Source of the DNA: Spirochaetota bacterium
GTDB taxonomy: Bacteria > Spirochaetota > UBA4802 > UBA5368
NCBI GenBank assembly: GCA_035477215.1
Contig: DATIKU010000053.1
Span: forward strand, 1 to 64,000
Direction: 5' to 3'
DNA length: 64,000 nt
Below the pieces are notes generated by a model. The model made no database searches and was not told the DNA's origin. It saw nothing but the letters and a program-made list of their open reading frames with translations. The translations under genes were made by a program, and so were the position numbers. Shown in pieces: positions 1 to 64,000 of the stretch (its first letter is position 1; the number at the start of each line of letters is the position of its first letter).

Positions 1-168
1 TGGCAGCTCCTCGCCGGGGCGGGATACCAGTTCAAGAACTCGAGGGTCGAGTTCTTCGCCGAGGCCGGATACCGCAGCGCGAAGCTCAAAAGCGGCGACC
101 TCGAGCTCGACATGTCGGGCCTGGTGATGCGCATCGGCGCGAAATACCCGCTGGGAGCGAAATCGTAA
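1..168 (+). CDS. C-terminal end of a probable outer-membrane beta-barrel or porin-like protein (partial)
   Basis: The reading frame is open from the first base and stops with TAA at 166-168, giving 55 residues. The residues alternate between hydrophobic and polar in short stretches (AGAGYQF, VEFFAEAGY, GLVMRIGAKY), the pattern of amphipathic beta strands in barrel proteins. The start lies outside the window, so family and length cannot be given. It is co-directional with the serine hydrolase 58 bases downstream. Function is inferred only from strand-like composition. Confidence 0.5.
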   Translation, partial: WQLLAGAGYQFKNSRVEFFAEAGYRSAKLKSGDLELDMSGLVMRIGAKYPLGAKS

Positions 169-226
169 TACGCCGCGGCCGCCGGAGAACCGGCGGCCCC
201 TTACAATACAGAACAGGAAGGTTAGC

Positions 227-1453
227 ATGAAGAACAAACGGTTTGCCCGCACGGCGCTCGTCATCGCCGCCGCGGCGGTGCTCGCGACGGGCCTTCACAT
301 CACGCTCGCCGACGCCGCCAAAGACGCGAAGGCCGGTGACGGCGGGAAGTCGCTCTTCGCCCCGCCGAAGACGGCGCGAGACTACTGGCCCACGAAGGAC
401 TGGAAGGTGAAAAAACCAGAAGAGCTCGGCATGAGCTCCGCGAAGCTCAAGGCCGTCGAGGACTACGCATTCACGCGCGTGGGGCCCGAGGCCGAAAGGA
501 AGGGGATTCGCACCGACGGGCTGGTCATCATAAAGAACGGCTACCTGGTGTACGAAAAATACGCCGGCGGCTTCGATAAAGATCGCGTGCACCTCACCTG
601 GTCGGTGTCCAAGAGCTTCACGAACGCATTGTACGGAATCGCGCTGAAGGAGGGTCGGCTCAAGATCGAGGATCCGGCGTTTAAATACTACAGGGCGCTC
701 GACCGCGGCGATCACCGGAAGATAACGATCGACCACCTGCTGCGCATGAGCTCGGGACTCTACTCCAACGAGACCTACGAGGCCTCGCCGCTGAAGTCCA
801 CGGTGAACGCGATGCTTTTCACCACCGGGCACAAGGACATGGCCGCCTACGCCGCCGCGCAGGACTTCGAGGCCGCCCCCGGCGAGAAATGGGAATACGC
901 CAGCCCCACGCCCAACCTCCTCATGGCCATGTTAAAGAGCACCATGAGCGCGGCCGAGTACGACCGCTACCCGTGGGACAGACTCTTCAACGTCATCGGC
1001 ATGAAGAACGCGGTGTGGGAGCGCGACGCGGCGGGCACCTTCGTCGGTTCCTCGTACGTCTACGCCACGCCGCGCGACATGGCCAAGTTCGGCTATCTTT
1101 TCCTGAACGACGGCGCGTGGGATGGAAAGCGGATCCTCCCCGAGGGCTGGGTGCGATACAGCACTACGCTTGCCCCCGCCTATCTTAAAACAAAGCTCGA
1201 CGCCGAGGACCGCAAGGACGCCAACTACGGCGCACTGTGGTGGCTGAACATGGGCGTTTCGGAGATGGACCTTCCGCCCGTGTATCCCGACGCGCCGCGA
1301 GACATGTTCATGGCGCTGGGCCACTGGTCGCAGATGATCTTCGTCATCCCGTCGCTCGACATGGTGATCGCCTACACCGGCGACACGCGCGAGAAGCCCA
1401 GCTTCGACCGCAACCGTTTCCTCAAGATGATCATCGACAGCATCGGGAAATAG
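227..1453 (+). CDS. Exported serine hydrolase, class C beta-lactamase / 6-aminohexanoate-dimer hydrolase-like
   Basis: This 408-residue protein has a positively charged start and hydrophobic stretch (MKNKRFARTALVIAAAAVLA), which indicates export. The nucleophile motif SxxK is seen as S126-V-S-K129 in LTWSVSKSF. A following stretch, GEKWEYASPTPN, fits the second YxN/S-type motif, and GHWSQM near residue 365 fits the third (HxG-like) motif. Family members hydrolyse beta-lactams, esters or small amides, so the substrate here is unknown. A Shine-Dalgarno-like AGGAAGG lies just before ATG. The small gene at 1463 follows after 9 bases and is probably co-transcribed. That gene resembles a domain often found at the N terminus of this hydrolase family. 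Confidence 0.85.
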   Translation: MKNKRFARTALVIAAAAVLATGLHITLADAAKDAKAGDGGKSLFAPPKTARDYWPTKDWKVKKPEELGMSSAKLKAVEDYAFTRVGPEAERKGIRTDGLVIIKNGYLVYEKYAGGFDKDRVHLTWSVSKSFTNALYGIALKEGRLKIEDPAFKYYRALDRGDHRKITIDHLLRMSSGLYSNETYEASPLKSTVNAMLFTTGHKDMAAYAAAQDFEAAPGEKWEYASPTPNLLMAMLKSTMSAAEYDRYPWDRLFNVIGMKNAVWERDAAGTFVGSSYVYATPRDMAKFGYLFLNDGAWDGKRILPEGWVRYSTTLAPAYLKTKLDAEDRKDANYGALWWLNMGVSEMDLPPVYPDAPRDMFMALGHWSQMIFVIPSLDMVIAYTGDTREKPSFDRNRFLKMIIDSIGK

Positions 1454-1462
1454 GAGGACATC

Positions 1463-1777
1463 ATGAAAAAGATATTAAAGATAGCGCTCATTCTGCTGCT
1501 GGTCGTCATCGTCGGCATCGGCGCGTGGGTGGCGGCGAACTGGAAGGTCATCAGCGCCTTCCTGCCCATGGCATCGGGCGCATACGCCAAGTTCATGTGC
1601 TCGAGCATCTTCGTGGAGGGCAAGACCGAGGAGGCGGCGCGCAACTGGTCGCGCCTGTCGCTGCCGGTTTCGAGCTGCGAGATCGATTACACGAACAAGA
1701 CCGTTACGGTAAAGGGGCTCGGCCGCGAGAACACGGCCCGTTACAAAGGCGCACGGTTCGGCTGCACCATAGAGTAG
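1463..1777 (+). CDS. Small membrane-anchored protein resembling the N-terminal domain of serine hydrolases
   Basis: This protein of 104 residues has one N-terminal membrane segment (about residues 5-27, rich in I, L and V) and an exported remainder with the pattern CSSIFVEGKTEE, then a beta-rich tail ending RYKGARFGCTIE. From memory, that order (CS-x-F-V-x-G, then a C-terminal GCT motif) matches the first ~100 residues of many 6-aminohexanoate-dimer-type serine hydrolases, normally fused ahead of the catalytic part. Here the gene stops cleanly, and the neighbour upstream is a hydrolase lacking that segment. GAGGA precedes the ATG. Its 3' end overlaps the convergent ubiE gene by 37 bases. Role unknown; it may partner the upstream hydrolase. 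Confidence 0.65.
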   Translation: MKKILKIALILLLVVIVGIGAWVAANWKVISAFLPMASGAYAKFMCSSIFVEGKTEEAARNWSRLSLPVSSCEIDYTNKTVTVKGLGRENTARYKGARFGCTIE

Positions 1778-2553
1778 TCCGCGGACGCGCTTTCGTCGGC
1801 ACGGGTGCGGCGCGTTTCGCTGCGCCCGGCGCCGTCCCTCCCGCCGCTGACGCATTCCACGATTGTCGCGATTCCCATGGTATGGTGAGTGTGCGCGCAG
1901 GCGAAGCCGTGCGCGGCGAAGCGCGCCTCGATCAATTCCGGATCGATGAAGGTTTGAATCGTCTTCGAGAGATAGCGGTACGCAGTGAGCCTTCCCGACA
2001 CCGCCCAGCCCACGACCGGAAGCACCCGTTTCAGATAGAGGTGATGCAGGCCTGCCATGAGCCGCCGCTGTGGGCGCGTGAGCTCGAGTATGAGGAGCGT
2101 CCCGTGGTTTTTCAAAACGCGCTTCGTCTCGCGGATGAAGTTGTCCAGGTCCGGGATGTTGCGTATTCCGAAGGCGATGGTGAGCATGTCGAAGGCATTG
2201 TCCTTAAAGGGCAGGCTGCTCGCGTCGGCCACCACGGCGCTGTCGCGGATCGCGCCGCGCTCTATTCCCTTATCGATCATGGCCGGGCAGAAATCGAGCG
2301 AGACCACGCGCGCGCCCCTTCTGGAGAGCGCCTTCGAGAGGTCGCCGGTGCCGCAGCAGAGATCGAGCACGGTTTTTCCGGCGATGTCGCCGAGCGAACG
2401 CACGGCGCTGCGACGCCAGGCCACGTCGATCCCCATGGACAGTATGCGGTTGAGTCGGTCGTAGGCAGGAACAATGGAAGAGAACATGGCGCGGATGAAG
2501 CGCTTCTTCTCCTCGGGGCTCTCGTTGTCGATCTCGTAGCGCAGGCTCACCAT
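1741..2553 (-). CDS. ubiE: Demethylmenaquinone / ubiquinone-type methyltransferase UbiE (MenG)
   Basis: SAM-dependent C-methylation of demethylmenaquinone is the last step of menaquinone synthesis. The SAM-binding motif VLDLCCGTGDLS lies at residues 62-73, and family motifs follow (IAFGIRNIPDLDNF, then LELTRPQ). The start ATG at 2553 shares one base with the mqnC stop (TGATG), so the two genes are translationally coupled. A longer reading frame upstream exists but runs inside mqnC and is rejected. At 270 residues it is somewhat longer than usual (about 230-250) because of a low-complexity C-terminal tail that overlaps the convergent small gene. Role in menaquinone rather than ubiquinone synthesis is inferred from the mqn genes nearby. 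Confidence 0.9.
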   Translation of the reverse strand: MVSLRYEIDNESPEEKKRFIRAMFSSIVPAYDRLNRILSMGIDVAWRRSAVRSLGDIAGKTVLDLCCGTGDLSKALSRRGARVVSLDFCPAMIDKGIERGAIRDSAVVADASSLPFKDNAFDMLTIAFGIRNIPDLDNFIRETKRVLKNHGTLLILELTRPQRRLMAGLHHLYLKRVLPVVGWAVSGRLTAYRYLSKTIQTFIDPELIEARFAAHGFACAHTHHTMGIATIVECVSGGRDGAGRSETRRTRADESASADYSMVQPNRAPL

Positions 2554-3626
2554 CACGCGTAGCTCCTGATAGTCAGATAATCGGAGTCCCGCTGTACCGG
2601 GACCCGTCCCGCGGCGGCGATGACGCGGATCATCCCCTCGCGGTCGGCGGTGGTCTCGACGCCGGTGGCCTTGACCACCACCTCCTCGGTAAGCACGCCC
2701 CCCATGTCGTTCGCGCCCATGGCGAGCGCGATCTGGGCCAGTCTGTGCCCCTCGGTGAGCCATCCAGCCTGGATAAAGCGTATGTTGTCAAGATAGATTC
2801 GCGCCACCGCCACCACCTTCAGGTAGTCGACGCCGGTGGCGGGTGCCGTGTCGGCCATGCGGGTGCGCGCCGGCGAAAAGCTCCAGGGGATGAAGGCGCG
2901 CAGTATGCCCGTTTCGTCCTGCACGCCGCGCACCACGTCCAGGTGCTCGACGCGCTCTCCGAGCGTTTCGCCGAGCCCGTAGGTCATGGTGGCCGAGGAC
3001 TTGAGGCCCGCCGCGGCGAGCGTACGCATCACGCCCACCCATTCGTCCTTCGTGAGCTTGTTCGGGCTGACCAGCCGGCGCACGCGGTCCACCAGCATGT
3101 CGGAGGCGCCAGGCATCGAATCGAGCCCGGCTTCCTTCAGCGCGGCGATGACTTCGGCGATGGAGATGCCCTCGCGGCGTGCCAGGTGCACCGTTTCGGC
3201 GGGCGAGAAGCTGTGCAGATACATGGAAGGGAAGCGCGCCTTTACGGCGCGGAGCATGGCGCGGCACTCGTCCAGGCCGAACTCGGGGTCGAGCCCCCCC
3301 TGCAGCATGACCTGTGTGCCGCCGGCGCGGGCGAGCTCGTCGACCTTGCCCAGCACCTCGTCGATCGTCATGCGATAGGGCTCGATAAGCCCCGCGCGCG
3401 CGTGGTAGGCGCAGAAGGCGCAGGCCGCGGTGCAGACATTGGTGAAGTTGATTATGCGGTCCACGATGAAGCCCACCTCGTCCGAGGGATGGACCATCCT
3501 CCGCCGCGCGTCGGCGAGAAGGCCGAGCGCGGCCAGGTCGTACGAGAAGAGCGCGAGGGCGTCGGAGCGGTCGATCCGCTCGCCGGCGAGGATTTTTTGT
3601 TCGAGGTGGTCTTTGCCCGCGCTCAT
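2553..3626 (-). CDS. mqnC: Cyclic dehypoxanthinylfutalosine synthase (radical SAM), MqnC
   Basis: MqnC cyclises dehypoxanthinylfutalosine in the futalosine menaquinone pathway. The radical SAM cluster motif C-x3-C-x2-C is seen as C65-TAA-C69-AF-C72. MqnC-type features include MLQGGLDPEFGLDE, LHSFSPAE and SSATMTYGLGET. The 357-residue length is normal. ATG at 3626 is chosen over a TTG four codons upstream because GGAAGG precedes it and a good promoter ends just upstream. It forms an operon with ubiE. The paralogue mqnE lies about 7 kb away, separated by the toxin and DGR regions, so the pathway is split in two loci here. Confidence 0.92.
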   Translation of the reverse strand: MSAGKDHLEQKILAGERIDRSDALALFSYDLAALGLLADARRRMVHPSDEVGFIVDRIINFTNVCTAACAFCAYHARAGLIEPYRMTIDEVLGKVDELARAGGTQVMLQGGLDPEFGLDECRAMLRAVKARFPSMYLHSFSPAETVHLARREGISIAEVIAALKEAGLDSMPGASDMLVDRVRRLVSPNKLTKDEWVGVMRTLAAAGLKSSATMTYGLGETLGERVEHLDVVRGVQDETGILRAFIPWSFSPARTRMADTAPATGVDYLKVVAVARIYLDNIRFIQAGWLTEGHRLAQIALAMGANDMGGVLTEEVVVKATGVETTADREGMIRVIAAAGRVPVQRDSDYLTIRSYA

Positions 3627-3646
3627 GGCCTTCCGCAACTTACCAT

Positions 3647-3675
3647 GCGGTATGACGGCGGAGATGGAGTGTCAA
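3647..3675 (-). promoter_or_regulatory. Sigma-70-type promoter for mqnC-ubiE
   Basis: On the minus strand TTGACA (3670-3675) is followed by a 17-base spacer and TACCGC (3647-3652). The -35 is perfect and the -10 is moderate. Transcription would start only about 15 bases before the mqnC ATG at 3626, giving a very short leader. Confidence 0.5.
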
Positions 3676-3728
3676 TAGAAAAACACCGGTGATATACATG
3701 AGGAAACAATGTAGCACATGGAAAGTGC

Positions 3729-3825
3729 GTTACCTAACAAAACGATATAAATTAAATATGTTAGGTAATTTTTCATCTTGACGAATTACCTAACATAATG
3801 TATTTTCAACATATTAGTTAGATAA
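3729..3825. promoter_or_regulatory. Two tandem inverted repeats, probable operator array
   Basis: TTACCTAACA at 3730-3739 pairs with TGTTAGGTAA at 3759-3768. The same left arm recurs exactly at 3786-3795 and pairs imperfectly with AGTTAGATAA at 3816-3825. Arm-to-arm distance is nearly the same in both copies (29 and 30 bases). The third arm lies inside the spacer of a promoter. This is the layout of a repressor-bound, autoregulated toxin-antitoxin promoter. The DNA is much more AT-rich than its surroundings. Confidence 0.7.
3778..3806 (+). promoter_or_regulatory. Promoter of the nucleotidyltransferase toxin-antitoxin pair
   Basis: TTGACG (3778-3783), spacer of 17 bases, TATTTT (3801-3806). 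One arm of the inverted-repeat array (3786-3795) sits between the two boxes, so a bound repressor would exclude RNA polymerase. It drives the gene starting at 3844. Confidence 0.6.
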
Positions 3826-3843
3826 CCGCGATGGGATCGCACC

Positions 3844-4158
3844 ATGAGTATTATTAAAGGAATGTTACAGGAAGAATATGAGCGACTGAAGAGCCTTCTC
3901 GTGAAGTACCAGGCGGAGGTGTCAAAACTTCCGGCGGGTTCAGTGTCCGAGAAACAAATAAAGGGGAACAGGTACGCGTATATCGCACGCAGGCGCAAAT
4001 CAAAGATCGAATTCATCTATATTGGCAGGGCTTCTTCACCGAAAGTGCAGAGCATTCGGGATGAAATTAAGCGAAGAAAGGATTACGAATCCAAAATACG
4101 AATACTGAAAGAAGACATCAAAGAACTGGAGCGCGCCCTCGGTGGAAGAAAGGTTTAA
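3844..4158 (+). CDS. Small helical protein, likely antitoxin partner of the nucleotidyltransferase
   Basis: This is a 104-residue, highly charged protein. Helical segments at both ends (QEEYERLKSLLVKYQAEV and the C-terminal KEDIKELERAL) flank a central beta-like part containing the pattern LPAGSVSEKQIKGNRYAYI and ending FIYIGRASS. Small proteins of this kind, with a G-S-x-S motif and an aromatic IKG-x-x-Y-x-Y stretch, are commonly encoded just before AbiEii/DUF6036-type nucleotidyltransferases; that is recollection, not a search. The downstream enzyme starts at GTG 4142 inside its last codons (17-base overlap), so the two were translated together. Its promoter carries the repeat array. Antitoxin function is inferred from context. 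Confidence 0.6.
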   Translation: MSIIKGMLQEEYERLKSLLVKYQAEVSKLPAGSVSEKQIKGNRYAYIARRRKSKIEFIYIGRASSPKVQSIRDEIKRRKDYESKIRILKEDIKELERALGGRKV

Positions 4159-4825
4159 ACTTTTTGACGCCGTGCTCGAAGCACTGCATAAATCAGGTGC
4201 GCTCGCTTCATTGATCCTTATCGGAAGCTGGTGCCTGCACGTGTACAGGTGTACCTATCCGGATAGCGACGAAATCCCTTCGCTTATTACATCCGACATA
4301 GATTTTCTCGTCCCGTAAACTCAAAAATTCACCAAAATAATCGATGTATCGCATATACTGAAAGATATTGGTTTCGAGATAATCGTCTCCCCCATCAACG
4401 GTTATACAAAATATATTCGCCGCGAGCTCGAAATCGAATTCCTGGTTCCGGAGATCGGGCGCGGCAAGGACGGGCCGAGGGTAATCAAAAATCTTAATAT
4501 CGACGCCCAGGCGCCTCGCTACCTGGACATGCCGCGGGAATATATCGAGTGGATACCGTATCGAGACATCCCTCTCCGCGTCGTCAGCATAGAAGCATAC
4601 ATAGTTCATAAATTTCTTGTAAGTGGAAGAAGGAAAGATCGGAATAAAAGGGAAAAGGATATTACATCGGCCGTACAGTTGCTCGAATATATCAGCAAGC
4701 TGGAGGCAAGAACAAATAAGTTGAAATACATACTTGAATCCCTGCATCCCCGATGGAAAAGAGACGTAATCGACCGGATCAGGGATAATTCACCATCGCT
4801 TTCCTCTATACTGAATCTCCAATAA
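4142..4825 (+). pseudogene. Nucleotidyltransferase (AbiEii/GSLR-like toxin) interrupted by an in-frame TAA
   Basis: A single frame runs from GTG 4142 to TAA 4823-4825 but holds one stop at 4316-4318. Before it, LILIGSWCLHVYR and TSDIDFLVP give the GS-x and D-x-D signature of nucleotidyltransferases. After it the same frame continues with family-like sequence: VSHILKDIGFEI, NGYTKYI, LEIEFLVPE, APRYLDMPREYIEWI, EAYIVHKFL. Nothing else is shifted, so one nonsense change (or a base error) inactivates the gene. The fragment from ATG 4529 alone lacks the active site. The frame overlaps the putative antitoxin by 17 bases. Intact relatives transfer nucleotides to RNA or protein and act as toxins. Confidence 0.8.
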
Positions 4826-4826
4826 A

Positions 4827-5324
4827 CTACGGCTCGAGCCCAACGCCGTCATGGGCCTCGACCTTTCCGGAGACCGGGAACGGGCTGATCGCCGGGCGAT
4901 TGTCCGGCGTAAATATTTCTTTATTCACGATTTTTAAATTTTTGAAGCGCCCACGTCCGGGATTGAGGATATAAATGTTCTCTTTCACCACTGTGGAGGA
5001 GGGAACCTTCAATAACAGCGTCTCACGGGATTCCAGCCATGCCGTGCCGGTTTCCACGGCGAAAGCATGCCGGGGAATGGAACTCCAGTCCCCGGGGAAA
5101 GCGGACCGATCCAGAGTTTTTACGGACGTGCCGAAAACCTCGATCGACAGTATTACGCGGTTGTGCAAATCGCCGATGCATTGACAATGGACGATGGTTT
5201 CAAGAATGGCCAGGGAAATATTCTCCGCCAGGCACACCGCGGGACGCCCCGCCCTGTTCCGGCGACCGCCCGGCGCCGCTGAAGAAGGGGGCTTCCGGAT
5301 TTTTCTTGACGGGAAAAATATCAT
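4827..5324 (-). pseudogene. RES-domain toxin (NAD+ phosphorylase family), degenerate
   Basis: The 165-codon frame shows the RES family pattern: a GGRWN-like site, an A-V-Y-x-A-E-like site followed by SLAILETIVH, then WLESRETLLLKVPSSTVVKEN, a YILNPGR stretch and the terminal FTPDNRP. Intact RES toxins deplete NAD+. Here the expected W of GGRWN is R (GGRRN), and the expected aromatic of the VYxAE site is C (AVCLAE). The first ~15-20 residues of the domain are also replaced by unrelated sequence (MIFFPSRKIRK). No Xre-type antitoxin is adjacent. It converges on the broken nucleotidyltransferase gene. I judge it inactive; the alternative is a divergent active form. Confidence 0.65.
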
Positions 5325-5331
5325 TTATTTT

Positions 5332-5346
5332 CTTTAAACTTTAAAG
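5332..5346. promoter_or_regulatory. Perfect inverted repeat just upstream of the MqsR-like gene
   Basis: CTTTAAA-C-TTTAAAG has 7-base arms (5332-5338, 5340-5346). It lies 10 bases before the presumed CTG start and a few bases downstream of a TTGACG box at 5306-5311. Antitoxins of the MqsA type bind inverted repeats at this place, so this is a candidate operator. The right arm also contains the AAAGGA ribosome-binding sequence. Confidence 0.4.
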
Positions 5347-5355
5347 GAAATAAAA

Positions 5356-5673
5356 CTGGAGAAACTCGGGCCCAACTACTCCTTATCGGATATAAAATCG
5401 CTGGCGGGGGCCGGAAAGTACCTGATAACGACAAGGAAGACAGCGGAACAGGATTTCGGGTTATCGGAGGATGGAATAACGGAGAAGGCGTTGCTTCTTT
5501 CGAACGCCGATTTTTACAAGTCCATGACCTCGCAGAACGACCATACATTATGGCATGACGTGTATCACAAAAGGATTGGGCATGCAGTGGCATATATTAA
5601 TCTGCAGATGGATAACGACAGGGGGTTATCATTTCTTTCGAGGAAAAGTAGCAAGCCGTTTTTAAGCGGATAG
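5356..5673 (+). CDS. mqsR: MqsR-like mRNA interferase toxin with a CTG initiator
   Basis: Product of 105 residues. The core ADFYKSMTSQNDHTLWHDVY matches the MqsR signature (DFYKSMT, then HT-x-W-x-DVY). E. coli MqsR begins M-E-K and has an LSQVKKL segment; here CTG-GAG-AAA leads to the matching LSDIKSLAGAG. The initiator is therefore in register with the E. coli start but reads CTG. No ATG, GTG or TTG in this frame would give the full domain; ATA lies two codons upstream and the first ATG (5491-5493 region is TTG) comes too late. AAAGGA lies 7 bases before CTG. Of three residues implicated in E. coli MqsR catalysis, the DFYK lysine and the beta-strand tyrosine are kept, and the WQDVY glutamine is histidine. 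It cleaves mRNA if active; a weak CTG start may keep expression low. Confidence 0.75.
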   Translation: MEKLGPNYSLSDIKSLAGAGKYLITTRKTAEQDFGLSEDGITEKALLLSNADFYKSMTSQNDHTLWHDVYHKRIGHAVAYINLQMDNDRGLSFLSRKSSKPFLSG

Positions 5674-5743
5674 CGTTCATGACGTAAATTAAACGCTTTT
5701 CCACGGCGAAGACGGTTTTTCTCCCGTATTCGGCGGGGGAAAA

Positions 5744-6319
5744 GTGAAATCACACGAGGAAAACCGATTTACTCACGATATAAACAGGGGTTTCAGTCAT
5801 GAAGGAAAAAAATGGGTCGATTGTCCGACATGCGGTTCAAAGGGGACAATAAAGTATGTGCGCAACAGAAAGGAAGTCGTTGAACCTCAAGGATACGGGA
5901 AAATAATCGTTAAGAACCTGGACGGATATTTCTGTTCGGCGTGCGGAGACGGTTTCTACACGCGAAAATCGATGAATCTCTTCAACTCGGCCGTAGCCTA
6001 TGGGAAGGCAAGGCAGGATTCGCATAGAGTCGTCGTCGGCGATTTGCTGGAAGTCAGTTCGGTGGCCGGGAGGCTGGATGTCACAAGTCAGCGAGTACAT
6101 CAAATGATGAAGGAAGGGAAACTGCACTACGTGATCGTAGGCAAGTACAGAATCCCCACCCGGCGCAATGAAAAAATATTCCCCGGTTTGAGAAAGAAAA
6201 TCCATGAAAATTCAAAGCATCGTCATTCCGTACATAGGAATAAGCGCGCGGTGTGGTTTAAAACAGGCGGGGAGCCATTGGCGTCTCCGCCCCCCCGGCG
6301 TTCATTCCGCTCCACGTAG
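5744..6319 (+). CDS. MqsA-like antitoxin with YgiT-type zinc finger and excisionase-like HTH
   Basis: GTG start at 5744, preceded by GGGGGAAAA. The N-terminal half has two cysteine pairs, C27-x2-C30 (VDCPTCGSK) and C64-x2-C67 (FCSACGDGFYTRKS), typical of YgiT/MqsA toxin-binding zinc domains. E. coli MqsA carries an Xre-type helix-turn-helix. Here the C-terminal part (VSSVAGRLDVTSQRVHQMMK, then YVIVGKYRIPTRR) resembles MerR/excisionase-type DNA-binding domains instead. The last ~45 residues are low-complexity, and the true stop may have been lost. It follows mqsR by 70 bases, so the order toxin-antitoxin is as in E. coli mqsRA. Expected role: bind and silence MqsR and repress the operon. Confidence 0.75.
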   Translation: MKSHEENRFTHDINRGFSHEGKKWVDCPTCGSKGTIKYVRNRKEVVEPQGYGKIIVKNLDGYFCSACGDGFYTRKSMNLFNSAVAYGKARQDSHRVVVGDLLEVSSVAGRLDVTSQRVHQMMKEGKLHYVIVGKYRIPTRRNEKIFPGLRKKIHENSKHRHSVHRNKRAVWFKTGGEPLASPPPRRSFRST

Positions 6320-6358
6320 CGTCCATGTGTCGCCTCGTAGCGTTCACTCCGCGTCCTC
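6298..6358. repeat. Three imperfect 21-base tandem repeats
   Basis: Units begin at 6298, 6319 and 6340, each starting GCGT(T/C)CA. They lie between the MqsA-like gene and the DGR target gene. The third unit is cut short. Function unknown. Confidence 0.45.
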
Positions 6359-6449
6359 TTGCGCTTCAGGCGGCCGCGCGGTATACTGCCGGTCGGTCGT
6401 CTTAGCCCACGGAGGCGCGGCCCCGGCCGCTAATGCAGGAGGACATGCA

Positions 6450-8684
6450 ATGCTTTCCAGAAAAACCGTAGCGCTCCATCACACACATCGCCCGTTCCGC
6501 GCCGTCGTTCCGGCGGCGGTCCTCGCGGCGGTGCTTGCCCTTTCCGCGCCGCCCGCCGGGGGGCAGGAGAAAGCCCTCAAGAAACTCTACATCTCGTCCA
6601 TAACCGCCGACGGCGTGAGCGCGGCGCTGGCGAAGAAGGCGCGCGAGCGGCTTGAGTTCTCGCTCTACGAGCACTTCGGCAAGGAATACCGGGTGCTGAC
6701 CGACGAGGACGTCAAGGTGATGTTCAAGAAGGCCGCCGAGATAATGGCCACGGGCTGCGGCGCCGAGAGCTGCCAGCAGCAGATGGCCGACGCGGTGGAC
6801 TCCGACGAGATTATCTACGGCGAGCTTTCCGCCGAAGGCGCGGCGCTGAAGCTTTCGGCGCGCACGCTGCTTCGTGACCGCAAGACCCTTTCGGTGACAA
6901 AGAAGTCGATGGTGGTGCTCAGCTTCTCGGAGAAAGACATGGATCACTACTGCGGCGAGGCGGCGAGGAAGCTGGTAAATCCGGCGTATGTGGTACAGAA
7001 ACCGCCGAAGGCGGCCTTCGAGGAGGGAATATCCCTCTCGGTGGTGAAGGTCGAGGCGGTGAAGGGGCTGGACATTGGCGTGATGAAGTTTACCGCCGAC
7101 GACGAGACGATCCAGACCATGCTGGGGTATTTGAAGAACCTGGTGCAGGAGGGCGACGACGCCTTCGGGAGCAAAAAATACGACGCCGCGCTCGGTAAAT
7201 ACGCGGCGGTGCTGGAGCGGGTGAGGACGAAGCTTACGGCGGAGCGGCAGGCGAAGATGGCGGACTTCAAGGCCGGGGTGGCGAAGCGCTGCGACACGGC
7301 CTACGCCATGAAATACAAGGGAATGATAGAGGCGCTGGACGCGGAGCTTGAGAAGGGCGGGACGGCGGGCGAGAAGGCGCTTTTGGATCTGCGCGGGCGC
7401 TACGGGAAGGTGGAGGCCGAGGCGGAGCGGACGCCGGGCGGGCTGAGGGGCGAGGGCATGGCGGAGATATCGTCGACGCTTTCGAAGCGGCACGACAATC
7501 TTTCGGCGGCGCTGGCCGCGCTTCGCGAGAAGAAGGGCGACGCGCTTTACGGCGAGTACGGTTTTGTGGCGGCGCTGGCCGAATACAATGCCGCGGCGGG
7601 ATTCGCCGCCGGCGTGCGAGAGGCCGCCATGAAAAACGATCTCGTCGCGCGCTACGCTGACAAACGGAAGGCGGTGCGGGAGACCGGACAGAACTATCTC
7701 CTTTCGCGCGTGCGCGCCCTTGCGGCCCGGGCGGAATTTTTCAATCTTCAGGAAAGAACATCCGACGCGAAGAAGGCGCTGAAGGAGGCGCGCACGCTGA
7801 TCGATGGGGAGCTTGTCATATTCTCCACGGAGACCGTGGTTTCGACGTACAATCCCGTCGCGGCGGTACTGGGGATGGACGCACTTTCGGAGTCGGAGAA
7901 AAAGGATGCGAAGGTCTTTGCCGCTATCAAAGAACAGAAGCGAGTTGAGAAGGCTGAACTGGCCGCCGAAGCCGCTATAAACTTCAAACTGAAGGGCGGC
8001 GGCAAAGAGAAGACTGTTGGTGGCATTGTCTTCGTCTATATCCCCGGCGGGAGCTTCATGATGGGTTCGCCGGAAGGCGAGGGAGGGGATGACGAGCACC
8101 CGCAGCATAGAGTGACGCTGGACGGCTTCTGGATGAGCAAATACGAGGTGACCCAGGCCCAGTACGAGGCGGTGATGGGGAACAACCCGAGTAACTTCGA
8201 GGGCGCCGACAGGCCGGTGGAGAATGTGAGCTGGAACGACGCGACGGAGTTCTGTGCAAGGCTCGCCGCCCGAAGCGGAACGACGGTACGCCTTCCCACC
8301 GAGGCCGAGTGGGAGTACGCCTGCCGCGCCGGCACGGCTGCGCGCTATTACTGGGGTGACGAGATGAACGGCGACTACTGCTGGTATTACGGCAATTCCG
8401 GCAGCGAGACACATCCCGTTGGGGGGAAGAAGCCCAACGCCTGGGGTCTGTACGACATGAGCGGCAACGCGTGGGAATGGTGCCGGGACTGGTATGATGA
8501 GAACTACTACCGGAGCAGCCCTTCGGTGAATCCCCCGGGGCCTGAAAGCGGGCAGTACAGGGTGCTTCGCGGCGGCTCGTGGTCCAGCGGCGTCATCAGC
8601 AACCGCTCGGCGCTTCGTGCCTGGCGCGAGCCCGGCTACAGGGGCGTCGCCTACGGCGGGTTTCGCGTGGTGCTCGCTCCGTGA
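6450..8684 (+). CDS. DGR variable protein: exported protein with C-terminal formylglycine-enzyme (C-type lectin) fold
   Basis: ATG 6450 is chosen because GCAGGAGG precedes it and a signal peptide follows (hydrophobic VVPAAVLAAVLALSAPPAGG, no lipobox cysteine). The protein has 744 residues. An N-terminal domain (about 40-175) has LYISSITADGVSAAL and an acidic helix LTDEDVKVMF; a long charged helical middle runs to about 520. Residues ~525-744 are an FGE-sulfatase/SUMF1 domain (YIPGGSFMMGS, YEVTQAQYEAVMG, RLPTEAEWEYACRAG, GLYDMSGNAWEWCRDWY). The last 40 residues (705-744) are encoded by the VR, a mutated copy of the TR at 9191-9308. Treponema denticola TvpA has the same fold and position. Likely role: surface or periplasmic ligand binding with diversified loops rather than formylglycine synthesis. 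Confidence 0.92.
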   Translation: MLSRKTVALHHTHRPFRAVVPAAVLAAVLALSAPPAGGQEKALKKLYISSITADGVSAALAKKARERLEFSLYEHFGKEYRVLTDEDVKVMFKKAAEIMATGCGAESCQQQMADAVDSDEIIYGELSAEGAALKLSARTLLRDRKTLSVTKKSMVVLSFSEKDMDHYCGEAARKLVNPAYVVQKPPKAAFEEGISLSVVKVEAVKGLDIGVMKFTADDETIQTMLGYLKNLVQEGDDAFGSKKYDAALGKYAAVLERVRTKLTAERQAKMADFKAGVAKRCDTAYAMKYKGMIEALDAELEKGGTAGEKALLDLRGRYGKVEAEAERTPGGLRGEGMAEISSTLSKRHDNLSAALAALREKKGDALYGEYGFVAALAEYNAAAGFAAGVREAAMKNDLVARYADKRKAVRETGQNYLLSRVRALAARAEFFNLQERTSDAKKALKEARTLIDGELVIFSTETVVSTYNPVAAVLGMDALSESEKKDAKVFAAIKEQKRVEKAELAAEAAINFKLKGGGKEKTVGGIVFVYIPGGSFMMGSPEGEGGDDEHPQHRVTLDGFWMSKYEVTQAQYEAVMGNNPSNFEGADRPVENVSWNDATEFCARLAARSGTTVRLPTEAEWEYACRAGTAARYYWGDEMNGDYCWYYGNSGSETHPVGGKKPNAWGLYDMSGNAWEWCRDWYDENYYRSSPSVNPPGPESGQYRVLRGGSWSSGVISNRSALRAWREPGYRGVAYGGFRVVLAP
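8561..8681 (+). repeat. DGR variable repeat (VR)
   Basis: These 121 bases encode residues 705-744 of the target protein. The first 20 matching bases (from 8563) and the last 24 (8658-8681, GC-rich, with the TGGTGCTCGCTCCG end acting as the likely initiation-of-mutagenic-homing site) are identical to the TR. Between them, by hand alignment, about 26 of 33 template adenines are replaced. Only two non-adenine bases differ, and the VR carries one extra codon in the AAC-rich part. Invariant codons include R719-S-A, P728-G and G737-F-R. Confidence 0.93.
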
Positions 8685-8754
8685 GACATAATTGTATATA
8701 ACGACACAACGGGCGATTACAGGAGAAACGGGATGAGGACCACTGGACAACCGG

Positions 8755-8781
8755 CGCACCGGGCCACCGGAACGGGGTGCG
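8755..8781. other. Possible hairpin downstream of the VR
   Basis: CGCACC (8755-8760) pairs with GGTGCG (8776-8781), with a shorter CCGG/CCGG pairing inside. Some DGRs need a hairpin just after the VR for target recognition, but those sit within a few bases of it; this one is 73 bases away. It may equally be chance in GC-rich DNA. Confidence 0.3.
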
Positions 8782-8808
8782 GAGGCGGAGCCCCTGCTCG
8801 CGATTAAA

Positions 8809-9150
8809 ATGAGCGAGCTGGTTCCTTTCCAGAAATCGTACGATTTCCTGGTCTGGATGTTCAACAAGACCGACGGTTTTCCGAAGTCGAAACGCTTTTC
8901 GATAGGCCAGAGGCTTGAGAACGCCCTTCTTGATCATATTTCTCTTGTGTATCGCTTTAAGTATTCGAAAAACCGCGAAAAGACGTTATTTGTACTGTCG
9001 GCAAAGTTTGATGAAATAAAATTGTTACTTAAAATCTGCTATGATTCCAGACTTATCGCGAAGAACAGCTTCGCTTTCGCGATGAAACAGTGTGATGAGA
9101 TAGGGGCCCTAATCGGGGGGTTGATAAAATCTCTCGAAAGACACAGGTAA
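8809..9150 (+). CDS. avd: DGR accessory variability determinant Avd
   Basis: This 113-residue, mostly helical protein has the Avd pattern: FQKSYDFLVWMFNKTDGFPKSKRF, then SIGQRLENALLDHISLVYR, a basic KYSKNREKT segment, and C-terminal helices (LLLKICYDSRLI, QCDEIGALIGGLIKSL). Avd is a pentameric four-helix-bundle protein that binds the DGR reverse transcriptase and template RNA and is required for adenine-mutagenic cDNA synthesis. The fold is shared with 23S rRNA intervening-sequence proteins; the position between VR and TR decides for Avd. The gene is intact. ATG 8809 has no clear Shine-Dalgarno sequence. The normal next gene, the reverse transcriptase, is missing. Confidence 0.88.
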   Translation: MSELVPFQKSYDFLVWMFNKTDGFPKSKRFSIGQRLENALLDHISLVYRFKYSKNREKTLFVLSAKFDEIKLLLKICYDSRLIAKNSFAFAMKQCDEIGALIGGLIKSLERHR

Positions 9151-9190
9151 AACCCGCCGGGAATGGCGGGCGTACGCGGTCACTCCGAGC

Positions 9191-9308
9191 GATGCTTCGC
9201 GGCGGCTCGTGGAACAACAACGACAACAACAACCGCTCGGCGAATCGTAACAGGAACGAACCCGGCAACGGGAACAACAACAATGGGTTTCGCGTGGTGC
9301 TCGCTCCG
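9191..9308 (+). repeat. DGR template repeat (TR), adenine-rich
   Basis: These 118 bases hold 33 adenines, nearly all in AAC or AAT triplets that fall in the frame of the target gene. Translated in that frame they read RGGSWNNNDNNNRSANRNRN, then EPGN and NNNNGFRVVLAP. Asparagine codons AAC give the widest chemical range when adenines are randomised, the hallmark of a functional DGR template. The TR is 630 bases downstream of the VR at its left edge and begins 41 bases after avd. An open frame passes through it, but it is a template, not a gene. It has one AAC-type codon fewer than the VR. Confidence 0.93.
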
Positions 9309-9539
9309 ATTTCAGCCAATAGGGCCCTTCGATGCCGCGCGCCCATGGATTTGCGGACGTTTGGGGTTCCACATTCCGCGTACGCCCTTCCCGTAAGGGA
9401 TAAATAACAAACGCCCCCGACGCACTCCGGTAGCGCGCGCGAGATCCGGCGCGAATCCCTGCTTCACTCCCTGGTCGATCTCACGCTCCGCTACTCGGGC
9501 GCGGCCCCCCGCCCTTCGAGATGGCGCTTCGCCTGACAC
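9309..9539. other. Short stretch where the DGR reverse transcriptase would be expected; no gene seen
   Basis: Only 231 bases separate the TR from the end of mqnA. No reverse transcriptase motif (such as YxDD or a SQG-type motif) can be read in any frame, and the space is far too short for the usual ~300-residue enzyme. CCCTT(N5)AAGGG at 9386-9400 is a small hairpin that could end transcription. An open minus-strand frame here (75 codons) is arginine- and glycine-rich and unrecognised, and is probably not coding. Confidence 0.6.
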
Positions 9540-10343
9540 TCACCCGTAATACCGGATATCCTCCACCCTTGGGATAAGCCCCATCTCGCCCGCCTGGGAA
9601 TAGAAATATTCCAGCGCGCTTTTCAGTTCGTCGGTGAACTCGAAGCGCAGCAGCCGGTAGTAGGTGTCGATGTCGTAGGCCACGTCGGGGTACTTCGCGC
9701 GCGCCGTGTCGATGAGCGCGCTTCGCTCCGTCTCAAGGCACGCGAGCGAGTTACGGTACGACTCGACCACGCGCTCGATGTCCGCGCGCATGGTCCGCGC
9801 GGCGTTCGCGCCGGCCAGGAACACGGCGAAGACCACCGGGTGGCCGGTCTTGCGCAGCCACAGGTCGCCCAGGTCGTAGGTGTAGGGGATCGGCTCGGCC
9901 TCGTGCATCATGGCCTCGTTGCCGATCACCAGGGCCGCGTCGATATCCGAAAGCGAGGGCCGCGGCGGCGACGGGACGTATTGCGGGCGCAGGCCGTAGT
10001 GCCGCTCGAGCAGCATTTTCAAGAGCACCACCGAGGTCTGAGAGGCGGATGAGAGGCCGAGCCTGCGGCCATCGAGCTCCTCGATCGGCACGCGGCTTAC
10101 CAGCACCACCGAGCGGACATAGCCGATAGAGGAGAGGCAGAAGCCGGGGAGGATGAGCGCGTCGCGAACGTCCGCGTACGCGGCCGAGGAGACCGGGCTC
10201 ATGTCGAGCGCGCCGTCGCGCATCATGGCGTTGAGCGCGCTCGGGTACGCCGGGACGACCTGCACGCCGTCGAGCGGGCGCTTCGTCATCATGTGATGAT
10301 AGAAAGGATAGCAGTTGAGGTAGTTGATGTATCCGAGCTTCAT
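9540..10343 (-). CDS. mqnA: Chorismate dehydratase MqnA
   Basis: MqnA converts chorismate to 3-enolpyruvyl-benzoate, the first futalosine-pathway step. The 267-residue length is normal. Family features include the N-terminal GYINYLNCYPFYHH, the MSPVSSAAYA stretch, SIGYVRSVVLVS, SSASQTSVVLLK and LVIGNEAMM. The fold is that of periplasmic-binding proteins although the enzyme is cytoplasmic. It is last in the minus-strand operon ubiD-ubiA-ubiX-mqnE-mqnA; only 16 bases separate it from mqnE. Its 3' end faces the DGR. Confidence 0.93.
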   Translation of the reverse strand: MKLGYINYLNCYPFYHHMMTKRPLDGVQVVPAYPSALNAMMRDGALDMSPVSSAAYADVRDALILPGFCLSSIGYVRSVVLVSRVPIEELDGRRLGLSSASQTSVVLLKMLLERHYGLRPQYVPSPPRPSLSDIDAALVIGNEAMMHEAEPIPYTYDLGDLWLRKTGHPVVFAVFLAGANAARTMRADIERVVESYRNSLACLETERSALIDTARAKYPDVAYDIDTYYRLLRFEFTDELKSALEYFYSQAGEMGLIPRVEDIRYYG

Positions 10344-10359
10344 ACAGTATCCTCCCGGT

Positions 10360-11439
10360 TCAGTAGGCGGCCGTGGCGCGCACGGGCTTCATTCCAGCGT
10401 TTTCGATGATTCGTCGCAAACGCTCCTCGGAACCGACGTCGTCGGTCGTCGCGCCCGCGGCGTGCACCACCTTTTCGTAATGGTAGGTGGCGCCGATGTC
10501 ATCCACGCCGAAGTGGAGCATCACCTGCGCCAGCTTCTCGCCCAGGTACATCCACAGCCCCTTGAGGTGCGGGATGTTGTGGAGGAAGACCCGCGCGGCC
10601 GCGTAGGTCCTGATATCATCGAAGCCCGCGGCCTGCTTCTCCACGGCAAGCGCGGTGTTCTCCGCGTGAAAGCGAAGCGGCACGAAGGTCTTGAAGCCCC
10701 CGGTCTCGTTCTGGAGATCGCGTATGCGCGACAGGTGATCGACGATGTGTGAAGGATTTTCAACGTGATTGTAGAGCATGGTGGCGTTGGTCTCCAGGCC
10801 CGCATGGTGCGCTTCGCGCATAACGGCGAGCCAGCGTTCACCGGAGATCTTGCGCGGCGCGATTCGGTCGCGCACTCCGGGATCGAAGATTTCGGCCCCA
10901 CCCCCCGGAAGCGCGCCAAGGCCCGCGTCGATCATCGCGCGGAAGATCTCGGGCAGCGTCGTGCCGCTTCGCCGCGAGAAGTAGTCGTATTCCGTGGCGG
11001 TGAAGGCCACGATGAAGAGGTCCGGCTTCACCCGTTTGATGCGCCGAAGCATCTCCAGGAAATAATCGAGCGAAAGCGCCGGGTTGAGCCCCCCCACGAT
11101 GTGCACCTCGTCGATGCCGAAGCCCGCGGCGCGGCGAACGCGCTGCTCGATCTCGTCGAGCGAAAGCGTGAAGGCGTCGGCGTCGCCCTCGTCGCGCGAA
11201 TAGGCGCAGAGCGGACAGCGCAGCTCGCACACGTTGGTGTAATTGAGGTTCATGTTCACGCCGTAGTAGACGTTCGCGCCGTTCGTGCGTCGCCGCACGA
11301 AATCGGCGATGAGGCCGAGCTCCACGACGTCAGTCGTCGTGAGCATGGCGAGCGCGTCCTCTTCGTCGACGGGAATGTCGGAGCGCACCTTTTCGGCGAC
11401 ACGGCGGAGGACGGGATTGTGTATCATGTCGATATTCAT
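10360..11439 (-). CDS. mqnE: Aminofutalosine synthase MqnE (radical SAM)
   Basis: MqnE joins 3-enolpyruvyl-benzoate to S-adenosylmethionine to form aminofutalosine. The 359-residue protein has C71-ELR-C75-PL-C78, the C-x3-C-x2-C cluster site, with MNLNYTNVCE before it. EVHIVGGLNPAL, FTATEYDY, LGALPGGGAEI and ETNATMLYNH are MqnE-type and distinguish it from MqnC (which has SATMTYG). Start ATG 11439 has no obvious ribosome-binding site; ATG four codons later is an alternative. It lies 21 bases after ubiX in the same operon. Confidence 0.93.
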   Translation of the reverse strand: MNIDMIHNPVLRRVAEKVRSDIPVDEEDALAMLTTTDVVELGLIADFVRRRTNGANVYYGVNMNLNYTNVCELRCPLCAYSRDEGDADAFTLSLDEIEQRVRRAAGFGIDEVHIVGGLNPALSLDYFLEMLRRIKRVKPDLFIVAFTATEYDYFSRRSGTTLPEIFRAMIDAGLGALPGGGAEIFDPGVRDRIAPRKISGERWLAVMREAHHAGLETNATMLYNHVENPSHIVDHLSRIRDLQNETGGFKTFVPLRFHAENTALAVEKQAAGFDDIRTYAAARVFLHNIPHLKGLWMYLGEKLAQVMLHFGVDDIGATYHYEKVVHAAGATTDDVGSEERLRRIIENAGMKPVRATAAY

Positions 11440-11460
11440 CGTGTGAGACTGAAGGCGACA

Positions 11461-12072
11461 TTACCCTATGCCGCCTTCGCCGCCCCCCCATTCCGGAAAG
11501 AGATCGTGCCGGATTCCGAGCAGGTTCAGCACCTTCCCCACGGTGAAATCCACGACATCGTCGATGGTGCGCGGGCGCGTGTAGAAGCCCGGGATCGGCG
11601 GCACGATATCGGCCCCGGCGTCTCTGGCGCGGAGCATGTTTTCTATATGAACGCGCCCGAGCGGCGTCTCGCGCGGAACGAGCACGAGCCGGCGCCGCTC
11701 CTTGAGCGCGACATCGGCCGCGCGGCTGATGAGCGAATCGGCGTAGCCGGAGGCCACGGCCGAGAGCGTCTTCATGGAGCAGGGGGCGATGACCATGGCG
11801 TCGAAGCGGAAGCTCCCGCTCGCCGGCGGGGCGAAGAGATCGTCGTTGGCGTATTCGGAAAGAAGCGATAGGTCGAGCCCCGGACGGCGGCGCGCGATGA
11901 GCCTGGAAAGCGAGCGAGGGCGCGCCTCGTCGCCGCCGATCTCGTAGTCGATAATGCCCCATGCAGCGACCGAAACGACGGTCCCTACGGGCCTCCCCGC
12001 GCCGAGCAGCTCCTCGATAAGGCGAACGCCGAGTATCGCGCCGCTCGCGCCGGTTATTCCGATTATGTACAT
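11461..12072 (-). CDS. ubiX: Flavin prenyltransferase UbiX (MqnM-type)
   Basis: UbiX makes prenylated FMN, the cofactor of UbiD decarboxylases. The 203-residue protein starts with the flavin-binding GITGASGAILGVRL; later motifs are VIAPCSMKTLSAVASGYADSL, LVPRETPLGRVHIENML and PPIPGFYTRP, all characteristic. Its partner decarboxylase UbiD is encoded two genes upstream in the same operon. In futalosine-pathway bacteria these homologues (MqnL, MqnM, MqnP) act on 1,4-dihydroxy-6-naphthoate. Spacing to ubiA is 9 bases. Confidence 0.93.
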   Translation of the reverse strand: MYIIGITGASGAILGVRLIEELLGAGRPVGTVVSVAAWGIIDYEIGGDEARPRSLSRLIARRRPGLDLSLLSEYANDDLFAPPASGSFRFDAMVIAPCSMKTLSAVASGYADSLISRAADVALKERRRLVLVPRETPLGRVHIENMLRARDAGADIVPPIPGFYTRPRTIDDVVDFTVGKVLNLLGIRHDLFPEWGGGEGGIG

Positions 12073-12081
12073 GGAAGCAGT

Positions 12082-12930
12082 TTAGCCCTGGTCGATGTAA
12101 ACATCAAGAAATGTGCCGATGAAGAGCACGGGCGCGACATACCGGTTGAGCTCGAACATCTGTTTAATGCCCGATGCCGCGTCCTCGCCGCGCGCCAGGC
12201 GCTGCTGCGCCGTGAAGATCACCGCCACGCACGCCACGGCCACCCAGTAGCCGATGCCGCGCCTCGCGAGAAATCCCGCCGCCGAAAGCGCCGCGACCGC
12301 CGACGCATAGGAAACCGCCGACGCCGCAAGCGTCCGCTCCACGCCGTAGCGGGCCGGGAAGGAGCACAGCTTTTCCTCGCGGTCGAAGTCCACGTCCTGT
12401 ATCGCGTAGACCAGGTCGAGCCCGGCGATCCACATCATGATCGCCGCGCCCAGGATGAACGGCAGAAAATCGAACTCGCCGGTTATGCCGAGGTAGCCGC
12501 CGACAGGCGCCGCCGCCTCGACGAGCCCCAGGTAGCAGTGCGACCCGGAGGTAAAGCGCTTGAAATACGAATAGGTGGCGAGCCCCGCAACGGCCGCAAA
12601 CGAGAGGTAAAAGCAGAGCGTGTTCAGCATATATGCCGCGAAGATGAGCACAAGCGAGGCGGCCGCGCCGTAGAGCAGGACTTCCGCCGGGTTGGCGTCC
12701 CCGCGCGCGAGGATGCGGTCTTTCGTGCGGGGATTCCTCCGGTCGATCTCGATGTCGATAACGCGGTTGAACGACATGCCGGCCGTACGCGCGGCGACGA
12801 GCGCGATCGTCACCCACACCCAGTCCATGAAGCCCCCTCCCCCGGCGAAGAGCACGCCGAGATAGGCGAACGGCAGCGCGAAGAGCGTCTGCTCGATCAT
12901 GATCATTTCCGAGAATTTCTTAAAATCCAT
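12082..12930 (-). CDS. mqnP: UbiA-family polyprenyltransferase (MqnP-type)
   Basis: This integral membrane enzyme attaches the prenyl tail to the naphthoate ring. The first Asp-rich motif is N55-x3-D59-x3-D63 (NRVIDIEIDRRNPRTKDR) and the second is D179-x3-D183 (IQDVDFDREEK). About eight hydrophobic segments are visible in 282 residues, normal for the family. The N terminus (MIMIEQTLFALPFAY) matches MqnP/UbiA proteins. The gene start overlaps the ubiD end by 11 bases, so translation is coupled. The specific MqnP assignment comes from the operon, not from a search. Confidence 0.88.
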   Translation of the reverse strand: MDFKKFSEMIMIEQTLFALPFAYLGVLFAGGGGFMDWVWVTIALVAARTAGMSFNRVIDIEIDRRNPRTKDRILARGDANPAEVLLYGAAASLVLIFAAYMLNTLCFYLSFAAVAGLATYSYFKRFTSGSHCYLGLVEAAAPVGGYLGITGEFDFLPFILGAAIMMWIAGLDLVYAIQDVDFDREEKLCSFPARYGVERTLAASAVSYASAVAALSAAGFLARRGIGYWVAVACVAVIFTAQQRLARGEDAASGIKQMFELNRYVAPVLFIGTFLDVYIDQG

Positions 12931-14362
12931 ATTCCTTCCACCGTTCGCTGACGTGTTTCTTCATGTCGTCCGACATCTTTATCTCGTCCGGCCAGTCCCG
13001 GCCCATCCCTTCCTCGCGTGTTTTCCGCGTAGCATCGATTCCCATCTTGCCGCCGAAGTTCGCGCAGGGCGCCGAGTGGTCCAGCGCGTCCAGTGGCCCC
13101 CCCGAAAGGACGAGGTCGCGCTGCGGGTCCACGTTGTTGAGGAGCTTCCAGACCACCGTGCTGTAGTCGCGCAGGTCGATATCGTGGTCGAAGACGGCGA
13201 TGAACTTGGTCGAGGCCATCTGCCCCATGCCCCACAGCGCGTGGATAACCTTGTGCGCATGGGCGGCGTACTCCTTTTTTATCGAAACGAGCGCGCAGTT
13301 GTGAAAGACGCCCTCCAGCGGAAGCTCGATATCGACTATCTCCGGGGCGATGAGCCGCATGAGCGGAAGGAATATCCGCTCCGTGGCCTTGGCCATGTAG
13401 CAGTCCTCCATGGGGGGCTTGCCCACGATCGTCGCCGGGTAGACGGCATCCTCGCGGTGCGTGACACAGGTTATATGAAACACCGGGTACACGTCGGCCG
13501 GCGAGTAAAACCCCGTATGGTCGCCGAAGGGGCCCTCGATCCGCTCGTCGCCGGGATCGACGTAGCCCTCCAGCACGAAATCGGACTCGGCCGGCACCAT
13601 GAGATCCAGCGTCTTCGCCTTCACCAGCTCGACCGGGGCCGACTGCAGCCAGCCGGCGAAGAGCATCTCGTCGATGTCGGGGGGAAGCGGCGCCGTCGCC
13701 GCATAGGTCACCACGGGCGGACCGCCAAGCGCCACCGCCACCTCCATGCGCTCGCCGCGTTCCCTGTACTTACGATAGTGGCGGGCGCCGTCCTTATTGT
13801 ACTGCCAGTGCATGCCGGTCGATGCGTTGTCGAACTTCTGCATGCGGTACATGCCGTAGTTCTGCGCCTTCGAGTCAGGGTCGCGCGTTATGACGATCGG
13901 AAGCGTGATGAAAGGGCCGCCGTCGTGCGGCCAGCAGGTAATGACGGGAAGCCCGTCAAGCAGCGCACCGCCGGAGAGGACCTTTTCCTGGCAGGGGGCC
14001 TTTCTGACCGTCTTCGGCATGAAGCCGGCAAGCTCCTTCAGGGCGAAGAGCATGCGGAGCTTGTCCATTATCCCCGCCGGCGGCTGCATCTTCACCAGCG
14101 ACTCGATCCTCGAAGCGATATCGTCGAAGCTGCCGCAGCCAAGGGCGAGGCGCATGCGCGCGTAGCTTCCAAAGGCGTTGATGAGCAGTGGATGCGGCGA
14201 GCCCTTCACCCGCTCGAACAGGAGCGCGGGACCGCCGCTCTTGCTCATGCGGTCGGCGATCTCGGTTATTTCGAGGGCCGGATCGACCTCCACGGCCACC
14301 CGACGGAGCTCGCCGAGCTTCTCGAGCCGTGCGATGAACTGCCTGAGATTTTTATATGGCAT
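12920..14362 (-). CDS. ubiD: UbiD-family decarboxylase (MqnL-type, menaquinone synthesis)
   Basis: This prFMN-dependent decarboxylase has 480 residues. ATG 14362 (MPYKNLRQFIARLEK) is the family start; an open frame running 35 codons further upstream adds unrelated sequence. Motifs: LLINAFGSYARMRLALG, KNYGMYRMQKFD-like region (here AQNYGMYRMQKFDNA), EGPFGDHTGFYSP with the conserved E and the GDHTG loop, and AVFDHDIDLRDYSTVVW. It is first in the operon, ahead of mqnP, ubiX, mqnE and mqnA. It likely removes the carboxylate from 1,4-dihydroxy-6-naphthoate or its prenylated form. Confidence 0.92.
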   Translation of the reverse strand: MPYKNLRQFIARLEKLGELRRVAVEVDPALEITEIADRMSKSGGPALLFERVKGSPHPLLINAFGSYARMRLALGCGSFDDIASRIESLVKMQPPAGIMDKLRMLFALKELAGFMPKTVRKAPCQEKVLSGGALLDGLPVITCWPHDGGPFITLPIVITRDPDSKAQNYGMYRMQKFDNASTGMHWQYNKDGARHYRKYRERGERMEVAVALGGPPVVTYAATAPLPPDIDEMLFAGWLQSAPVELVKAKTLDLMVPAESDFVLEGYVDPGDERIEGPFGDHTGFYSPADVYPVFHITCVTHREDAVYPATIVGKPPMEDCYMAKATERIFLPLMRLIAPEIVDIELPLEGVFHNCALVSIKKEYAAHAHKVIHALWGMGQMASTKFIAVFDHDIDLRDYSTVVWKLLNNVDPQRDLVLSGGPLDALDHSAPCANFGGKMGIDATRKTREEGMGRDWPDEIKMSDDMKKHVSERWKEYGF

Positions 14363-14559
14363 AGTTCCCGTATTCCATTCAAGCCTGTCCGGCGTTCGGC
14401 CGGAGGTGCAAAGCGTAGCGGAGGACCGTATTTTTTCAACCAAATAATTGCGAATGCTCCCTCGCATCGGTTGCCGATAGTATAAGCATACACCGGAAAC
14501 ACCGCGTGCGACCTAACCCTGGACTTCGCGTTTTTCGCGCGCCGTGCCATATATCTATC

Positions 14560-16170
14560 ATGATCGCGACCATATTCGGCGGCGTCGGCATATTCCTGAT
14601 CGGCATGATCCTCATGTCCGACGGGCTCAAGTCGCTCGGAGGCGACGGGCTCCGGCGCGTGCTCACGCGCTTTACCGGCGGGCCGATTTCCGGCATCGCC
14701 TCCGGCTTCTTCGTTACCTCTCTCGTGCAGGCATCGAGCGCCACCATCCTCGCCACCATCGGGTTCCTTTCCGCGGGGCTCATAAGTTTCACGCAGGTTA
14801 TCGCCATCATCTTCGGCGCGAACCTCGGCACCACCACCACCGGCTGGCTGGTCTCGCTCCTCGGATTCAAGCTGAGCATCGGGCTTCTGGCCATGCCGCT
14901 CGTCGGCGCGGGGGCGTTTCTGATGCTGCTCGCGCGCGGCAAAAAGGCGTCGCTGGGGATGGTGATGGCGGGATTCGGCATGCTCTTCCTGGGGATCGCG
15001 ACACTTCAAAGCGGCATGGAGCACCTCGCCGCGAAGGTGGATGTGGCCGCGTTCCCGGACACCCGGCTTCTCGGGCGCCTCATCCTCATGCTCATCGGCG
15101 TGGCCATGACGATCATCATGCAGTCCTCCAGCGCCGCGCTCGTCACCACGCTCGCGGCGCTCCATTCCTCGGCGGTCACGCTCGACCAGGCGGCCGCGCT
15201 CGTCATAGGGCAGAGCATCGGGAAGACCTCCACGGCCGTCATCGCCGCCATCGGCGCCTCGGTACAGGTCAAACGCGCGGCGCTTGTGCACATCGTGTTC
15301 AACGTGGTGACGGGTGGCATCGTGTACGTGATTTTCACTCCCTTCCTCGCCGCGATCGTAACCGCCTGCGCGGCGGTGGGCATCGACGACCCGGCGATGG
15401 TCCTCTCGGCGCATTACAGCGCCCTCAATTTCTTCGGCATCGTGATCATGTACCCGTTTATCCCTCAGATAGGATGGCTCATCGAACGCGCAATACCCGA
15501 AAAGGGCGCGCGCCTAACGCGAAATCTCGATATCTCGGTCACCAACGTCGCCTCAGTCGCGATCGAAACGGCGCGGCGCACCGTCATCGGCATCGCCGCC
15601 GTCGTCATGGAGTCGCTCAGGCGCATCCTGAACGCCGAGGCGTCATTGCACGGTATCGCCGACGACATGGAGGAGGCCGGGATGGCGCTGCGCGAAACCG
15701 GCCGCTTTCTCTCGCGCGTGCGTTCGCAGCCCGAGTCACCCGAGATCCACCAGCGCCACCTTTCGGTGCTGCACTCGGTCGACCACCTCGAGCGGCTGGT
15801 CGAAACCTGCCGAGAGGTCGACGAGATGCGAGAGATCGCCCATCACCCGGAGCTGCGCCGCCTCGCGCTCGAGCAGCTCTCGCGCATCGACATGGTGGTT
15901 CGCTGGCTCCAGGGCCACACCGACAGCGCCCCGCTCGGTGTCGTCGAGGCCATGTCGCAATCCATCGCCGGCATCCGCCGCGCCCAGCGCGTCGAACTCC
16001 TCGCCAGCACCGCGCGCGGCGAGCTCGATCCCGAGGACGCCATGAGCCGCCTCGAAGCCATGCGCTGGCTCGACCGTCTCGCCTACCACGTGTGGCGCGC
16101 CATCTACCACCTCAGCGAGGAGCTGCGCGGTCAGGTGCCCGTTCCGCCGGGGACATCGCAGCCGTTGTAG
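14560..16170 (+). CDS. Na+/phosphate cotransporter family protein (NptA/YjbB-like) with PhoU-like C terminus
   Basis: The membrane half (about residues 1-310) has two repeats with the family QSS motifs: FVTSLVQASSATILATIGF and IIMQSSSAALVTTL, plus FGANLGTTTTG and IGQSIGKTSTAV. The remaining ~225 residues are helical and charged with many His, Arg and Glu, as in the PhoU-like tail of these transporters. It imports phosphate with sodium. ATG 14560 is preferred because the membrane segment begins at once; GTG 14506 would add 18 residues with no better ribosome-binding site. It is divergent from ubiD (about 200 bases between starts). Confidence 0.85.
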   Translation: MIATIFGGVGIFLIGMILMSDGLKSLGGDGLRRVLTRFTGGPISGIASGFFVTSLVQASSATILATIGFLSAGLISFTQVIAIIFGANLGTTTTGWLVSLLGFKLSIGLLAMPLVGAGAFLMLLARGKKASLGMVMAGFGMLFLGIATLQSGMEHLAAKVDVAAFPDTRLLGRLILMLIGVAMTIIMQSSSAALVTTLAALHSSAVTLDQAAALVIGQSIGKTSTAVIAAIGASVQVKRAALVHIVFNVVTGGIVYVIFTPFLAAIVTACAAVGIDDPAMVLSAHYSALNFFGIVIMYPFIPQIGWLIERAIPEKGARLTRNLDISVTNVASVAIETARRTVIGIAAVVMESLRRILNAEASLHGIADDMEEAGMALRETGRFLSRVRSQPESPEIHQRHLSVLHSVDHLERLVETCREVDEMREIAHHPELRRLALEQLSRIDMVVRWLQGHTDSAPLGVVEAMSQSIAGIRRAQRVELLASTARGELDPEDAMSRLEAMRWLDRLAYHVWRAIYHLSEELRGQVPVPPGTSQPL

Positions 16171-16185
16171 CAGGCGGCCGAAGAC

Positions 16186-16627
16186 ACCGGTCGGCCTCGA
16201 GTACGGCGCACTATCAACTAACGGATTTGACCAGTCGCAGTACGGAGCCAGGTCGAAAATAAAGCTGTTCAACCTGGGCGATGGAGAGATTTCCGCGCGC
16301 CGCGGGGGAGAATATATCTCAACCGCCTAAGACGGCTGTTTCCCCTCGAACCTGTATAACCTGACCGTCGCGCTGGGGATGAGGTACAACGACAACATGG
16401 TGAAGGTGATGCTCAACTCCCGCGGCGACCGCCCCTTCCATAGCGTGGACGAGGTGTCGGCGGGAATCCCCACCATAACCCGGTGGAGTCCGATGAAGTT
16501 CCTCTTTCTCGATTTCCAGTACCCGCCTTCCCGTAACATCACGGCATGGGCCGGCGTGCGGGCGGGTCCCGCCTTCAGCGCGGAGGCGAAGGCGGCGTTT
16601 CAGGGGTGGAGTTTTCCGGTTGTGTGA
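16186..16627 (+). pseudogene. Remnant of an unrecognised gene, interrupted by TAA
   Basis: One frame reads protein-like from about 16186 to TGA 16625-16627 with a single stop at 16328-16330. Before it: VGLEYGALSTNGFDQSQYG, then KIKLFNLGDGEISARRGG. After it: SNLYNLTVALGMRYNDN and LNSRGDRPFHSVDEVSAGIP, PMKFLFLDFQYP. Neither a start codon with a ribosome-binding site nor a family is evident. The alternation of polar and hydrophobic residues would suit a beta-rich protein. The 82-codon piece from ATG 16379 could be translated, but I favour decay. Confidence 0.4.
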
Positions 16628-16643
16628 TAATTACGATATATTC

Positions 16644-16671
16644 TTGACAATCCCTGATTTCATCTCACAAT
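16644..16671 (+). promoter_or_regulatory. Promoter upstream of the restriction-modification pair
   Basis: TTGACA (16644-16649) followed after 16 bases by CACAAT (16666-16671). It lies 30 bases before the endonuclease ATG at 16701, in an AT-rich gap. Confidence 0.45.
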
Positions 16672-16700
16672 TAGCGACATAATAAGCTTTCGGTTATATA

Positions 16701-17429
16701 ATGTTCGAAAAACTCAAATCCAAAGGCTTCCAGGTTCTGACCCTCCATCACGCCGAAGCGATATTGATGCATGACATGCATCCGGCGGTCGACGAGATCG
16801 AATCCGTGTTGTCCGATATAACGATCCCGATCAACGAACTCGTCTACGGCGGTGGCGGTGAAGGGGAGCTGACGCAAAGGATTCGGAAAAGCCTCTCCGA
16901 ACGGTATGGATGGAGAAAACACAACTTCGAGATTAAAAAAATCGTCGATGGCGTCGAGAAGGAATCGATCTCACACGAAATCGACCACATAAAGAAATTC
17001 CCCACCGGCACCTTCGCTCTCGAAATCGAGTGGAATAACAAGGATCCTTTCTTCGACCATGACCTCGAAAACTTCAAACGCCTGCATGCCGACGGCGTTA
17101 TATCAATCGGCGCGATAATAACCCGCGGACTCACCCTGCACGAGGGCATGCGCGATCTGATTGAAGAATTTGCCGTCGCGAACGGCGCAAACAACATCGA
17201 GCGGGTCCGGGAATACTACAATCCCACCGAGCGTCAGAAGGAACTGATCCAGCGATCGGCTTCTTCAAAAGGCTCGTTCGAAAAAGGCTGGGCGCATGTT
17301 TTCGTATCCGATAAATTCGGAGAGGCGACCACCCACTGGAAAAAACTCGAGGACAGGGTTAACCGCGGAGTGGGAAATCCCTGCCCACTGCTTCTTATAG
17401 GAATCCCGAAGGAAATCGTTGTATACTGA
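16701..17429 (+). CDS. BglII/BstYI-family type II restriction endonuclease
   Basis: The 242-residue protein has the family core FALEIEWNNKDPFFDHDLEN followed by FKRLHADGVISIGAIITRG; the E108-x-E110 pair in that stretch is the likely active-site acidic strand. BglII itself has E-x-Q there, so Glu in place of Gln is notable. BglII-type enzymes cut AGATCT or the degenerate RGATCY. The specificity here cannot be read from sequence. The methylase follows after 21 bases, making a normal two-gene restriction-modification unit. Codon use is less GC-rich than neighbours, as in many transferred restriction systems. Confidence 0.85.
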   Translation: MFEKLKSKGFQVLTLHHAEAILMHDMHPAVDEIESVLSDITIPINELVYGGGGEGELTQRIRKSLSERYGWRKHNFEIKKIVDGVEKESISHEIDHIKKFPTGTFALEIEWNNKDPFFDHDLENFKRLHADGVISIGAIITRGLTLHEGMRDLIEEFAVANGANNIERVREYYNPTERQKELIQRSASSKGSFEKGWAHVFVSDKFGEATTHWKKLEDRVNRGVGNPCPLLLIGIPKEIVVY

Positions 17430-17450
17430 GGTCAGGGCAGGAAGAAAACC

Positions 17451-18143
17451 ATGAGCACGATATACCAGCTGTCGGAAGCGAACCCGTCCGAGGATCTATT
17501 AACCAAGGCGCAAGGACCATATTCCACAATCCTCGCCGATCCACCATGGCAATTCCAGAACCGGACGGGCAAGATGGCACCCGAGCACAAACGCCTGCTG
17601 CGCTATCCGACCATGGAGCTGAAAGAGATCATGGATTTGCCCGTTAATAAACTTTCCGCCGCCAAATCACATCTATACCTGTGGGTGCCGAACGCGCTGC
17701 TTCAGGAAGGGCTCAGAGTGATGGAAGCCTGGGGATTCACGTATAAGACGAACCTGGTCTGGTACAAGGTTCGCAAAGACGGCGGTCCCGACGGCCGCGG
17801 AGTCGGGTTCTATTTCCGCAATGTCACGGAACTTGTCTTGTTCGGGGTTCGGGGAAGCATGCGAACGCTTCAGCCCGGGCGCACCATGGTGAACCTGCTT
17901 TATACGCGTAAACGCGAGCACTCGCGCAAGCCGGACGAACTGTACTCCATGATAGAGGCGTGTTCCCCCGGGCCCTACTTCGAACTTTTCGCCAGGTTCC
18001 GGAGGCCGGGCTGGGACCAATGGGGCAACGAGGATGTCGAAGTTAACTCCTTTCATGGGGTCGCCAAACGGAAAGCGCACGGCGACCCGCAGATGAGACT
18101 TTTTGAGAGCCCAAGGGGATATGGAAATAAAAAGGCCAAGTAG
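17451..18143 (+). CDS. MT-A70-family adenine-N6 DNA methyltransferase of the restriction unit
   Basis: The catalytic motif DPPW is at D30-P-P-W33 (STILADPPWQFQNRTG), as in the MT-A70 family. The SAM-binding region follows near the C terminus (ELFARFRRPGWDQWGNE), so motif order is that of beta-class amino-methylases. Also typical are HLYLWVPNALLQEGL, NLVWYKVRK and FRNVTELVLFGVRG. At 230 residues it is full length. It should protect the host from the neighbouring endonuclease by methylating adenine in the site. BglII's own methylase is a cytosine-N4 enzyme, so this pairing differs from the type system. No clear ribosome-binding motif beyond GGAAG before ATG. Confidence 0.88.
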   Translation: MSTIYQLSEANPSEDLLTKAQGPYSTILADPPWQFQNRTGKMAPEHKRLLRYPTMELKEIMDLPVNKLSAAKSHLYLWVPNALLQEGLRVMEAWGFTYKTNLVWYKVRKDGGPDGRGVGFYFRNVTELVLFGVRGSMRTLQPGRTMVNLLYTRKREHSRKPDELYSMIEACSPGPYFELFARFRRPGWDQWGNEDVEVNSFHGVAKRKAHGDPQMRLFESPRGYGNKKAK

Positions 18144-18199
18144 TAAAGCGAGACCCTGAAACTGGAACTCCCCGATTTAATCAATAATCCGCCGTCCCG

Positions 18200-19765
18200 T
18201 TAAATCTTCCTTCCCCGCTTCGTCAGCCCGTTCCATAAAAGGCTTCCCACGCTCTGTCCGCCCTCGTAGGGCGTCCCCTCAAGAATCAGCGATTCAACCC
18301 TGAGCTTCAGTAAATCCTTCGGCTTCATCGCGAGCGGATTCTTGTTGAGGATCACCATGTCGGCCGTCTTGCCCGTCTCGATGCTCCCCCGCTCGTTCTC
18401 ATCGAAGCTCGTCCAGGCCGCGTTGATCGTAAAGAGCTTGAGCGCCTCCTGCACGGAGAGCGACTGTTCGGGGACGTAATGGTTGCACGCGGCCCAGATG
18501 CCGAAGACCGGGTCGGGAAGCGTGCAGGGCGCGTCGGAGCCGCCGCTCATCACGATACCCATGTCGGCGATTTTCCGAAGCGGCGAAAGCCGGTAGGCGC
18601 GCTCGCCCATGATCCCCTCGATGTATTCCAGGGGCTCCAGGTTCCAGTGGATAAAGGCGGGCTGCATGGCCAGCGCGATCCCCAGGTCCGCGCATTTCTT
18701 CAGGCCGTCCGCGGTGGGAAGGCAGGCGTGTATGATGGTGTGGCGATGGTCGTCGCGCGGGAAGTCTTTCAGCGCGGCCGTAAGGGCGCGCACGGCCTGG
18801 TCGAAGGCGGCGTCGCCGATGGCGTGCATCTCGATCTGCAGACCGGCGCGGTTGGCCTTTTTGGTGAAGGCGATGACGGCGTCGTCCGGATAGAAGAGCA
18901 CGCCGCGGTTGCCGGGATCGTTCGTATACGGAAGGTTCATCGCGGCGTCGACCGAGCCGAAACATCCGTCAAGCGCCGTCGCAAAGCAGCCCCCTATGCG
19001 GGGAAGCTTGCGCCGCGTGGCCTTTTTCACGTCCATGGTCTGAAAGTACACCCGAATCTGCAGCGGGCCGGCCGCGCCGCGCGCGAAGGCGCGCTCCAGG
19101 TCCACGTCCATGTCCAGGGGAAAGCCGACGCCCGAGACCGTGTGGATCATGCCGATCCCGCGAGCGGCCATGAAGTCCGCGGCGTCGATCATCCCGCCGA
19201 TGTTTTTTATGAGCGAGACCTTTTTCGTGACAAAGTCCGTACACGCGAAAAACGCCTCCTGGTTCATCTCGCCGCTGTCGGCATGGAAGCCGCGCAGCGC
19301 GCGCATCCTCGCGGGAAGCATGTCGATGAGCCTCGAGTTGAGAATGCAGGCGTGGCCGTCGTACTTCACCAGGAAGACGGGCCGGTCGGCGCATACGGAG
19401 TCGATCTCGGCGCGCGAAAGCAGGCGCTTTTCCTTTACGCTGTGCGTCGATGCGCCGAATCCCATCACGAGGGGATCGTCGTTCTCAGCGGCGAATTCGG
19501 CGATCGACTGCCGCATCTCGTCGATCGATGCGGCGCCGCGGATGTCGAGGCCCGCGTTGAATATGGCGAAGGAGGCGAAGTGCACGTGCGTGTCGGCGAA
19601 GGCCGGAAGGAGCGCCCGTTCCCCCAGCGCGACCCGTTCGGCGCCGGCGTAGCGCTCGGGCAGGTCCTTCCCGACGAAGGCGATCCGCCCGGCGTCCTCG
19701 ACGCAGAAGCGATGAACGCTGTTCTTCGCGTCGCAGCTTATGATGCTCCCTTCGTATACATTCAT
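18200..19765 (-). CDS. Amidohydrolase family 3 protein (YtcJ-like)
   Basis: Metal-dependent hydrolase of 521 residues. The zinc site HxH is in LPAFADTHVHFASF; a later region has EMHAIGDAAFDQAV, HTIIHACLP and MSGGSDAPC, matching the conserved His and Asp ligands of YtcJ/NfdA-type enzymes. ATG 19765 is supported by GGGAGG six bases upstream; the longer frame is rejected. Family members hydrolyse N-formyl or N-acyl amides, and the substrate is not predictable. No signal peptide. It is divergent from eutB. Confidence 0.85.
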   Translation of the reverse strand: MNVYEGSIISCDAKNSVHRFCVEDAGRIAFVGKDLPERYAGAERVALGERALLPAFADTHVHFASFAIFNAGLDIRGAASIDEMRQSIAEFAAENDDPLVMGFGASTHSVKEKRLLSRAEIDSVCADRPVFLVKYDGHACILNSRLIDMLPARMRALRGFHADSGEMNQEAFFACTDFVTKKVSLIKNIGGMIDAADFMAARGIGMIHTVSGVGFPLDMDVDLERAFARGAAGPLQIRVYFQTMDVKKATRRKLPRIGGCFATALDGCFGSVDAAMNLPYTNDPGNRGVLFYPDDAVIAFTKKANRAGLQIEMHAIGDAAFDQAVRALTAALKDFPRDDHRHTIIHACLPTADGLKKCADLGIALAMQPAFIHWNLEPLEYIEGIMGERAYRLSPLRKIADMGIVMSGGSDAPCTLPDPVFGIWAACNHYVPEQSLSVQEALKLFTINAAWTSFDENERGSIETGKTADMVILNKNPLAMKPKDLLKLRVESLILEGTPYEGGQSVGSLLWNGLTKRGRKI

Positions 19766-20033
19766 CGGATACCTCCCGTTTGTACCGCACTGCGCGACAC
19801 CATTCACGATCATCATACACCCCGCGCCGTGGATGTCAATCACCCGATTGCGCCGGGACCGGTTTCGATATTGTGTCCATGTTAATTAATTCGGTCTCGC
19901 AACGGGCGCGGGGATTTTTTATTGCGTCGGCGCCCCTTTTAACGCATACTCGTGATGATGGCCTTCGACGCGTGCGCCCGCCGCGTCACAGGCGTTTCCC
20001 TCGCGATGAACGAGGACACGGACGGAACACAGC

Positions 20034-21437
20034 ATGTCATATAAAAAAACCATAGGCGCGCGGACATACGCGTTCACCTCGCTGAAGGACCTGCTGGCAA
20101 AGGCCTCTCCCGCGCGCTCGGGAGATCTGCTCGCCGGCGTCGCCGCGGAAAGCGCCGAGGAGCGCGCGGCCGCGCAGATGGCGCTCGCCGACGCTTACCT
20201 GTCGGACTTCCTGCGCGAGGAGATCGTTCCGTACGACGAGGACGAGGTCACGCGCCTCACCCTCGACGCGCACGACGGGGACGCGTTCGCCGAAATCTCA
20301 TCGCTTACCGTGGGCGAGTTCCGCAACTGGCTCCTCCTCGACGGGACCACCGGCGACACGCTCAAACGGGTCTCTCCCGGCATCCTGCCCGAGATGGCCG
20401 CGGCCGTCTCCAAGCTCATGCGCAACCAGGACCTCATCCGCGCGGCCGCGAAGATACGCAACGTCACCGCGTTCCGGAACACCATCGGCCTTCCGGTGAG
20501 GCTCTCGGTGCGCCTGCAGCCGAACGATCCGGTCGACGACCCCAAGTCGATCGCCGCGCAGATCATGGACGGGCTTTTTTACGGCTGCGGCGACGCGGTC
20601 ATCGGCATCAATCCCGCCTCGGACAATTACGGCTCGGTGACGGAGCTTCTGCGCCTCCTCGACGGCATCATCACCCGGTTCGCCATACCGACACAGGGCT
20701 GCGTGCTCACCCACATCACCACGACGATAAAGGCCATCGAAAAGGGCGTGCCGGTGGACCTCGTTTTTCAGTCCATCGGCGGAACGCAGAAGGTGAACGA
20801 GAGCTTCGGCGTGAGCGTCGCCACGCTCCGCGAGGGATTCGAGGCGGGCGCGTCGTGTAAGCGCGGGAGCGTCGGTTCCAACTTCATGTATTTCGAGACC
20901 GGCCAGGGAAGCGCCCTCTCCGCCGGCGCGCACCACAACGCCGACCAGCAGACGCTCGAGGCGCGCGCCTACGGCCTCGCGCGCGCCTTTAAGCCCCTAT
21001 TGGTCAACACCGTTGTCGGCTTCATCGGCCCGGAATATCTCTACGACGGCAAACAGATCATCCGCGCGGGCCTCGAGGACCATTTCTGCGGCAAGCTTCT
21101 CGGCCTTCCCATGGGCGTCGACATCTGCTACACCAACCACGCCGAGGCCGACCAGGACGACATGGATACGCTGCTGACGCTCCTCGGCGTGGCCGGCTGC
21201 AATTTTATAATGGGCGTGCCGGGGGCCGACGATATCATGCTGAACTACCAGAGCACCTCGTTCCACGACGCGCTGTACGCGCGCGCAGCGCTGGGCCTGC
21301 GCCCCGCTCCCGAGTTTGAGGACTGGCTCAAGCGCATGGGGATTTTCGACGAGCGGCTCGTCCCGGCGGAGCTTCGGCCAGGCAACAGGTTGCTGGAAGG
21401 AGTGGAGGCGATTCAAGATTTTAAGATTAAAGATTGA
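20034..21437 (+). CDS. eutB: Ethanolamine ammonia-lyase large subunit EutB
   Basis: This adenosylcobalamin-dependent enzyme turns ethanolamine into acetaldehyde and ammonia. The 467-residue protein has the EutB features FRNTIGLPVRLSVRLQPNDP, GDAVIGINPASDN, PTQGCVLTHITTTI, FETGQGSALSAGAHHNADQQ and CYTNHAEADQDDMD. Full length for the family (~455-465). eutC follows after 42 bases. No eutA reactivase, microcompartment shell or EutR-type regulator is adjacent, so the pathway appears reduced here. Acetaldehyde could feed acetate and AcsA (44196). No good Shine-Dalgarno sequence precedes ATG. Confidence 0.95.
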   Translation: MSYKKTIGARTYAFTSLKDLLAKASPARSGDLLAGVAAESAEERAAAQMALADAYLSDFLREEIVPYDEDEVTRLTLDAHDGDAFAEISSLTVGEFRNWLLLDGTTGDTLKRVSPGILPEMAAAVSKLMRNQDLIRAAAKIRNVTAFRNTIGLPVRLSVRLQPNDPVDDPKSIAAQIMDGLFYGCGDAVIGINPASDNYGSVTELLRLLDGIITRFAIPTQGCVLTHITTTIKAIEKGVPVDLVFQSIGGTQKVNESFGVSVATLREGFEAGASCKRGSVGSNFMYFETGQGSALSAGAHHNADQQTLEARAYGLARAFKPLLVNTVVGFIGPEYLYDGKQIIRAGLEDHFCGKLLGLPMGVDICYTNHAEADQDDMDTLLTLLGVAGCNFIMGVPGADDIMLNYQSTSFHDALYARAALGLRPAPEFEDWLKRMGIFDERLVPAELRPGNRLLEGVEAIQDFKIKD

Positions 21438-21479
21438 TGATTATAATGAGAATCCGGATGGAAAGATCCGGTTAAAACC

Positions 21480-22298
21480 ATGACCATGGACGAAAAGAAT
21501 AATAAAACTCAAACCGTCATCCCCAATCCCTGGGATTCTCTGAAACGCTTTACCGGCGCGCGCATAGCCCTGGGGCGCTGCGGCGCGTCATTGCCCACGG
21601 GAGAGCTCCTCCGCTTCCGCCTCGCGCACGCGCGCGCGAAGGACGCGGTGTACACGGCGCTCGACTACGAGCGGCTGAAGACCGACATGGAGCGTATCAC
21701 CGGAACGGACGCGCTCCTCCTCGATAGCAGGGCACACGACCGCGCGGAGTACCTCAAGCGCCCCGATCTCGGGAGGCGGCTCTCGGAGGAATCGGCCGCC
21801 CTGCTCGCTTCCCGCGCGCCGGGCGCCGCTTATGATATCGCCCCCGTAATAAGCGAAGGGCTCTCCGCCATCGCGATCGAGAGGAACCTTCGGCCATTCC
21901 TGGAGCTCTTCTGCCCGGAGCTGCGCCGCGCCGGTCTCTCCGCCGCGCCGGCATGCCTGGTGCGCCAGGGGCGCGTGGCGGTCGCCGACGAGGTCGGCTC
22001 CCTCTTCGGCGCCCGCATCGCGGTCATCCTTATCGGCGAGCGGCCGGGCTTAAGCTCCCCCGACAGCATGGGAATTTATCTCACCTTCGGGCCACGGCCG
22101 GGCACCACCGACGAGCGGCGCAACTGCATTTCGAACGTGCGCCCGGAGGGCATGTCGTACGAGGCCGGCGTATCGAAGCTCATGTATCTCATCACGCAGT
22201 CGCTCCGCCTCGGGCTTTCGGGAATTGCGCTTAAGGACGAGCAGCCTATCGGGGGGGAGCTCCAGGGCGATTCGCACGCACTCGGCGGCGGGGAATAA
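21480..22298 (+). CDS. eutC: Ethanolamine ammonia-lyase small subunit EutC
   Basis: EutC binds cobalamin with EutB. The 272-residue protein has FTGARIALGRCGASLPT, LRFRLAHARAKDAVY, YLKRPDLGRRL, VISEGLSAIAI, IAVILIGERPGLSSPDSMG and NCISNVRPEGM, all characteristic. It is shorter than the E. coli form (~295) at the N terminus. GGAAAG lies upstream of ATG 21480; ATG 21486 is possible. Probably co-transcribed with eutB and ended by the hairpin at 22318. Confidence 0.95.
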   Translation: MTMDEKNNKTQTVIPNPWDSLKRFTGARIALGRCGASLPTGELLRFRLAHARAKDAVYTALDYERLKTDMERITGTDALLLDSRAHDRAEYLKRPDLGRRLSEESAALLASRAPGAAYDIAPVISEGLSAIAIERNLRPFLELFCPELRRAGLSAAPACLVRQGRVAVADEVGSLFGARIAVILIGERPGLSSPDSMGIYLTFGPRPGTTDERRNCISNVRPEGMSYEAGVSKLMYLITQSLRLGLSGIALKDEQPIGGELQGDSHALGGGE

Positions 22299-22317
22299 TT
22301 CCGATGGATCAATCAAT

Positions 22318-22339
22318 CCGCCCGGCATGAACCGGGCGG
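22318..22339 (+). terminator. Hairpin after eutBC
   Basis: CCGCCCGG (22318-22325), loop of 6, CCGGGCGG (22332-22339). It is 20 bases after the eutC stop. There is no T-run on the plus strand, so it may act as a pause or RNA-stabilising end. Confidence 0.4.
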
Positions 22340-22441
22340 CATCAGCTTGCAATCACGGCGACGAACGGAGGGGAGCGTGTGCCCGCCCGCCACTTCCGGG
22401 ACTCGGATTACGGGCGATTCGCCGCAGGGGCAGGTACCAGC

Positions 22442-23605
22442 CTAAATCAACCGCGCCATCAATACGCCTTCAATGCCCATAATCCGTCCGAGCACCGTTT
22501 CGTCGGCGCCGTTGTCAACATCGATTATGTTATACGCATAATCTCCCTTGCTCTTGTTGAGCATGTCGGCGATATTAATTTTATGCTCTGCAAGCATAGG
22601 GGTGATCTGTCCGATCATGTTGGGAACATTGCGGTTGGCGACCACCAGCCGCTTTTTGCCGGAAAACGGAAGTACGCACTCGGGAAAATTTACCGAATTA
22701 TGAATGTTCCCGCTTTCAAGAAAATCGACCAGCTGATTTACCGCCATTATGGCGCAGTTTTCCTCCGACTCGGGGGTCGAGGCCCCGAGATGGGGTACCG
22801 GAATCACGTTATCCATAATGACGATGTCATCGGTGGGAAAATCGGTCACGTAAAATGACACGGTGCCGTTCGAGAGGGCTTCCCTGAGATCGGCATGGCT
22901 GACCAGCTCCCCCCGGGCGAAATTGATCAGGCGCGCCCCCTTTTTCATCATCCCGAATTTCCCCGCGTTCATCATCTCGCGGGTGTCCTTATTCAGCGGA
23001 GTGTGCAGGGTTATATAGTCCGATTCCGATATCAGGCTGTCGAGGCTCGTCGATTTTTTTACCGACCTCGACATTCCCCATGCCGATTCCACCGATATGT
23101 ACGGGTCATAACCCCATACGTCCATGCCCAGGGCGACCGCGTCGTTGGCCACCATGACCCCGATGGCCCCCAGCCCGATTACGCCGAGCCTTTTACCCCT
23201 GATCTCGGGCCCCACGTAAGCCGACTTGTGCTTTTCCACCAGCGCCTTTATGTCGGCACCGCTGCCGGCCTGGCTTTTAACCCAGGAGATTCCCGGATAA
23301 ATACGGCGGGATGAAAGAAGTATGGCGAGCAGCACCAGTTCTTTGACGGCATTGGCATTGGCCCCGGGGGTGTTGAATACCACGATTCCTTTTGCCGAAC
23401 ACTTTTCAACCGGGATGTTGTTCACCCCGGCACCCGCACGGGCGATCGCCTTTAACGTCGCGGGAAACTCCATGGAGTGCATGTCCTGGCTGCGCACCAG
23501 AATCGCGTCCGGATTGATTATCTCCGAGGCGTACTCGTAGCGATCATGGTTTAGCAGATCAAGGCCCTTCGCTGATATTTTATTCAGAGTCTGTATTTTA
23601 TACAT
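22442..23605 (-). CDS. serA: D-3-phosphoglycerate dehydrogenase with C-terminal ACT domain
   Basis: First enzyme of serine synthesis, oxidising 3-phosphoglycerate with NAD+. The 387-residue protein has the NAD-binding LGVIGLGAIGVMVAND, the catalytic-region INFARGELV and VIPVPHLGASTPESEEN with the catalytic His. A C-terminal ACT domain (RNVPNMIGQITPMLAEHKIN to the end) may bind serine for feedback control. The upstream neighbour serC is 24 bases away on the same strand, so a serC-serA operon is clear. GC content here is lower than in the flanking genes. Confidence 0.93.
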   Translation of the reverse strand: MYKIQTLNKISAKGLDLLNHDRYEYASEIINPDAILVRSQDMHSMEFPATLKAIARAGAGVNNIPVEKCSAKGIVVFNTPGANANAVKELVLLAILLSSRRIYPGISWVKSQAGSGADIKALVEKHKSAYVGPEIRGKRLGVIGLGAIGVMVANDAVALGMDVWGYDPYISVESAWGMSRSVKKSTSLDSLISESDYITLHTPLNKDTREMMNAGKFGMMKKGARLINFARGELVSHADLREALSNGTVSFYVTDFPTDDIVIMDNVIPVPHLGASTPESEENCAIMAVNQLVDFLESGNIHNSVNFPECVLPFSGKKRLVVANRNVPNMIGQITPMLAEHKINIADMLNKSKGDYAYNIIDVDNGADETVLGRIMGIEGVLMARLI

Positions 23606-23629
23606 AGGCCACTTTCCTGGTTTGTCTTT

Positions 23630-24712
23630 TTATTTGTTTTCAGTCTCAAACTTTTTCATGAAGCCGACGAGCTTTGTTACCCCTTCGGCCGGCATGGCGT
23701 TATAAATGCTCGCCCTCATTCCCCCGACGCTGCGGTGTCCCTTTAGCTCGACAAGACCGATCGCCCCGGCTTCCTTGATGAACTTTTTGTCAAGTTCATC
23801 GTTGCCCGTAACAAATGGAACGTTCATGAGCGACCTGTCCTTTTTAACCACGGTACCCTTGAACATTTTCGACTCATCGAGATAATCATAGAGCACCGCG
23901 GCCTTTTCCCTGTTCATTTTCTCAATGGCCGGGATACCGCCCTTTTCCTTTATCCGCTCAAACACCAGTTTCGCTATGTATATCCCGTATGTGGGAGGCG
24001 TGTTGTACAGGGACTTCTCGTCGGCATGGGTCTTGTAATTGAACATGGTCGGGGTTATTTCCATGGCGTTGCCGATCAGGTCTTTTCTGATTATTACGAC
24101 GGTAACGCCGGCGGGTCCGATATTTTTCTGCGCTCCCGCAAAGATAATGCCGAACCTGCTTACATCGACCTTCTCCGAAAGTATGTTTGACGACATGTCG
24201 GCGACCAGCGGCACCGGGCCGGTATCGGGGAAGGAGGTGTACCTCGTGCCCTCTATCGTGTTGTTCGAACATATATAAAAGTAATCGGCATCCGCGCTGA
24301 ATGATTTTTTATCGAGATCGGGAATGTAATTAAAGTTTTTATCCTCGGAAGAGGCGATAATGTTGACCGTACCGTACTTCTTCGCTTCGGCAATGGCCCT
24401 CTGGGTCCATGCGCCGGTATGTACCAGGTCGGCTTTTTTACTTTTTGCAAACAGATTTACGGGCACCATGGCGAACTGGCTCGAGGCCCCGCCCTGAAGA
24501 AAAAGGACCTCGTAGGTGTCGGGAATATTCATTATTTCCCTCAACGACGATTCAGCCCCCTTGATAATGGCGTCATAGTCAGGCGACCGGTGGCTCATCT
24601 CCATAACCGACATCCCGGACGCGCCATACTCCACCAGTTCGCCGGCGGCCTTTTTCAAAACCTCTTCCGGAAGGGCGGCGGGCCCCGCCGAGAAATTATA
24701 CACTCTGGCCAT
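23630..24712 (-). CDS. serC: Phosphoserine aminotransferase SerC
   Basis: PLP enzyme of serine and pyridoxal-phosphate synthesis. The 360-residue protein begins MARVYNFSAGPAALPEEVL, the standard SerC start. Later come MEMSHRSPDYD, VLFLQGGASSQFAMVP, ICSNNTIEGTRY and FGIIFAGAQKNIGPAG, which holds the PLP lysine (K in AQKN). ATG 24712 has AAGGAG 8 bases upstream; a GTG three codons earlier is rejected. It is first in the operon with serA. A perfect 13-base hairpin lies in its upstream region. Confidence 0.95.
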   Translation of the reverse strand: MARVYNFSAGPAALPEEVLKKAAGELVEYGASGMSVMEMSHRSPDYDAIIKGAESSLREIMNIPDTYEVLFLQGGASSQFAMVPVNLFAKSKKADLVHTGAWTQRAIAEAKKYGTVNIIASSEDKNFNYIPDLDKKSFSADADYFYICSNNTIEGTRYTSFPDTGPVPLVADMSSNILSEKVDVSRFGIIFAGAQKNIGPAGVTVVIIRKDLIGNAMEITPTMFNYKTHADEKSLYNTPPTYGIYIAKLVFERIKEKGGIPAIEKMNREKAAVLYDYLDESKMFKGTVVKKDRSLMNVPFVTGNDELDKKFIKEAGAIGLVELKGHRSVGGMRASIYNAMPAEGVTKLVGFMKKFETENK

Positions 24713-24844
24713 ATTGTACACTCCTTACCATAAATTGACAGTAGACCTGTCGCAAAACCTGGGGGCATCCCCCGGCCGCAGGCGGAGGGAAAAAGCCGCA
24801 TTAACCAGTCATACAACAAATCAATTTCTGATTATATGCCTTCA

Positions 24845-24880
24845 AAACGAGGAAACCTCTGGTCCGGGGTTTCCTCGTTT
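24845..24880 (-). promoter_or_regulatory. Strong hairpin in the serC leader, possible attenuator
   Basis: Arms of 13 bases (24845-24857 and 24868-24880) pair perfectly around a 10-base loop. On the minus strand the stem is followed by TTTTG, a weak intrinsic terminator. It lies 133 bases ahead of the serC start, where a leader would be transcribed. No known riboswitch class or T-box specifier was recognised. Confidence 0.5.
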
Positions 24881-25408
24881 CGTGGTATGCCGCAGACAAT
24901 GCAAACTGTACTCGACAAAGTCTCTCCGACGCACCCGACACCCGTGGAATACCGGCACTCCCAACATATCCCTGGACCGTATAGAACGACCTTTCATCAA
25001 CAAAAACTAATATCCATTCACCCCCGGTCATATAGTCAACTATTTTTACTCGGTGCGGGCAAAATACTGCCATCGTCATGCCGTTATTTCGGATATTTTC
25101 GATCCACACCACACTCTGGCGCCACGGTAATTTCGGGCTCGGATGAAACCGGGATACGACAGCCCTTTCCACAGAGGGCAAATCAGCCGGCCCAATGGAA
25201 TTGACAAAAGGTATGCCGTGCCGTATGCCCGGCGGCCCCGTCCCGTGGATTTTATTCCTTAAAAAAACCCGACCGGATTTGGTCACTGAATTCCCAAGTA
25301 TTATAACGGGATGATCATCGGTCCAATCCGGAAGACCGCGATATCGTCAGACAAGGTCGATCCAGTTTCCACCAGCACTCATCAGAAAAAACGATTCCGG
25401 CCTTCCGA
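24881..25408. other. Long intergenic stretch, no recognised gene
   Basis: About 530 bases between the serC-leader hairpin and the epimerase gene. A minus-strand frame of 161 codons (24801-25286) crosses the hairpin and resembles no family. GACC(N6)GGTC at 25271-25284 followed on the minus strand by seven Ts could end the epimerase transcript. The rest may be serC-serA leader or promoter DNA. Confidence 0.4.
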
Positions 25409-26389
25409 TCATAAAAATCCGTTCTCCGCGTACCACCGTCCCGCGTCGGCCACCATCTCCTCGATGGAGACGATTTTAAAGCCGAGTTCGCGCTCCGCCT
25501 TCGACGAGTCGTACTTCGGGAAGACGGACATGTAGCGCGCCTGTCCGGGATTGAGCTCCGGGGGCTTTCCGGTGAAATTCGCGATGAACTCCATTAGATA
25601 TCCGTACGCTACGGTCATCCACGGGCTCATGGTGAAGCGCGGCGGGCGCGCCCCGACCGAGGCGGCGATGACCGCGAAGACGCGCCGGTAGGTTTCGTTC
25701 ACCCCGCCGCAGATGTAACGCTCGCCGGGCCTGCCCTTCGTAAGGGCCATAACGTGCGCGCGGGCCACTTCGCGCACGTGCGCCCACGGCGCGCCGCCGG
25801 GAAGCACGGCGGGCACTTTGCCGTCGCGCAGGTCCATGAAGAGGCGCCCAAACTGCAGGGTGTGGTCGAAGGGGCCGATCATGCTACCGGGGTTTATCAC
25901 CACGACCTTCAGTCCCTTCGCTACGTACGAGAGGGCCAGGCGCTCGCCCTCCCTCTTGGTATCGGCGTAATTATAGCCTGTCCCGCCGTAGTTATACGAG
26001 CCCCACTCCTCGTCGGCGAGTCCTTCCGGGTTGTATCCGAGCGAATCGACGGTGCTGGTGTGTACCACGCGCTTTACCCTCGCCGCGTGCGCCGCCTCCA
26101 TGACGGCGCGCACTCCGTCCACATTGGTCATGCGCTGGCGCCCGAAACGCTTCTTCCAGAAGCTTGTGTCGCCCGCGGCGTGGATCACCGCGTCGACGCC
26201 CTTTACGGCGCGCGCGACGGCGTCCGCGTCGGCCACATCGCCGAAAGCCGGCTCGACACCCCTGCGCTCGATATATGATGTTTCGGAACCAGGGAGGGAG
26301 AAGGCCCGGACGGTGTGCTTTTTCTTTAAGCATTCATGCACGATGTTCGTGCCGAGGAAGCCTGACGCGCCGGTAACAAGGATTTTCAT
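25409..26389 (-). CDS. NAD-dependent epimerase/dehydratase (extended SDR family)
   Basis: The 326-residue protein starts MKILVTGASGFLGTNIVH, with the NAD-binding G-x2-G-x2-G loop. The catalytic Y-x3-K is in YNYADTKREGERLAL, preceded by the Ser/Thr region VHTSTVDSLGYN. These features place it with dihydroflavonol reductase/3-beta-hydroxysteroid dehydrogenase-like SDRs rather than classical sugar epimerases. ATG 26389 gives the standard start; the longer frame adds 13 unrelated residues. No ribosome-binding site is visible. Single gene, substrate unknown. Confidence 0.85.
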   Translation of the reverse strand: MKILVTGASGFLGTNIVHECLKKKHTVRAFSLPGSETSYIERRGVEPAFGDVADADAVARAVKGVDAVIHAAGDTSFWKKRFGRQRMTNVDGVRAVMEAAHAARVKRVVHTSTVDSLGYNPEGLADEEWGSYNYGGTGYNYADTKREGERLALSYVAKGLKVVVINPGSMIGPFDHTLQFGRLFMDLRDGKVPAVLPGGAPWAHVREVARAHVMALTKGRPGERYICGGVNETYRRVFAVIAASVGARPPRFTMSPWMTVAYGYLMEFIANFTGKPPELNPGQARYMSVFPKYDSSKAERELGFKIVSIEEMVADAGRWYAENGFL

Positions 26390-26486
26390 GAAAGCATGAT
26401 AGCAGTCGGAGGATGGCATGTCAATCACAATGAACTGCCGGGGCGAACCGGGTGCGCTCTCAAATAATTTTATGATTGACTAATCG

Positions 26487-26514
26487 TTTTCAAACATAGA
26501 CTACCCATTATAAT
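26487..26514 (+). promoter_or_regulatory. Promoter of nagB-DUF4954
   Basis: A perfect TATAAT (26509-26514) with TTTTCA (26487-26492) 16 bases upstream. An alternative -35, TTGACT at 26476-26481, is too far. The start codon of nagB lies 37 bases downstream. Confidence 0.5.
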
Positions 26515-26551
26515 AAAAAATAGTACACCTTAAAACTCAGGGTGGAAACCA

Positions 26552-27343
26552 ATGGAAATTATCATCGCGCGGAATTATGAGGAAATGAGCAAGATTTCGG
26601 CGGACATTATAGCATCGCAAATCAGGAAAAAGCACGACTCCGTCCTCGGCCTCGCCACGGGGGACACTCCCCTGGGCACCTATAAGGAACTCGTGCGACT
26701 CCACAGGGAGGAAGGTCTGGATTTTTCCAAGATCAAGTCCTTCAACCTTGACGAATATCACGGGCTTGCCCCCCTGCATCCCAACAGCTACAACTTCTTC
26801 ATGCAGGAGCATTTATTCAAACACATCAACACGATACCCGCCAATGAATACGTGCCGCAGGGCAATACCGAAGACCCGGAGGAATTTTGCGCCTGGTACG
26901 AGCGGAAGATACACGAGGCGGGAGGAATCGATCTTCAGGTGCTGGGAATCGGAAGAGACGGCCATATCGCCTTCAATGAGCCCGGCTCCTCCCTGGCAAG
27001 CCGTACAAGGGTGAAGGCGCTGGTGAGCAGTACCATCGAGGACAACTCGCGCTTTTTCAGCAGCATTGATGAAGTCCCCAGGTTCGCCATCACCATGGGG
27101 GTCGGGACAATACTGGACGCCCGCAAAATACTCCTTGTCGCCAACGGCCTCAAAAAGGCCGAAGTATGCGCCCAGTTTATTGAAGGCCCCGTCACCAGCC
27201 AGATAACCGCATCGGCCCTGCAGCTTCACTCCCACGTAACGGTTGTTCTCGACGAGGAGGCCGCCTCGAAGCTCCAGAGACGGGAATATTACAACTGGGT
27301 CAAGAATAACAAGCAGCTCATCCATAAAAAAATCGGCCGGTAA
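26552..27343 (+). CDS. nagB: Glucosamine-6-phosphate deaminase NagB
   Basis: NagB converts glucosamine-6-phosphate to fructose-6-phosphate and ammonia. The 263-residue protein has GLATGDTPLGTYKELVRLH, the catalytic region SFNLDEYHGL, HPNSYNFFM and GIGRDGHIAFNEPGSSLASRTR, all diagnostic. Full length. GGTGG precedes ATG. It is followed after 9 bases by the DUF4954 gene, so an operon is likely. Substrate would come from amino-sugar or wall turnover. Confidence 0.95.
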   Translation: MEIIIARNYEEMSKISADIIASQIRKKHDSVLGLATGDTPLGTYKELVRLHREEGLDFSKIKSFNLDEYHGLAPLHPNSYNFFMQEHLFKHINTIPANEYVPQGNTEDPEEFCAWYERKIHEAGGIDLQVLGIGRDGHIAFNEPGSSLASRTRVKALVSSTIEDNSRFFSSIDEVPRFAITMGVGTILDARKILLVANGLKKAEVCAQFIEGPVTSQITASALQLHSHVTVVLDEEAASKLQRREYYNWVKNNKQLIHKKIGR

Positions 27344-27352
27344 GGCGTATCC

Positions 27353-29251
27353 ATGAATGCAATCATTAAGACGCTTGATAACGTTATTGCGCGTTCACCG
27401 TTCATCGCTTCCATTCTCGCAATACAAAATGGCGACGGTTCTTCTTTCCGCATGCTTACGGACAATGAAATCACGCAACTTCAAAACCAGGGGAACCGCT
27501 CCCGCGAATGGGAACTGGTCCGCGTTTGTGAAGGATTCACTCCGGAGTCAATATTCGATTCGACCTTTGCCGGCGAATGCCTTATCGGACGTTTCGATAA
27601 AATCGATCTGAACATTCGCGCTTCGATTACCCACCGCGCCGGCATTTACAACAGCATGGTAATTGGATCGACAATCAGCGACAACTGCCTCATCCGTGAC
27701 GTCGGAATCATCGCGAACTACCATATCGGGAACAACGCGGTCATATTCCAGGTCAAAGAGCTGTCGGCTTCGGGAAAGCGGGGTTTCGGCAACGGGAGCA
27801 CTATTACCATCGGGAATGAAACCGGGGGCAGGGAGATAGCATCCTATGCCGAGATGACCATCCCCGTCGCCGAAGCGGTGTTGAGAAACAGAAATAATCC
27901 CGAACTGCAGCGCAGTTATGCGAACTTTATCGAGTCATACATGTCGCGCTGCACGCTTCTCCACGGCGTGGTGGGGGCAAATGCGAGGGTAGCCTCCACT
28001 TCCATAATCAAGGACTCGTACATAGGAGGCGACGTCAACATTGACGGAGCGACGTTGGTGGAGAACTGCACCGTCCTTGGCTCTCCCGGAGAAGAAACCA
28101 CCATCAGCCATGGTTCCATCGTCAGAAATTCCTGCGTGCAGTGGGGTTGTAAAGTCACCTCGATGGCCATCGTCGAAAACTCCATCCTGACCGAACACTC
28201 GCACGTCGAAAGACACGGGAAGGCGACCAACAGCATAATAGGCCCCAATTCGGGCATAGCCGAGGGCGAAGTAACCTCCTCCCTCATCGGCCCCTTCGTC
28301 GGATTCCATCATCAGTCGATGCTTATCGCCGCGCTGTGGCCCGAGGGGAAAGGCAATATCGGATACGGCGCAAACATCGGTTCCAACCACACATCCAGGG
28401 CTCCGGACCAGGAGATCTGGTGCGGAGAAGGACTTTTTTTCGGCCTCGGGGTCAATGTTAAATTCCCCGCGAATTACGTCAATTCGCCCTACTCGGTAAT
28501 CGCCACCGCGGTCGTTACCCTTCCCCAGAAGGTGGAGTTTCCCTTTTCATTAATAGCAAAACCGGAGAGCCGCCCGGCAGGGATTCCAGAACCCTATAAC
28601 GAGCTATTCCCCGGATGGGTCCTCGCACACAACCTTTACGCCATTCTCAGAAATGAGGGCAAATTCAAAAAAAGGAATAAGGCCCGACGGACGGAATTTA
28701 ATTTCAAAGTGTTTCGCCCGGATACGGTCAAAAAAATGATCTCGGCCAGGGAGTCCCTCGCGGGTATTGCCGAAATTAAAGAAACCTATACCTCTGATGA
28801 TATTGCCGGTGCGGGGAAAAACTTCATGACCGAGAAAAGCAGGAGGGAAGGTATTCATACATACTCATTTTTCATCCAGTATTATGCCCTGCTGGCCCTC
28901 ATGGAGAAGCTGTCGAAGGACCTTGCCCTTAAAAAAGGCCCTGCCTCCGTATACGAACCCGATTCCGACAACACTGAATGGGAGTTCGTGCGCGACATTC
29001 TTACATCGGAACAATTCGACAGGGCAGGCCCCAGAGACAACATGTCCAGGCTGATCCAATTCCACCAAACCGTGTTGAAGAATACAATTCAGTCGAAAGA
29101 AAAGGACGACATAAGGGGAAGGCGCATCATCGACGATTATGATCACATAAACGTTAAGGCCGAAGATGACGGTTTTATCCGTGAAGCCGGGGAATCGATG
29201 AAGAGGAGCATCGGGGAAATAGAAAAGCTTATGGGAGAATCAAAGTGGTAG
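27353..29251 (+). CDS. DUF4954 family left-handed beta-helix protein
   Basis: Protein of 632 residues. The central part (about 85-380) carries hexapeptide-like repeats with regularly spaced I/V/L and small turns: RAGIYNSMVIGSTISDNCLI, SIIKDSYIGGDVNIDGATLV, SIVRNSCVQWGCKVTSMAIV. This is the left-handed beta-helix fold of acyl- and nucleotidyltransferases. The C-terminal ~200 residues are charged and helical. From memory this is the DUF4954 layout known in spirochaetes and Bacteroidetes. It follows nagB closely, so a role in amino-sugar or nucleotide-sugar handling is a fair guess. No reaction is established. Confidence 0.75.
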   Translation: MNAIIKTLDNVIARSPFIASILAIQNGDGSSFRMLTDNEITQLQNQGNRSREWELVRVCEGFTPESIFDSTFAGECLIGRFDKIDLNIRASITHRAGIYNSMVIGSTISDNCLIRDVGIIANYHIGNNAVIFQVKELSASGKRGFGNGSTITIGNETGGREIASYAEMTIPVAEAVLRNRNNPELQRSYANFIESYMSRCTLLHGVVGANARVASTSIIKDSYIGGDVNIDGATLVENCTVLGSPGEETTISHGSIVRNSCVQWGCKVTSMAIVENSILTEHSHVERHGKATNSIIGPNSGIAEGEVTSSLIGPFVGFHHQSMLIAALWPEGKGNIGYGANIGSNHTSRAPDQEIWCGEGLFFGLGVNVKFPANYVNSPYSVIATAVVTLPQKVEFPFSLIAKPESRPAGIPEPYNELFPGWVLAHNLYAILRNEGKFKKRNKARRTEFNFKVFRPDTVKKMISARESLAGIAEIKETYTSDDIAGAGKNFMTEKSRREGIHTYSFFIQYYALLALMEKLSKDLALKKGPASVYEPDSDNTEWEFVRDILTSEQFDRAGPRDNMSRLIQFHQTVLKNTIQSKEKDDIRGRRIIDDYDHINVKAEDDGFIREAGESMKRSIGEIEKLMGESKW

Positions 29252-29368
29252 GATACGCATCTGTTCTTCGAGGCCCCTTCTTTACGGGAAAAAATCACTG
29301 GAAAAATTGAATTATCACTGCCGTTTTAATGCCAAAGAAAGCGAAACAATATCACAACAGGACAGGAA

Positions 29369-29600
29369 GGACGGGCGAAAAAAGCGCCATTGCCCGGCAC
29401 GGCGCTCGTTCTCGCACTTCTTCCCTTTCCTGCGGGGAACCTCGAGGCAAAGGACCTCACCGATAATGTCCGAAAAGGGCCCGGACCTAAACTCATGAAG
29501 CTCTCCGACGGGATGACGCACAACGATGTCAGCGGCCCCCGGAAGGGCGGAGTCGTCGTTCTGGCACACGGCAACGCCGGGCCGTCCGGTTCGCCGCATG
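29369..29600 (+). pseudogene. Truncated alpha/beta-hydrolase remnant
   Basis: A frame without a start codon reads a signal-peptide-like stretch (KKAPLPGTALVLALLPF) and then LMKLSDGMTHNDVSGP and GGVVVLAHGNAG. This matches the N-terminal strands and oxyanion H-G of alpha/beta hydrolases (typically LSDGxTHYxxxGP then VVLxHG). The sequence leaves the family right after HGNAG, and the nucleophile and the rest are missing. It lies against the end of the HerA-like gene. Confidence 0.55.
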
Positions 29601-31091
29601 CTAACGAAGAATACTGCCCAGAATTCCCCGCACCAGCCGTGCGCCGGCCTTGCCGGCTATCTGCCTGCCGAGCGTGCTTCCGATACTTCGCGCCATGCCC
29701 TTTGTAAAGCTCTCGGCCACGGTCTGTCTGCCGCGTCCTTTGGCGGCGGCCGGTTTCTTCCCGACCCCGCCGGCTTCCCCGTCCTCTTCCGGCTCTTCTG
29801 TTTTGACGCGCTTCTCCGCCTTCTTTGCCAGAATCTCGTAGGCCGACTCGCGGTCGATATCCTTTTCGTATTTGCCTCTCAGCTTTGACGATTTCAGGAG
29901 GTCCTTGCGCTCTTCATCGGTGATGACCCCCAGGCGGCAGCCCGGCGGGCGCACAAACACACGCTCCACCATCCCGGGGACCCCCTTCGGATCGAGGAAG
30001 CTCGCCAGCGCCTCGCCCACGCCCAGCTCGGTGATGGCCTTGCCGGTATCGATATCGGGATTGGCCCGGAAGGTCTCCGCGGCCGACCTTACCGCCCTCT
30101 GATCCTTCGGCGTGAACGCGCGCAACGCGTGTTGCACGCGGTTGCCAAGCTGCCCCAGCACCTCCTCGGGTATGTCGAGCGGGCTCTGGGTGACGAAATA
30201 TACGCCAACGCCCTTCGAGCGGATGAGCCGCACAACCTGCTCGATCTTCTTCACGAGCGCTTTTGGCGCGTCGTTGAACAGAAGGTGCGCCTCGTCGAAA
30301 AAGAAAACCAGCAATGGTTTGTCGGCGTCACCGCGCTCGGGGAGCTCCTCGAAGAGCTCCGACAGCAGCCACAGCAGGAAGGTCGAGTAAAGCACCGGGT
30401 GCAGCACCAGCTCCTCCGCGGATATGATGTTGATCACACCGCGCCCCTTGCCGTCATGCTTGATGAGATCGTTGATATCGAGGTCGGGCTCGCCGAAAAA
30501 AACCTCGCCGCCCTGCTGCTCGAGCGGCAGGAGCTTGCGTTGTATGGTCTGGACGGTCTGCTTGGATATCTGGCCGTATTCGGCCGAAATTGAATCCGCA
30601 TTGTCCGCAAGGTGCTGAAGGGCCGCCTTGAGGTCTTTCATGTCGAGCAACAGCAGGCCCGCGTCGTCGGCCATCTCGAAGAGAAGGCTCATTGTCGTGC
30701 TCTGGGCCTCGGAGAGCTCGAGCAGGCGCGACCAGAGGTCGGGGCCCATGTCGCTCGCCGTGGCGCGCATGGGCAGGCCCTTTTTCCGGTACAGGTCCCA
30801 CAACTCGACGGGGTTCGCACGGTAGGCGAAATCCACCATCCCCATCATCTTTACCCGCTCTTCGATTTTTTCATGCGTCTTTCCGGCCTGGCTGAGTCCG
30901 GCGATATCGCCCTTTATGTCGGCGACGAAAACGGGAACCCCTATTTCGGAAAAGACCTCGGCCATCATCTGCAGGGTGACCGTCTTCCCCGTCCCGGTCG
31001 CCCCGGTTATGAGCCCGTGGCGGTTCGCCATCGACGGCTCGAGAAATGCCTTTGCTTTGCCCTGCCCCATCAGGATTTTATTATCGCTCAT
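29601..31091 (-). CDS. HerA/YjgR-like ATPase (DUF853 family)
   Basis: The 496-residue protein has Walker A G30-ATGTGKT ([19 protein letters not shown]) and Walker [14 protein letters not shown], with the sensor region [20 protein letters not shown]. These are features of the HerA-type helicase/translocase ATPases annotated DUF853 (E. coli YjgR). Substrate DNA is assumed, and nuclease partners such as NurA are not adjacent. A basic low-complexity linker ([12 protein letters not shown]) precedes a C-terminal tail. GGGAGG lies six bases before ATG. Single gene. Confidence 0.88.
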
Positions 31092-31250
31092 CCTTTCCCT
31101 CCCGGTATTGCGACTGGTGACTCCATATCATGTATATCCTTCCCCCACTGGAACATCGAGCAGATCATAAATAAAATGATTTTGCAATCCAATTTATTTT
31201 ACGTCCGCGTGGCAAACGGGCAACGATCCCGACGGACACGGGAGGCCCAT

Positions 31251-31654
31251 GAGTTTCCCCGATATGAGGAGATCACCGGATTCTCGGCACGAGAGGTGAT
31301 CGGGAAAACAACGCCGAAGCGGTAAGAATCGAGACCGACCTTGGTGAAATAACGGTCGGCGCGAAGACCGCGTCCACCCTTGGCATAATAATAAACGAGC
31401 CGATCACCAACGCGATGAAATACGCCGTGGGCGGCCGCGAGAACGCGCTTCTGCGATTTTCGACGACCGAAAGGAGCGGCGCGGTGCTCATCGAGTTCGA
31501 GGACAACGGACCCGGCATACCCGGATCGGTCACCCTTGAAAATTCGACCATATTTGGCATGCAGCTCGTTGGCATGCCGGCGGAACGGCATGGCGGCACG
31601 ATCCGTATTGAACGGCAGGGCGGAATACGGTATATAATCGAATTCAGGGAATAA
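31251..31654 (+). pseudogene. Remnant of a PAS-histidine kinase, internally deleted
   Basis: A PAS-like end reads YEEITGFSAREVIGKT in one frame (31251-31298). The sequence then switches to a second frame: ETDLGEITVGAKTASTLGII, NEPITNAMKYAV (N-box), EFEDNGPGIPG (G1 box) and GMQLV, ending with TAA. This is the HATPase domain of a HWE/HisKA_2-type kinase. The phospho-acceptor helix and most of the PAS domain are gone. The 79-codon piece from ATG 31415 is not a working kinase. Confidence 0.6.
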
Positions 31655-31690
31655 ACTTATTGTTCATCAAGTCACTCCATCTAAAATATC

Positions 31691-31719
31691 TTGACAACAC
31701 CCCGCCGCAGCCCTACACT
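31691..31719 (+). promoter_or_regulatory. Promoter for the 31792 membrane protein gene
   Basis: TTGACA (31691-31696), 17-base spacer, TACACT (31714-31719): a near-consensus pair. The leader to ATG 31792 is about 65 bases. Confidence 0.65.
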
Positions 31720-31791
31720 CGTGCAGGTTCAACACGGTACGGCGGGCTCCTTAACCAGGCCCCGCTCCAATCGTCCGTTTCGAGGTAAGAC

Positions 31792-32415
31792 ATGAATTAC
31801 AGGCTGGTGCGTCAGTTCTCCATCAACGCAAGCGACAACTTCTTCAATTTTTTTTATAAGATCGTCGATTTCTTCAAAATGTTGATCGAGCTCTGGTGGG
31901 CTTTTTACGACATATGGCAGGCGTTCTTCCTGATATTCTTCAATATTTTCATGTACGTCTATTATCTGATAATATTCATAATCGACAAGCTCACCGAATC
32001 CGAGGCCACTCTTTTCTTCTGGCGGAAGCTTCCCACAAGCGTACCCTACCAGCCCGGCAGGGTCTACATTAAAGACCTGCACAACCCCATTCCCGCAGCG
32101 TACGGGCGGCAGACCGCGGTGGCCGTATCACAGGGCGTGGCGAGTGCCGTTTCCGCGGCGAAACAATCAATCGCAGCGCCGCTCACCAGCGTTCGCAAAC
32201 ATGCGGCCGGTGCGCGCGGTTCCATATTTAAAAAGCTTCTGGAGATTATTTCAACCGTGCTCGGAGCGGTATGGATCGTAGTAAGCTTCCCGTTCAGGAA
32301 AATCGGCGCTGCGCTATCGGGAAAGATGAAACCGGTGCCGAGGGAAGAGCCGGCCGGATCGAAGAGCCTGATCGACGAATACCTCAAGGAGTACGAACAG
32401 CGCAGGAAGCCATAG
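31792..32415 (+). CDS. Unrecognised membrane protein
   Basis: The 207-residue protein has a very aromatic N-terminal part (FFNFFYKIVDFFKMLIELWW) and one or two hydrophobic helices (about residues 20-65; FFLIFFNIFMYVYYLIIFII is the clearest). A second hydrophobic stretch (LEIISTVLGAVWIVVSFPF) lies near residue 150-168. The rest is Ala-, Lys- and Arg-rich. I do not recognise a family. GAGGTAAG precedes ATG. It is transcribed alone from its own promoter and ends by overlapping the convergent anti-sigma-type gene by 32 bases. Confidence 0.75.
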   Translation: MNYRLVRQFSINASDNFFNFFYKIVDFFKMLIELWWAFYDIWQAFFLIFFNIFMYVYYLIIFIIDKLTESEATLFFWRKLPTSVPYQPGRVYIKDLHNPIPAAYGRQTAVAVSQGVASAVSAAKQSIAAPLTSVRKHAAGARGSIFKKLLEIISTVLGAVWIVVSFPFRKIGAALSGKMKPVPREEPAGSKSLIDEYLKEYEQRRKP

Positions 32416-32851
32416 GCTTTTCAATCAGCGCGAAATACAATATCACCACGTTGCCTTTATCGTTCCACGCCGTCTCGCAGAAGTGACGCATGAGCGACAG
32501 ACCCCTGCCGCGATTCTTCAGTGTGCCGGTGGCCGGCGTGCACGCATCCGGCCTGAAACCCCCGCCCTCGTCGCCGATGGCTATGCGCAAACGTCCCGCC
32601 GCGTGCGATACGACAACGGTAACCTTCTTCGCCGGGTCCCATCCGTTACCGTGCTCCATGGCGTTGGTGACCGCCTCGTCGATAACGAGATGTAACTTTT
32701 GCCTGTCGATGACGGTCGAAAGCCCCGCCCCGGCCACGGCTCGCACGACCGCGCCCACCGCCCCACCCGTAGACTCCCTGAGGCCTGGAAACGAAATGGA
32801 CAGTATCTCCCGTCCGCACGGGTATGTCATTCCTTCATTTTGCCTGTTCAT
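32384..32851 (-). CDS. Serine-kinase-type anti-sigma regulatory protein (RsbW/SpoIIAB-like ATPase)
   Basis: Protein of 155 residues with a single GHKL ATPase domain. The N-box is LHLVIDEAVTNAMEHGN, the G1 box IAIGDEGGGFRP, and the G2 box TLKNRGRGLSLMRHF. Proteins of this size bind a sigma factor or phosphorylate an anti-anti-sigma protein (STAS). No STAS or PP2C gene is next to it, so the partner must be elsewhere. It is not near the ECF operon at 55362. Start ATG 32851 is not preceded by a clear ribosome-binding site. Confidence 0.8.
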   Translation of the reverse strand: MNRQNEGMTYPCGREILSISFPGLRESTGGAVGAVVRAVAGAGLSTVIDRQKLHLVIDEAVTNAMEHGNGWDPAKKVTVVVSHAAGRLRIAIGDEGGGFRPDACTPATGTLKNRGRGLSLMRHFCETAWNDKGNVVILYFALIEKPMASCAVRTP

Positions 32852-32997
32852 GTCCTTTTCCGCCCTTCCGGCGTTTGGTCGCGGCCGGGAAGATGCTGAA
32901 TAATCAGTATAGTGAGCAAATATAAATTATCAGATTAATTGTCGACGTTTAAATGATTTAAACCAAATGAGGGCCGGCGGCGCAGGACGAATGACCC

Positions 32998-33021
32998 GCT
33001 CCCGGCCTCGCAACCGGGAGC
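32998..33021 (-). terminator. Hairpin after transketolase
   Basis: GCTCCCGG (32998-33005), loop of 8, CCGGGAGC (33014-33021). It lies 22 bases past the tkt stop on the minus strand. No T-run follows. Confidence 0.45.
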
Positions 33022-33042
33022 CTGGCATCGGAACGAAAAGAC

Positions 33043-35031
33043 TCAGCGTCCGAGATATGAACGAACCCGTGCCACGATAGTGTCTTTCGTAAAACCGAAG
33101 CGCCCGGCGAGCACCCCGGCCGGTGCGGAAGCGCCGAAGTGCTCGAGGGTGACGTACAGCGCACCATCGCCCGCGTAGCGCTCCCATCCCATGGAAATCC
33201 CCGCCTCAACGACGACGCGCCGGGAAACCGACGCGGGTAAAACGCCCCGGCGATAGCTTTCCGGCTGTTTTTCAAACAGGTCCCACGAGGGGAACGAGAC
33301 CACACGCGCACCTATACCGGCGGACTCCAGCTCTTTCGCCGCCTCAAGCGCGATATGCACCTCCGATCCGCTCGCAAGGAAGAGGATATCGAGCGCGCGC
33401 TTCGGGTCCCATAACACGTAGGCGCCGCGATGCAGGCCGAGCGCGCCGCCCGTACCGCGCTCGAGAACGGGAATGTCCTGCCGTGTAAGAAGAATGGCCG
33501 TGGGCCGCGAATCTCCCGAAAGCGCTGCGAGCCACGCCTCCCTGGTCTCCTCGGCATCGGCCGGTCGGATTACCGAGAGTCGCGGGATTGCGCGCGCAGC
33601 AGCGAGCTGCTCGACCGGCTGGTGGGTTGGGCCGTCCTCTCCCACAAAAAACGAATCGTGCGTAAATATATAGATTGAGCGCAGCCCCGCCAGCGCCGCA
33701 AGCCGTACCGGCGGCCGCATATAGTCCATGAAGACGAAGAAGGTGGCCGAATACGGAATAAACCCGCCGTAATAGGCGATACCGTTCTGGATTGCGCCCA
33801 TCGCGTGCTCGCGGATGCCGAAATGGATATTGCGGCCGATTGCGCCCCTGCCGGTTTCGCCGAACCCTTTCACGAACGACTTGTTGCTGGGGGCGAGGTC
33901 CGCCGAACCGCCTGCCAGGTTGGGAAGCTCCCCAAACAGCGCCTCGAGCACTTTCCCGCCGGCGCTCCGCGTGGCGATGTTTTTACCGGCTTCGAAAACG
34001 GGAAGCGCACCGCGCAGGGCGTCCGCGTCCACGGCGCTGAAAAAAATCTCCCAACGTTTTTTCAGCGCCCCCGTCACGGTTTTCCCGAACATCGATTTCC
34101 ATGTATCGTATTCGACCTCGATCTCCCCGCGTCTGCGGGCAAAGATTTCGTAAACCCTCTCATTGACACAGAAAGTGCCGTCGGGATCACAGCCAAGGTT
34201 CGCCTTGGCCTTCTTCACTTCGTCCTCGCCGAGCGGTGCGCCGTGCGATTCCTCGCTTCCCTCCCTTCCCGGGCTTCCCTTTGCGATGCGCGTCTTAGCG
34301 ATTACAAGCGACGGACGGGCGGTATCACGGCGCGCGGCGGCGAGCGCCGCCTCAATCTCGTCACAGTCGTGCCCGTCCGCCGTTTGCACATGCCATCCGC
34401 ACGCGGTGAACCGTGCGGCCACGTCTTCGGAAAAGGCCAGGTTTGTCGACCCTTCAATGGTTATCTCGTTGGAATCGTAAATGACGATAAGCCGGCCCAG
34501 GCCCCAGTGACCGGCAAGCGAGGCCGCCTCGTACGCAACACCCTCCATCAGGTCGCCGTCGCCGGCAAGAGCATAGATGAAATGATCGATGACCGGATTC
34601 ACCCCGTTGAATTCGGCGCGAAGCAGCTCCTGCGCCAGCGCCATACCCACGGCATTCGCCACGCCCTGGCCCAGGGGGCCGGTGGTGGTCTCCACTCCCG
34701 GCGTGTGGCCGAATTCCGGATGCCCCGGCGTCCGGCTTCCCCACTGGCGAAAGCTTTTCAGGTCGTCGATAGAAAGATCATACCCGGACAGATGGAGCAT
34801 GGAATACAAAAGCATCGAGCCGTGGCCGGCGGAGAGTACGAAGCGGTCGCGGTTCGGCCATGCCGGATCGGACGGACTATGCTTAAGCGCTTTCAGCCAG
34901 AGGACTGCGGCTATTTCGGCGCATCCCATCGGCATGCCGGGGTGCCCGGACTTCGCTTTCTGAACGCCGTCCATGGCAAGCGTACGGATGGTTGTAGCTA
35001 CGAGCTGCATTTCGTCTTTCGCGATCTTCAT
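33043..35031 (-). CDS. tkt: Transketolase
   Basis: Thiamine-diphosphate enzyme of the pentose phosphate pathway. The 662-residue protein has [16 protein letters not shown], the ThDP region [23 protein letters not shown] with the G-D-G...N-type site, and the C-terminal half with [33 protein letters not shown] and [19 protein letters not shown]. Full length. AAAGGAG lies 7 bases before ATG. It is divergent from the site-2 protease gene; single gene with a hairpin after it. Confidence 0.95.
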
Positions 35032-35232
35032 CGGGAAACTCCTTTTGGGATAGTGGTGGCGCCATTCGACCGTTTAAAAACCGCATCGCGGCCGCGTGCC
35101 GTAAAGCAGAATTTTATTTTTTGCCTGTTTGCAACCGGTGCAAGCTGCGAATTGAACTATAACCGGTTTTTATGATTGCATTTTCGACCCGCCCGGGACA
35201 AGAAACCTCATGATTACGCCCGATGAGGCCCG

Positions 35233-36165
35233 ATGTTAAACAAACTGAAACATTCGGTACGCGCCTATCTCTCGGTGCTGAACATGTCACAGACGGCGTC
35301 CCTCATCGCCAAGCGACTGGAAACCGATCCGCGCCATGATCGCGAGACACCGCTGTGGATTCATGCGGCGCTTTTTATCATCACCTGCGCCACGACCACG
35401 CTCGCCGGAGCGCAGGCGCGCCCGACGCTCATCGAAAGCATACTGAGCGGCCTTCCATTTTCCATCACCATCATGACCATCCTTACCGCGCACGAGATGG
35501 GACATTACCTGGCGGCCCGCCGCTTCGGCGTGAGGGCGACGCTTCCCTACTTCATCCCGTTCCCCACAATGATCGGCACCATGGGCGCGGTGATCAAGAT
35601 AAAGTCGCCCATCCTCGAAAAGCGCGCCCTCCTGTATATCGGGGCCATGGGCCCGCTCGTAGGCTTCATACTGAGCCTGACTGCGGTCATCGCCGGACTC
35701 TTCGTGTCCTCGGTCGCACCGCTCCCCGAGGCGGGCAAGGGCGAGGTCATGATCTTCGGCGATTCGCTCCTGTTCAAGGCCCTTGCCCGGCTCATTCACG
35801 GCGAAATCCCGGCCGGATCCGACATATACCTTTCACCCTATGCGTGGGCCGGATGGATCGGCTTCCTCGTCACCAGCCTCAACCTCATGCCGCTGGGGCA
35901 GCTTGACGGCAGTCACATTCTCTACGCACTGATAGGGCGCAGGCAGCTCTATTTCGGCTGGGCTGTCTTCGCCGGGCTCATCGTCCTGGTTTTCATCTGG
36001 CCCGGCTGGATCGTATGGGTGCTCATGGTGCTCTTTTTCCTTATGATCGGACACCCGCCCCTGCCCGAAAGCGCGCCGCTCTCCCGGGGAGAGCGATTGA
36101 TCGGATGGTGCTGCGTGGCGATCTTCTTCCTTACGTTTATACCGGTGCCCGTCGACATCATTTAA
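35233..36165 (+). CDS. Site-2 protease family membrane metalloprotease (peptidase M50)
   Basis: The 310-residue protein has about seven hydrophobic segments. The zinc motif is H87-E-M-G-H91 (LTAHEMGHYLAARRFGV), and the third ligand is D225 in NLMPLGQLDGSHIL. Loop features (PYFIPFPTMIGTMGAVI) match the EGY/S2P-like subgroup with a G-N-like PFP insertion. Such enzymes cut membrane-embedded proteins, often anti-sigma factors. The ECF anti-sigma protein at 55362 is a possible target, but that is only a guess. No PDZ domain is seen. Confidence 0.88.
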   Translation: MLNKLKHSVRAYLSVLNMSQTASLIAKRLETDPRHDRETPLWIHAALFIITCATTTLAGAQARPTLIESILSGLPFSITIMTILTAHEMGHYLAARRFGVRATLPYFIPFPTMIGTMGAVIKIKSPILEKRALLYIGAMGPLVGFILSLTAVIAGLFVSSVAPLPEAGKGEVMIFGDSLLFKALARLIHGEIPAGSDIYLSPYAWAGWIGFLVTSLNLMPLGQLDGSHILYALIGRRQLYFGWAVFAGLIVLVFIWPGWIVWVLMVLFFLMIGHPPLPESAPLSRGERLIGWCCVAIFFLTFIPVPVDII

Positions 36166-36282
36166 TACACGCCATACAGGCCTTATTAAAGAATTGACAG
36201 ACTCCCTCGATTGTGCCATCTCGAATGTCATGCCCGGCGGACATTGCGCGCGCCGGAGCGACCGAACCAACCAGGAGGAACC

Positions 36283-36831
36283 ATGAAAACCGGATTGTTT
36301 ACGTCGTTAACGTGCGTCTCACTCGCCGGACTGCTGCTTGTTGCAGGGGTTCTCAACGCCCAGCGCAAACCGGATGCCGCGGCCGATCAGATGCTCGCGG
36401 ACATGATGAGCAACGAGCAGATGACCGCTCTTCAGGCTCTGGCGAAGGTGAGAGACGGCGAACTCAACAAGGACGGGGTCAGGTACGAAACGGCGAAAAA
36501 CAACCTCATCGCACTCATAAAAAATCCGAAGAAGGATTACACCGTCCGCGCACTGGCCGCGGAAATAACCGCCTACCACCAGGTGAAAAAGGCGCTGCCG
36601 GTACTCAGGGCAAGCGTAAAAACCGAGACCAACCCGATGCTCAAATACGCGTTTCAGAACTCGATCGAGAGACTGGAAGGAAATATCTCCGGCGAGGTGT
36701 ACAGCGAAAGGCCGGCCTATTCCGGAACGCCCCGGTATTACGGCACTCCGGGATACGCGGGAACTCCCGGCTATTATGGGACGCCCGGATACATGGGGAC
36801 GCCCGGATACATGGCGACGCCGCGGTATTAA
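36283..36831 (+). CDS. Exported protein with helical domain and C-terminal GTPGY repeats
   Basis: ATG 36283 follows CAGGAGGAACC. The first ~26 residues are a signal peptide (LFTSLTCVSLAGLLLVAGVLNA). The mature part is helical (ADQMLADMMSNEQMTALQAL, then KVRDGELNKDG, LAAEITAYHQVKKALPVLR), a HEAT-like pattern. The last 35 residues are tandem six-residue repeats of the form xGTPGY. Tyr- and Gly-rich tails of this kind occur in surface or matrix proteins. I do not recognise the family. Length 182 residues. Confidence 0.75.
   Translation: MKTGLFTSLTCVSLAGLLLVAGVLNAQRKPDAAADQMLADMMSNEQMTALQALAKVRDGELNKDGVRYETAKNNLIALIKNPKKDYTVRALAAEITAYHQVKKALPVLRASVKTETNPMLKYAFQNSIERLEGNISGEVYSERPAYSGTPRYYGTPGYAGTPGYYGTPGYMGTPGYMATPRY
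36724..36828 (+). repeat. Tandem 18-base repeats coding for (Y/A/M)GTPGY
   Basis: Five hexapeptide units follow a partial first one; the last is MATPRY. The DNA units are similar but not identical, so the array can slip. It lies in frame at the 3' end of the 36283 gene. Confidence 0.75.
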
Positions 36832-36867
36832 ATCCCCCAGGCGGCGCGGGAATGCGCATACGGTACG

Positions 36868-37914
36868 TCACTCATGTCCGATCGACGCCCCGGATGCGTC
36901 CCCGGGCGGGGAGAGCAGAAAACACATAAGATAGTCCTCGAGCGTCCTCTTGGGGCCTTCAAGGCGGGCGCGGGAGCGGAAACGCGCGTTTATCTTCCTG
37001 TCCCGAAACGATCGGTAAAGCTGGCGCGGGTCGTCTCCCTTATAACGATGCAGGGGGCTTTTCGGCCCCTTGCGCGCCATCGCCTCCTCCCTGGTCACCG
37101 AGCCCATCCCTCTCTCATCCATCTCCCCTCGAAGCGCGAGTATCTCCTCGTGGTTCATGCCGAAAATGAATTCTTCGAGCGCGTGCACCTCGTCCTCGCC
37201 TGTTTCGTCGCTCTGTAAAAAGTCGAACCAGGCCGGCTCGATATACCCGGAAATGACGAAAAGTTCCGAAAACCCCAGCATGGTCCCGAAATTCGGAATT
37301 AGCTTTTCGCGCGCCCTCCAGGCCCCCCGCAGAATGGGCTCGAACTCCCTCACGCCCGAATCCAGCCGGTACTCCCAGGTCCGCGCGAGCAGATGAGCCG
37401 CTTTCGAGCGCAGGCGCTCCGGCGAAGCGGCATTTTCGATGATGGAGATATACACCTCCTCGGCCATTATCGTGAAAACGTTATGCGCTATAAGATGGAG
37501 CACCTTTTCCTCGAAGGGCGAAAGATCGGCGACGTCACGCACGATGTAACGGAGCATGTTCAAAAAATTGATCTTGGCGATCGAGTAGCTGCGGCCGAGC
37601 ACGGCCTTGGTGGGGATATGGAGGATCATGTCGGGGATGTCGTCGCGACACAGTGTCTCGACAAGGCTCTCAACCGAGCGCGACGCGGCCCCCAGCCGGT
37701 GCGCGGCGAGTATCGATGGATAGAAGGAAATGGAACGCCCCAGCTGTTCGAGAGCCATACGGTTGTTGCTGACGGCCTCGATCTCGGCGGACATGCCGCG
37801 CGAAGCGAGACTCTCGGTTACCGCGGTGATAATGCCGAGTTCCTCTTCGCTGAAAAGGACAATGTCTTTCGATTCCAAGCGTTCCCTGTTCATATCCCGC
37901 GCCCGGGCGAACAT
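36868..37914 (-). CDS. Unrecognised 348-residue helical protein
   Basis: No signal peptide or membrane segment. It is helical with the clusters ILAAHRLGAASRSVESLVET, FLNMLRYIVRDVADLSPFEE, KVLHLIAHNVFTIMAEEVYI and HALEEFIFGMNHEEILAL, followed by a basic C-terminal part (RSFRDRKINARFRSRARLEG). I know no family. An ATG seven codons in (37893) is an alternative start. It ends facing the repeat-protein gene and starts 64 bases upstream of the stop of the degenerate cyclase gene, on the same strand. The three may form one unit (cyclase, cyclase-like, this protein), which could make this a signalling partner. Confidence 0.7.
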   Translation of the reverse strand: MFARARDMNRERLESKDIVLFSEEELGIITAVTESLASRGMSAEIEAVSNNRMALEQLGRSISFYPSILAAHRLGAASRSVESLVETLCRDDIPDMILHIPTKAVLGRSYSIAKINFLNMLRYIVRDVADLSPFEEKVLHLIAHNVFTIMAEEVYISIIENAASPERLRSKAAHLLARTWEYRLDSGVREFEPILRGAWRAREKLIPNFGTMLGFSELFVISGYIEPAWFDFLQSDETGEDEVHALEEFIFGMNHEEILALRGEMDERGMGSVTREEAMARKGPKSPLHRYKGDDPRQLYRSFRDRKINARFRSRARLEGPKRTLEDYLMCFLLSPPGDASGASIGHE

Positions 37915-37978
37915 ACCGCCGCGTCCGCAAGCCTATCATGAAGGCGCGGCGCTTACAAGTAAAAATGCGCCGGAGGCC

Positions 37979-38956
37979 TCAGAGGGGAAGCCTCATGCGG
38001 AGGATTTCGCGCCCCTCGTAGCTGCCGGCGGGGACAAAGAAATCCCCGAGGGCCGCCGGGGCAAAGGCGAACACTTCGCCGGTCAGATAGAAGTGCCCGG
38101 GGCGCGCAAATTTTTGTCCGAGATTGAATATCGAGTTGAGCGAGTCCGCGACAAGCATACCCGTTTCACCCTTGAGGCGGTAGACGGTGTTCCCGATATG
38201 CAGCGCAATCCTGTACGAAACCATGGCATTGAAGCCCGACTCCTCGATGCTGAACACCTTCCGCCCGAGCATCATCTTGAAACAGGCAAGGACCGCATCG
38301 CAGCGCCTGCCGTCAAATGGGAAGAGCGCAATCGCCCCGTATTCGGTCCACATCCAGATCTTTCCCCCGGCCGGGGTTACGCTCCGCTCCACATGTCTTA
38401 AAAAGGGTTCGATCGGATTGCGGAGGTTCGCGTCGCCGAAGGTTTTCTTGGACTCTTTCAGATTGTCGAGTTCGATGAACATGAAGCAGAACGTGTATTC
38501 CTGGCCGGGCCGGATTTCCTTCCAGTCCCTTCCCGATGGCTTAAAGGTCGACCGCGCGCCCGCGTCCTCGGGTGCTTTTCCGGGCGCCTCGCCGCTTCTG
38601 AAGAGGGCCGCGCAGCGTATGCGTTTCTCCGTCAATCCTGCCTGCAGTATCTCCCTGCAGATATAGTCGCAGGCCCCCCCGTGGAAGAGCGCGCCTGCGT
38701 CCTTTATCGAGTTTTTCGGATCGACAACCACGTAGCGCAGACCGTTATTTCCAGAAAGCAGCCGGAGCGCCTTTTTAAGCGCGGCATCGTCCATCCCCGA
38801 AACATCCAGGTACACCAGCGAGTCCAAAGCGATGCATGCCAGCCCCTTTTTCAACTCCCCGGTCTTCATGAACGAAACACCAAATTTCCACTTTATGGAA
38901 AGCCCGCTGAAGGCCTTGATCACCGATTTGGTTTCTGAGAATACGATTATTTCCAC
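37979..38956 (-). CDS. Degenerate class III cyclase-like protein with receiver-like N terminus
   Basis: The 325-residue protein starts at GTG 38956, which overlaps the stop of the upstream cyclase (TAGTG). Residues ~1-115 have an alternating beta/alpha pattern (EIIVFSETKS, SLVYLDVSGM, LRYVVVDPKNS, DYICREIL) like a response-regulator receiver. From about 150 the cyclase pattern appears: FCFMFIELDNLKES, WMWTEYGAIALFPF, DSLNSIFNLGQKF. Alignment with its neighbour puts D164 on the first metal Asp, but Y206 where the second Asp should be. It is therefore probably inactive and may pair with the neighbour. Confidence 0.7.
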   Translation of the reverse strand: MEIIVFSETKSVIKAFSGLSIKWKFGVSFMKTGELKKGLACIALDSLVYLDVSGMDDAALKKALRLLSGNNGLRYVVVDPKNSIKDAGALFHGGACDYICREILQAGLTEKRIRCAALFRSGEAPGKAPEDAGARSTFKPSGRDWKEIRPGQEYTFCFMFIELDNLKESKKTFGDANLRNPIEPFLRHVERSVTPAGGKIWMWTEYGAIALFPFDGRRCDAVLACFKMMLGRKVFSIEESGFNAMVSYRIALHIGNTVYRLKGETGMLVADSLNSIFNLGQKFARPGHFYLTGEVFAFAPAALGDFFVPAGSYEGREILRMRLPL

Positions 38957-39876
38957 TACTCCTCCCAGCGCAGTTGGTAACCGTGCAGGGTGCTCCTGTC
39001 GCCGGTCGGCAGCGGGTAGAGCATCTCCTGAAGCAGAGGGTCGAGCGCGAGATAGACCACATTGCTCACGGTAACGGTATTGGGCCCGGTGTGCTCCGCC
39101 TCTATTTCCAGGGTGCGGTTTATCGTATCGCTCACTATATCTTCGGTGTTATGCCTGAACTCGCACGGCCCTCCATGGACGGCAAGGCGAACGCTGAGCG
39201 GAATTTTCAGCCGGCACTCCAGGCGATTATATAGAAAAAGATCGTGAAGGATGTCGAAAGCGGACAGCGTGGCCGCGTTGAATTTTTTGGCGAAGTAGAA
39301 GGCCACCAGGCCACCGTCGCCCTCCCAGTTCCAGAGCCGTCCCTCGCGGTGCTCAATTGAGCGCTGCACGATGCCGCGCAGGTCTCCGTAGGTCGCCTTA
39401 ATCGTCTCCTCGGGATTTTCCCGCACCAGCGCGGTGCTCCCCACGATATCCAGCGAGAGAAAGGAAAACACGTATTCCTCCCCCTCAACGAGCGTCCCCC
39501 AGTTCCGGGTTCTGCGAATGCGCGAATCCTCGACGAAGGTGTGAAACTCCCGGTCAAAGATGAAACCCGCACCGTGGATTTCGGCCATGATCTCGCGCAT
39601 GTGGGGAATAACGTACCGCCGGCCCATGAGCCCCTCGGTATGCATAACCACCAGGTGGGCGGCGAATTGAAGAACGAGTCGGTTGTCTTGCATGTCGTTG
39701 ACGATCTGGCGCGCCGCTTCGCGGTTGGGGACCGACATATTCACCGGGAAACCGGTTCTTTCGTAGAGATTGTAATAGGGGATTGAGCGCTGGGCGAGCA
39801 TCACCATCATATCGACCGACATCGATTCGATCAGCGCCTGAACCAGGAGGTCACGCAAACGAACGTTTGTCCTCAT
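38956..39876 (-). CDS. Class III adenylate/guanylate cyclase domain protein
   Basis: This 306-residue cytoplasmic protein has a helical N-terminal part (1-130) of unknown type (MVMLAQRSIPYYNLYERTGF). The cyclase domain follows: FSFLSLDIVGSTAL with metal Asp D143, and WNWEGDGGLVAFYF with metal Asp D187. A later stretch, VSDTINRTLEIEAE, corresponds to the transition-state Asn/Arg region. The Lys/Asp pair deciding ATP or GTP cannot be assigned with confidence. It is coupled to the degenerate homologue by a one-base stop-start overlap. It would make a cyclic nucleotide if active. Confidence 0.75.
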   Translation of the reverse strand: MRTNVRLRDLLVQALIESMSVDMMVMLAQRSIPYYNLYERTGFPVNMSVPNREAARQIVNDMQDNRLVLQFAAHLVVMHTEGLMGRRYVIPHMREIMAEIHGAGFIFDREFHTFVEDSRIRRTRNWGTLVEGEEYVFSFLSLDIVGSTALVRENPEETIKATYGDLRGIVQRSIEHREGRLWNWEGDGGLVAFYFAKKFNAATLSAFDILHDLFLYNRLECRLKIPLSVRLAVHGGPCEFRHNTEDIVSDTINRTLEIEAEHTGPNTVTVSNVVYLALDPLLQEMLYPLPTGDRSTLHGYQLRWEE

Positions 39877-40044
39877 GTTGCCTTGTTCACACAGAATTTA
39901 CGCGGTTTCCGACAGACCGCGGAATCGTCCCTCAGAAAACCGCCGCAATTAAAACAGGCTTTTTCCGCAAATGCAACAAAAAACGGTACCGGCCGTTTTT
40001 TTTCCGATTTCGCGTTATTCCGTCTGAAATCGGAGGCTATTTCC

Positions 40045-40072
40045 TTGACATACAATATGTGCATAATAATTT
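40045..40072 (+). promoter_or_regulatory. Promoter of icmF
   Basis: TTGACA (40045-40050), 16-base spacer, TAATTT (40067-40072), then a 39-base leader to ATG 40112. The AT-rich context contrasts with the gene. Confidence 0.5.
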
Positions 40073-40111
40073 AGAGTATATTCGCACACTCAACCCGAGA
40101 GGCATTTCATT

Positions 40112-43100
40112 ATGGGATCGACGATCAAGACTCCGCCCGCGGTCAAGCAGCTCCGTTTCGTCACCGCCACCACGCTTTTCGACGGACACGACGCGTCCAT
40201 TAACATCTTCAGGCGCCTGCTTCAGGGAGCGGGCGCGGAGGTGATCCACCTGGCGCACAGCCGATCGGCGGACGAGATCGTCCAGACCGCCATCCAGGAG
40301 GAGGCGCACGCAATCGCGGCCAGCTCCTACCAGGGCGGCCATGTGGAGTTTTTCAAATACATGCGCGACCTGCTGGTACAAAGCGGCGCCGGCCATGTGC
40401 GGATATTCGGCGGCGGCGGCGGGGTGATAACGCCCGAGGAAATCCGCGAACTCGAGGAATACGGCATCACGCGCATATATTCGCCCGAGGACGGGCAGAA
40501 GCTGGGGCTCGAAGGAATAATCGCGGACATGATGGAGCGCTCCGGCCGGGCGGAGATCCCGCCGCTTCCCGAAGACTGGCAGGCGCGCCTGAAAAAAAAC
40601 GACAGTGTCGTCATCGCGCGTCTTATCTCGCTCGCGGAATCGGGTCTAAAGGAGGAGATTGCCGCCTCACTCCGCGCGCCCGGCAGGGGAAACGCGCCGG
40701 TTATCGGCGTAACCGGCACGGGAGGATCGGGCAAAAGCACGCTCGAGGATGAGTTCGTCCGACGCTTTCTCGCACTCTATCCCGAAAAGAACATCGCGCT
40801 GCTCGCGGTCGACCCTTCCAAAAAGAAGACCGGCGGGGCGCTCCTCGGCGACCGGATCAGGATGAACGCCCTGCAGTTCGACCGCGTATACATGCGCTCC
40901 ATCGCCACCCGAAAATCGGAAGGAAGCCTGCCCTCCGGCCTCCATGACATGATAGCGGTGCTCCGCGCGGCGTCATTCGATCTTATCATCATCGAAACCC
41001 CGGGCATCGGGCAGGGCGACGCCGGGATATCATCCCACTCGGACTTTTCCATTTACGTAATGACCTCCGATTACGGGGCCCCCTCCCAGCTCGAAAAAAT
41101 CGACATGCTCGATTACGCCGACATGATCGTCATCAATAAATTCGACCATCGCAACTCTCCCGACGCGCTGCGCGACGTCCGCAAGCAGTACCGGCGCACG
41201 CGAAACGATTTCTCCACGGCCGACGAGGCGCTTCCCGTATTCGGCACCATGGCCAGCAACTACTACGACCGGGGGCTCGACGTTTTCTTTGCCGCGGTAA
41301 TCGATCGTCTGCTCGAGAAGGGCCTGGCGGACTGGCCGCCCGCTGTGAGCGCGCGGCATGCCGCCGGGGGAACCGCCCCCCAGGGAATAATTCCGGCGGA
41401 GCGGTTCAACTACCTCTCCGAGATATCCACTGCCGTACGGCGCTATCATGCACAGACCGACGAGACCGCCACCCTGATGAGGGAGATGGACGCCGCCGAC
41501 ACGCTTTGCTCCTCGGCCGATCCGCAGTTGCGCAAAACCGGCGAACGGCTTGCCGCCGAAACCGCAGGAAAGCTTGACCCCGAAATCGCTTCTATGCTGG
41601 CACAATGGGAGGAGACCCGACGGGCTTACGGGAAGGATGCCCTTTCCACCGAGATACGCGGCAGAGAGATAATCACTTCACTGAAGGTGACATCACTCTC
41701 CGGGCTCAATATCCCGCTTGTGGCGCTTCCACGCTACGACTCCCGCGCGGATCTCATAAAATGGCTGCGGCGCGAAAACCTCCCGGGCCATTTCCCCTTC
41801 ACCTCCGGGGTGTTCCCTTTCAGACGCACCGACGAGGACCCCAAGCGCCAGTTCGCGGGGGAAGGCTCGCCCGGCCGCACCAACCGGCGGTTTCACTACC
41901 TCACGCGCAACGACACCGCCAAGCGCCTCAGCACGGCGTTTGACTCGGTGACGCTCTACGGCCAGGACCCCAGCACCGTGCCCGATGTCTTCGGTAAAAT
42001 AGGCGAGAGCGGCGTGAGCATCTGCACCCTCGAGGACATGAAGGAGCTCTACGCGGGATTCGACCTTTGTGACGTCAACACCAGCGTTTCCATGACCATC
42101 AACGGGCCGGCGCCCATCATGCTCGCCTTTTTTTTCAATACGGCGATCGACCGCGCGGCGGAGCGTTTCGCCGCGGAGCACGGCCACGAGCCCTCGGTGG
42201 CGGAACTCGAAAGGATACAGCGCGAGGTGCTCAGGACGGTCCGGGGAACGGTACAGGCCGATATCCTCAAGGAAGACCAGGGCCAGAACAGCTGCATCTT
42301 CTCCACCAACTTCGCCCTCAGGATGATGGGCGACGTCCAGAGCTATTTCATCGACAATGCGGTGCGCAACTTTTACTCGGTATCGATCAGCGGCTACCAT
42401 ATCGCCGAGGCGGGAGCCGCCCCGGTCACCCAGCTCGCGTTTACGCTGGCCAACGCCTTCACCTACGTGGAGTACTACCTCTCGCGCGGGATGAAGATCG
42501 ACGACTTCGCCCCCAACCTTTCCTTCTTCTTTTCAAGCGGCATGGAACCGGAGTACAACGTGCTGATCCGGGTCGCGCGCCGCATATGGGCCGTCGCAAT
42601 GAAACAGCGCTACGGCGCGGGAGCGCAGAGCCAGCGGCTGAAATGTCACATACAGACCTCGGGGCGAAGTCTGCATGCGCAGGAGATGCAGTTCAACGAC
42701 GTGCGCACGACCCTGCAGGCGCTCATGGCGCTCAACGACAACTGCAACAGCCTGCACACCAATTCCTACGACGAGGCCATCACCACCCCGACCGAGGAAT
42801 CGGTACGCCGCGCGATGGCCATACAGCTGATCATAGGAAAGGAGTACGGCATATTCAAAAACCAGAACGGCCTGCAGGGAAGCTTTATCATAGAGCAACT
42901 GACCGACATGGTGGAGGAAGCAGTGCTCGAGGAGTTCGACAGGATAAGCCGCCGCGGCGGTGTGCTCGGCGCCATGGAAAGCTATTACCAGCGCGGCAGA
43001 ATCCAGGAAGAGTCGCTCGCCTACGAACATAAAAAGCACTCGGGCGAATACCCGATCATCGGCGTGAACACCTTCAGGAATTCCGCCACGCTCGGCGAGG

Positions 43101-43351
43101 ATTACGTGCGGCCCGAGATTCCGCTCACCCGCGCCTCCTTCGACGAAAAGATGTCGCGGATCGACGCGCTCAGGGACTTCCACCGCAGGCATGCCCAAAG
43201 CGCCCCCGCGGCACTTGCCCGGCTTAAAGAAGTGGCCGACACCGGCGCCAATATCTTCGCCGAGCTGATGAATACCGCCCGCGTGGCGAGCCTCGGACAG
43301 ATCACGCAGGCGCTGTATGAATCGGGCGGGAAGTACCGCCGAACCATGTAA
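40112..43351 (+). CDS. icmF: Fused isobutyryl-CoA mutase IcmF
   Basis: The 1079 residues match the usual IcmF length. An N-terminal B12-binding domain (about 12-145) has D24-G-H26 (LFDGHDASINIF), with His as the cobalt ligand. A MeaB-type GTPase domain follows with P-loop GVTGTGGSGKSTL (about residue 200) and DLIIIETPGIGQGDAG. The mutase domain (~540-1079) has YGQDPSTVPDVFGKIGESGV, SVSMTINGPAPIML, HIAEAGAAPVTQLAFTLANA, RLKCHIQTSGRSLHAQ and LHTNSYDEAITTPTEE. It interconverts isobutyryl-CoA and n-butyryl-CoA, and some forms act on pivalyl-CoA; the G-domain guards cofactor loading. cobO follows. Confidence 0.95.
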   Translation: MGSTIKTPPAVKQLRFVTATTLFDGHDASINIFRRLLQGAGAEVIHLAHSRSADEIVQTAIQEEAHAIAASSYQGGHVEFFKYMRDLLVQSGAGHVRIFGGGGGVITPEEIRELEEYGITRIYSPEDGQKLGLEGIIADMMERSGRAEIPPLPEDWQARLKKNDSVVIARLISLAESGLKEEIAASLRAPGRGNAPVIGVTGTGGSGKSTLEDEFVRRFLALYPEKNIALLAVDPSKKKTGGALLGDRIRMNALQFDRVYMRSIATRKSEGSLPSGLHDMIAVLRAASFDLIIIETPGIGQGDAGISSHSDFSIYVMTSDYGAPSQLEKIDMLDYADMIVINKFDHRNSPDALRDVRKQYRRTRNDFSTADEALPVFGTMASNYYDRGLDVFFAAVIDRLLEKGLADWPPAVSARHAAGGTAPQGIIPAERFNYLSEISTAVRRYHAQTDETATLMREMDAADTLCSSADPQLRKTGERLAAETAGKLDPEIASMLAQWEETRRAYGKDALSTEIRGREIITSLKVTSLSGLNIPLVALPRYDSRADLIKWLRRENLPGHFPFTSGVFPFRRTDEDPKRQFAGEGSPGRTNRRFHYLTRNDTAKRLSTAFDSVTLYGQDPSTVPDVFGKIGESGVSICTLEDMKELYAGFDLCDVNTSVSMTINGPAPIMLAFFFNTAIDRAAERFAAEHGHEPSVAELERIQREVLRTVRGTVQADILKEDQGQNSCIFSTNFALRMMGDVQSYFIDNAVRNFYSVSISGYHIAEAGAAPVTQLAFTLANAFTYVEYYLSRGMKIDDFAPNLSFFFSSGMEPEYNVLIRVARRIWAVAMKQRYGAGAQSQRLKCHIQTSGRSLHAQEMQFNDVRTTLQALMALNDNCNSLHTNSYDEAITTPTEESVRRAMAIQLIIGKEYGIFKNQNGLQGSFIIEQLTDMVEEAVLEEFDRISRRGGVLGAMESYYQRGRIQEESLAYEHKKHSGEYPIIGVNTFRNSATLGEDYVRPEIPLTRASFDEKMSRIDALRDFHRRHAQSAPAALARLKEVADTGANIFAELMNTARVASLGQITQALYESGGKYRRTM

Positions 43352-43464
43352 CCGCCGCGGTATCAATCTGAATGATTGCGCACACCCGCTGAAATCTTGT
43401 CGCATCCGCTGCCTTCGCGGTATTTCCTGAATGCACGGAAGCGCACCCGGCGATAGGAGGCCGT

Positions 43465-43992
43465 ATGCAATTAAAAGCCTATGTCCATCTCTATACAGGC
43501 CACGGCAAGGGGAAAACGACCGCCGCGCTGGGGCTCGCGCTCCGCGCAGCCGGACATGGCATGCGGAGCATCGTCATACAGTTCATGAAGGGTCAGCATT
43601 ACGGCGAGCTCGACGCGGTCAAAAAACTCGACGGACTCATCACCATCGAGCAGCACGGAAGCGCGGCGTTCTGCCGCCCCGACGACGGGAGCATCGAGGA
43701 GCATCACCGTCACGCACGCGAGGCCATTGAACGCGCGCGTGAGGTCCTGTACGGAGGCGCATACCCTGTCGTTATCCTCGACGAGGTCGTCACCGCGCAC
43801 CTGTTCAAGCTTGTCAGCCTGGACGAGATTCTGGGGCTCCTGAAAGGCAGGCCCGCCGGAGTGGAACTTATACTCACCGGGCGCGGCGCGCCGAAGGAAC
43901 TCATCGACGCGTGCGACCTGGTAACGGAGATGAAGGAAGTGAAGCACTACTACGGCGCCGGCGTTGACGCGCGCGAGGGAATAGAGTACTGA
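43465..43992 (+). CDS. cobO: Cob(I)alamin adenosyltransferase CobO/BtuR
   Basis: This enzyme adds the adenosyl group from ATP to cob(I)alamin. The 175-residue protein has the P-loop GHGKGKTT at 12-19 (YTGHGKGKTTAALGLALRAA), then IVIQFMKG, VVILDEVVTAHLF and ELILTGRGAPKELID. GGAGG lies before ATG. It is 113 bases after icmF on the same strand, so it likely supplies coenzyme to IcmF, and to EutBC encoded ~20 kb upstream. Full length for the CobA-type family. Confidence 0.93.
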   Translation: MQLKAYVHLYTGHGKGKTTAALGLALRAAGHGMRSIVIQFMKGQHYGELDAVKKLDGLITIEQHGSAAFCRPDDGSIEEHHRHAREAIERAREVLYGGAYPVVILDEVVTAHLFKLVSLDEILGLLKGRPAGVELILTGRGAPKELIDACDLVTEMKEVKHYYGAGVDAREGIEY

Positions 43993-44142
43993 GGGCGGTT
44001 TACGCGGCCGCCGCTGCGCCCGAACGCAACGGAGCGGTTATTGGACCCGCACGCGTCCGTTTTCGGAGTATCGGAGAAAATACGCCCGGGTGAGGCCGAC
44101 GCATTGCCCGCTTCAGCCGGTCCGGAAGAAAGCCCGTAGAAA

Positions 44143-44172
44143 AAGCCCCCGATGGGAAACCATCGGGGGCTT
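44143..44172 (-). terminator. Strong rho-independent terminator of acsA
   Basis: Perfect 13-base arms (44143-44155, 44160-44172) with loop TTTC on the minus strand (GAAA on plus). On the minus strand the stem is followed by TTTTTC. It lies 23 bases after the acsA stop. It can also stop plus-strand transcripts from cobO. Confidence 0.85.
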
Positions 44173-44195
44173 CTGTCATGCTATGAGAGAATCGA

Positions 44196-46184
44196 CTACT
44201 TCTTCTGTACGGCCTGCGCCGAAGTGACGAGAGAATCCACCACCGAAGGATCCGCCAGTGTGGAGATGTCGCCGTAATTCTTCCGGTCCCAGTCACTCGC
44301 CGCGATCCTTTTCAGGATACGCCTCATGATCTTGCCCGAACGGGTTTTCGGAAGCGCGTCGGCCCACTGGATTACGTCGGGAGTCGCGATGGGTCCGATC
44401 TCCTTGCGAACCTGGGCGATGAGCTCCTTCTTGAGCTCCTCGGTCTTCTCAACACCCGTGTTCAGCGTAACGAAGGCGTAGATCGACTGTCCCTTGATCT
44501 CGTGAGGGTAGCCGACAACCGCCGACTCGGCCACCTTGGGATGCGAAACCAGCGCCGACTCGACCTCGGCCGTTCCCATACGGTGTCCGGAAACGTTGAT
44601 AACATCGTCGACGCGGCCGGTGATCTGGTAGTAGCCGTCCTTGTCCCTGCGGCAGCCGTCGCCGGTGAAGTACTTGCCGGGAAACTGCGCAAAGTAGGTG
44701 TTGAAGAAGCGCTCTTTCTTGTCGTCGCCGTAGACGCCGCGCATCTGGCCGGGCCATGAGTGGTCGATGCAGAGGTTGCCCTCGCACACGCCCTCGAAGG
44801 GCTTTCCGCCGTCGTCGACGATTGACGGCTTAACTCCGAAAAAGGGAACTGTCGCCATGGCGGGCTTGATGTCGATGGCGCCGGGAAGCGGGGTGATGAG
44901 GATGCCGCCGGTTTCGGTCTGCCACCATGTGTCGACGATCGGGCACTGGCCGCGGCCGATCTTGTTATAGTACCAGTTCCACGCCTCGGGGTTCAGGGGC
45001 TCTCCCACCGAGCCGAGCAGGCGCAGGGAGGAGACGTCGTGCTTGTCTACCCAGGAGTCGCCCTCCTTGGCGATCGCGCGGATGGCGGTGGGGGCGGTGT
45101 AGAAGATGTTGACCTTGTACTTCTCGACGACCGCCCAGAACCGTCCGAAGTCCGGATAGCTCGGCACGCCCTCGAACATGATGGTGGTCGCGCCGTTGGC
45201 GAGCGGGCCGTACACGATATAGGAGTGTCCGGTCACCCAGCCGATGTCGGCGGTGCACCAGTAGATGTCGCCGTCGTGGTAGTCGAAGATCATCTTGTGG
45301 GTATAGGCGACCTGGGTGAGATAGCCGCCGGTGGTGTGCATAACGCCCTTGGGCTTGCCGGTTGAACCGGAGGTGTAAAGAATGAAGAGCGGCGCCTCGG
45401 CGTCCATCTCCTCCGCCGGGCAGTTGGCGTCGACGGACGCCATTTCGGCCTCGTACCACTTGTCGATCTTGTCGTCCCACTTAACCTGAACCTTGTCGCC
45501 CACGCGCTTTATGACGATATGCAGGCGCACACCGGGACACTGAGCTATCGCCGCGTCGGCGTTGTCCTTCTGTGGAACGGCCTTCGCGCCGCGGAAGGTA
45601 CCGTCGCAGGAAACCACGACCTTGCTGTCGCAGTCGATGACGCGGTCGCGCAGGGCCTCGGCGGAGAAGCCGCCGAACACCACCGAGTGGATCGCGCCGA
45701 TGCGCGTGCAGGCAAGAATACCGATCGCGAGTTCAGGAATCATCGGAAGGTAGAAGGTCACGCGGTCGCCCATCTTGACGCCGTTCTTCTTGAGAACGTT
45801 CGCGAACTTACATACTTCCGTGTGGAGTTCCTTGTAGGTGAGCTTCCTGCTTTCGCCGGGATCGTTACCTTCCCAGATAATGGCGACCTGGCCGCCCCTC
45901 TTTTCGAGGTGCCGGTCGAGACAGTTGTAGGACACGTTGACCTTGGCGCCGGTGAACCACGCGATCTTGAGCTCCTCGGGGGTCTTGCCGTAATTGCAGT
46001 CCATAACCTTGTCCCATTTCTTGAACCAGGTGATGTACTCCTCAGCGATCTTAGCCCAGAAGGCGTTGGGATCGGCGACGGACTCCTTCCAGATTTTCTC
46101 GTAGTCCGCGCGGCTCTTGATATACGCCTTCTCTCTGAATTTTTCCGGTACCGGATAAATCTCCTTAAGAGTAACTTCAGCCAT
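44196..46184 (-). CDS. acsA: Acetyl-CoA synthetase
   Basis: Forms acetyl-CoA from acetate, ATP and CoA. The 662-residue protein has the adenylate motifs [58 protein letters not shown] and [17 protein letters not shown], the last with the catalytic lysine that is acetylated in many species. GGAGG six bases before ATG is an excellent ribosome-binding site. Single gene with its own terminator. Role: acetate use, or recapture of acetate from ethanolamine breakdown. Confidence 0.96.
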
Positions 46185-46364
46185 CTAATACCTCCGAATT
46201 TTTTGGTTGCCGGTGATTTATTTACAGCCTCGCACCGCCCCCGCCGCGGACGGTGGGCAAATAAACCCCTCACCAGGAACATTATTAGTTATTTTTACAG
46301 GGTGAGGCGGGTTCCCTCGCACGGATATTCCCGCTTTTTTCACCCCGAAAACGTGCGTTAGCCG

Positions 46365-46964
46365 TTATTCGTTTAGCCGCTTGTCGAGATACGAGGCGAT
46401 CATGCCGTCGTATTCCGATGTACTTTTATAGACCTTGACAGCCAGCCTGAAGTTGGTAGCACGCGACACCGCGCCGTCATTTTTTCTCATGTCTTCCAGG
46501 ACCGCGCCATAGTCGGCCGGGTCGACGACCACCGTAACGCTCTCGAAATTCTTGGCCGCCGAGCGAAGCATTGCCGGGCCGCCTATGTCAATGTTTTCGA
46601 TCGCGTCCTCCAGAGTGCATCCCGGTTTGGAGATTGCCTGCCGGAACGGATAGAGATTAACCACCACCATATCGATGGGCTCAATCCCGTGGGCCTTCAT
46701 GGTGGCCACATGCTCCGGGTTTGAGCGCAGACCCAAAAGCCCGCCATGAACCTTCGGATGCAGGGTCTTTACCCTGCCGTCCAGCATCTCCGGGAACCCC
46801 GTATGCTCGGACACGTCCCTGACCTCAAGCCCGGCGTCCCTTAATATCCTGGCGGTTCCCCCGGTCGAGAGAAACTCGACTCCGTAACCCGCAAGCTCCC
46901 GGGCGAACTCAATGGCACCCGTTTTATCTGAAAGACTTATTAAAGCCCGATTTATCCCCGCCAT
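46365..46964 (-). CDS. purH: Stand-alone IMP cyclohydrolase (PurH N-terminal domain)
   Basis: Closes the purine ring, FAICAR to IMP. The 199-residue protein has the MGS-like fold: [83 protein letters not shown] and the end [15 protein letters not shown]. In most bacteria this is fused to a ~300-residue AICAR transformylase domain. Here the frame stops cleanly after the cyclohydrolase domain, and nothing in the next 150 bases downstream resembles the second domain. AICAR formylation must be done by a separate protein. Start ATG 46964. Confidence 0.9.
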
Positions 46965-47443
46965 GCGATCTTGGCCGTTAAATTTGTATATTTAAATATT
47001 TATAAAATCTTACGCCACCATTGAATAATTTTTAATACATATTATTCAATATTTGTATCCATTGAAACGGCTGTCGGTAAAATGACAAGCATTTTTTAAA
47101 CGACCTCCGCGGCCCCCAATGAAAAAATTAACCCGCATATGCTCACTATTCGCAACAAAGTGCATAGCTCATATTCATGGAATGGGGCACGCGAACCATG
47201 CATCCATGCCCCTTCACAATACGGCCTGCCGATGACCATCAAATCCATACCATGTTTACCATGCATACCGTTTGTACTATAACTCTAAACGAACGTCTTA
47301 TCATTTAAAGACCCCCGCGTAGACCTTCGGCGAAACCCGTCTTTGAGGCCTCAACAACGAACTCGTTTTAAGAACGCCCCCCCGGCGCGATATTTAAAAA
47401 ATTGTGCCAACCAATGTTGACGATTGACCGGAATGCAGCTATA
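46965..47443. other. AT-rich intergenic region, no gene seen
   Basis: Between divergent purH and the TetR gene. ATTGAATAAT (47020-47029) pairs with ATTATTCAAT (47041-47050), a 10-base inverted repeat 56 bases ahead of purH and possibly an operator. A 12-base sequence at 47271-47282 recurs in the TetR promoter (47460-47471). No protein-like frame was found. Confidence 0.5.
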
Positions 47444-47472
47444 TTGACTGTGTTGTATATTTGTACTATAAA
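47444..47472 (+). promoter_or_regulatory. Promoter of the TetR gene
   Basis: TTGACT (47444-47449), 17-base spacer, TATAAA (47467-47472): near consensus. The start codon at 47498 is 25 bases downstream. Confidence 0.75.
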
Positions 47473-47478
47473 TGTATA
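47454..47478. promoter_or_regulatory. Probable TetR-type operator overlapping the promoter
   Basis: A 25-base imperfect palindrome centred on C47466, with 9 of 12 positions paired by hand count. It covers the spacer and -10 box of the adjacent promoter. The 12 bases from 47460 are repeated at 47271. This suggests autorepression by the TetR protein. Confidence 0.55.
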
Positions 47479-47497
47479 AAAGTTCAAAATACGGGCC

Positions 47498-48082
47498 ATG
47501 AAACAGATAAAGCGCCGGAACATTCTCGCCGCGGCGGAAAAGCTCTTTGAACGCTTCGGCCCCGGGAAAACCGGGGTCCACGAAATCGCCGCGGCCGCAG
47601 GCGTCGCCAGGGGGACGCTGTACAATTATTTCGGCAGCAAGGAAGGGATCGTCCGGGAACTCATTTCGGATAAAATCGACGTCTTTGAGAAAGCCTTAAA
47701 GGGCACCCTCGGGGAAATGAGCGATCCCCTGGAAAAACTGAAGTCCGCGGCCCTGGAGCGATTTCGCTTCCTGCATCGCACCCCCTATATCGCCGCCATC
47801 ATTCTCGATGAAGAGGGCGACGCCACCTCCCGCGAGCTTGTGAGCTCATTCGAGGACCGGCAGAGGGGCATCGTCGCACGAATCATGGATGAAGCGCGCC
47901 GGCGGGGAAAAATACACAGAGCCGACATCGAAAGCGTCACGGACGGGGTCATATATCTTTTAAAGGGCCTCGAAATCTCCCTTAAAACCCGGCTCGACAC
48001 CGCCCGGCTCGAGGACGTTGAGGCCGAAATCGCCCGACTCATAACATTCTTTTTTTCCGGCGCCGGAAAGCGTCAACTATAG
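47498..48082 (+). CDS. TetR family transcriptional regulator
   Basis: The 194-residue protein has the N-terminal helix-turn-helix of the family: ILAAAEKLFERFGPGKTGVH, EIAAAAGVARGTLYNYFGSK. The rest is helical ligand-binding domain (SFEDRQRGIVARIMDEARRR, GVIYLLKGLEISLKTRL). Its promoter carries a palindrome, so it likely represses itself and the genes after it: the CmpB-like protein starts 15 bases on. The effector is not predictable; the downstream MFS gene makes export of a drug or metabolite possible. Confidence 0.9.
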   Translation: MKQIKRRNILAAAEKLFERFGPGKTGVHEIAAAAGVARGTLYNYFGSKEGIVRELISDKIDVFEKALKGTLGEMSDPLEKLKSAALERFRFLHRTPYIAAIILDEEGDATSRELVSSFEDRQRGIVARIMDEARRRGKIHRADIESVTDGVIYLLKGLEISLKTRLDTARLEDVEAEIARLITFFFSGAGKRQL

Positions 48083-48097
48083 GCCAGGAAAATCACC

Positions 48098-48907
48098 ATG
48101 TATCTTTCAGCGGAACGTCTGTTTTTACTGTTTTACGTTTTCTCGTTTTCAGGATGGATAATCGAATCCGTCTACCGTTCGCTCAACCGTAAGCGCTTCG
48201 TCAATCCTGGATTTCTCTTCGGTCCGCATCTCCCGCTCTACGGAACGGGCGCGATCATCCTTATCCTATTATACCCGGCCATAAGGGAACTGCATCCCGC
48301 GCTGAGGGGCTTGTCGTATATGGTCGCTCTCACGCTGGTCGAATACGTCGCCGGGTTGCTGCTGCTGCACGCATTCAATCGTCGATGCTGGGACTACCGC
48401 GACGATCCATTAAACCATCAGGGTCTTATCTGCCCCGGATTCTCCCTGTGCTGGGTCATCCTCGCGTTCGTTTTCGAAAAGACGCTTTACCCGCTCGCAC
48501 TCCGGTTGGCGCAGAGTATCGATCAGTCCATCCTCCCGGGGCTTAATGCTCTCTTCCTGACGGTGATGGCGATTGATTTCTTTTTCGCCTCGGGACTGGC
48601 CGGCCGTGCGCGCCTGTACGCGGGTCGGCTGCCGAATTTCACGCCGCGCCTTGCCCTTCCCCGGTATCTGCCGGCAGCGGCAACCTGTGTCGGCCGGGCG
48701 AATTCGCGGATCGCGTCGTGGATGGCGGAGCGATACCTTGAATACGCCCCGCCAAAACACGCGGTGCGTTCGAGGGCGCTGAAGGCGAGAGCCGCCCTTG
48801 TGGAAAAAATCAGGCTTGACAGCATTCGCCTCAGGCAAACGATGATCGGGCTTTCCGGCGGAAGACTTGTTCCGGAAATAATGGGCCTGATAAAAAGGTT
48901 AAAATGA
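48098..48907 (+). CDS. CmpB-type (putative ABC transporter type IV) membrane protein
   Basis: The first ~175 of 269 residues have about five membrane helices and the family signature FSFSGWIIESVYRSLNRKRF, NPGFLFGPHLPLYGTGAI, LVEYVAGLLL and CWDYRDDPLNHQGLICPGFS, matching the Pfam family of putative ABC transporters type IV (CmpB). The C-terminal ~95 residues are basic and cytoplasmic. The function of this family is not settled. It overlaps the HD gene by 4 bases (ATGA), so the two are co-translated; CmpB-HD pairs also occur in Firmicutes (recollection). Confidence 0.75.
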   Translation: MYLSAERLFLLFYVFSFSGWIIESVYRSLNRKRFVNPGFLFGPHLPLYGTGAIILILLYPAIRELHPALRGLSYMVALTLVEYVAGLLLLHAFNRRCWDYRDDPLNHQGLICPGFSLCWVILAFVFEKTLYPLALRLAQSIDQSILPGLNALFLTVMAIDFFFASGLAGRARLYAGRLPNFTPRLALPRYLPAAATCVGRANSRIASWMAERYLEYAPPKHAVRSRALKARAALVEKIRLDSIRLRQTMIGLSGGRLVPEIMGLIKRLK

Positions 48908-49476
48908 CGACACGCAAATGGTCGACCATCCAAAACCATCCCGCGATCGCATTGGTGCTCGAAAGCGAGGAATTCAAGCGGCTCGGCGCCTATACGCACC
49001 ACGGTTCGGTCACGCGGATGGAACACTGCCTGCAGGTGGCGCGCCTCACCTACTTCATGGCGCGCGGCCGGGGCCTCGACGCCGTATCCGCCGCGCGCGG
49101 GGCGCTTCTGCACGATTTTTTCTTCTATGACTGGCGGACCGACGGGCCGCGGCTCCACGGCTTCCGGCATCCGGCGATCGCGCGCCGGAACGCACGAACG
49201 CGGTTCCCGCTCAACGCGATCGAGGAAGACGCCATCCTCCGCCACATGTGGCCCCTCACCCCCCTCCCGCCGCGCTATGCCGAATCCGCGCTGGTATGCG
49301 TGGCCGACAAGCTGGTCGCCCTCCACGATTTCTCCAGGGCCCTGCGCGCCATGCGTCAGCGGTTTGGCTTCGGCCGTCAGCGCCCATTCAAGCGCACACG
49401 ACGGGCCCGTACCTTCGCGTGGGCGAAACGCCTCGGCGCCTCCATACAGGCGTCCGCGGGAAGGGAAAGTGATTGA
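48904..49476 (+). CDS. HD-domain phosphohydrolase
   Basis: Product of 190 residues. The metal motif H...HD...D is visible: TRMEHCLQVARLTYFMA, ALLHDFFFYDW, then HPAIARRNA and VCVADKLVALHDF. The domain is compact, and the tail is basic (RPFKRTRRARTFAWAKRL). HD proteins cleave phosphoesters or nucleotides; no substrate can be named. The ATGA overlap with the membrane protein suggests they act together, possibly at the membrane. Confidence 0.8.
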   Translation: MTTRKWSTIQNHPAIALVLESEEFKRLGAYTHHGSVTRMEHCLQVARLTYFMARGRGLDAVSAARGALLHDFFFYDWRTDGPRLHGFRHPAIARRNARTRFPLNAIEEDAILRHMWPLTPLPPRYAESALVCVADKLVALHDFSRALRAMRQRFGFGRQRPFKRTRRARTFAWAKRLGASIQASAGRESD

Positions 49477-49553
49477 CCTTCGGCCTTCCCCGCCGGCATA
49501 GTTGCCGGATGATTGCGGGCCGTCCCGCCCTCATTCGCGTACAGAACAACACC

Positions 49554-50762
49554 ATGGAATCCGAATCCTTTAACTCCACCGAGCGCAGGCTTATCGGGGG
49601 GATAAGCCTCGTGATGGGCATCCGGATGCTCGGCATTTCGATGATCATACCGGTATTTTCAATCTTCGCAACCGAGCTCCCGGGCTCGACCGGTGCGCTC
49701 GCGGGACTTGCAGTCGGAATCTTCGGCATCATCCAGATCATTTTACAGGTACCGATCGGCAAGCTCAGCGACCACTGGGGCCGCAAACAGGTGACGCTGG
49801 CCGGGCTCGTCATCTATTTTATTGGATCGGTCCTTTCAGGGCTCTCGCAGAACGTCTATCATCTGATCGCTGCGCGCGTGCTTTCCGGGGCGGGCGCCAT
49901 CCAGGGCGTCACCATGGCGTGGCTCAGCGACGGCATCAGCATCCGGCGCCGCAACACGGCCCTCTCGTACGTGGGCATCGCCATGGGCCTTGCAGTCATC
50001 TTTGGCTTTACGCTGAGTCCCATTATCGCGGCGAAGATCAACATCCCCGTGCTCTTCTTCACCTGCGCGGGACTCATCCTGGTCACCATCCTCTACACCG
50101 TCTTCTTCATGGACAACCACACCATCATCGACGAGGGGCTTCCGATCATCAAAACCGAGAGGATCACCGAGTTGATGAAAAACGCCGACCTCAACCGGCT
50201 GAACATCATCGGCTTTGTCGGGAACCTCAACATCAACGCGGTCTTTTTCGTGATGCCGCTGATCTTCAAGAGGGAGATGGGCATGGAGGCCATGTGGAAG
50301 ATATTCATCCCCGTCTCGCTCGTCGGTACGGCGCTCATGTTCGTGTTCGGCCGTGCGGCCGACAGGCGCGGCAGCGCGGCAATAATCAACGTGGGCCTGG
50401 GCTTCGAGTTCGCCGGAATACTAATGGCGGTTTTTTTTAGCGGGCTTGCGGCCAGCATCGTCTCGTTTTTTCTCTTCTACGCGGGGCACTGCATCCTCTC
50501 GCCGGTGCTTCCCGCGGCGGCCTCGCGCTATCCCAATGCGCAGCTCAAGGGAACGGTGCTTTCCATTTTCAATTCATCGCAGTTTCTGGGTTCGGGCATC
50601 GGGGGGCTGTTAAGCGGGTTGATACTCGAGATGGACTACCGGCACGTATTCGTGGCGGCGGCGGCCTTTACGATCGCGGCCTTTATCGCGATCGCGGGAT
50701 ACCGCGATTTCGAGCGCGGCGTTCGCGGAGAGAGACCGGCCATGGGACCTCTGTCGCGATAA
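49554..50762 (+). CDS. MFS transporter, drug/H+ antiporter type
   Basis: The 402-residue protein has about 12 hydrophobic helices. The loop 2-3 signature G-x3-D-x2-G-R-K/R is GKLSDHWGRKQVTLAG, and RVLSGAGAIQGVTMAWLSDG is the antiporter-type motif C/B region. ATG 49554 is preferred; the longer frame starts inside the HD gene's 3' flank with no membrane-like sequence. It probably belongs to the TetR-controlled group, though 77 bases separate it from the HD gene. Substrate unknown. Confidence 0.85.
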   Translation: MESESFNSTERRLIGGISLVMGIRMLGISMIIPVFSIFATELPGSTGALAGLAVGIFGIIQIILQVPIGKLSDHWGRKQVTLAGLVIYFIGSVLSGLSQNVYHLIAARVLSGAGAIQGVTMAWLSDGISIRRRNTALSYVGIAMGLAVIFGFTLSPIIAAKINIPVLFFTCAGLILVTILYTVFFMDNHTIIDEGLPIIKTERITELMKNADLNRLNIIGFVGNLNINAVFFVMPLIFKREMGMEAMWKIFIPVSLVGTALMFVFGRAADRRGSAAIINVGLGFEFAGILMAVFFSGLAASIVSFFLFYAGHCILSPVLPAAASRYPNAQLKGTVLSIFNSSQFLGSGIGGLLSGLILEMDYRHVFVAAAAFTIAAFIAIAGYRDFERGVRGERPAMGPLSR

Positions 50763-50774
50763 CCCGGCGGGAAG

Positions 50775-51596
50775 CTATAGCGACAGTACAAGCCGGCGCT
50801 TCGCGCTCTTCGCCCCGTTGCCGCCGGGCTTTCCGGACTTTTTGTCCATGAGCGCGAAGATGCTCTTCCAGTTGTCGCGCACCAGCATGTACCGGGGAAG
50901 CTCGAAGGGGTTCGCGTTTCTCTCAAGCGGCACCTTCAGCGTCCCCCAGTTGATGGCGAAGGCGTACCTGTATCCGGCCGCTCGTATCTCGCGAATGGCG
51001 CGATCCGATTTTTCCCCCGAAGGGTAGGCGAAAGCGATGACGGGCCTTCCAATCTTTTCCTCCAAAACGCGCTTCGATTTATGGATCTCGTCCATAAAGT
51101 AGCGCCTGTTTTCCGCATACAGCCTATCGTTGACATGCAGATGGAAAAAACCATGCGCCGCGATCTCGCAGCCGTCGGACGCGAGTGCGCGCAGTTCGTC
51201 CCATGAGAGCGCGTATTTTCTCCGGCCGATGATGTTCGGATAGATTGCCAGCAGCGGCTTTATCCCCATGGGGCCGAGCACCTCGCGGTAGGCCCGGTAC
51301 ACGCTTTTGTTTCCGTCGTCGATGCATACAAGCACGTTCCGACTTCCCGACACGGCGCCCCGCTCCATGGCGGCGAGCGTCACGAAGTTGTAGCCCCGGC
51401 CCTTCAATTGTTCCATATGGTTTCGGAGCTCATCCACGCTGAAATCGGTGGAAACGCGCTCCTTGCCAAGAAAGGTGTGGTAGATGATGACATGAACCGA
51501 AGCCTCATTCATCGGCGCGGCGCCGAGGAGGGATACCGAAAAAACAATCAAGGGGGGCAAAAGAAGTCGCCGTGAATTGATGGATTTGCCGTTCAT
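50775..51596 (-). CDS. Exported polysaccharide deacetylase family protein
   Basis: The 273-residue protein has a signal peptide (RRLLLPPLIVFSVSLLGAAP). The NodB-type domain shows VHVIIYHTFLG, VLVCIDDGNKSVYR (D-D pair), EIAAHGFFHLHVN (H-x3-H metal ligands) and VIAFAYPSGEKSDRAI. These fit zinc-dependent carbohydrate esterase 4 enzymes; the first Asp site reads IDDG, as expected. ATG 51596 is chosen for the signal peptide. It likely trims N-acetyl groups from peptidoglycan or an exopolysaccharide. Confidence 0.85.
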   Translation of the reverse strand: MNGKSINSRRLLLPPLIVFSVSLLGAAPMNEASVHVIIYHTFLGKERVSTDFSVDELRNHMEQLKGRGYNFVTLAAMERGAVSGSRNVLVCIDDGNKSVYRAYREVLGPMGIKPLLAIYPNIIGRRKYALSWDELRALASDGCEIAAHGFFHLHVNDRLYAENRRYFMDEIHKSKRVLEEKIGRPVIAFAYPSGEKSDRAIREIRAAGYRYAFAINWGTLKVPLERNANPFELPRYMLVRDNWKSIFALMDKKSGKPGGNGAKSAKRRLVLSL

Positions 51597-51910
51597 TCCG
51601 CCAGTCTCCGCAGGTATGCTCTGTTTCGGCATCTATGCGGCGGCAGCGCCGGTTTCGCAAGATTTATTCTGTCGATGCGAAAAAATTTACATTACGCCCG
51701 GTGTTTGCTCGCCATTTCAAAGCGGCTTTTGCCCGGGCAGACTTTTCCGCAAGGACGCCGGTCAATCCGTCAGCGAATCCAGATTCGCATGGAGCAAGGG
51801 GCTGCAATCCCCGGTTCTGTGGAAGCGCCAGGCCGCCGGGTTTCTCCGTTGTCCCCCTTCGGGGCGTATGATGGGCCGGCCGGATGGTATCCGGCGTCCC
51901 CTTATTTGTC

Positions 51911-51938
51911 TTGATCTGACGCCGCCGACGCCTATACT
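51911..51938 (+). promoter_or_regulatory. Promoter of polA
   Basis: TTGATC (51911-51916), 16-base spacer, TATACT (51933-51938), 26 bases before the GTG start. The rest of the ~315-base gap upstream holds nothing recognised. Confidence 0.6.
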
Positions 51939-51964
51939 GACATAAAAATCATCGGAGTACTCCC

Positions 51965-54679
51965 GTGAAAAAACGCCTCTTCGTCATCGACGGACATGCG
52001 CTCTGTTACAGGGCGTATTTCGCCTTCATAAAGAATCCGCTCACCAACTCGAAGGGGCAGAATACATCGGCCATCTTCGGGTTCGCGCGCATGCTCTTCA
52101 AGCTGGTCGCCGACCAGAAACCCGATTACCTGGTGGTGGCCTTCGATCCGCCGAAAAAGTCGTTCCGCTTCGCGCTCTACCCCGAATACAAGGCCAACAG
52201 AGAAAAAATGCCCGACGACCTGCGCTCGCAGATCGAGGAGATAAAGCTGATGGTCGGGACCCTCGGCATTCGAAGAATAGAGGAGGCCGACTACGAGGCC
52301 GACGATGTACTGGGCACGATCGCCCGCGCACACGCCTCGAGCGGTCTCGAGGTGGTCCTTGTCACCGGCGACAAGGACGCCTACCAGCTCGTCGACGACA
52401 ACACGTCGATATACGCGAACAAAAAAGGAATAACCGAATTCGAAACCTACGACGCGGAGGCGGTGCGCGGGAAGCTCGGCATAAGCCCGTCGCAGGTGGT
52501 CGACTACATGGCGCTGGTTGGCGACGCATCGGACAATATTCCGGGCGTGCGCGGCATCGGCGAAAAGACCGCGCTGAAGCTCATTCAGGAGCACGGGAGC
52601 CTGGACAACGTCTACGCAAACCTCGGAAGCATCAAGGGCAAGCTACGCCAGACCCTCGAGGCAAACAGGGAGATGGCATACCTCTGCCGCGATCTGGTGA
52701 CCATCCGCACCGGCCTTTCAATCGCCTTCAACATAGAAGAGGCCCGCACCCCCGACTTCCACAGCATAGCGGCGCGCGCCTTCTTCCGCTCGCACGAGAT
52801 GGAATCGATCGCCCGCGATCTCACGTCGGACGATACGGCCTCCGGCGCGCCGGGGACCCCGGCGGCCGCCCGCGAAGACCGCGATTATCGCATCGTCAGA
52901 AGCGCCGCGGAGCTCGCAGAGGCCATCGCACAGATACGCAAGGCGGGAGCGGTCGCGGTCGATACCGAAACCACCTCGGTGAACCCGGTCGCCGCCGGGC
53001 TCGTCGGCATATCGCTTTCGGTGCGCGAGAACGCCGGATGGTACATCCCGGTGCAGAACCTGTCGCTCTTCAGCGAGGAGTGCATCGACCGGTCCGAGGC
53101 CCTTGCGCTCCTTAAGCCCGTGCTCGAAGACCCGTCGATACGCAAGATCGGCCAGAACATCAAGTACGACATCATCATATTCCGGAATGCCGGCATCGAT
53201 ATCCAGGGCGTGTACTTCGACACCATGATCGCCTCGTACCTGCTCGACCCGTCCGAGCGGCGCCACAATATGGACGACATGGCGATGAAGTTCCTCAACT
53301 ATAAAACCACGACCTTCAAGGAACTGGTGAGCAAGGGGAAGGACACGCTCTCGATCACCGAAGTGCCGCTGCGGGAGCTCGCCGACTACGCGGTGGAGGA
53401 TGCCGACATCACGCTGCGGCTGTACCGCATCCTCTCCACCGGCCTGGCCGGGGAAGGCCTCGATCGGCTCTTCCACGACGTCGAGATGCCGCTGGCGGGC
53501 GTGCTCGCGCGCATGGAGCTCTCCGGCGTGAAGATCGACCTCCAACACTTCAAGGCGCTTTCGAAGGAGAACCAGCGCCTGCTCGATGAGACCGAGGAGC
53601 GTATCCACAAAGCGGCCGGGGCGCGCTTCAACATCAACTCCACGCGCGAGCTTGCCGGCGTACTTTTCGATAAACTGGGACTCAAACCCGTCAAGAAGAC
53701 CAAGACGGGCTTTTCGACCGACATCCAGGTGCTCGAGACGCTGCAGGGGTCGCACCCGGTCGTCGACGATCTGATCGCCTACCGCACCTTCGCCAAACTC
53801 AAGAGCACCTACATCGACAGCCTGCCCGGGCTCGTGCTTCCCTCCACGGGCAGGATCCACACCTCGTTCAACCAGACCGTGGTCGCAACCGGACGGCTCT
53901 CGTCGTCCGACCCCAATCTGCAGAATATCCCGGTACGCGACGAATTCGGGAAGAAGATCCGCCGTGGATTCGTTCCCGACACGGGGATGATCCTTCTCTC
54001 CGCCGATTATTCGCAGATCGAGCTGCGCCTGGCCGCCCATCTCTCGGGTGACGAACAGATGACCGAGGCCTTTAAAAATGGCATAGACATCCACTCGCTT
54101 ACGGCCTCGTCGGTCTTCAGGGTTGCCATGGACGCAATCACGCCCGACATGCGCAGGCAGGCGAAGGTTATCAACTTCGCCACGATCTACGGCGTTTCAC
54201 CCTACGGGCTCTCGCAGCAGGCCGGCATCTCGGTGCGCGACGCGGCCGAGTTTATCAACCGCTACTTCGCCACCTACCCCGGTTTCAGGCGGTACATCGA
54301 CGAAACGATCGCCTTCGCGCGCGAAAAGGGCTACGTCCTGACCATTCTGGGCAGAAGGAGGCCGATACCGGAAATCAATTCGTCGGCGCAGTTCAGGCGC
54401 GAGGGCGCGGAGCGTATCGCCATCAACACGCCGATACAGGGAACGGCCGCCGACCTGGTCAAAATCGCGATGATCGACGTCCAGCGCGAAATCGACGAAA
54501 AGAGCTACGGGGGCAGGATGATCCTTCAGGTGCACGACGAGCTGGTCTTCGAGGTCCCGCTGGACGAGAAGGAGCGTTTCGGCGCGATGGTCCGCGCGAA
54601 AATGGAAGGCGCGCTTAAACTCAGTGTGCCCATTGTCGTGGACATGGGATGGGGCACCGACTGGGGCGAGGCGCACTGA
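51965..54679 (+). CDS. polA: DNA polymerase I with active proofreading domain
   Basis: The 904-residue protein starts at GTG. The 5' nuclease domain (1-~290) has VTGDKDAYQLVDD and GDASDNIPGVRGIGEKTA. The 3'-5' exonuclease (~310-500) keeps its acidic residues: D333-T-E335 in VAVDTETTSV, IGQNIKYDIIIF, and YAVEDADITL. The polymerase domain has SSDPNLQNIPVR, LLSADYSQIELRLAAHLSG, RRQAKVINFATIYGVSPYGL and LQVHDELVFEVP. All three activities look intact, unlike forms that have lost proofreading. It repairs DNA and removes Okazaki primers. Confidence 0.96.
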   Translation: MKKRLFVIDGHALCYRAYFAFIKNPLTNSKGQNTSAIFGFARMLFKLVADQKPDYLVVAFDPPKKSFRFALYPEYKANREKMPDDLRSQIEEIKLMVGTLGIRRIEEADYEADDVLGTIARAHASSGLEVVLVTGDKDAYQLVDDNTSIYANKKGITEFETYDAEAVRGKLGISPSQVVDYMALVGDASDNIPGVRGIGEKTALKLIQEHGSLDNVYANLGSIKGKLRQTLEANREMAYLCRDLVTIRTGLSIAFNIEEARTPDFHSIAARAFFRSHEMESIARDLTSDDTASGAPGTPAAAREDRDYRIVRSAAELAEAIAQIRKAGAVAVDTETTSVNPVAAGLVGISLSVRENAGWYIPVQNLSLFSEECIDRSEALALLKPVLEDPSIRKIGQNIKYDIIIFRNAGIDIQGVYFDTMIASYLLDPSERRHNMDDMAMKFLNYKTTTFKELVSKGKDTLSITEVPLRELADYAVEDADITLRLYRILSTGLAGEGLDRLFHDVEMPLAGVLARMELSGVKIDLQHFKALSKENQRLLDETEERIHKAAGARFNINSTRELAGVLFDKLGLKPVKKTKTGFSTDIQVLETLQGSHPVVDDLIAYRTFAKLKSTYIDSLPGLVLPSTGRIHTSFNQTVVATGRLSSSDPNLQNIPVRDEFGKKIRRGFVPDTGMILLSADYSQIELRLAAHLSGDEQMTEAFKNGIDIHSLTASSVFRVAMDAITPDMRRQAKVINFATIYGVSPYGLSQQAGISVRDAAEFINRYFATYPGFRRYIDETIAFAREKGYVLTILGRRRPIPEINSSAQFRREGAERIAINTPIQGTAADLVKIAMIDVQREIDEKSYGGRMILQVHDELVFEVPLDEKERFGAMVRAKMEGALKLSVPIVVDMGWGTDWGEAH

Positions 54680-54758
54680 CCGGTCAGGCGGCCACGGGAT
54701 GGGGCGGAAAAACAGGTATCACCATACGGGATTTCCATCAAAGCACGGGAGCGGACCA

Positions 54759-55352
54759 ATGAAAAAATTTCTCGCCGTCTTCATTTCACTTTTCGTGTTT
54801 ACCTCAACGACCTACGCAGCCAATACCGTGGTTGTTATGAAAACCTCAATGGGCGAGATAGCCATCGAGCTTTTCGACGGCCGCTCGCCGGTGACGGTGA
54901 AGAATTTTCTTCGGTATGTCGACGAGGGCTTTTACAACGGCACGATTTTCCACCGGGTCATCGGCAACTTCATGGTGCAGGGGGGCGGCATGGCGGCAGG
55001 CCTTCAACAGAAGAGGACCAATGCGCCCATAGCGAACGAGGCGGCTAACCGCATTCCCAACGCACGGGGCACCCTCGCCATGGCCCGCACCATGGACCCC
55101 CACAGCGCCACGGCCCAGTTCTTCATCAACGTGGTTGACAATCCTTTCCTTAACTTTCGGGAAGCGGGCGACCGGGGCTACGGCTACTGCGTCTTCGGAC
55201 GTGTGATCGCCGGCATGGAGGTTGTGGATAAAATCAGGGCGGTCAAAACCACGAGCATCGGCCCTTACAACGATGTGCCGGTGAAGGACATTGTGATCCT
55301 TTCGATCGGGCGGAAAGAAAAAGGGCCGGCGGAGGCAAGGCGCATCGAGTAA
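54759..55352 (+). CDS. ppiA: Exported cyclophilin-type peptidyl-prolyl isomerase
   Basis: ATG 54759 follows GGGAG and starts a signal peptide (MKKFLAVFISLFVFTSTTYA). The mature domain has FYNGTIFHRVIGNFMVQGGG, with the catalytic Arg and Phe/Met-Gln of cyclophilins, and ATAQFFINVVDNPFLNF. It is 197 residues long and presumably periplasmic. It is 79 bases after polA and may share its transcript. It folds exported proteins at prolines. Confidence 0.92.
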   Translation: MKKFLAVFISLFVFTSTTYAANTVVVMKTSMGEIAIELFDGRSPVTVKNFLRYVDEGFYNGTIFHRVIGNFMVQGGGMAAGLQQKRTNAPIANEAANRIPNARGTLAMARTMDPHSATAQFFINVVDNPFLNFREAGDRGYGYCVFGRVIAGMEVVDKIRAVKTTSIGPYNDVPVKDIVILSIGRKEKGPAEARRIE

Positions 55353-55361
55353 GAGAGGGGC

Positions 55362-55811
55362 CTACCCGCGACGCCTGACCATCCAGGCCCCGGCAACGTC
55401 GAGATGGATCGCGATGAACGCCGAGGCGTACAGCGTAATGGCGAGGCCGAGCACAATGGAAAGCGGCATCTCGAAATTCCGTCCGAACGAGTTCCGGAGC
55501 AGCGCGAACGAATCGCTGAACGAAACGAGGACGATACCTCCCACGATCGCCAGACCGCCGCCAAGCCAGTTGTACAGCGGCACGTTGCGCCCGTACGACT
55601 CCATGCGCCCGATCTCGGCCATCACCGCGTCGCTGACGTCGATGTCCGGAACGGGTAGCGGACCGCGTCTGAGCGCCCCCACCGCAAAGCGGAGACCTTC
55701 GGCCTCCGCGCGGCAGCGAGCGCACCGGCGAAGGTGGAGCCGCAGCCGCGCCGGATACCGTGCCCCGTCGTCGTGCTCTATGATCCGCCGTAATGCGTCG
55801 TCACATTTCAT
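55362..55811 (-). CDS. Zinc-finger anti-sigma factor
   Basis: Product of 149 residues. The ZAS motif is H26-x3-C30-x2-C33 (LRLHLRRCARCRAEAE). Two hydrophobic segments follow (WLGGGLAIVGGIVLVSF and MPLSIVLGLAITLYASAF), so it is a membrane protein with a cytoplasmic N-terminal sigma-binding domain. Its start overlaps the sigma factor stop by 11 bases. It holds the ECF sigma factor until a signal releases it, possibly through membrane proteolysis. Confidence 0.85.
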   Translation of the reverse strand: MKCDDALRRIIEHDDGARYPARLRLHLRRCARCRAEAEGLRFAVGALRRGPLPVPDIDVSDAVMAEIGRMESYGRNVPLYNWLGGGLAIVGGIVLVSFSDSFALLRNSFGRNFEMPLSIVLGLAITLYASAFIAIHLDVAGAWMVRRRG

Positions 55812-56373
55812 GGTACTCCTCCGCCGCCGATCCCCTCAGCGCGTCGCGCAGCATCAGCTTCGCCCTGAAGACATGAGACTTTATGGTGTTCACCGGAAAA
55901 CCGGTGATGTCGCGTATCTCGCCGTACGACAGTCCGAGAAAAAAATAAAAATCTATGCAAATCCTGTACTTCTCCGGAAGCGCGGCGATCGCGTCCGAGA
56001 GCGCCCCGGACACCTCGGCCCTCCGGGACAGCGTCTCCGGACCCGGATATGCGCTTGTAAGATTCTCGCTCTCGATACCGGCGACGTCACGCGCGCCCTT
56101 CTTCACGTTGATCGCGTGGTTGCAGGCTATCCGTAAAAGCCACGAACCGAAGCGCGACTCGCCGCGAAAGCTTCCCAGCCCGGCGTACGCCTTCACCAGA
56201 ACCTCCTGGGTAAAATCGCCCGCGTCGTCCTCGTTGCGAAAAAAGCGCATGCCCGTAAAGAAGACCCGCCGCTGGTGCCGCTTCACGAGTTCCCGGAAAA
56301 GGTCCGTTTCCCCCCGCAGCACCAGCGCGACGATCCGCTCATCGGTGAGTGTCTCAGTCTCCTTCCCGCTCAT
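55801..56373 (-). CDS. ECF RNA polymerase sigma factor
   Basis: The 190-residue protein has sigma region 2 (LFRELVKRHQRRVFFTGMRF, then DDAGDFTQEVLVKAYAGLGS) and region 4 (ALSDAIAALPEKYRICIDFY, LSYGEIRDITGFPVNTIKSH). These are classical RpoE-like features. Its start overlaps the upstream membrane protein gene by 20 bases and its end overlaps the anti-sigma gene by 11, giving a tight three-gene operon. Targets are unknown; the operon may activate itself. Confidence 0.92.
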   Translation of the reverse strand: MSGKETETLTDERIVALVLRGETDLFRELVKRHQRRVFFTGMRFFRNEDDAGDFTQEVLVKAYAGLGSFRGESRFGSWLLRIACNHAINVKKGARDVAGIESENLTSAYPGPETLSRRAEVSGALSDAIAALPEKYRICIDFYFFLGLSYGEIRDITGFPVNTIKSHVFRAKLMLRDALRGSAAEEYHEM

Positions 56374-56710
56374 CCGTCGTTACATTCCTGCTTACGATAA
56401 AAAAGGCGAGGAGGCTCGCGCCGATGCCCAGCGGGATGAGACCGGAGAGCACGCTGTAGGCAAGCCCCTCCTTGAGCAGGAAAAAGAGCGTGAGGCTCGC
56501 GCCGATGCCGATGAGCACCAGCCCCAGGAGCAGGCTGAAAAGTTTGAGGTCGAAATACCGCCGTGCGTACAATCCCTTCTCGATCATGAGTATGCGCTGT
56601 TTATGACTCCACAGAAGGTAGAAAAATATGACAACGCTTCCCATCACGATGCCCACTATCGGAATGATCGAGACGATGATGTTGACCGCCACCGATGGTA
56701 CGTTCTGCAT
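56354..56710 (-). CDS. Small three-helix membrane protein (DUF6249-like), first gene of the ECF operon
   Basis: The 118-residue protein has one hydrophobic helix at 8-33 (NIIVSIIPIVGIVMGSVVIFF), a cytoplasmic SHKQRILMIEKGLYARRYFD stretch, and two more helices (about 53-75 and 84-104). This layout, with a K-R-x-x-M-I-E-K-G-L motif after the first helix, is that of DUF6249-like proteins often found next to ECF sigma/anti-sigma pairs (recollection). Translationally coupled to the sigma factor. It could sense the membrane signal. Confidence 0.7.
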   Translation of the reverse strand: MQNVPSVAVNIIVSIIPIVGIVMGSVVIFFYLLWSHKQRILMIEKGLYARRYFDLKLFSLLLGLVLIGIGASLTLFFLLKEGLAYSVLSGLIPLGIGASLLAFFIVSRNVTTDEREGD

Positions 56711-56805
56711 GCCTGCCTCCTCGAGTATCCGCCGTTACAATGCCCGCGGCGCCTCGGCCGTTGCGCACAGCCTGCACCGGCAATCCGGCCCTGTCAAAAC
56801 AATTC

Positions 56806-58563
56806 TCAGCGCCCGTCCGCGCGACGCGCAGGATTCCCGGCGGCGGTATCCGCTTTCCGATCGTACCGGGCAAGCATCCTGTCCGCGTATTTCCTCGCCC
56901 CCGCGCTGAGTTTCCCGTACCTCGCGGCGATATCCGCACCGATCATCCGCTTCCATCCCGCGATCTGTTCCAGCACGGCGCCGGCGGGGACCGTCTCCCC
57001 GGCCGGGCCCCCGGCCTCCTCCAGACAGCGGGCGAACTCGCCCGCGGCGAGTATCTCCGCCGTTATGGTAAGAAAATGATGTCCCTCGATCGCCATGCCG
57101 ACGGTCTGCGGGAACCGGGAAGGATTGATAAAGATTGATTTGACGAGAAAGCGCACGTACTCGAACCCGTACCACGAAAAGCCCTGACGAAAGAGCGAGG
57201 CGAAAAGTGCGCGCGCCTCCAGAATCGAAAGCAGACGGTTTTTGCCGCGGTAGCTGGTCTTCTTCACGTTGACCTTCTTCTTCGCGGGGTAGCGCCTGAG
57301 CAGCTCCAGACAACGGTCAAAGTACGTGCGCGGGCTGTAGATCTCCCCTATCACGCGGCGGTAACCATCCTCGAGCGCGCGGCGGGGGAGCTTCGGGATA
57401 AAATTCATCTCCGCGTCGTGGGTGTTGTTGCCGGTCGAAAGCCCGAGAAGCCTCCCCTCGGCCTCCAGTCTCCGATAGAGCCGCGTATTGGGAAGCGCCA
57501 TGAGCAGTCCCACCATCGCTGTCGGTATCGCCGAATCCCGTATAAACCGTATCTGCCGCTCGAAGATGTCCTCCGGATCGCTGTCGAAGCCGATGATGAA
57601 GCCGCCGGTCACCTCTATTCCGCGCTCCTGGATCTTGCGCACGCTCTCGAGCATGTTCGTCTTTAAATTCTGGCTCTTTCCGGTAAGCGCGAGCGACTCC
57701 TCCACGGGAGTCTCGACACCGACGAAGGCCATCATGAAGCCGGCGTCGACCATGAGGTCCAGAAGCTCATCGTCCTCGGCGAGGTTTATGCTCGCCTCGG
57801 TGGAAAGGCTGAACGGATAGCCGCGCTCCTTCTGCCAGGGGATGATGGCGCGCAGAAGCTGTTTCACATTCCGCTTGTTGCCGATAAAATTGTCGTCCAC
57901 GATGAAGAGCGGCCCGCGGAAGTCGGTCGCGTGGAGCGCCTCCATCTCCCCGAGGAACTGCTCCGGCGTCTTGGTGCGCGGCGTGCGTCCGAACATCTCG
58001 ACAATGTCGCAGAACTCGCAGTTGAAGGGACAGCCGCGCGAATACTGGAGCGAGATCGTCGAATAATAATCGATATTTAAAAGATCGAATCGCGGAACCG
58101 GCGTCGAGGTGATGTCCGGCCTGGTCTCGTCGGAGTACACGCCGCGCGGCCCGCCGTTCTCGAAGTCCCCAAGAAACAGCGGAAGCGTGATCTCCGCTTC
58201 GTTGAGCACGAAGTGATCGACTCCTTCGATATCACCGTGCATCGCCGTCGGAAACGGTCCCCCGGCCACGACCGTCCGCCCGAGCCGGTTGCACCGCGCG
58301 ACGACCTCTTCGAACGACGCACGCTGCACCAGCATCGCCGAGACGAAGACCATGTCGGCCCATTCGATCGCACCGTCGTCCAGTGTCTCCGCGTTCATAT
58401 CGACAAGCCGGCACTCCCAGGAATCGGGAAGCATCGCCGCGATGGTGATCAGACCCAGCGGCGGCAGCACCGATTTCTTGCCGACGAACGACAAAGCGTA
58501 CTTGAAACTCCAGTAGGTGGTCGGTATCTCAGGGTAGACAAGAAGCACCCGTTGTTTTCGCAT
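56806..58563 (-). CDS. B12-binding radical SAM protein (DUF4070-type C terminus)
   Basis: The 585-residue protein has an N-terminal cobalamin-binding-like domain (VLLVYPEIPTTYWSFKYALS, LPPLGLITIAAMLP, VVAGGPFPTAM). The radical SAM site is C178-x3-C182-x2-C185 (YSRGCPFNCEFCDIVEMFGR). The DUF4070-like C-terminal region has LPRRALEDGYRRVIGEIYSP. This set includes the hopanoid C-2 methylase HpnP and related enzymes of unknown substrate; no squalene-hopene genes are nearby, so HpnP is not claimed. It likely makes a C-C or C-P methyl transfer or modifies a lipid. Single gene. Confidence 0.85.
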   Translation of the reverse strand: MRKQRVLLVYPEIPTTYWSFKYALSFVGKKSVLPPLGLITIAAMLPDSWECRLVDMNAETLDDGAIEWADMVFVSAMLVQRASFEEVVARCNRLGRTVVAGGPFPTAMHGDIEGVDHFVLNEAEITLPLFLGDFENGGPRGVYSDETRPDITSTPVPRFDLLNIDYYSTISLQYSRGCPFNCEFCDIVEMFGRTPRTKTPEQFLGEMEALHATDFRGPLFIVDDNFIGNKRNVKQLLRAIIPWQKERGYPFSLSTEASINLAEDDELLDLMVDAGFMMAFVGVETPVEESLALTGKSQNLKTNMLESVRKIQERGIEVTGGFIIGFDSDPEDIFERQIRFIRDSAIPTAMVGLLMALPNTRLYRRLEAEGRLLGLSTGNNTHDAEMNFIPKLPRRALEDGYRRVIGEIYSPRTYFDRCLELLRRYPAKKKVNVKKTSYRGKNRLLSILEARALFASLFRQGFSWYGFEYVRFLVKSIFINPSRFPQTVGMAIEGHHFLTITAEILAAGEFARCLEEAGGPAGETVPAGAVLEQIAGWKRMIGADIAARYGKLSAGARKYADRMLARYDRKADTAAGNPARRADGR

Positions 58564-58666
58564 CGCAAAACCCCCGTACGGATATTTGGATTATAAGACA
58601 GATATCCGTACCGACAGGGAAGAGGGGGAAAAGGTTGCGAAAAAATGAACGAGAGGCTAAATAGTC

Positions 58667-60442
58667 TCAGTGCAGGTGGTCGAAATAATTCCGCATGATG
58701 CTTTTAACCGCGTCGCGGCGTGAATTTTTGTCGAGGTACATGCTTTCATCGGCCTCCTTGAGGAGTTGTTCCATGCTCCTGGAGGCGTCATCCCTGAAGG
58801 CGGTTCCGATCGCGATTGAAAGCGGGAGTGCGGGCGTGCCCGAATTATATCGATTGATGGCGCTCTGCAACCTGGCGCGCAGCATGCCCACGCAATCGCC
58901 GCCGCGATCAGGCAGCACCACCGCGAACTCATCGCCGCCGACCCGCGCCACCACATCGCCCGTCCTGAATGCTCCGGCGATGGTGGCCGCGGCGAGCCGG
59001 ATCAGCTCGTCTCCCCGGTCGTGCCCCAGCGTGTCGTTGATCGTCTTGAGCCCGTCAACATCGCACATGATCACCCCGACTTTCGGGTTGCGACCCCTGT
59101 CGATGCGCACCATCTCCTGTTCGAAGTACGTCCGGTTGTAGAGACCCGTCAGGGCGTCGTGCATGCTCATGTACTTAAGGCGCTCTTCGAACATCTTCCT
59201 TGCAGTGATGTCCTGCACCTGCACCAGGTACCCTCCGCGGGCGACGCCCTCGTGCATATCCAGCGGCGTGATGAGCGTATCTATGAAGATGGTTCCGCTT
59301 CTGGATGTGGGGTACAGTTTCTTCTCCCTGACCGTATCAAAAGAGAAAATAATTTCATTTCGCGCGCTCAATCCTTTTCGAAGACTTTCCTTCGCGCTAT
59401 CTGGGATATTAGGGTCATCGAACAGTCGGAAGCCCTTCACCGCCTCGCTTCCGGAAACCCCGAATATATCCATGCACGCGCGATTGACATCCACGAGTGC
59501 GCCCGTAAGGTCGTAGAGCTCCAGGCCGATGGGTGATTCCTCGTAGATGAGACGGAATCTTTCCTCGGACAGGCGCAGCGCCTCTTCCATTCTTTTGCGC
59601 TCGGTAATGTCGAGGATGATACCGATAACACCGCCGATCGTACCGTCGCTTTTCCGGAAAGTCGCCTTGTTCATAATCACATCGTGTAATAAACCGTCGC
59701 CCGTTTTCACCAGGGACTCATACGCCCGGGTGCCGGGGTTCCCGATCAGTTCCATATCCTGATGATGATGCGTTTCGCCCACATCGGATGGCGCCAGATC
59801 AAAAACTGTTTTCCCCAGAATTTCGTCTTTGGATCTGCCAATGTATTTTTCAAAGTATTTGTTGCATCCCAAATATGCGCCCCCGGTGTCCTTGTAGAAT
59901 ACCGGCAATGGAATCGAATCCATAAGTATTTGCTGGAACCGGATCTGCTCCTGGATCATCTCCTCGGCCAATCGCTGGTCGGTGATATCGCGTGCGATGG
60001 CCTGATATCCTATGATGACGTCGTTCTCCAGGGCGGCGCGGGTGTTGATTCCCAGCCATACCGTATCCCCCTTTTTCGTGGTGATCGGCAACTCCATATA
60101 GGTGACGGGAATCTTCTCAAGGAATTGTTTTTTAAAAAACGCCAGCGCCCGGTCGAGATGGTCCGGATGGATCACAGTGGAAAAATGACGCCCCAGGAGC
60201 TCCGCCGTGTCGTATCCGGTAATACGCTCCGACCACCGGTTGAGAAAGGTGAAATGCCCGTAGATATCGGTTATGTAAATCAGGTCGGTGGCAAAGGTGA
60301 CCAGATCGCGGTACTGCCGCTCGGTGGATGACAGTGTTTCCATGGCCATCCAGAGCTTCCGCTCCACCGCCTCCATATCCGCTACGCGTTTACGAAGGGC
60401 TTCGAGCTCCTGGCGGTCGGATGCTTTCAAGTCCTTTTTCAT
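58667..60442 (-). CDS. Triple-PAS diguanylate cyclase
   Basis: The 591-residue cytoplasmic protein has a short coiled coil (LEALRKRVADMEAVERKL) and three PAS domains at about 45-160, 165-285 and 290-410 (VTFATDLIYITDIYGHFTFL; LMDSIPLPVFYKDTGGAYLG; LIYEESPIGLELYDLTGALV). The GGDEF domain follows from about 415, with DALTGLYNRTYFEQEM, and GGDEF at 502-506. RTGD lies five residues before it and is a complete RxxD inhibitory site. It makes cyclic di-GMP under product control. No HAMP or membrane segment. Confidence 0.93.
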   Translation of the reverse strand: MKKDLKASDRQELEALRKRVADMEAVERKLWMAMETLSSTERQYRDLVTFATDLIYITDIYGHFTFLNRWSERITGYDTAELLGRHFSTVIHPDHLDRALAFFKKQFLEKIPVTYMELPITTKKGDTVWLGINTRAALENDVIIGYQAIARDITDQRLAEEMIQEQIRFQQILMDSIPLPVFYKDTGGAYLGCNKYFEKYIGRSKDEILGKTVFDLAPSDVGETHHHQDMELIGNPGTRAYESLVKTGDGLLHDVIMNKATFRKSDGTIGGVIGIILDITERKRMEEALRLSEERFRLIYEESPIGLELYDLTGALVDVNRACMDIFGVSGSEAVKGFRLFDDPNIPDSAKESLRKGLSARNEIIFSFDTVREKKLYPTSRSGTIFIDTLITPLDMHEGVARGGYLVQVQDITARKMFEERLKYMSMHDALTGLYNRTYFEQEMVRIDRGRNPKVGVIMCDVDGLKTINDTLGHDRGDELIRLAAATIAGAFRTGDVVARVGGDEFAVVLPDRGGDCVGMLRARLQSAINRYNSGTPALPLSIAIGTAFRDDASRSMEQLLKEADESMYLDKNSRRDAVKSIMRNYFDHLH

Positions 60443-60740
60443 GGTTTAAAAAATGCACTGGATATGCGAAAATTGCAAGAATTCTAAAGGAATATCTTTT
60501 CGAAAAAAGATTCCATTTTTTTGGATAGGTTTTTTTAAGCAGGTAATCCCTCACTCTGTTGACGCATATGTCGATTTTTTTGAATTTAGGATTTTCAACG
60601 GTCAGGAATTTTATAAGTTTGTAGCAGTCAATAATCGCCCTGGCCTCGGGGTTGGTGACGAGCAGTGCATAATCCGAAAAAAGGATCTGCCGTAAAATGA
60701 GTTTTGTCAGTCCCGCTCCCGTATCGACAAGCAAGGTCAC
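60390..60740 (-). pseudogene. Fragment of a MinD/FlhG-like ATPase
   Basis: The frame of 116 codons opens with LLVDTGAGLTKLILRQILFS, then ALLVTNPEARAIIDCYKLIK and KKIDICVNRVRDYL. This matches the Walker B-to-C-terminal part of MinD/FlhG ATPases (normally D-x-G-A-G, then TxPE-x-x-x-x-DAYxLIK, then VNRV). The P-loop half is absent, and the ~220 bases upstream do not contain it. The end also runs 53 bases into the GGDEF gene start. It is therefore a 5'-truncated remnant rather than a working gene. Confidence 0.6.
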
Positions 60741-60889
60741 CTCGATGGGTGGATTGTGATCGTCTCCCCGAAGGTATTTAGGACCACTCCGTCGCTGGTG
60801 GTCGTTTTGATTTCACCAAGAAAGATCGTACCATCGTCCAAATAGATAATTTCCGCCCTCAGACGAACGGTGAATGAACATACGCGTAA
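60737..60889 (-). other. Unrecognised short frame ending at the MinD-like fragment
   Basis: A minus-strand frame without a start codon reads AEIIYLDDGTIFLGEIKTTT, then GVVLNTFGETITIHPSR and TGA. The TGA shares bases with the GTG of the MinD-like fragment (GTGA), as in a coupled operon. The beta-strand-rich segment looks like the end of a decayed gene. No family is claimed. Confidence 0.3.
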
Positions 60890-60926
60890 TTAACCAAAAA
60901 AATCCAAAATATGTAAATTTCAGGGG

Positions 60927-60945
60927 CGATTCGAATCGTCGCCTT
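60927..60945. repeat. Copy of a palindromic element after the URO-D gene
   Basis: Nineteen bases, CGATTCGAATCGTCGCCTT, identical to part of the palindrome at 63523-63552. Here the symmetry is broken on one side. It lies 13 bases past the stop of the 60958 gene and may serve as its transcript end. Confidence 0.6.
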
Positions 60946-60957
60946 CGCTTTATGTTC

Positions 60958-62049
60958 TTACCCCCTGCTCCACCGGCCCACGCAGCGGATCAGCTCGTCG
61001 GCATCGTCCTGGGAATCGCAGCGTGTCGTGATGAAGAGCCCCTTCGAGGAAACGCGGGAAAGTATCTTCTCGACCTCCTCCGGCCTGACGTCCATGAGGA
61101 CCAGGCACTTCCCCTTTTTCTGGATTTTCTCGTAGAGCGGGAACCACGCGTCGTGGGCTAACGACGATTCCGGCACGCCCGTGTCGCCCGGCACCCACTG
61201 TATGCCGTCGATACGGTCGATGTCCAGGATGGAATCGACGAACTTGAGCGCGTCCGGGCCGTCGAGGTGATAGACGGCCCTGTCGAGCCTGGCGGCCTCC
61301 CTTTCGAGCGACGGCCTGACGTAATTGTCGAACATGCGCGGCGAAAGGTTGGCGCAGAAATCGCACTGCAGCGGATACCAGCGTCCCTCGAAATAGAGCG
61401 GTATCCACGCCGACATCCCGCCCGTCCATCCGGACATGATCGCGTACAGCTCGTCGAAACACCGGAACCATACCTCGTCTATTTCCCCGACAAGCCTCTC
61501 AACCTCCTCCGGGCAGTCGATCAGGTCGAAGATCAGTTCCTGCGCCCCGCGCAGCGAGACCGCGATGTCGAACGCGCCGCCCAGATCGGTCATGCCGACA
61601 AGGTGCCTGCCCGGCGCGCGTTCCGAATAATATCTCGTCATTCCAAGCGCCGCCTTCCATAATTCGTGGTCTTCAATAAGCCGCAATGGCCGCCGGCCCT
61701 CCCACTTTTGTATTGCCGGTTCGCGGCCAAACCAGACCGTTTCCGGACGAAGCGTGTAATCGGCGCCGATGAAGGCTGCGACGACCCCCGGTCCCATGTA
61801 CGCCGATGTAATGGGGAGCGCCTCGCCGCCATGGTATCCGAGGCTGAACACGAAGTCGTATGCGCCGTAGGCGATTTCCGGGTCGGTCCATTGGCCGAAC
61901 AGGTCATTCGCGACCCGCAGTTCAGCATTGGTCGCCAGCGGAATGGTTCTCGGCGCCGTAACCGAAATGCAGCAACGGTCCAGCATATCGCGCGCCCAGA
62001 AGGCCTCGAAACGTTTTTTTGCGGATTCCCAGTGATCTTTATATAACAT
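60958..62049 (-). CDS. URO-D superfamily protein (uroporphyrinogen decarboxylase / methyltransferase fold)
   Basis: The 363-residue protein starts at ATG 62049, preceded by GAGGTG six bases upstream. The pattern is URO-D-like: an N-terminal DMLDRCCISVTAP, a central LRGAQELIFDLIDCPEEVER, SPRMFDNYVRPSLEREAARL, HLDGPDALKFVDSILDIDRI and GIQWVPGDTG. Such proteins include corrinoid methyltransferases as well as HemE; the R-x-P-x-W-x-M-R-Q-A-type HemE signature is absent, so heme synthesis is not claimed. The MFS gene upstream is 129 bases away on the same strand, so it may import the substrate. Confidence 0.8.
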   Translation of the reverse strand: MLYKDHWESAKKRFEAFWARDMLDRCCISVTAPRTIPLATNAELRVANDLFGQWTDPEIAYGAYDFVFSLGYHGGEALPITSAYMGPGVVAAFIGADYTLRPETVWFGREPAIQKWEGRRPLRLIEDHELWKAALGMTRYYSERAPGRHLVGMTDLGGAFDIAVSLRGAQELIFDLIDCPEEVERLVGEIDEVWFRCFDELYAIMSGWTGGMSAWIPLYFEGRWYPLQCDFCANLSPRMFDNYVRPSLEREAARLDRAVYHLDGPDALKFVDSILDIDRIDGIQWVPGDTGVPESSLAHDAWFPLYEKIQKKGKCLVLMDVRPEEVEKILSRVSSKGLFITTRCDSQDDADELIRCVGRWSRG

Positions 62050-62178
62050 TGTGCACCTCGCCGGTCTTGCATCCATCACGCACACCCCGCGCGGAAACGG
62101 AGGCGATATCGATGATTCGCGAATTGATGGAATGAAACCAACCCGAAACGCCTTTCAGCCGAATGCTCCCCGAAGCGT

Positions 62179-63507
62179 TCAGCTCCGCTTGGCGCCCGCG
62201 CCATCGGCCTCCATCTCCCCGGCGCGCTCTGCCAGCAGCACGCGCAGGGTTTCCCGGTCCCGGGTGATATAGCGCGCGACCATAAGGAGCAGCAGCCCGC
62301 ACGGCACCCACCACGAAACGGCGAAGTTCATCATGAAGAGGTACCCCATCGGCGCGAGGAGTCCGCCGATTGCGGGCCCCAAACCCTGCCCTATGTTATT
62401 GGTGATGTTGAACACCGAAAACACCGTGCCGCGGTGTTCCGGCCGGTTGACGTTCATTATCATCGCGGGAACGTTGGCCGCCGCCACGGAGACCAGCGCC
62501 CCGGTAACGAAACCCAGAGCGAGATATGCCGGGACGTTTTCCATGGACATGTTGACGAGGAGGAGGGCCGGCACTATCCCGGCGATCACCCCGATGCCGC
62601 ACAGAAGCGGCATGTACGACGGCCGTTTCTTGTACAGCCATTCGCCGACGTACGCAAAGGCGAGCCCGCCAAGCACGGAGCCTATACCGACGACAAGGAA
62701 GATGGTGGTGGCCGTTTCCTTCGACACGTTCCGGTACTCCTGGAAGAAGGTGATGATCCAGTAGGTGAGGATTCCCCAGGGAACGGTGCCCGGCAGGCCC
62801 TGGAGGAAGGTGTAGATGTTGGTTTTATTCAGAAAAATCACCTTAAAGTCGCGTGGATGGATGGTCTGGCGATAGATGATGCCCCGCCGTATAAGGTCCT
62901 CCAGCGCGTCCTCGGTCCTGCCGCGCTCGGGTTCCCTGGCGTACAGGGCGAAGAAAATCGCAATCGGCACGTTCGGGGCGCCGACCAGGATGAATGAAAG
63001 CCTCCAGCCGTAGATGTTGGTCAGATAGCCGGCGATCATAACGCCCAGTATGCCGCCGACAGACCAGGCCACTGTCATCCACGCCGAGGCGGTGGCCCGG
63101 TGCTCCTCCTTGAAATAATCGGCCAGGATGGAATAGGAAAGCGGGAAGATGCCGCCCAGCCCGAGTCCCGTAAGTATGCGCAGCACGGTGAACGAGCCGA
63201 TATCCTGCGTGAAAAAGGGGATGCCCGTCATAATACAGGGAACCTCCCCCAGGAGGACGACGAACACCAGGAGCGCCTTGCGCGAGACCTTGTCGGTCAG
63301 ATAGCCAAATACGATGCTGACGAATGCGCCCACCAGCGTGAAGGCGGAACCGATAAGGCCCAGGGTAGTCTCGCTCGCGCCGTATTCCCTGGAGAGCTCC
63401 GGGAGGATGGCCGACATGATCATTTGGTCGGCAAAGAGGAGCATGCTCATTACAAAGAGGAGGGAGAGGGTGAACCTGTCCCTGAACGACATCGATTGCG
63501 CAGTCAT
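62179..63507 (-). CDS. MFS transporter
   Basis: The 442-residue protein has 12 predicted helices. The loop 2-3 signature is GYLTDKVSRKALLVF, and the second-half repeat is FAYVGEWLYKKRPSYM. LTGLGLGGIFPLSYSILADYFK is typical of the sugar/organic-anion-like branch. ATG 63507 follows AAGGCGG. It is preceded by the palindrome after ilvC and followed by the URO-D gene. Substrate unknown; a methylated or aromatic compound is possible from the neighbour. Confidence 0.88.
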   Translation of the reverse strand: MTAQSMSFRDRFTLSLLFVMSMLLFADQMIMSAILPELSREYGASETTLGLIGSAFTLVGAFVSIVFGYLTDKVSRKALLVFVVLLGEVPCIMTGIPFFTQDIGSFTVLRILTGLGLGGIFPLSYSILADYFKEEHRATASAWMTVAWSVGGILGVMIAGYLTNIYGWRLSFILVGAPNVPIAIFFALYAREPERGRTEDALEDLIRRGIIYRQTIHPRDFKVIFLNKTNIYTFLQGLPGTVPWGILTYWIITFFQEYRNVSKETATTIFLVVGIGSVLGGLAFAYVGEWLYKKRPSYMPLLCGIGVIAGIVPALLLVNMSMENVPAYLALGFVTGALVSVAAANVPAMIMNVNRPEHRGTVFSVFNITNNIGQGLGPAIGGLLAPMGYLFMMNFAVSWWVPCGLLLLMVARYITRDRETLRVLLAERAGEMEADGAGAKRS

Positions 63508-63522
63508 GATAAACCGCCTTAA

Positions 63523-63552
63523 CAAAGGCGACGATTCGAATCGTCGCCTTTG
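63523..63552 (-). terminator. Perfect 30-base palindrome between ilvC and the MFS gene
   Basis: The palindrome reads the same on both strands across 63523-63552 and centres on TTCGAA. In RNA it would fold into a long hairpin with a 4-base loop. It lies 28 bases after the ilvC stop and 15 bases before the MFS start. The 3' side is followed by only three Ts. A 19-base copy occurs at 60927. Confidence 0.55.
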
Positions 63553-63580
63553 CCGTATCGTTATTTCGCCTTTCGCGGGC

Positions 63581-64000
<420 letters not shown>

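Follow-up and report, generated by a model that had tools for sequence, protein, structure and literature searches.

The window analysed here is a 64,000-nucleotide stretch corresponding to bases 1-64000 of contig C53 of a Spirochaetota genome, a 62-contig draft of 3.57 Mb that is 95.5% complete and 0.7% contaminated. Within it we detected a DGR cassette that retains its target gene, avd, and TR on the + strand. The target gene (6450..8684, with a start at about 6450 and a stop at 8684; + strand) encodes a protein of about 744 aa with a signal-peptide-like stretch at its N-terminus and a C-terminal domain (aa 529-741) that matches PF03781 (FGE-sulfatase) at an E value of 1e-55. The top Protein Data Bank match of this domain by sequence was, with an E value of 9e-36, variable protein 1 of T. 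denticola (2y3c), and VR (8563..8681, + strand), delimited by an asymmetric TR/VR alignment, sits at the 3' end of the gene in what is predicted to be a C-type-lectin-type fold, as in DGR targets. Downstream of it lies avd (accessory variability determinant; 8809..9150, + strand), an intact ORF of 113 aa that matched PF22296 (60 bits against a cut-off of 40), phrog_3206, annotated as the Avd protein of DGRs (9e-19), and NF033474 (4e-20, with 71.9 bits, slightly under the model cut-off of 80); agreement among these three libraries supports its identity as Avd and would place the cassette in the avd class of DGRs. The source assembly holds no second Avd. Among 393 genomes of the phylum, the nearest Avd (65% identical, the next being 30%) belongs to Spirochaetota bacterium USCA_metabat.64_sub (hereafter G027), a member of a different family. 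The positions of target, VR, avd, and TR proposed in the initial annotation were all borne out by the ORF, the domain matches, and the TR/VR alignment.

TR (9193..9308, + strand) is AAC-rich and in frame with the target, and it differs from VR almost exclusively at template adenines, as is characteristic of DGRs. In the core alignment, 25 of 33 template adenines were changed compared to only 2 of 85 other bases (one-sided Fisher P ~2e-16). An earlier hand alignment had put the count at about 26 of 33, with nearly all other bases kept; the pattern stands at the slightly lower count, and the repeats it matched are real, though it did not report that VR exceeds TR by one codon (3 nt). The adenine changes fall at codon positions 1, 2, and 3 in 11, 13, and 1 cases, respectively, and produced no stop codons in VR, which also shares 24 identical nt with the 3' end of TR, resembling an initiation-of-mutagenic-homing end. 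Both non-A differences trace to changes in TR, since at those sites (AGG and a third-position C) VR has the same bases as the TR of G027; this agreement suggests that TR mutated without later being copied to VR. We considered whether the extra VR codon reflects a loss from TR and dropped this idea because the window TR and the G027 TR are equal in codon number. A gain in VR is the simpler reading and may have come about by slippage on AAC, since 3-nt indels have been proposed to arise when the RT slips on AAC repeats during homing (PMC12875486). Taken together, the non-A differences and the length gap point only weakly to an absence of copying since then, and in a published survey 46% of TR/VR pairs had at least one non-A difference (PMC6642488). 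No second TR or VR was detected in the source genome, where the other matches to a TR query were 14-28 bases long with E values of 0.3 or worse.

No reverse transcriptase (RT) follows TR. As the initial annotation had noted, 231 bp separate TR from mqnA without an RT, and we found no RT remnant inside this interval. Searches of the whole source genome were equally negative: the RVT_1 profile gave 0 matches at E<=0.001 (3 of 14 control genomes matched), a DGR RT from an intact relative gave 0 matches at E<=0.01, and a 13-sequence DGR-RT profile gave 0 matches at E<=10, while the same search found RTs in relatives. The DGR is thus incomplete both at the locus and across the assembled genome, and no RT that could make it a split, trans-acting system was found in the 3.57 Mb of the 95.5%-complete assembly. 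With target, VR, avd, TR, and spacer kept and RT absent, the cassette is a degenerate, RT-less DGR locus in the sense of PMC10907252.

The cassette occupies a strain-variable slot (3617..9538, unstranded), delimited by comparison with four same-genus genomes (G001-G004), with gene names taken from Pfam. On the left it is flanked by mqnC (2553-3638, - strand), a radical SAM gene with a CofH/MqnC C-terminal region, and on the right by mqnA (9540-10343, - strand), a menaquinone biosynthesis gene. The slot is empty in G001, where the flanks (3616 and 9539) abut with only about 12-13 bp between them, and in G002 and G004 it is filled with different genes, including, by eye, sulfatase-like and AraC-like ones (L050, L051, L052). 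Profile and sequence searches found no Avd or DGR RT in any of the four congeners. The space between mqnC and mqnA looks like an insertion hotspot. Several other ORFs share it with the cassette. An MqsR-like toxin ORF (PF15723, 72 bits), for which no ATG, GTG, or TTG start was seen, is followed by an MqsA-like gene with a zinc finger and HTH, and the two (5353-6319) are a probable toxin-antitoxin pair. A RES-domain ORF (4827-5324, - strand; PF08808, 42 bits) has a C-terminal end (...FPVSGKVEAHDGVGLEP) that recurs in an ORF of G002 that is ATPase-like by eye; a 74-bp stretch (4824-4897) is likewise common to the window and the end of a gene in L051, again ATPase-like by eye. This common C-terminal end suggests a fusion or truncation at the slot. 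Rfam yielded 0 matches across 3500-10000.

An intact counterpart of the cassette is found in G027, on contig JAKQCH010000024.1 (10.8 kb; loci L074/L085), in the order target-avd-TR-spacer-RT, with an RT of 345 aa that matches RVT_1 (PF00078) at 76 bits. Only the source genome and G027, among the 393 genomes of the phylum, share this TR 5' end. The two cassettes resemble each other in gene order, in their Avd proteins, in an FGE/C-type-lectin target, and in a homologous spacer, but in G027 the RT comes directly after that spacer, the target carries N-terminal PEGA repeats, and the TR/VR pair has no gap, with 29 of 37 adenines and 0 of 91 other bases changed. At the DNA level the two are similar across 8019-9429 of the window, a span that starts at the FGE domain and takes in avd, TR, and the spacer; its right end, at 9429, corresponds to a point some 50 bp upstream of the G027 RT start. 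Similarity to the congeners resumes at 9539, leaving a junction (9430..9539, unstranded) where the RT gene would be expected to start. Homology to an intact cassette, combined with a break just before the RT, suggests that the window cassette descends from a complete DGR whose RT was lost.

The stretch of 121 bp 3' of TR (9309..9429, + strand) is, by its similarity to G027, the counterpart of the TR-RT spacer (Sp), and it is 79% identical to L085:4859-4973 over 115 bp. Synonymous sites of avd are saturated between the two cassettes (pS 0.84), which suggests that the spacer was constrained through most of the period after the cassettes diverged. Such constraint would be as expected for DGR RNA. 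Greater decay would be expected of a spacer that lost its function long ago, and one this well kept argues for a young loss of RT and for continued use alike. Its predicted RNA fold was no stabler than shuffled sequences (z +1.3 and +0.05), and one helix held in common with G027, with two compensatory pairs, is no more than suggestive, being equalled in 4 of 150 column shuffles. A role for 9309-9545 as a dispersed repeat was rejected, as its matches in the source genome were only 16-26 bp long.

To place the cassette among related elements, we compiled a set of Avd loci out of three sources (the phylum search, GTDB contigs, and IMG/VR) and used an RT profile to look for RTs in them. Of the loci that no contig end truncates, about 40 carried an RT, and the only RT-less one besides the window was on phage contig L105, so the window departs from the normal state. 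The TR/VR pair is unusual as well: the 37 other Avd-type pairs surveyed showed no length difference (0 of 37), leaving the window as the sole gapped pair alongside them, and 26 had no non-A mismatch while 4 had at least two. The L105 locus (6509-7476) encodes a real, full Avd (102 bits) and has a broken TR, of which a short TR-like start (VGGNWNNNT) runs into another gene, and no RT was found in the 13.8 kb of the contig; it is another DGR relic, too distant to help with the window. A further candidate for an RT-less Avd, L093, proved to be a 23S IVP protein (PF05635 at 125.6 bits versus 32 for bAvd) and was rejected.

We suggest that the cassette is a degenerate DGR that lost its RT, most likely one disabled recently and now a relic, a reading to which we assign a probability of roughly 0.7. 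It would have begun as a complete DGR of the Avd type, ordered target(VR)-avd-TR-spacer-RT. While the RT was present, reverse transcription of the TR RNA would have introduced errors at adenines, and the resulting cDNA would have replaced the VR of an exported protein with a C-type-lectin fold. The RT gene would then have been lost through a break that fell a few tens of bases before its start and close to the right-hand end of the strain-variable mqnC-mqnA slot, freezing the last VR and leaving the target to persist as an ordinary fixed protein. The suggestion in the initial annotation that the enzyme was lost recently fits this picture, given the intact cassette known from this lineage and a break positioned immediately before where the RT would start. 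The cassette parts, the A-specific TR/VR pattern, the lack of an RT in the assembly, and the intact sister cassette with the end point of similarity to it are observed; that the element was once active, that a deletion removed the RT, that this happened recently, and that diversification has halted are what we infer. Several observations weigh against it. The RT may sit in the missing ~5% of the 62-contig draft or on an unbinned plasmid or phage; an open and intact target, Avd, and TR with a 79% identical spacer would also be expected of an active element; and two non-A differences are not rare (at least two in 4 of 37 pairs; see PMC6642488), while a 3-nt gap can be produced by slippage (PMC12875486).

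Good preservation of Avd, TR, and spacer would suit a DGR served in trans, in which the TR RNA and the local Avd are used by an RT whose gene lies on a plasmid, a phage, or a chromosomal stretch missing from the assembly, so that VR is still being diversified. The RT-less loci of Thiohalocapsa PB-PSB1 set a precedent (PMC10907252), and the initial annotation had raised a remote enzyme acting in trans, perhaps on several cassettes. Nevertheless, the 95.5%-complete assembly contains neither an RT nor a second cassette, the same-genus genomes G001-G004 have no DGR RT, and the two TR-side non-A differences are unlike the trans-diversified VRs of PB-PSB1, which agree with their TR at every non-A site (PMC10907252); we consider this arrangement unlikely. 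Highly unlikely, in our estimate, is the bolder form in which the Avd-TR-spacer module owes its retention to selection, since an RT encoded on a separate replicon, a plasmid or phage, re-diversifies the target in trans, making for a DGR divided between a host chromosome and a mobile element.

It is also improbable that we are seeing an effect of assembly or of population structure, with some or most cells carrying an intact RT after TR and the draft capturing either a deletion variant or a chimera joined at ~9430. Reads did reveal variants with an intact RT for DGR 3 and DGR 7 of PB-PSB1 (PMC10907252), and the source genome is a fragmented draft. Yet the junction contains no Ns and is away from the contig end, the region 9309-9545 is not repeated in the source genome, and the contig runs on through mqnA and the remaining mqn cluster, collinear with the same-genus genomes, which speaks against an RT hidden in an assembly gap after TR. 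Alternatively, the cassette may have been acquired already broken, as a partial target-avd-TR-spacer copy that was duplicated beside a complete DGR elsewhere and then moved into the slot, which would never have held an RT. Congeners that lack Avd and DGR RT, and whose slot holds other genes or none, are compatible with such an arrival, and partial duplicate DGR loci have been described in PB-PSB1 (PMC10907252), but neither a donor nor a second copy could be traced. We regard this route as extremely unlikely, and its outcome today would be identical to that of a relic formed in place, the sole difference being the site of RT loss.

The window and G027 offer a clean comparison pair, an intact DGR and a homologue missing the RT alone, with the break point located. 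The pair shows what remains after loss of the enzyme, and in this lineage it delimits the DGR RNA stretch 3' of TR to 121 bp that are better conserved than avd synonymous sites. Variation of VR in reads, if seen, would mean that an RT is supplied in trans across replicons; otherwise, the loss of a DGR is documented.

Degenerate DGR loci have been seen before, and a split, trans-acting DGR would not be new either. Thiohalocapsa PB-PSB1 carries RT-less DGR loci, for some of which a complete locus supplies diversification in trans (PMC10907252). Key machinery is missing from DGR loci in both genomes, but the PB-PSB1 genome also encodes complete loci able to act in trans, and neither such a locus nor an RT was found in ours. 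The window differs from RT-less DGR copies already known in that avd, TR, and spacer are kept while no RT was found anywhere in the assembly. The DGR of Treponema denticola (TvpA type) is similar in that its variable protein 1 (2y3c) is the best match to our target domain and in its order target-avd-TR-RT, which the window follows up to the missing RT; the initial annotation had likewise described a DGR of target(VR)-avd-TR order minus its RT, a view that our analysis supports. Some T. denticola isolates have leftover target genes without RT and TR (PMC4891356), whereas the window retains both avd and TR. Finally, the cassette has the avd-TR-spacer order of Bordetella phage BPP-1 (layout per PMC12875486) and the same A-specific difference between TR and VR, though in BPP-1 the RT follows the spacer and the target is a phage tail-fibre protein.
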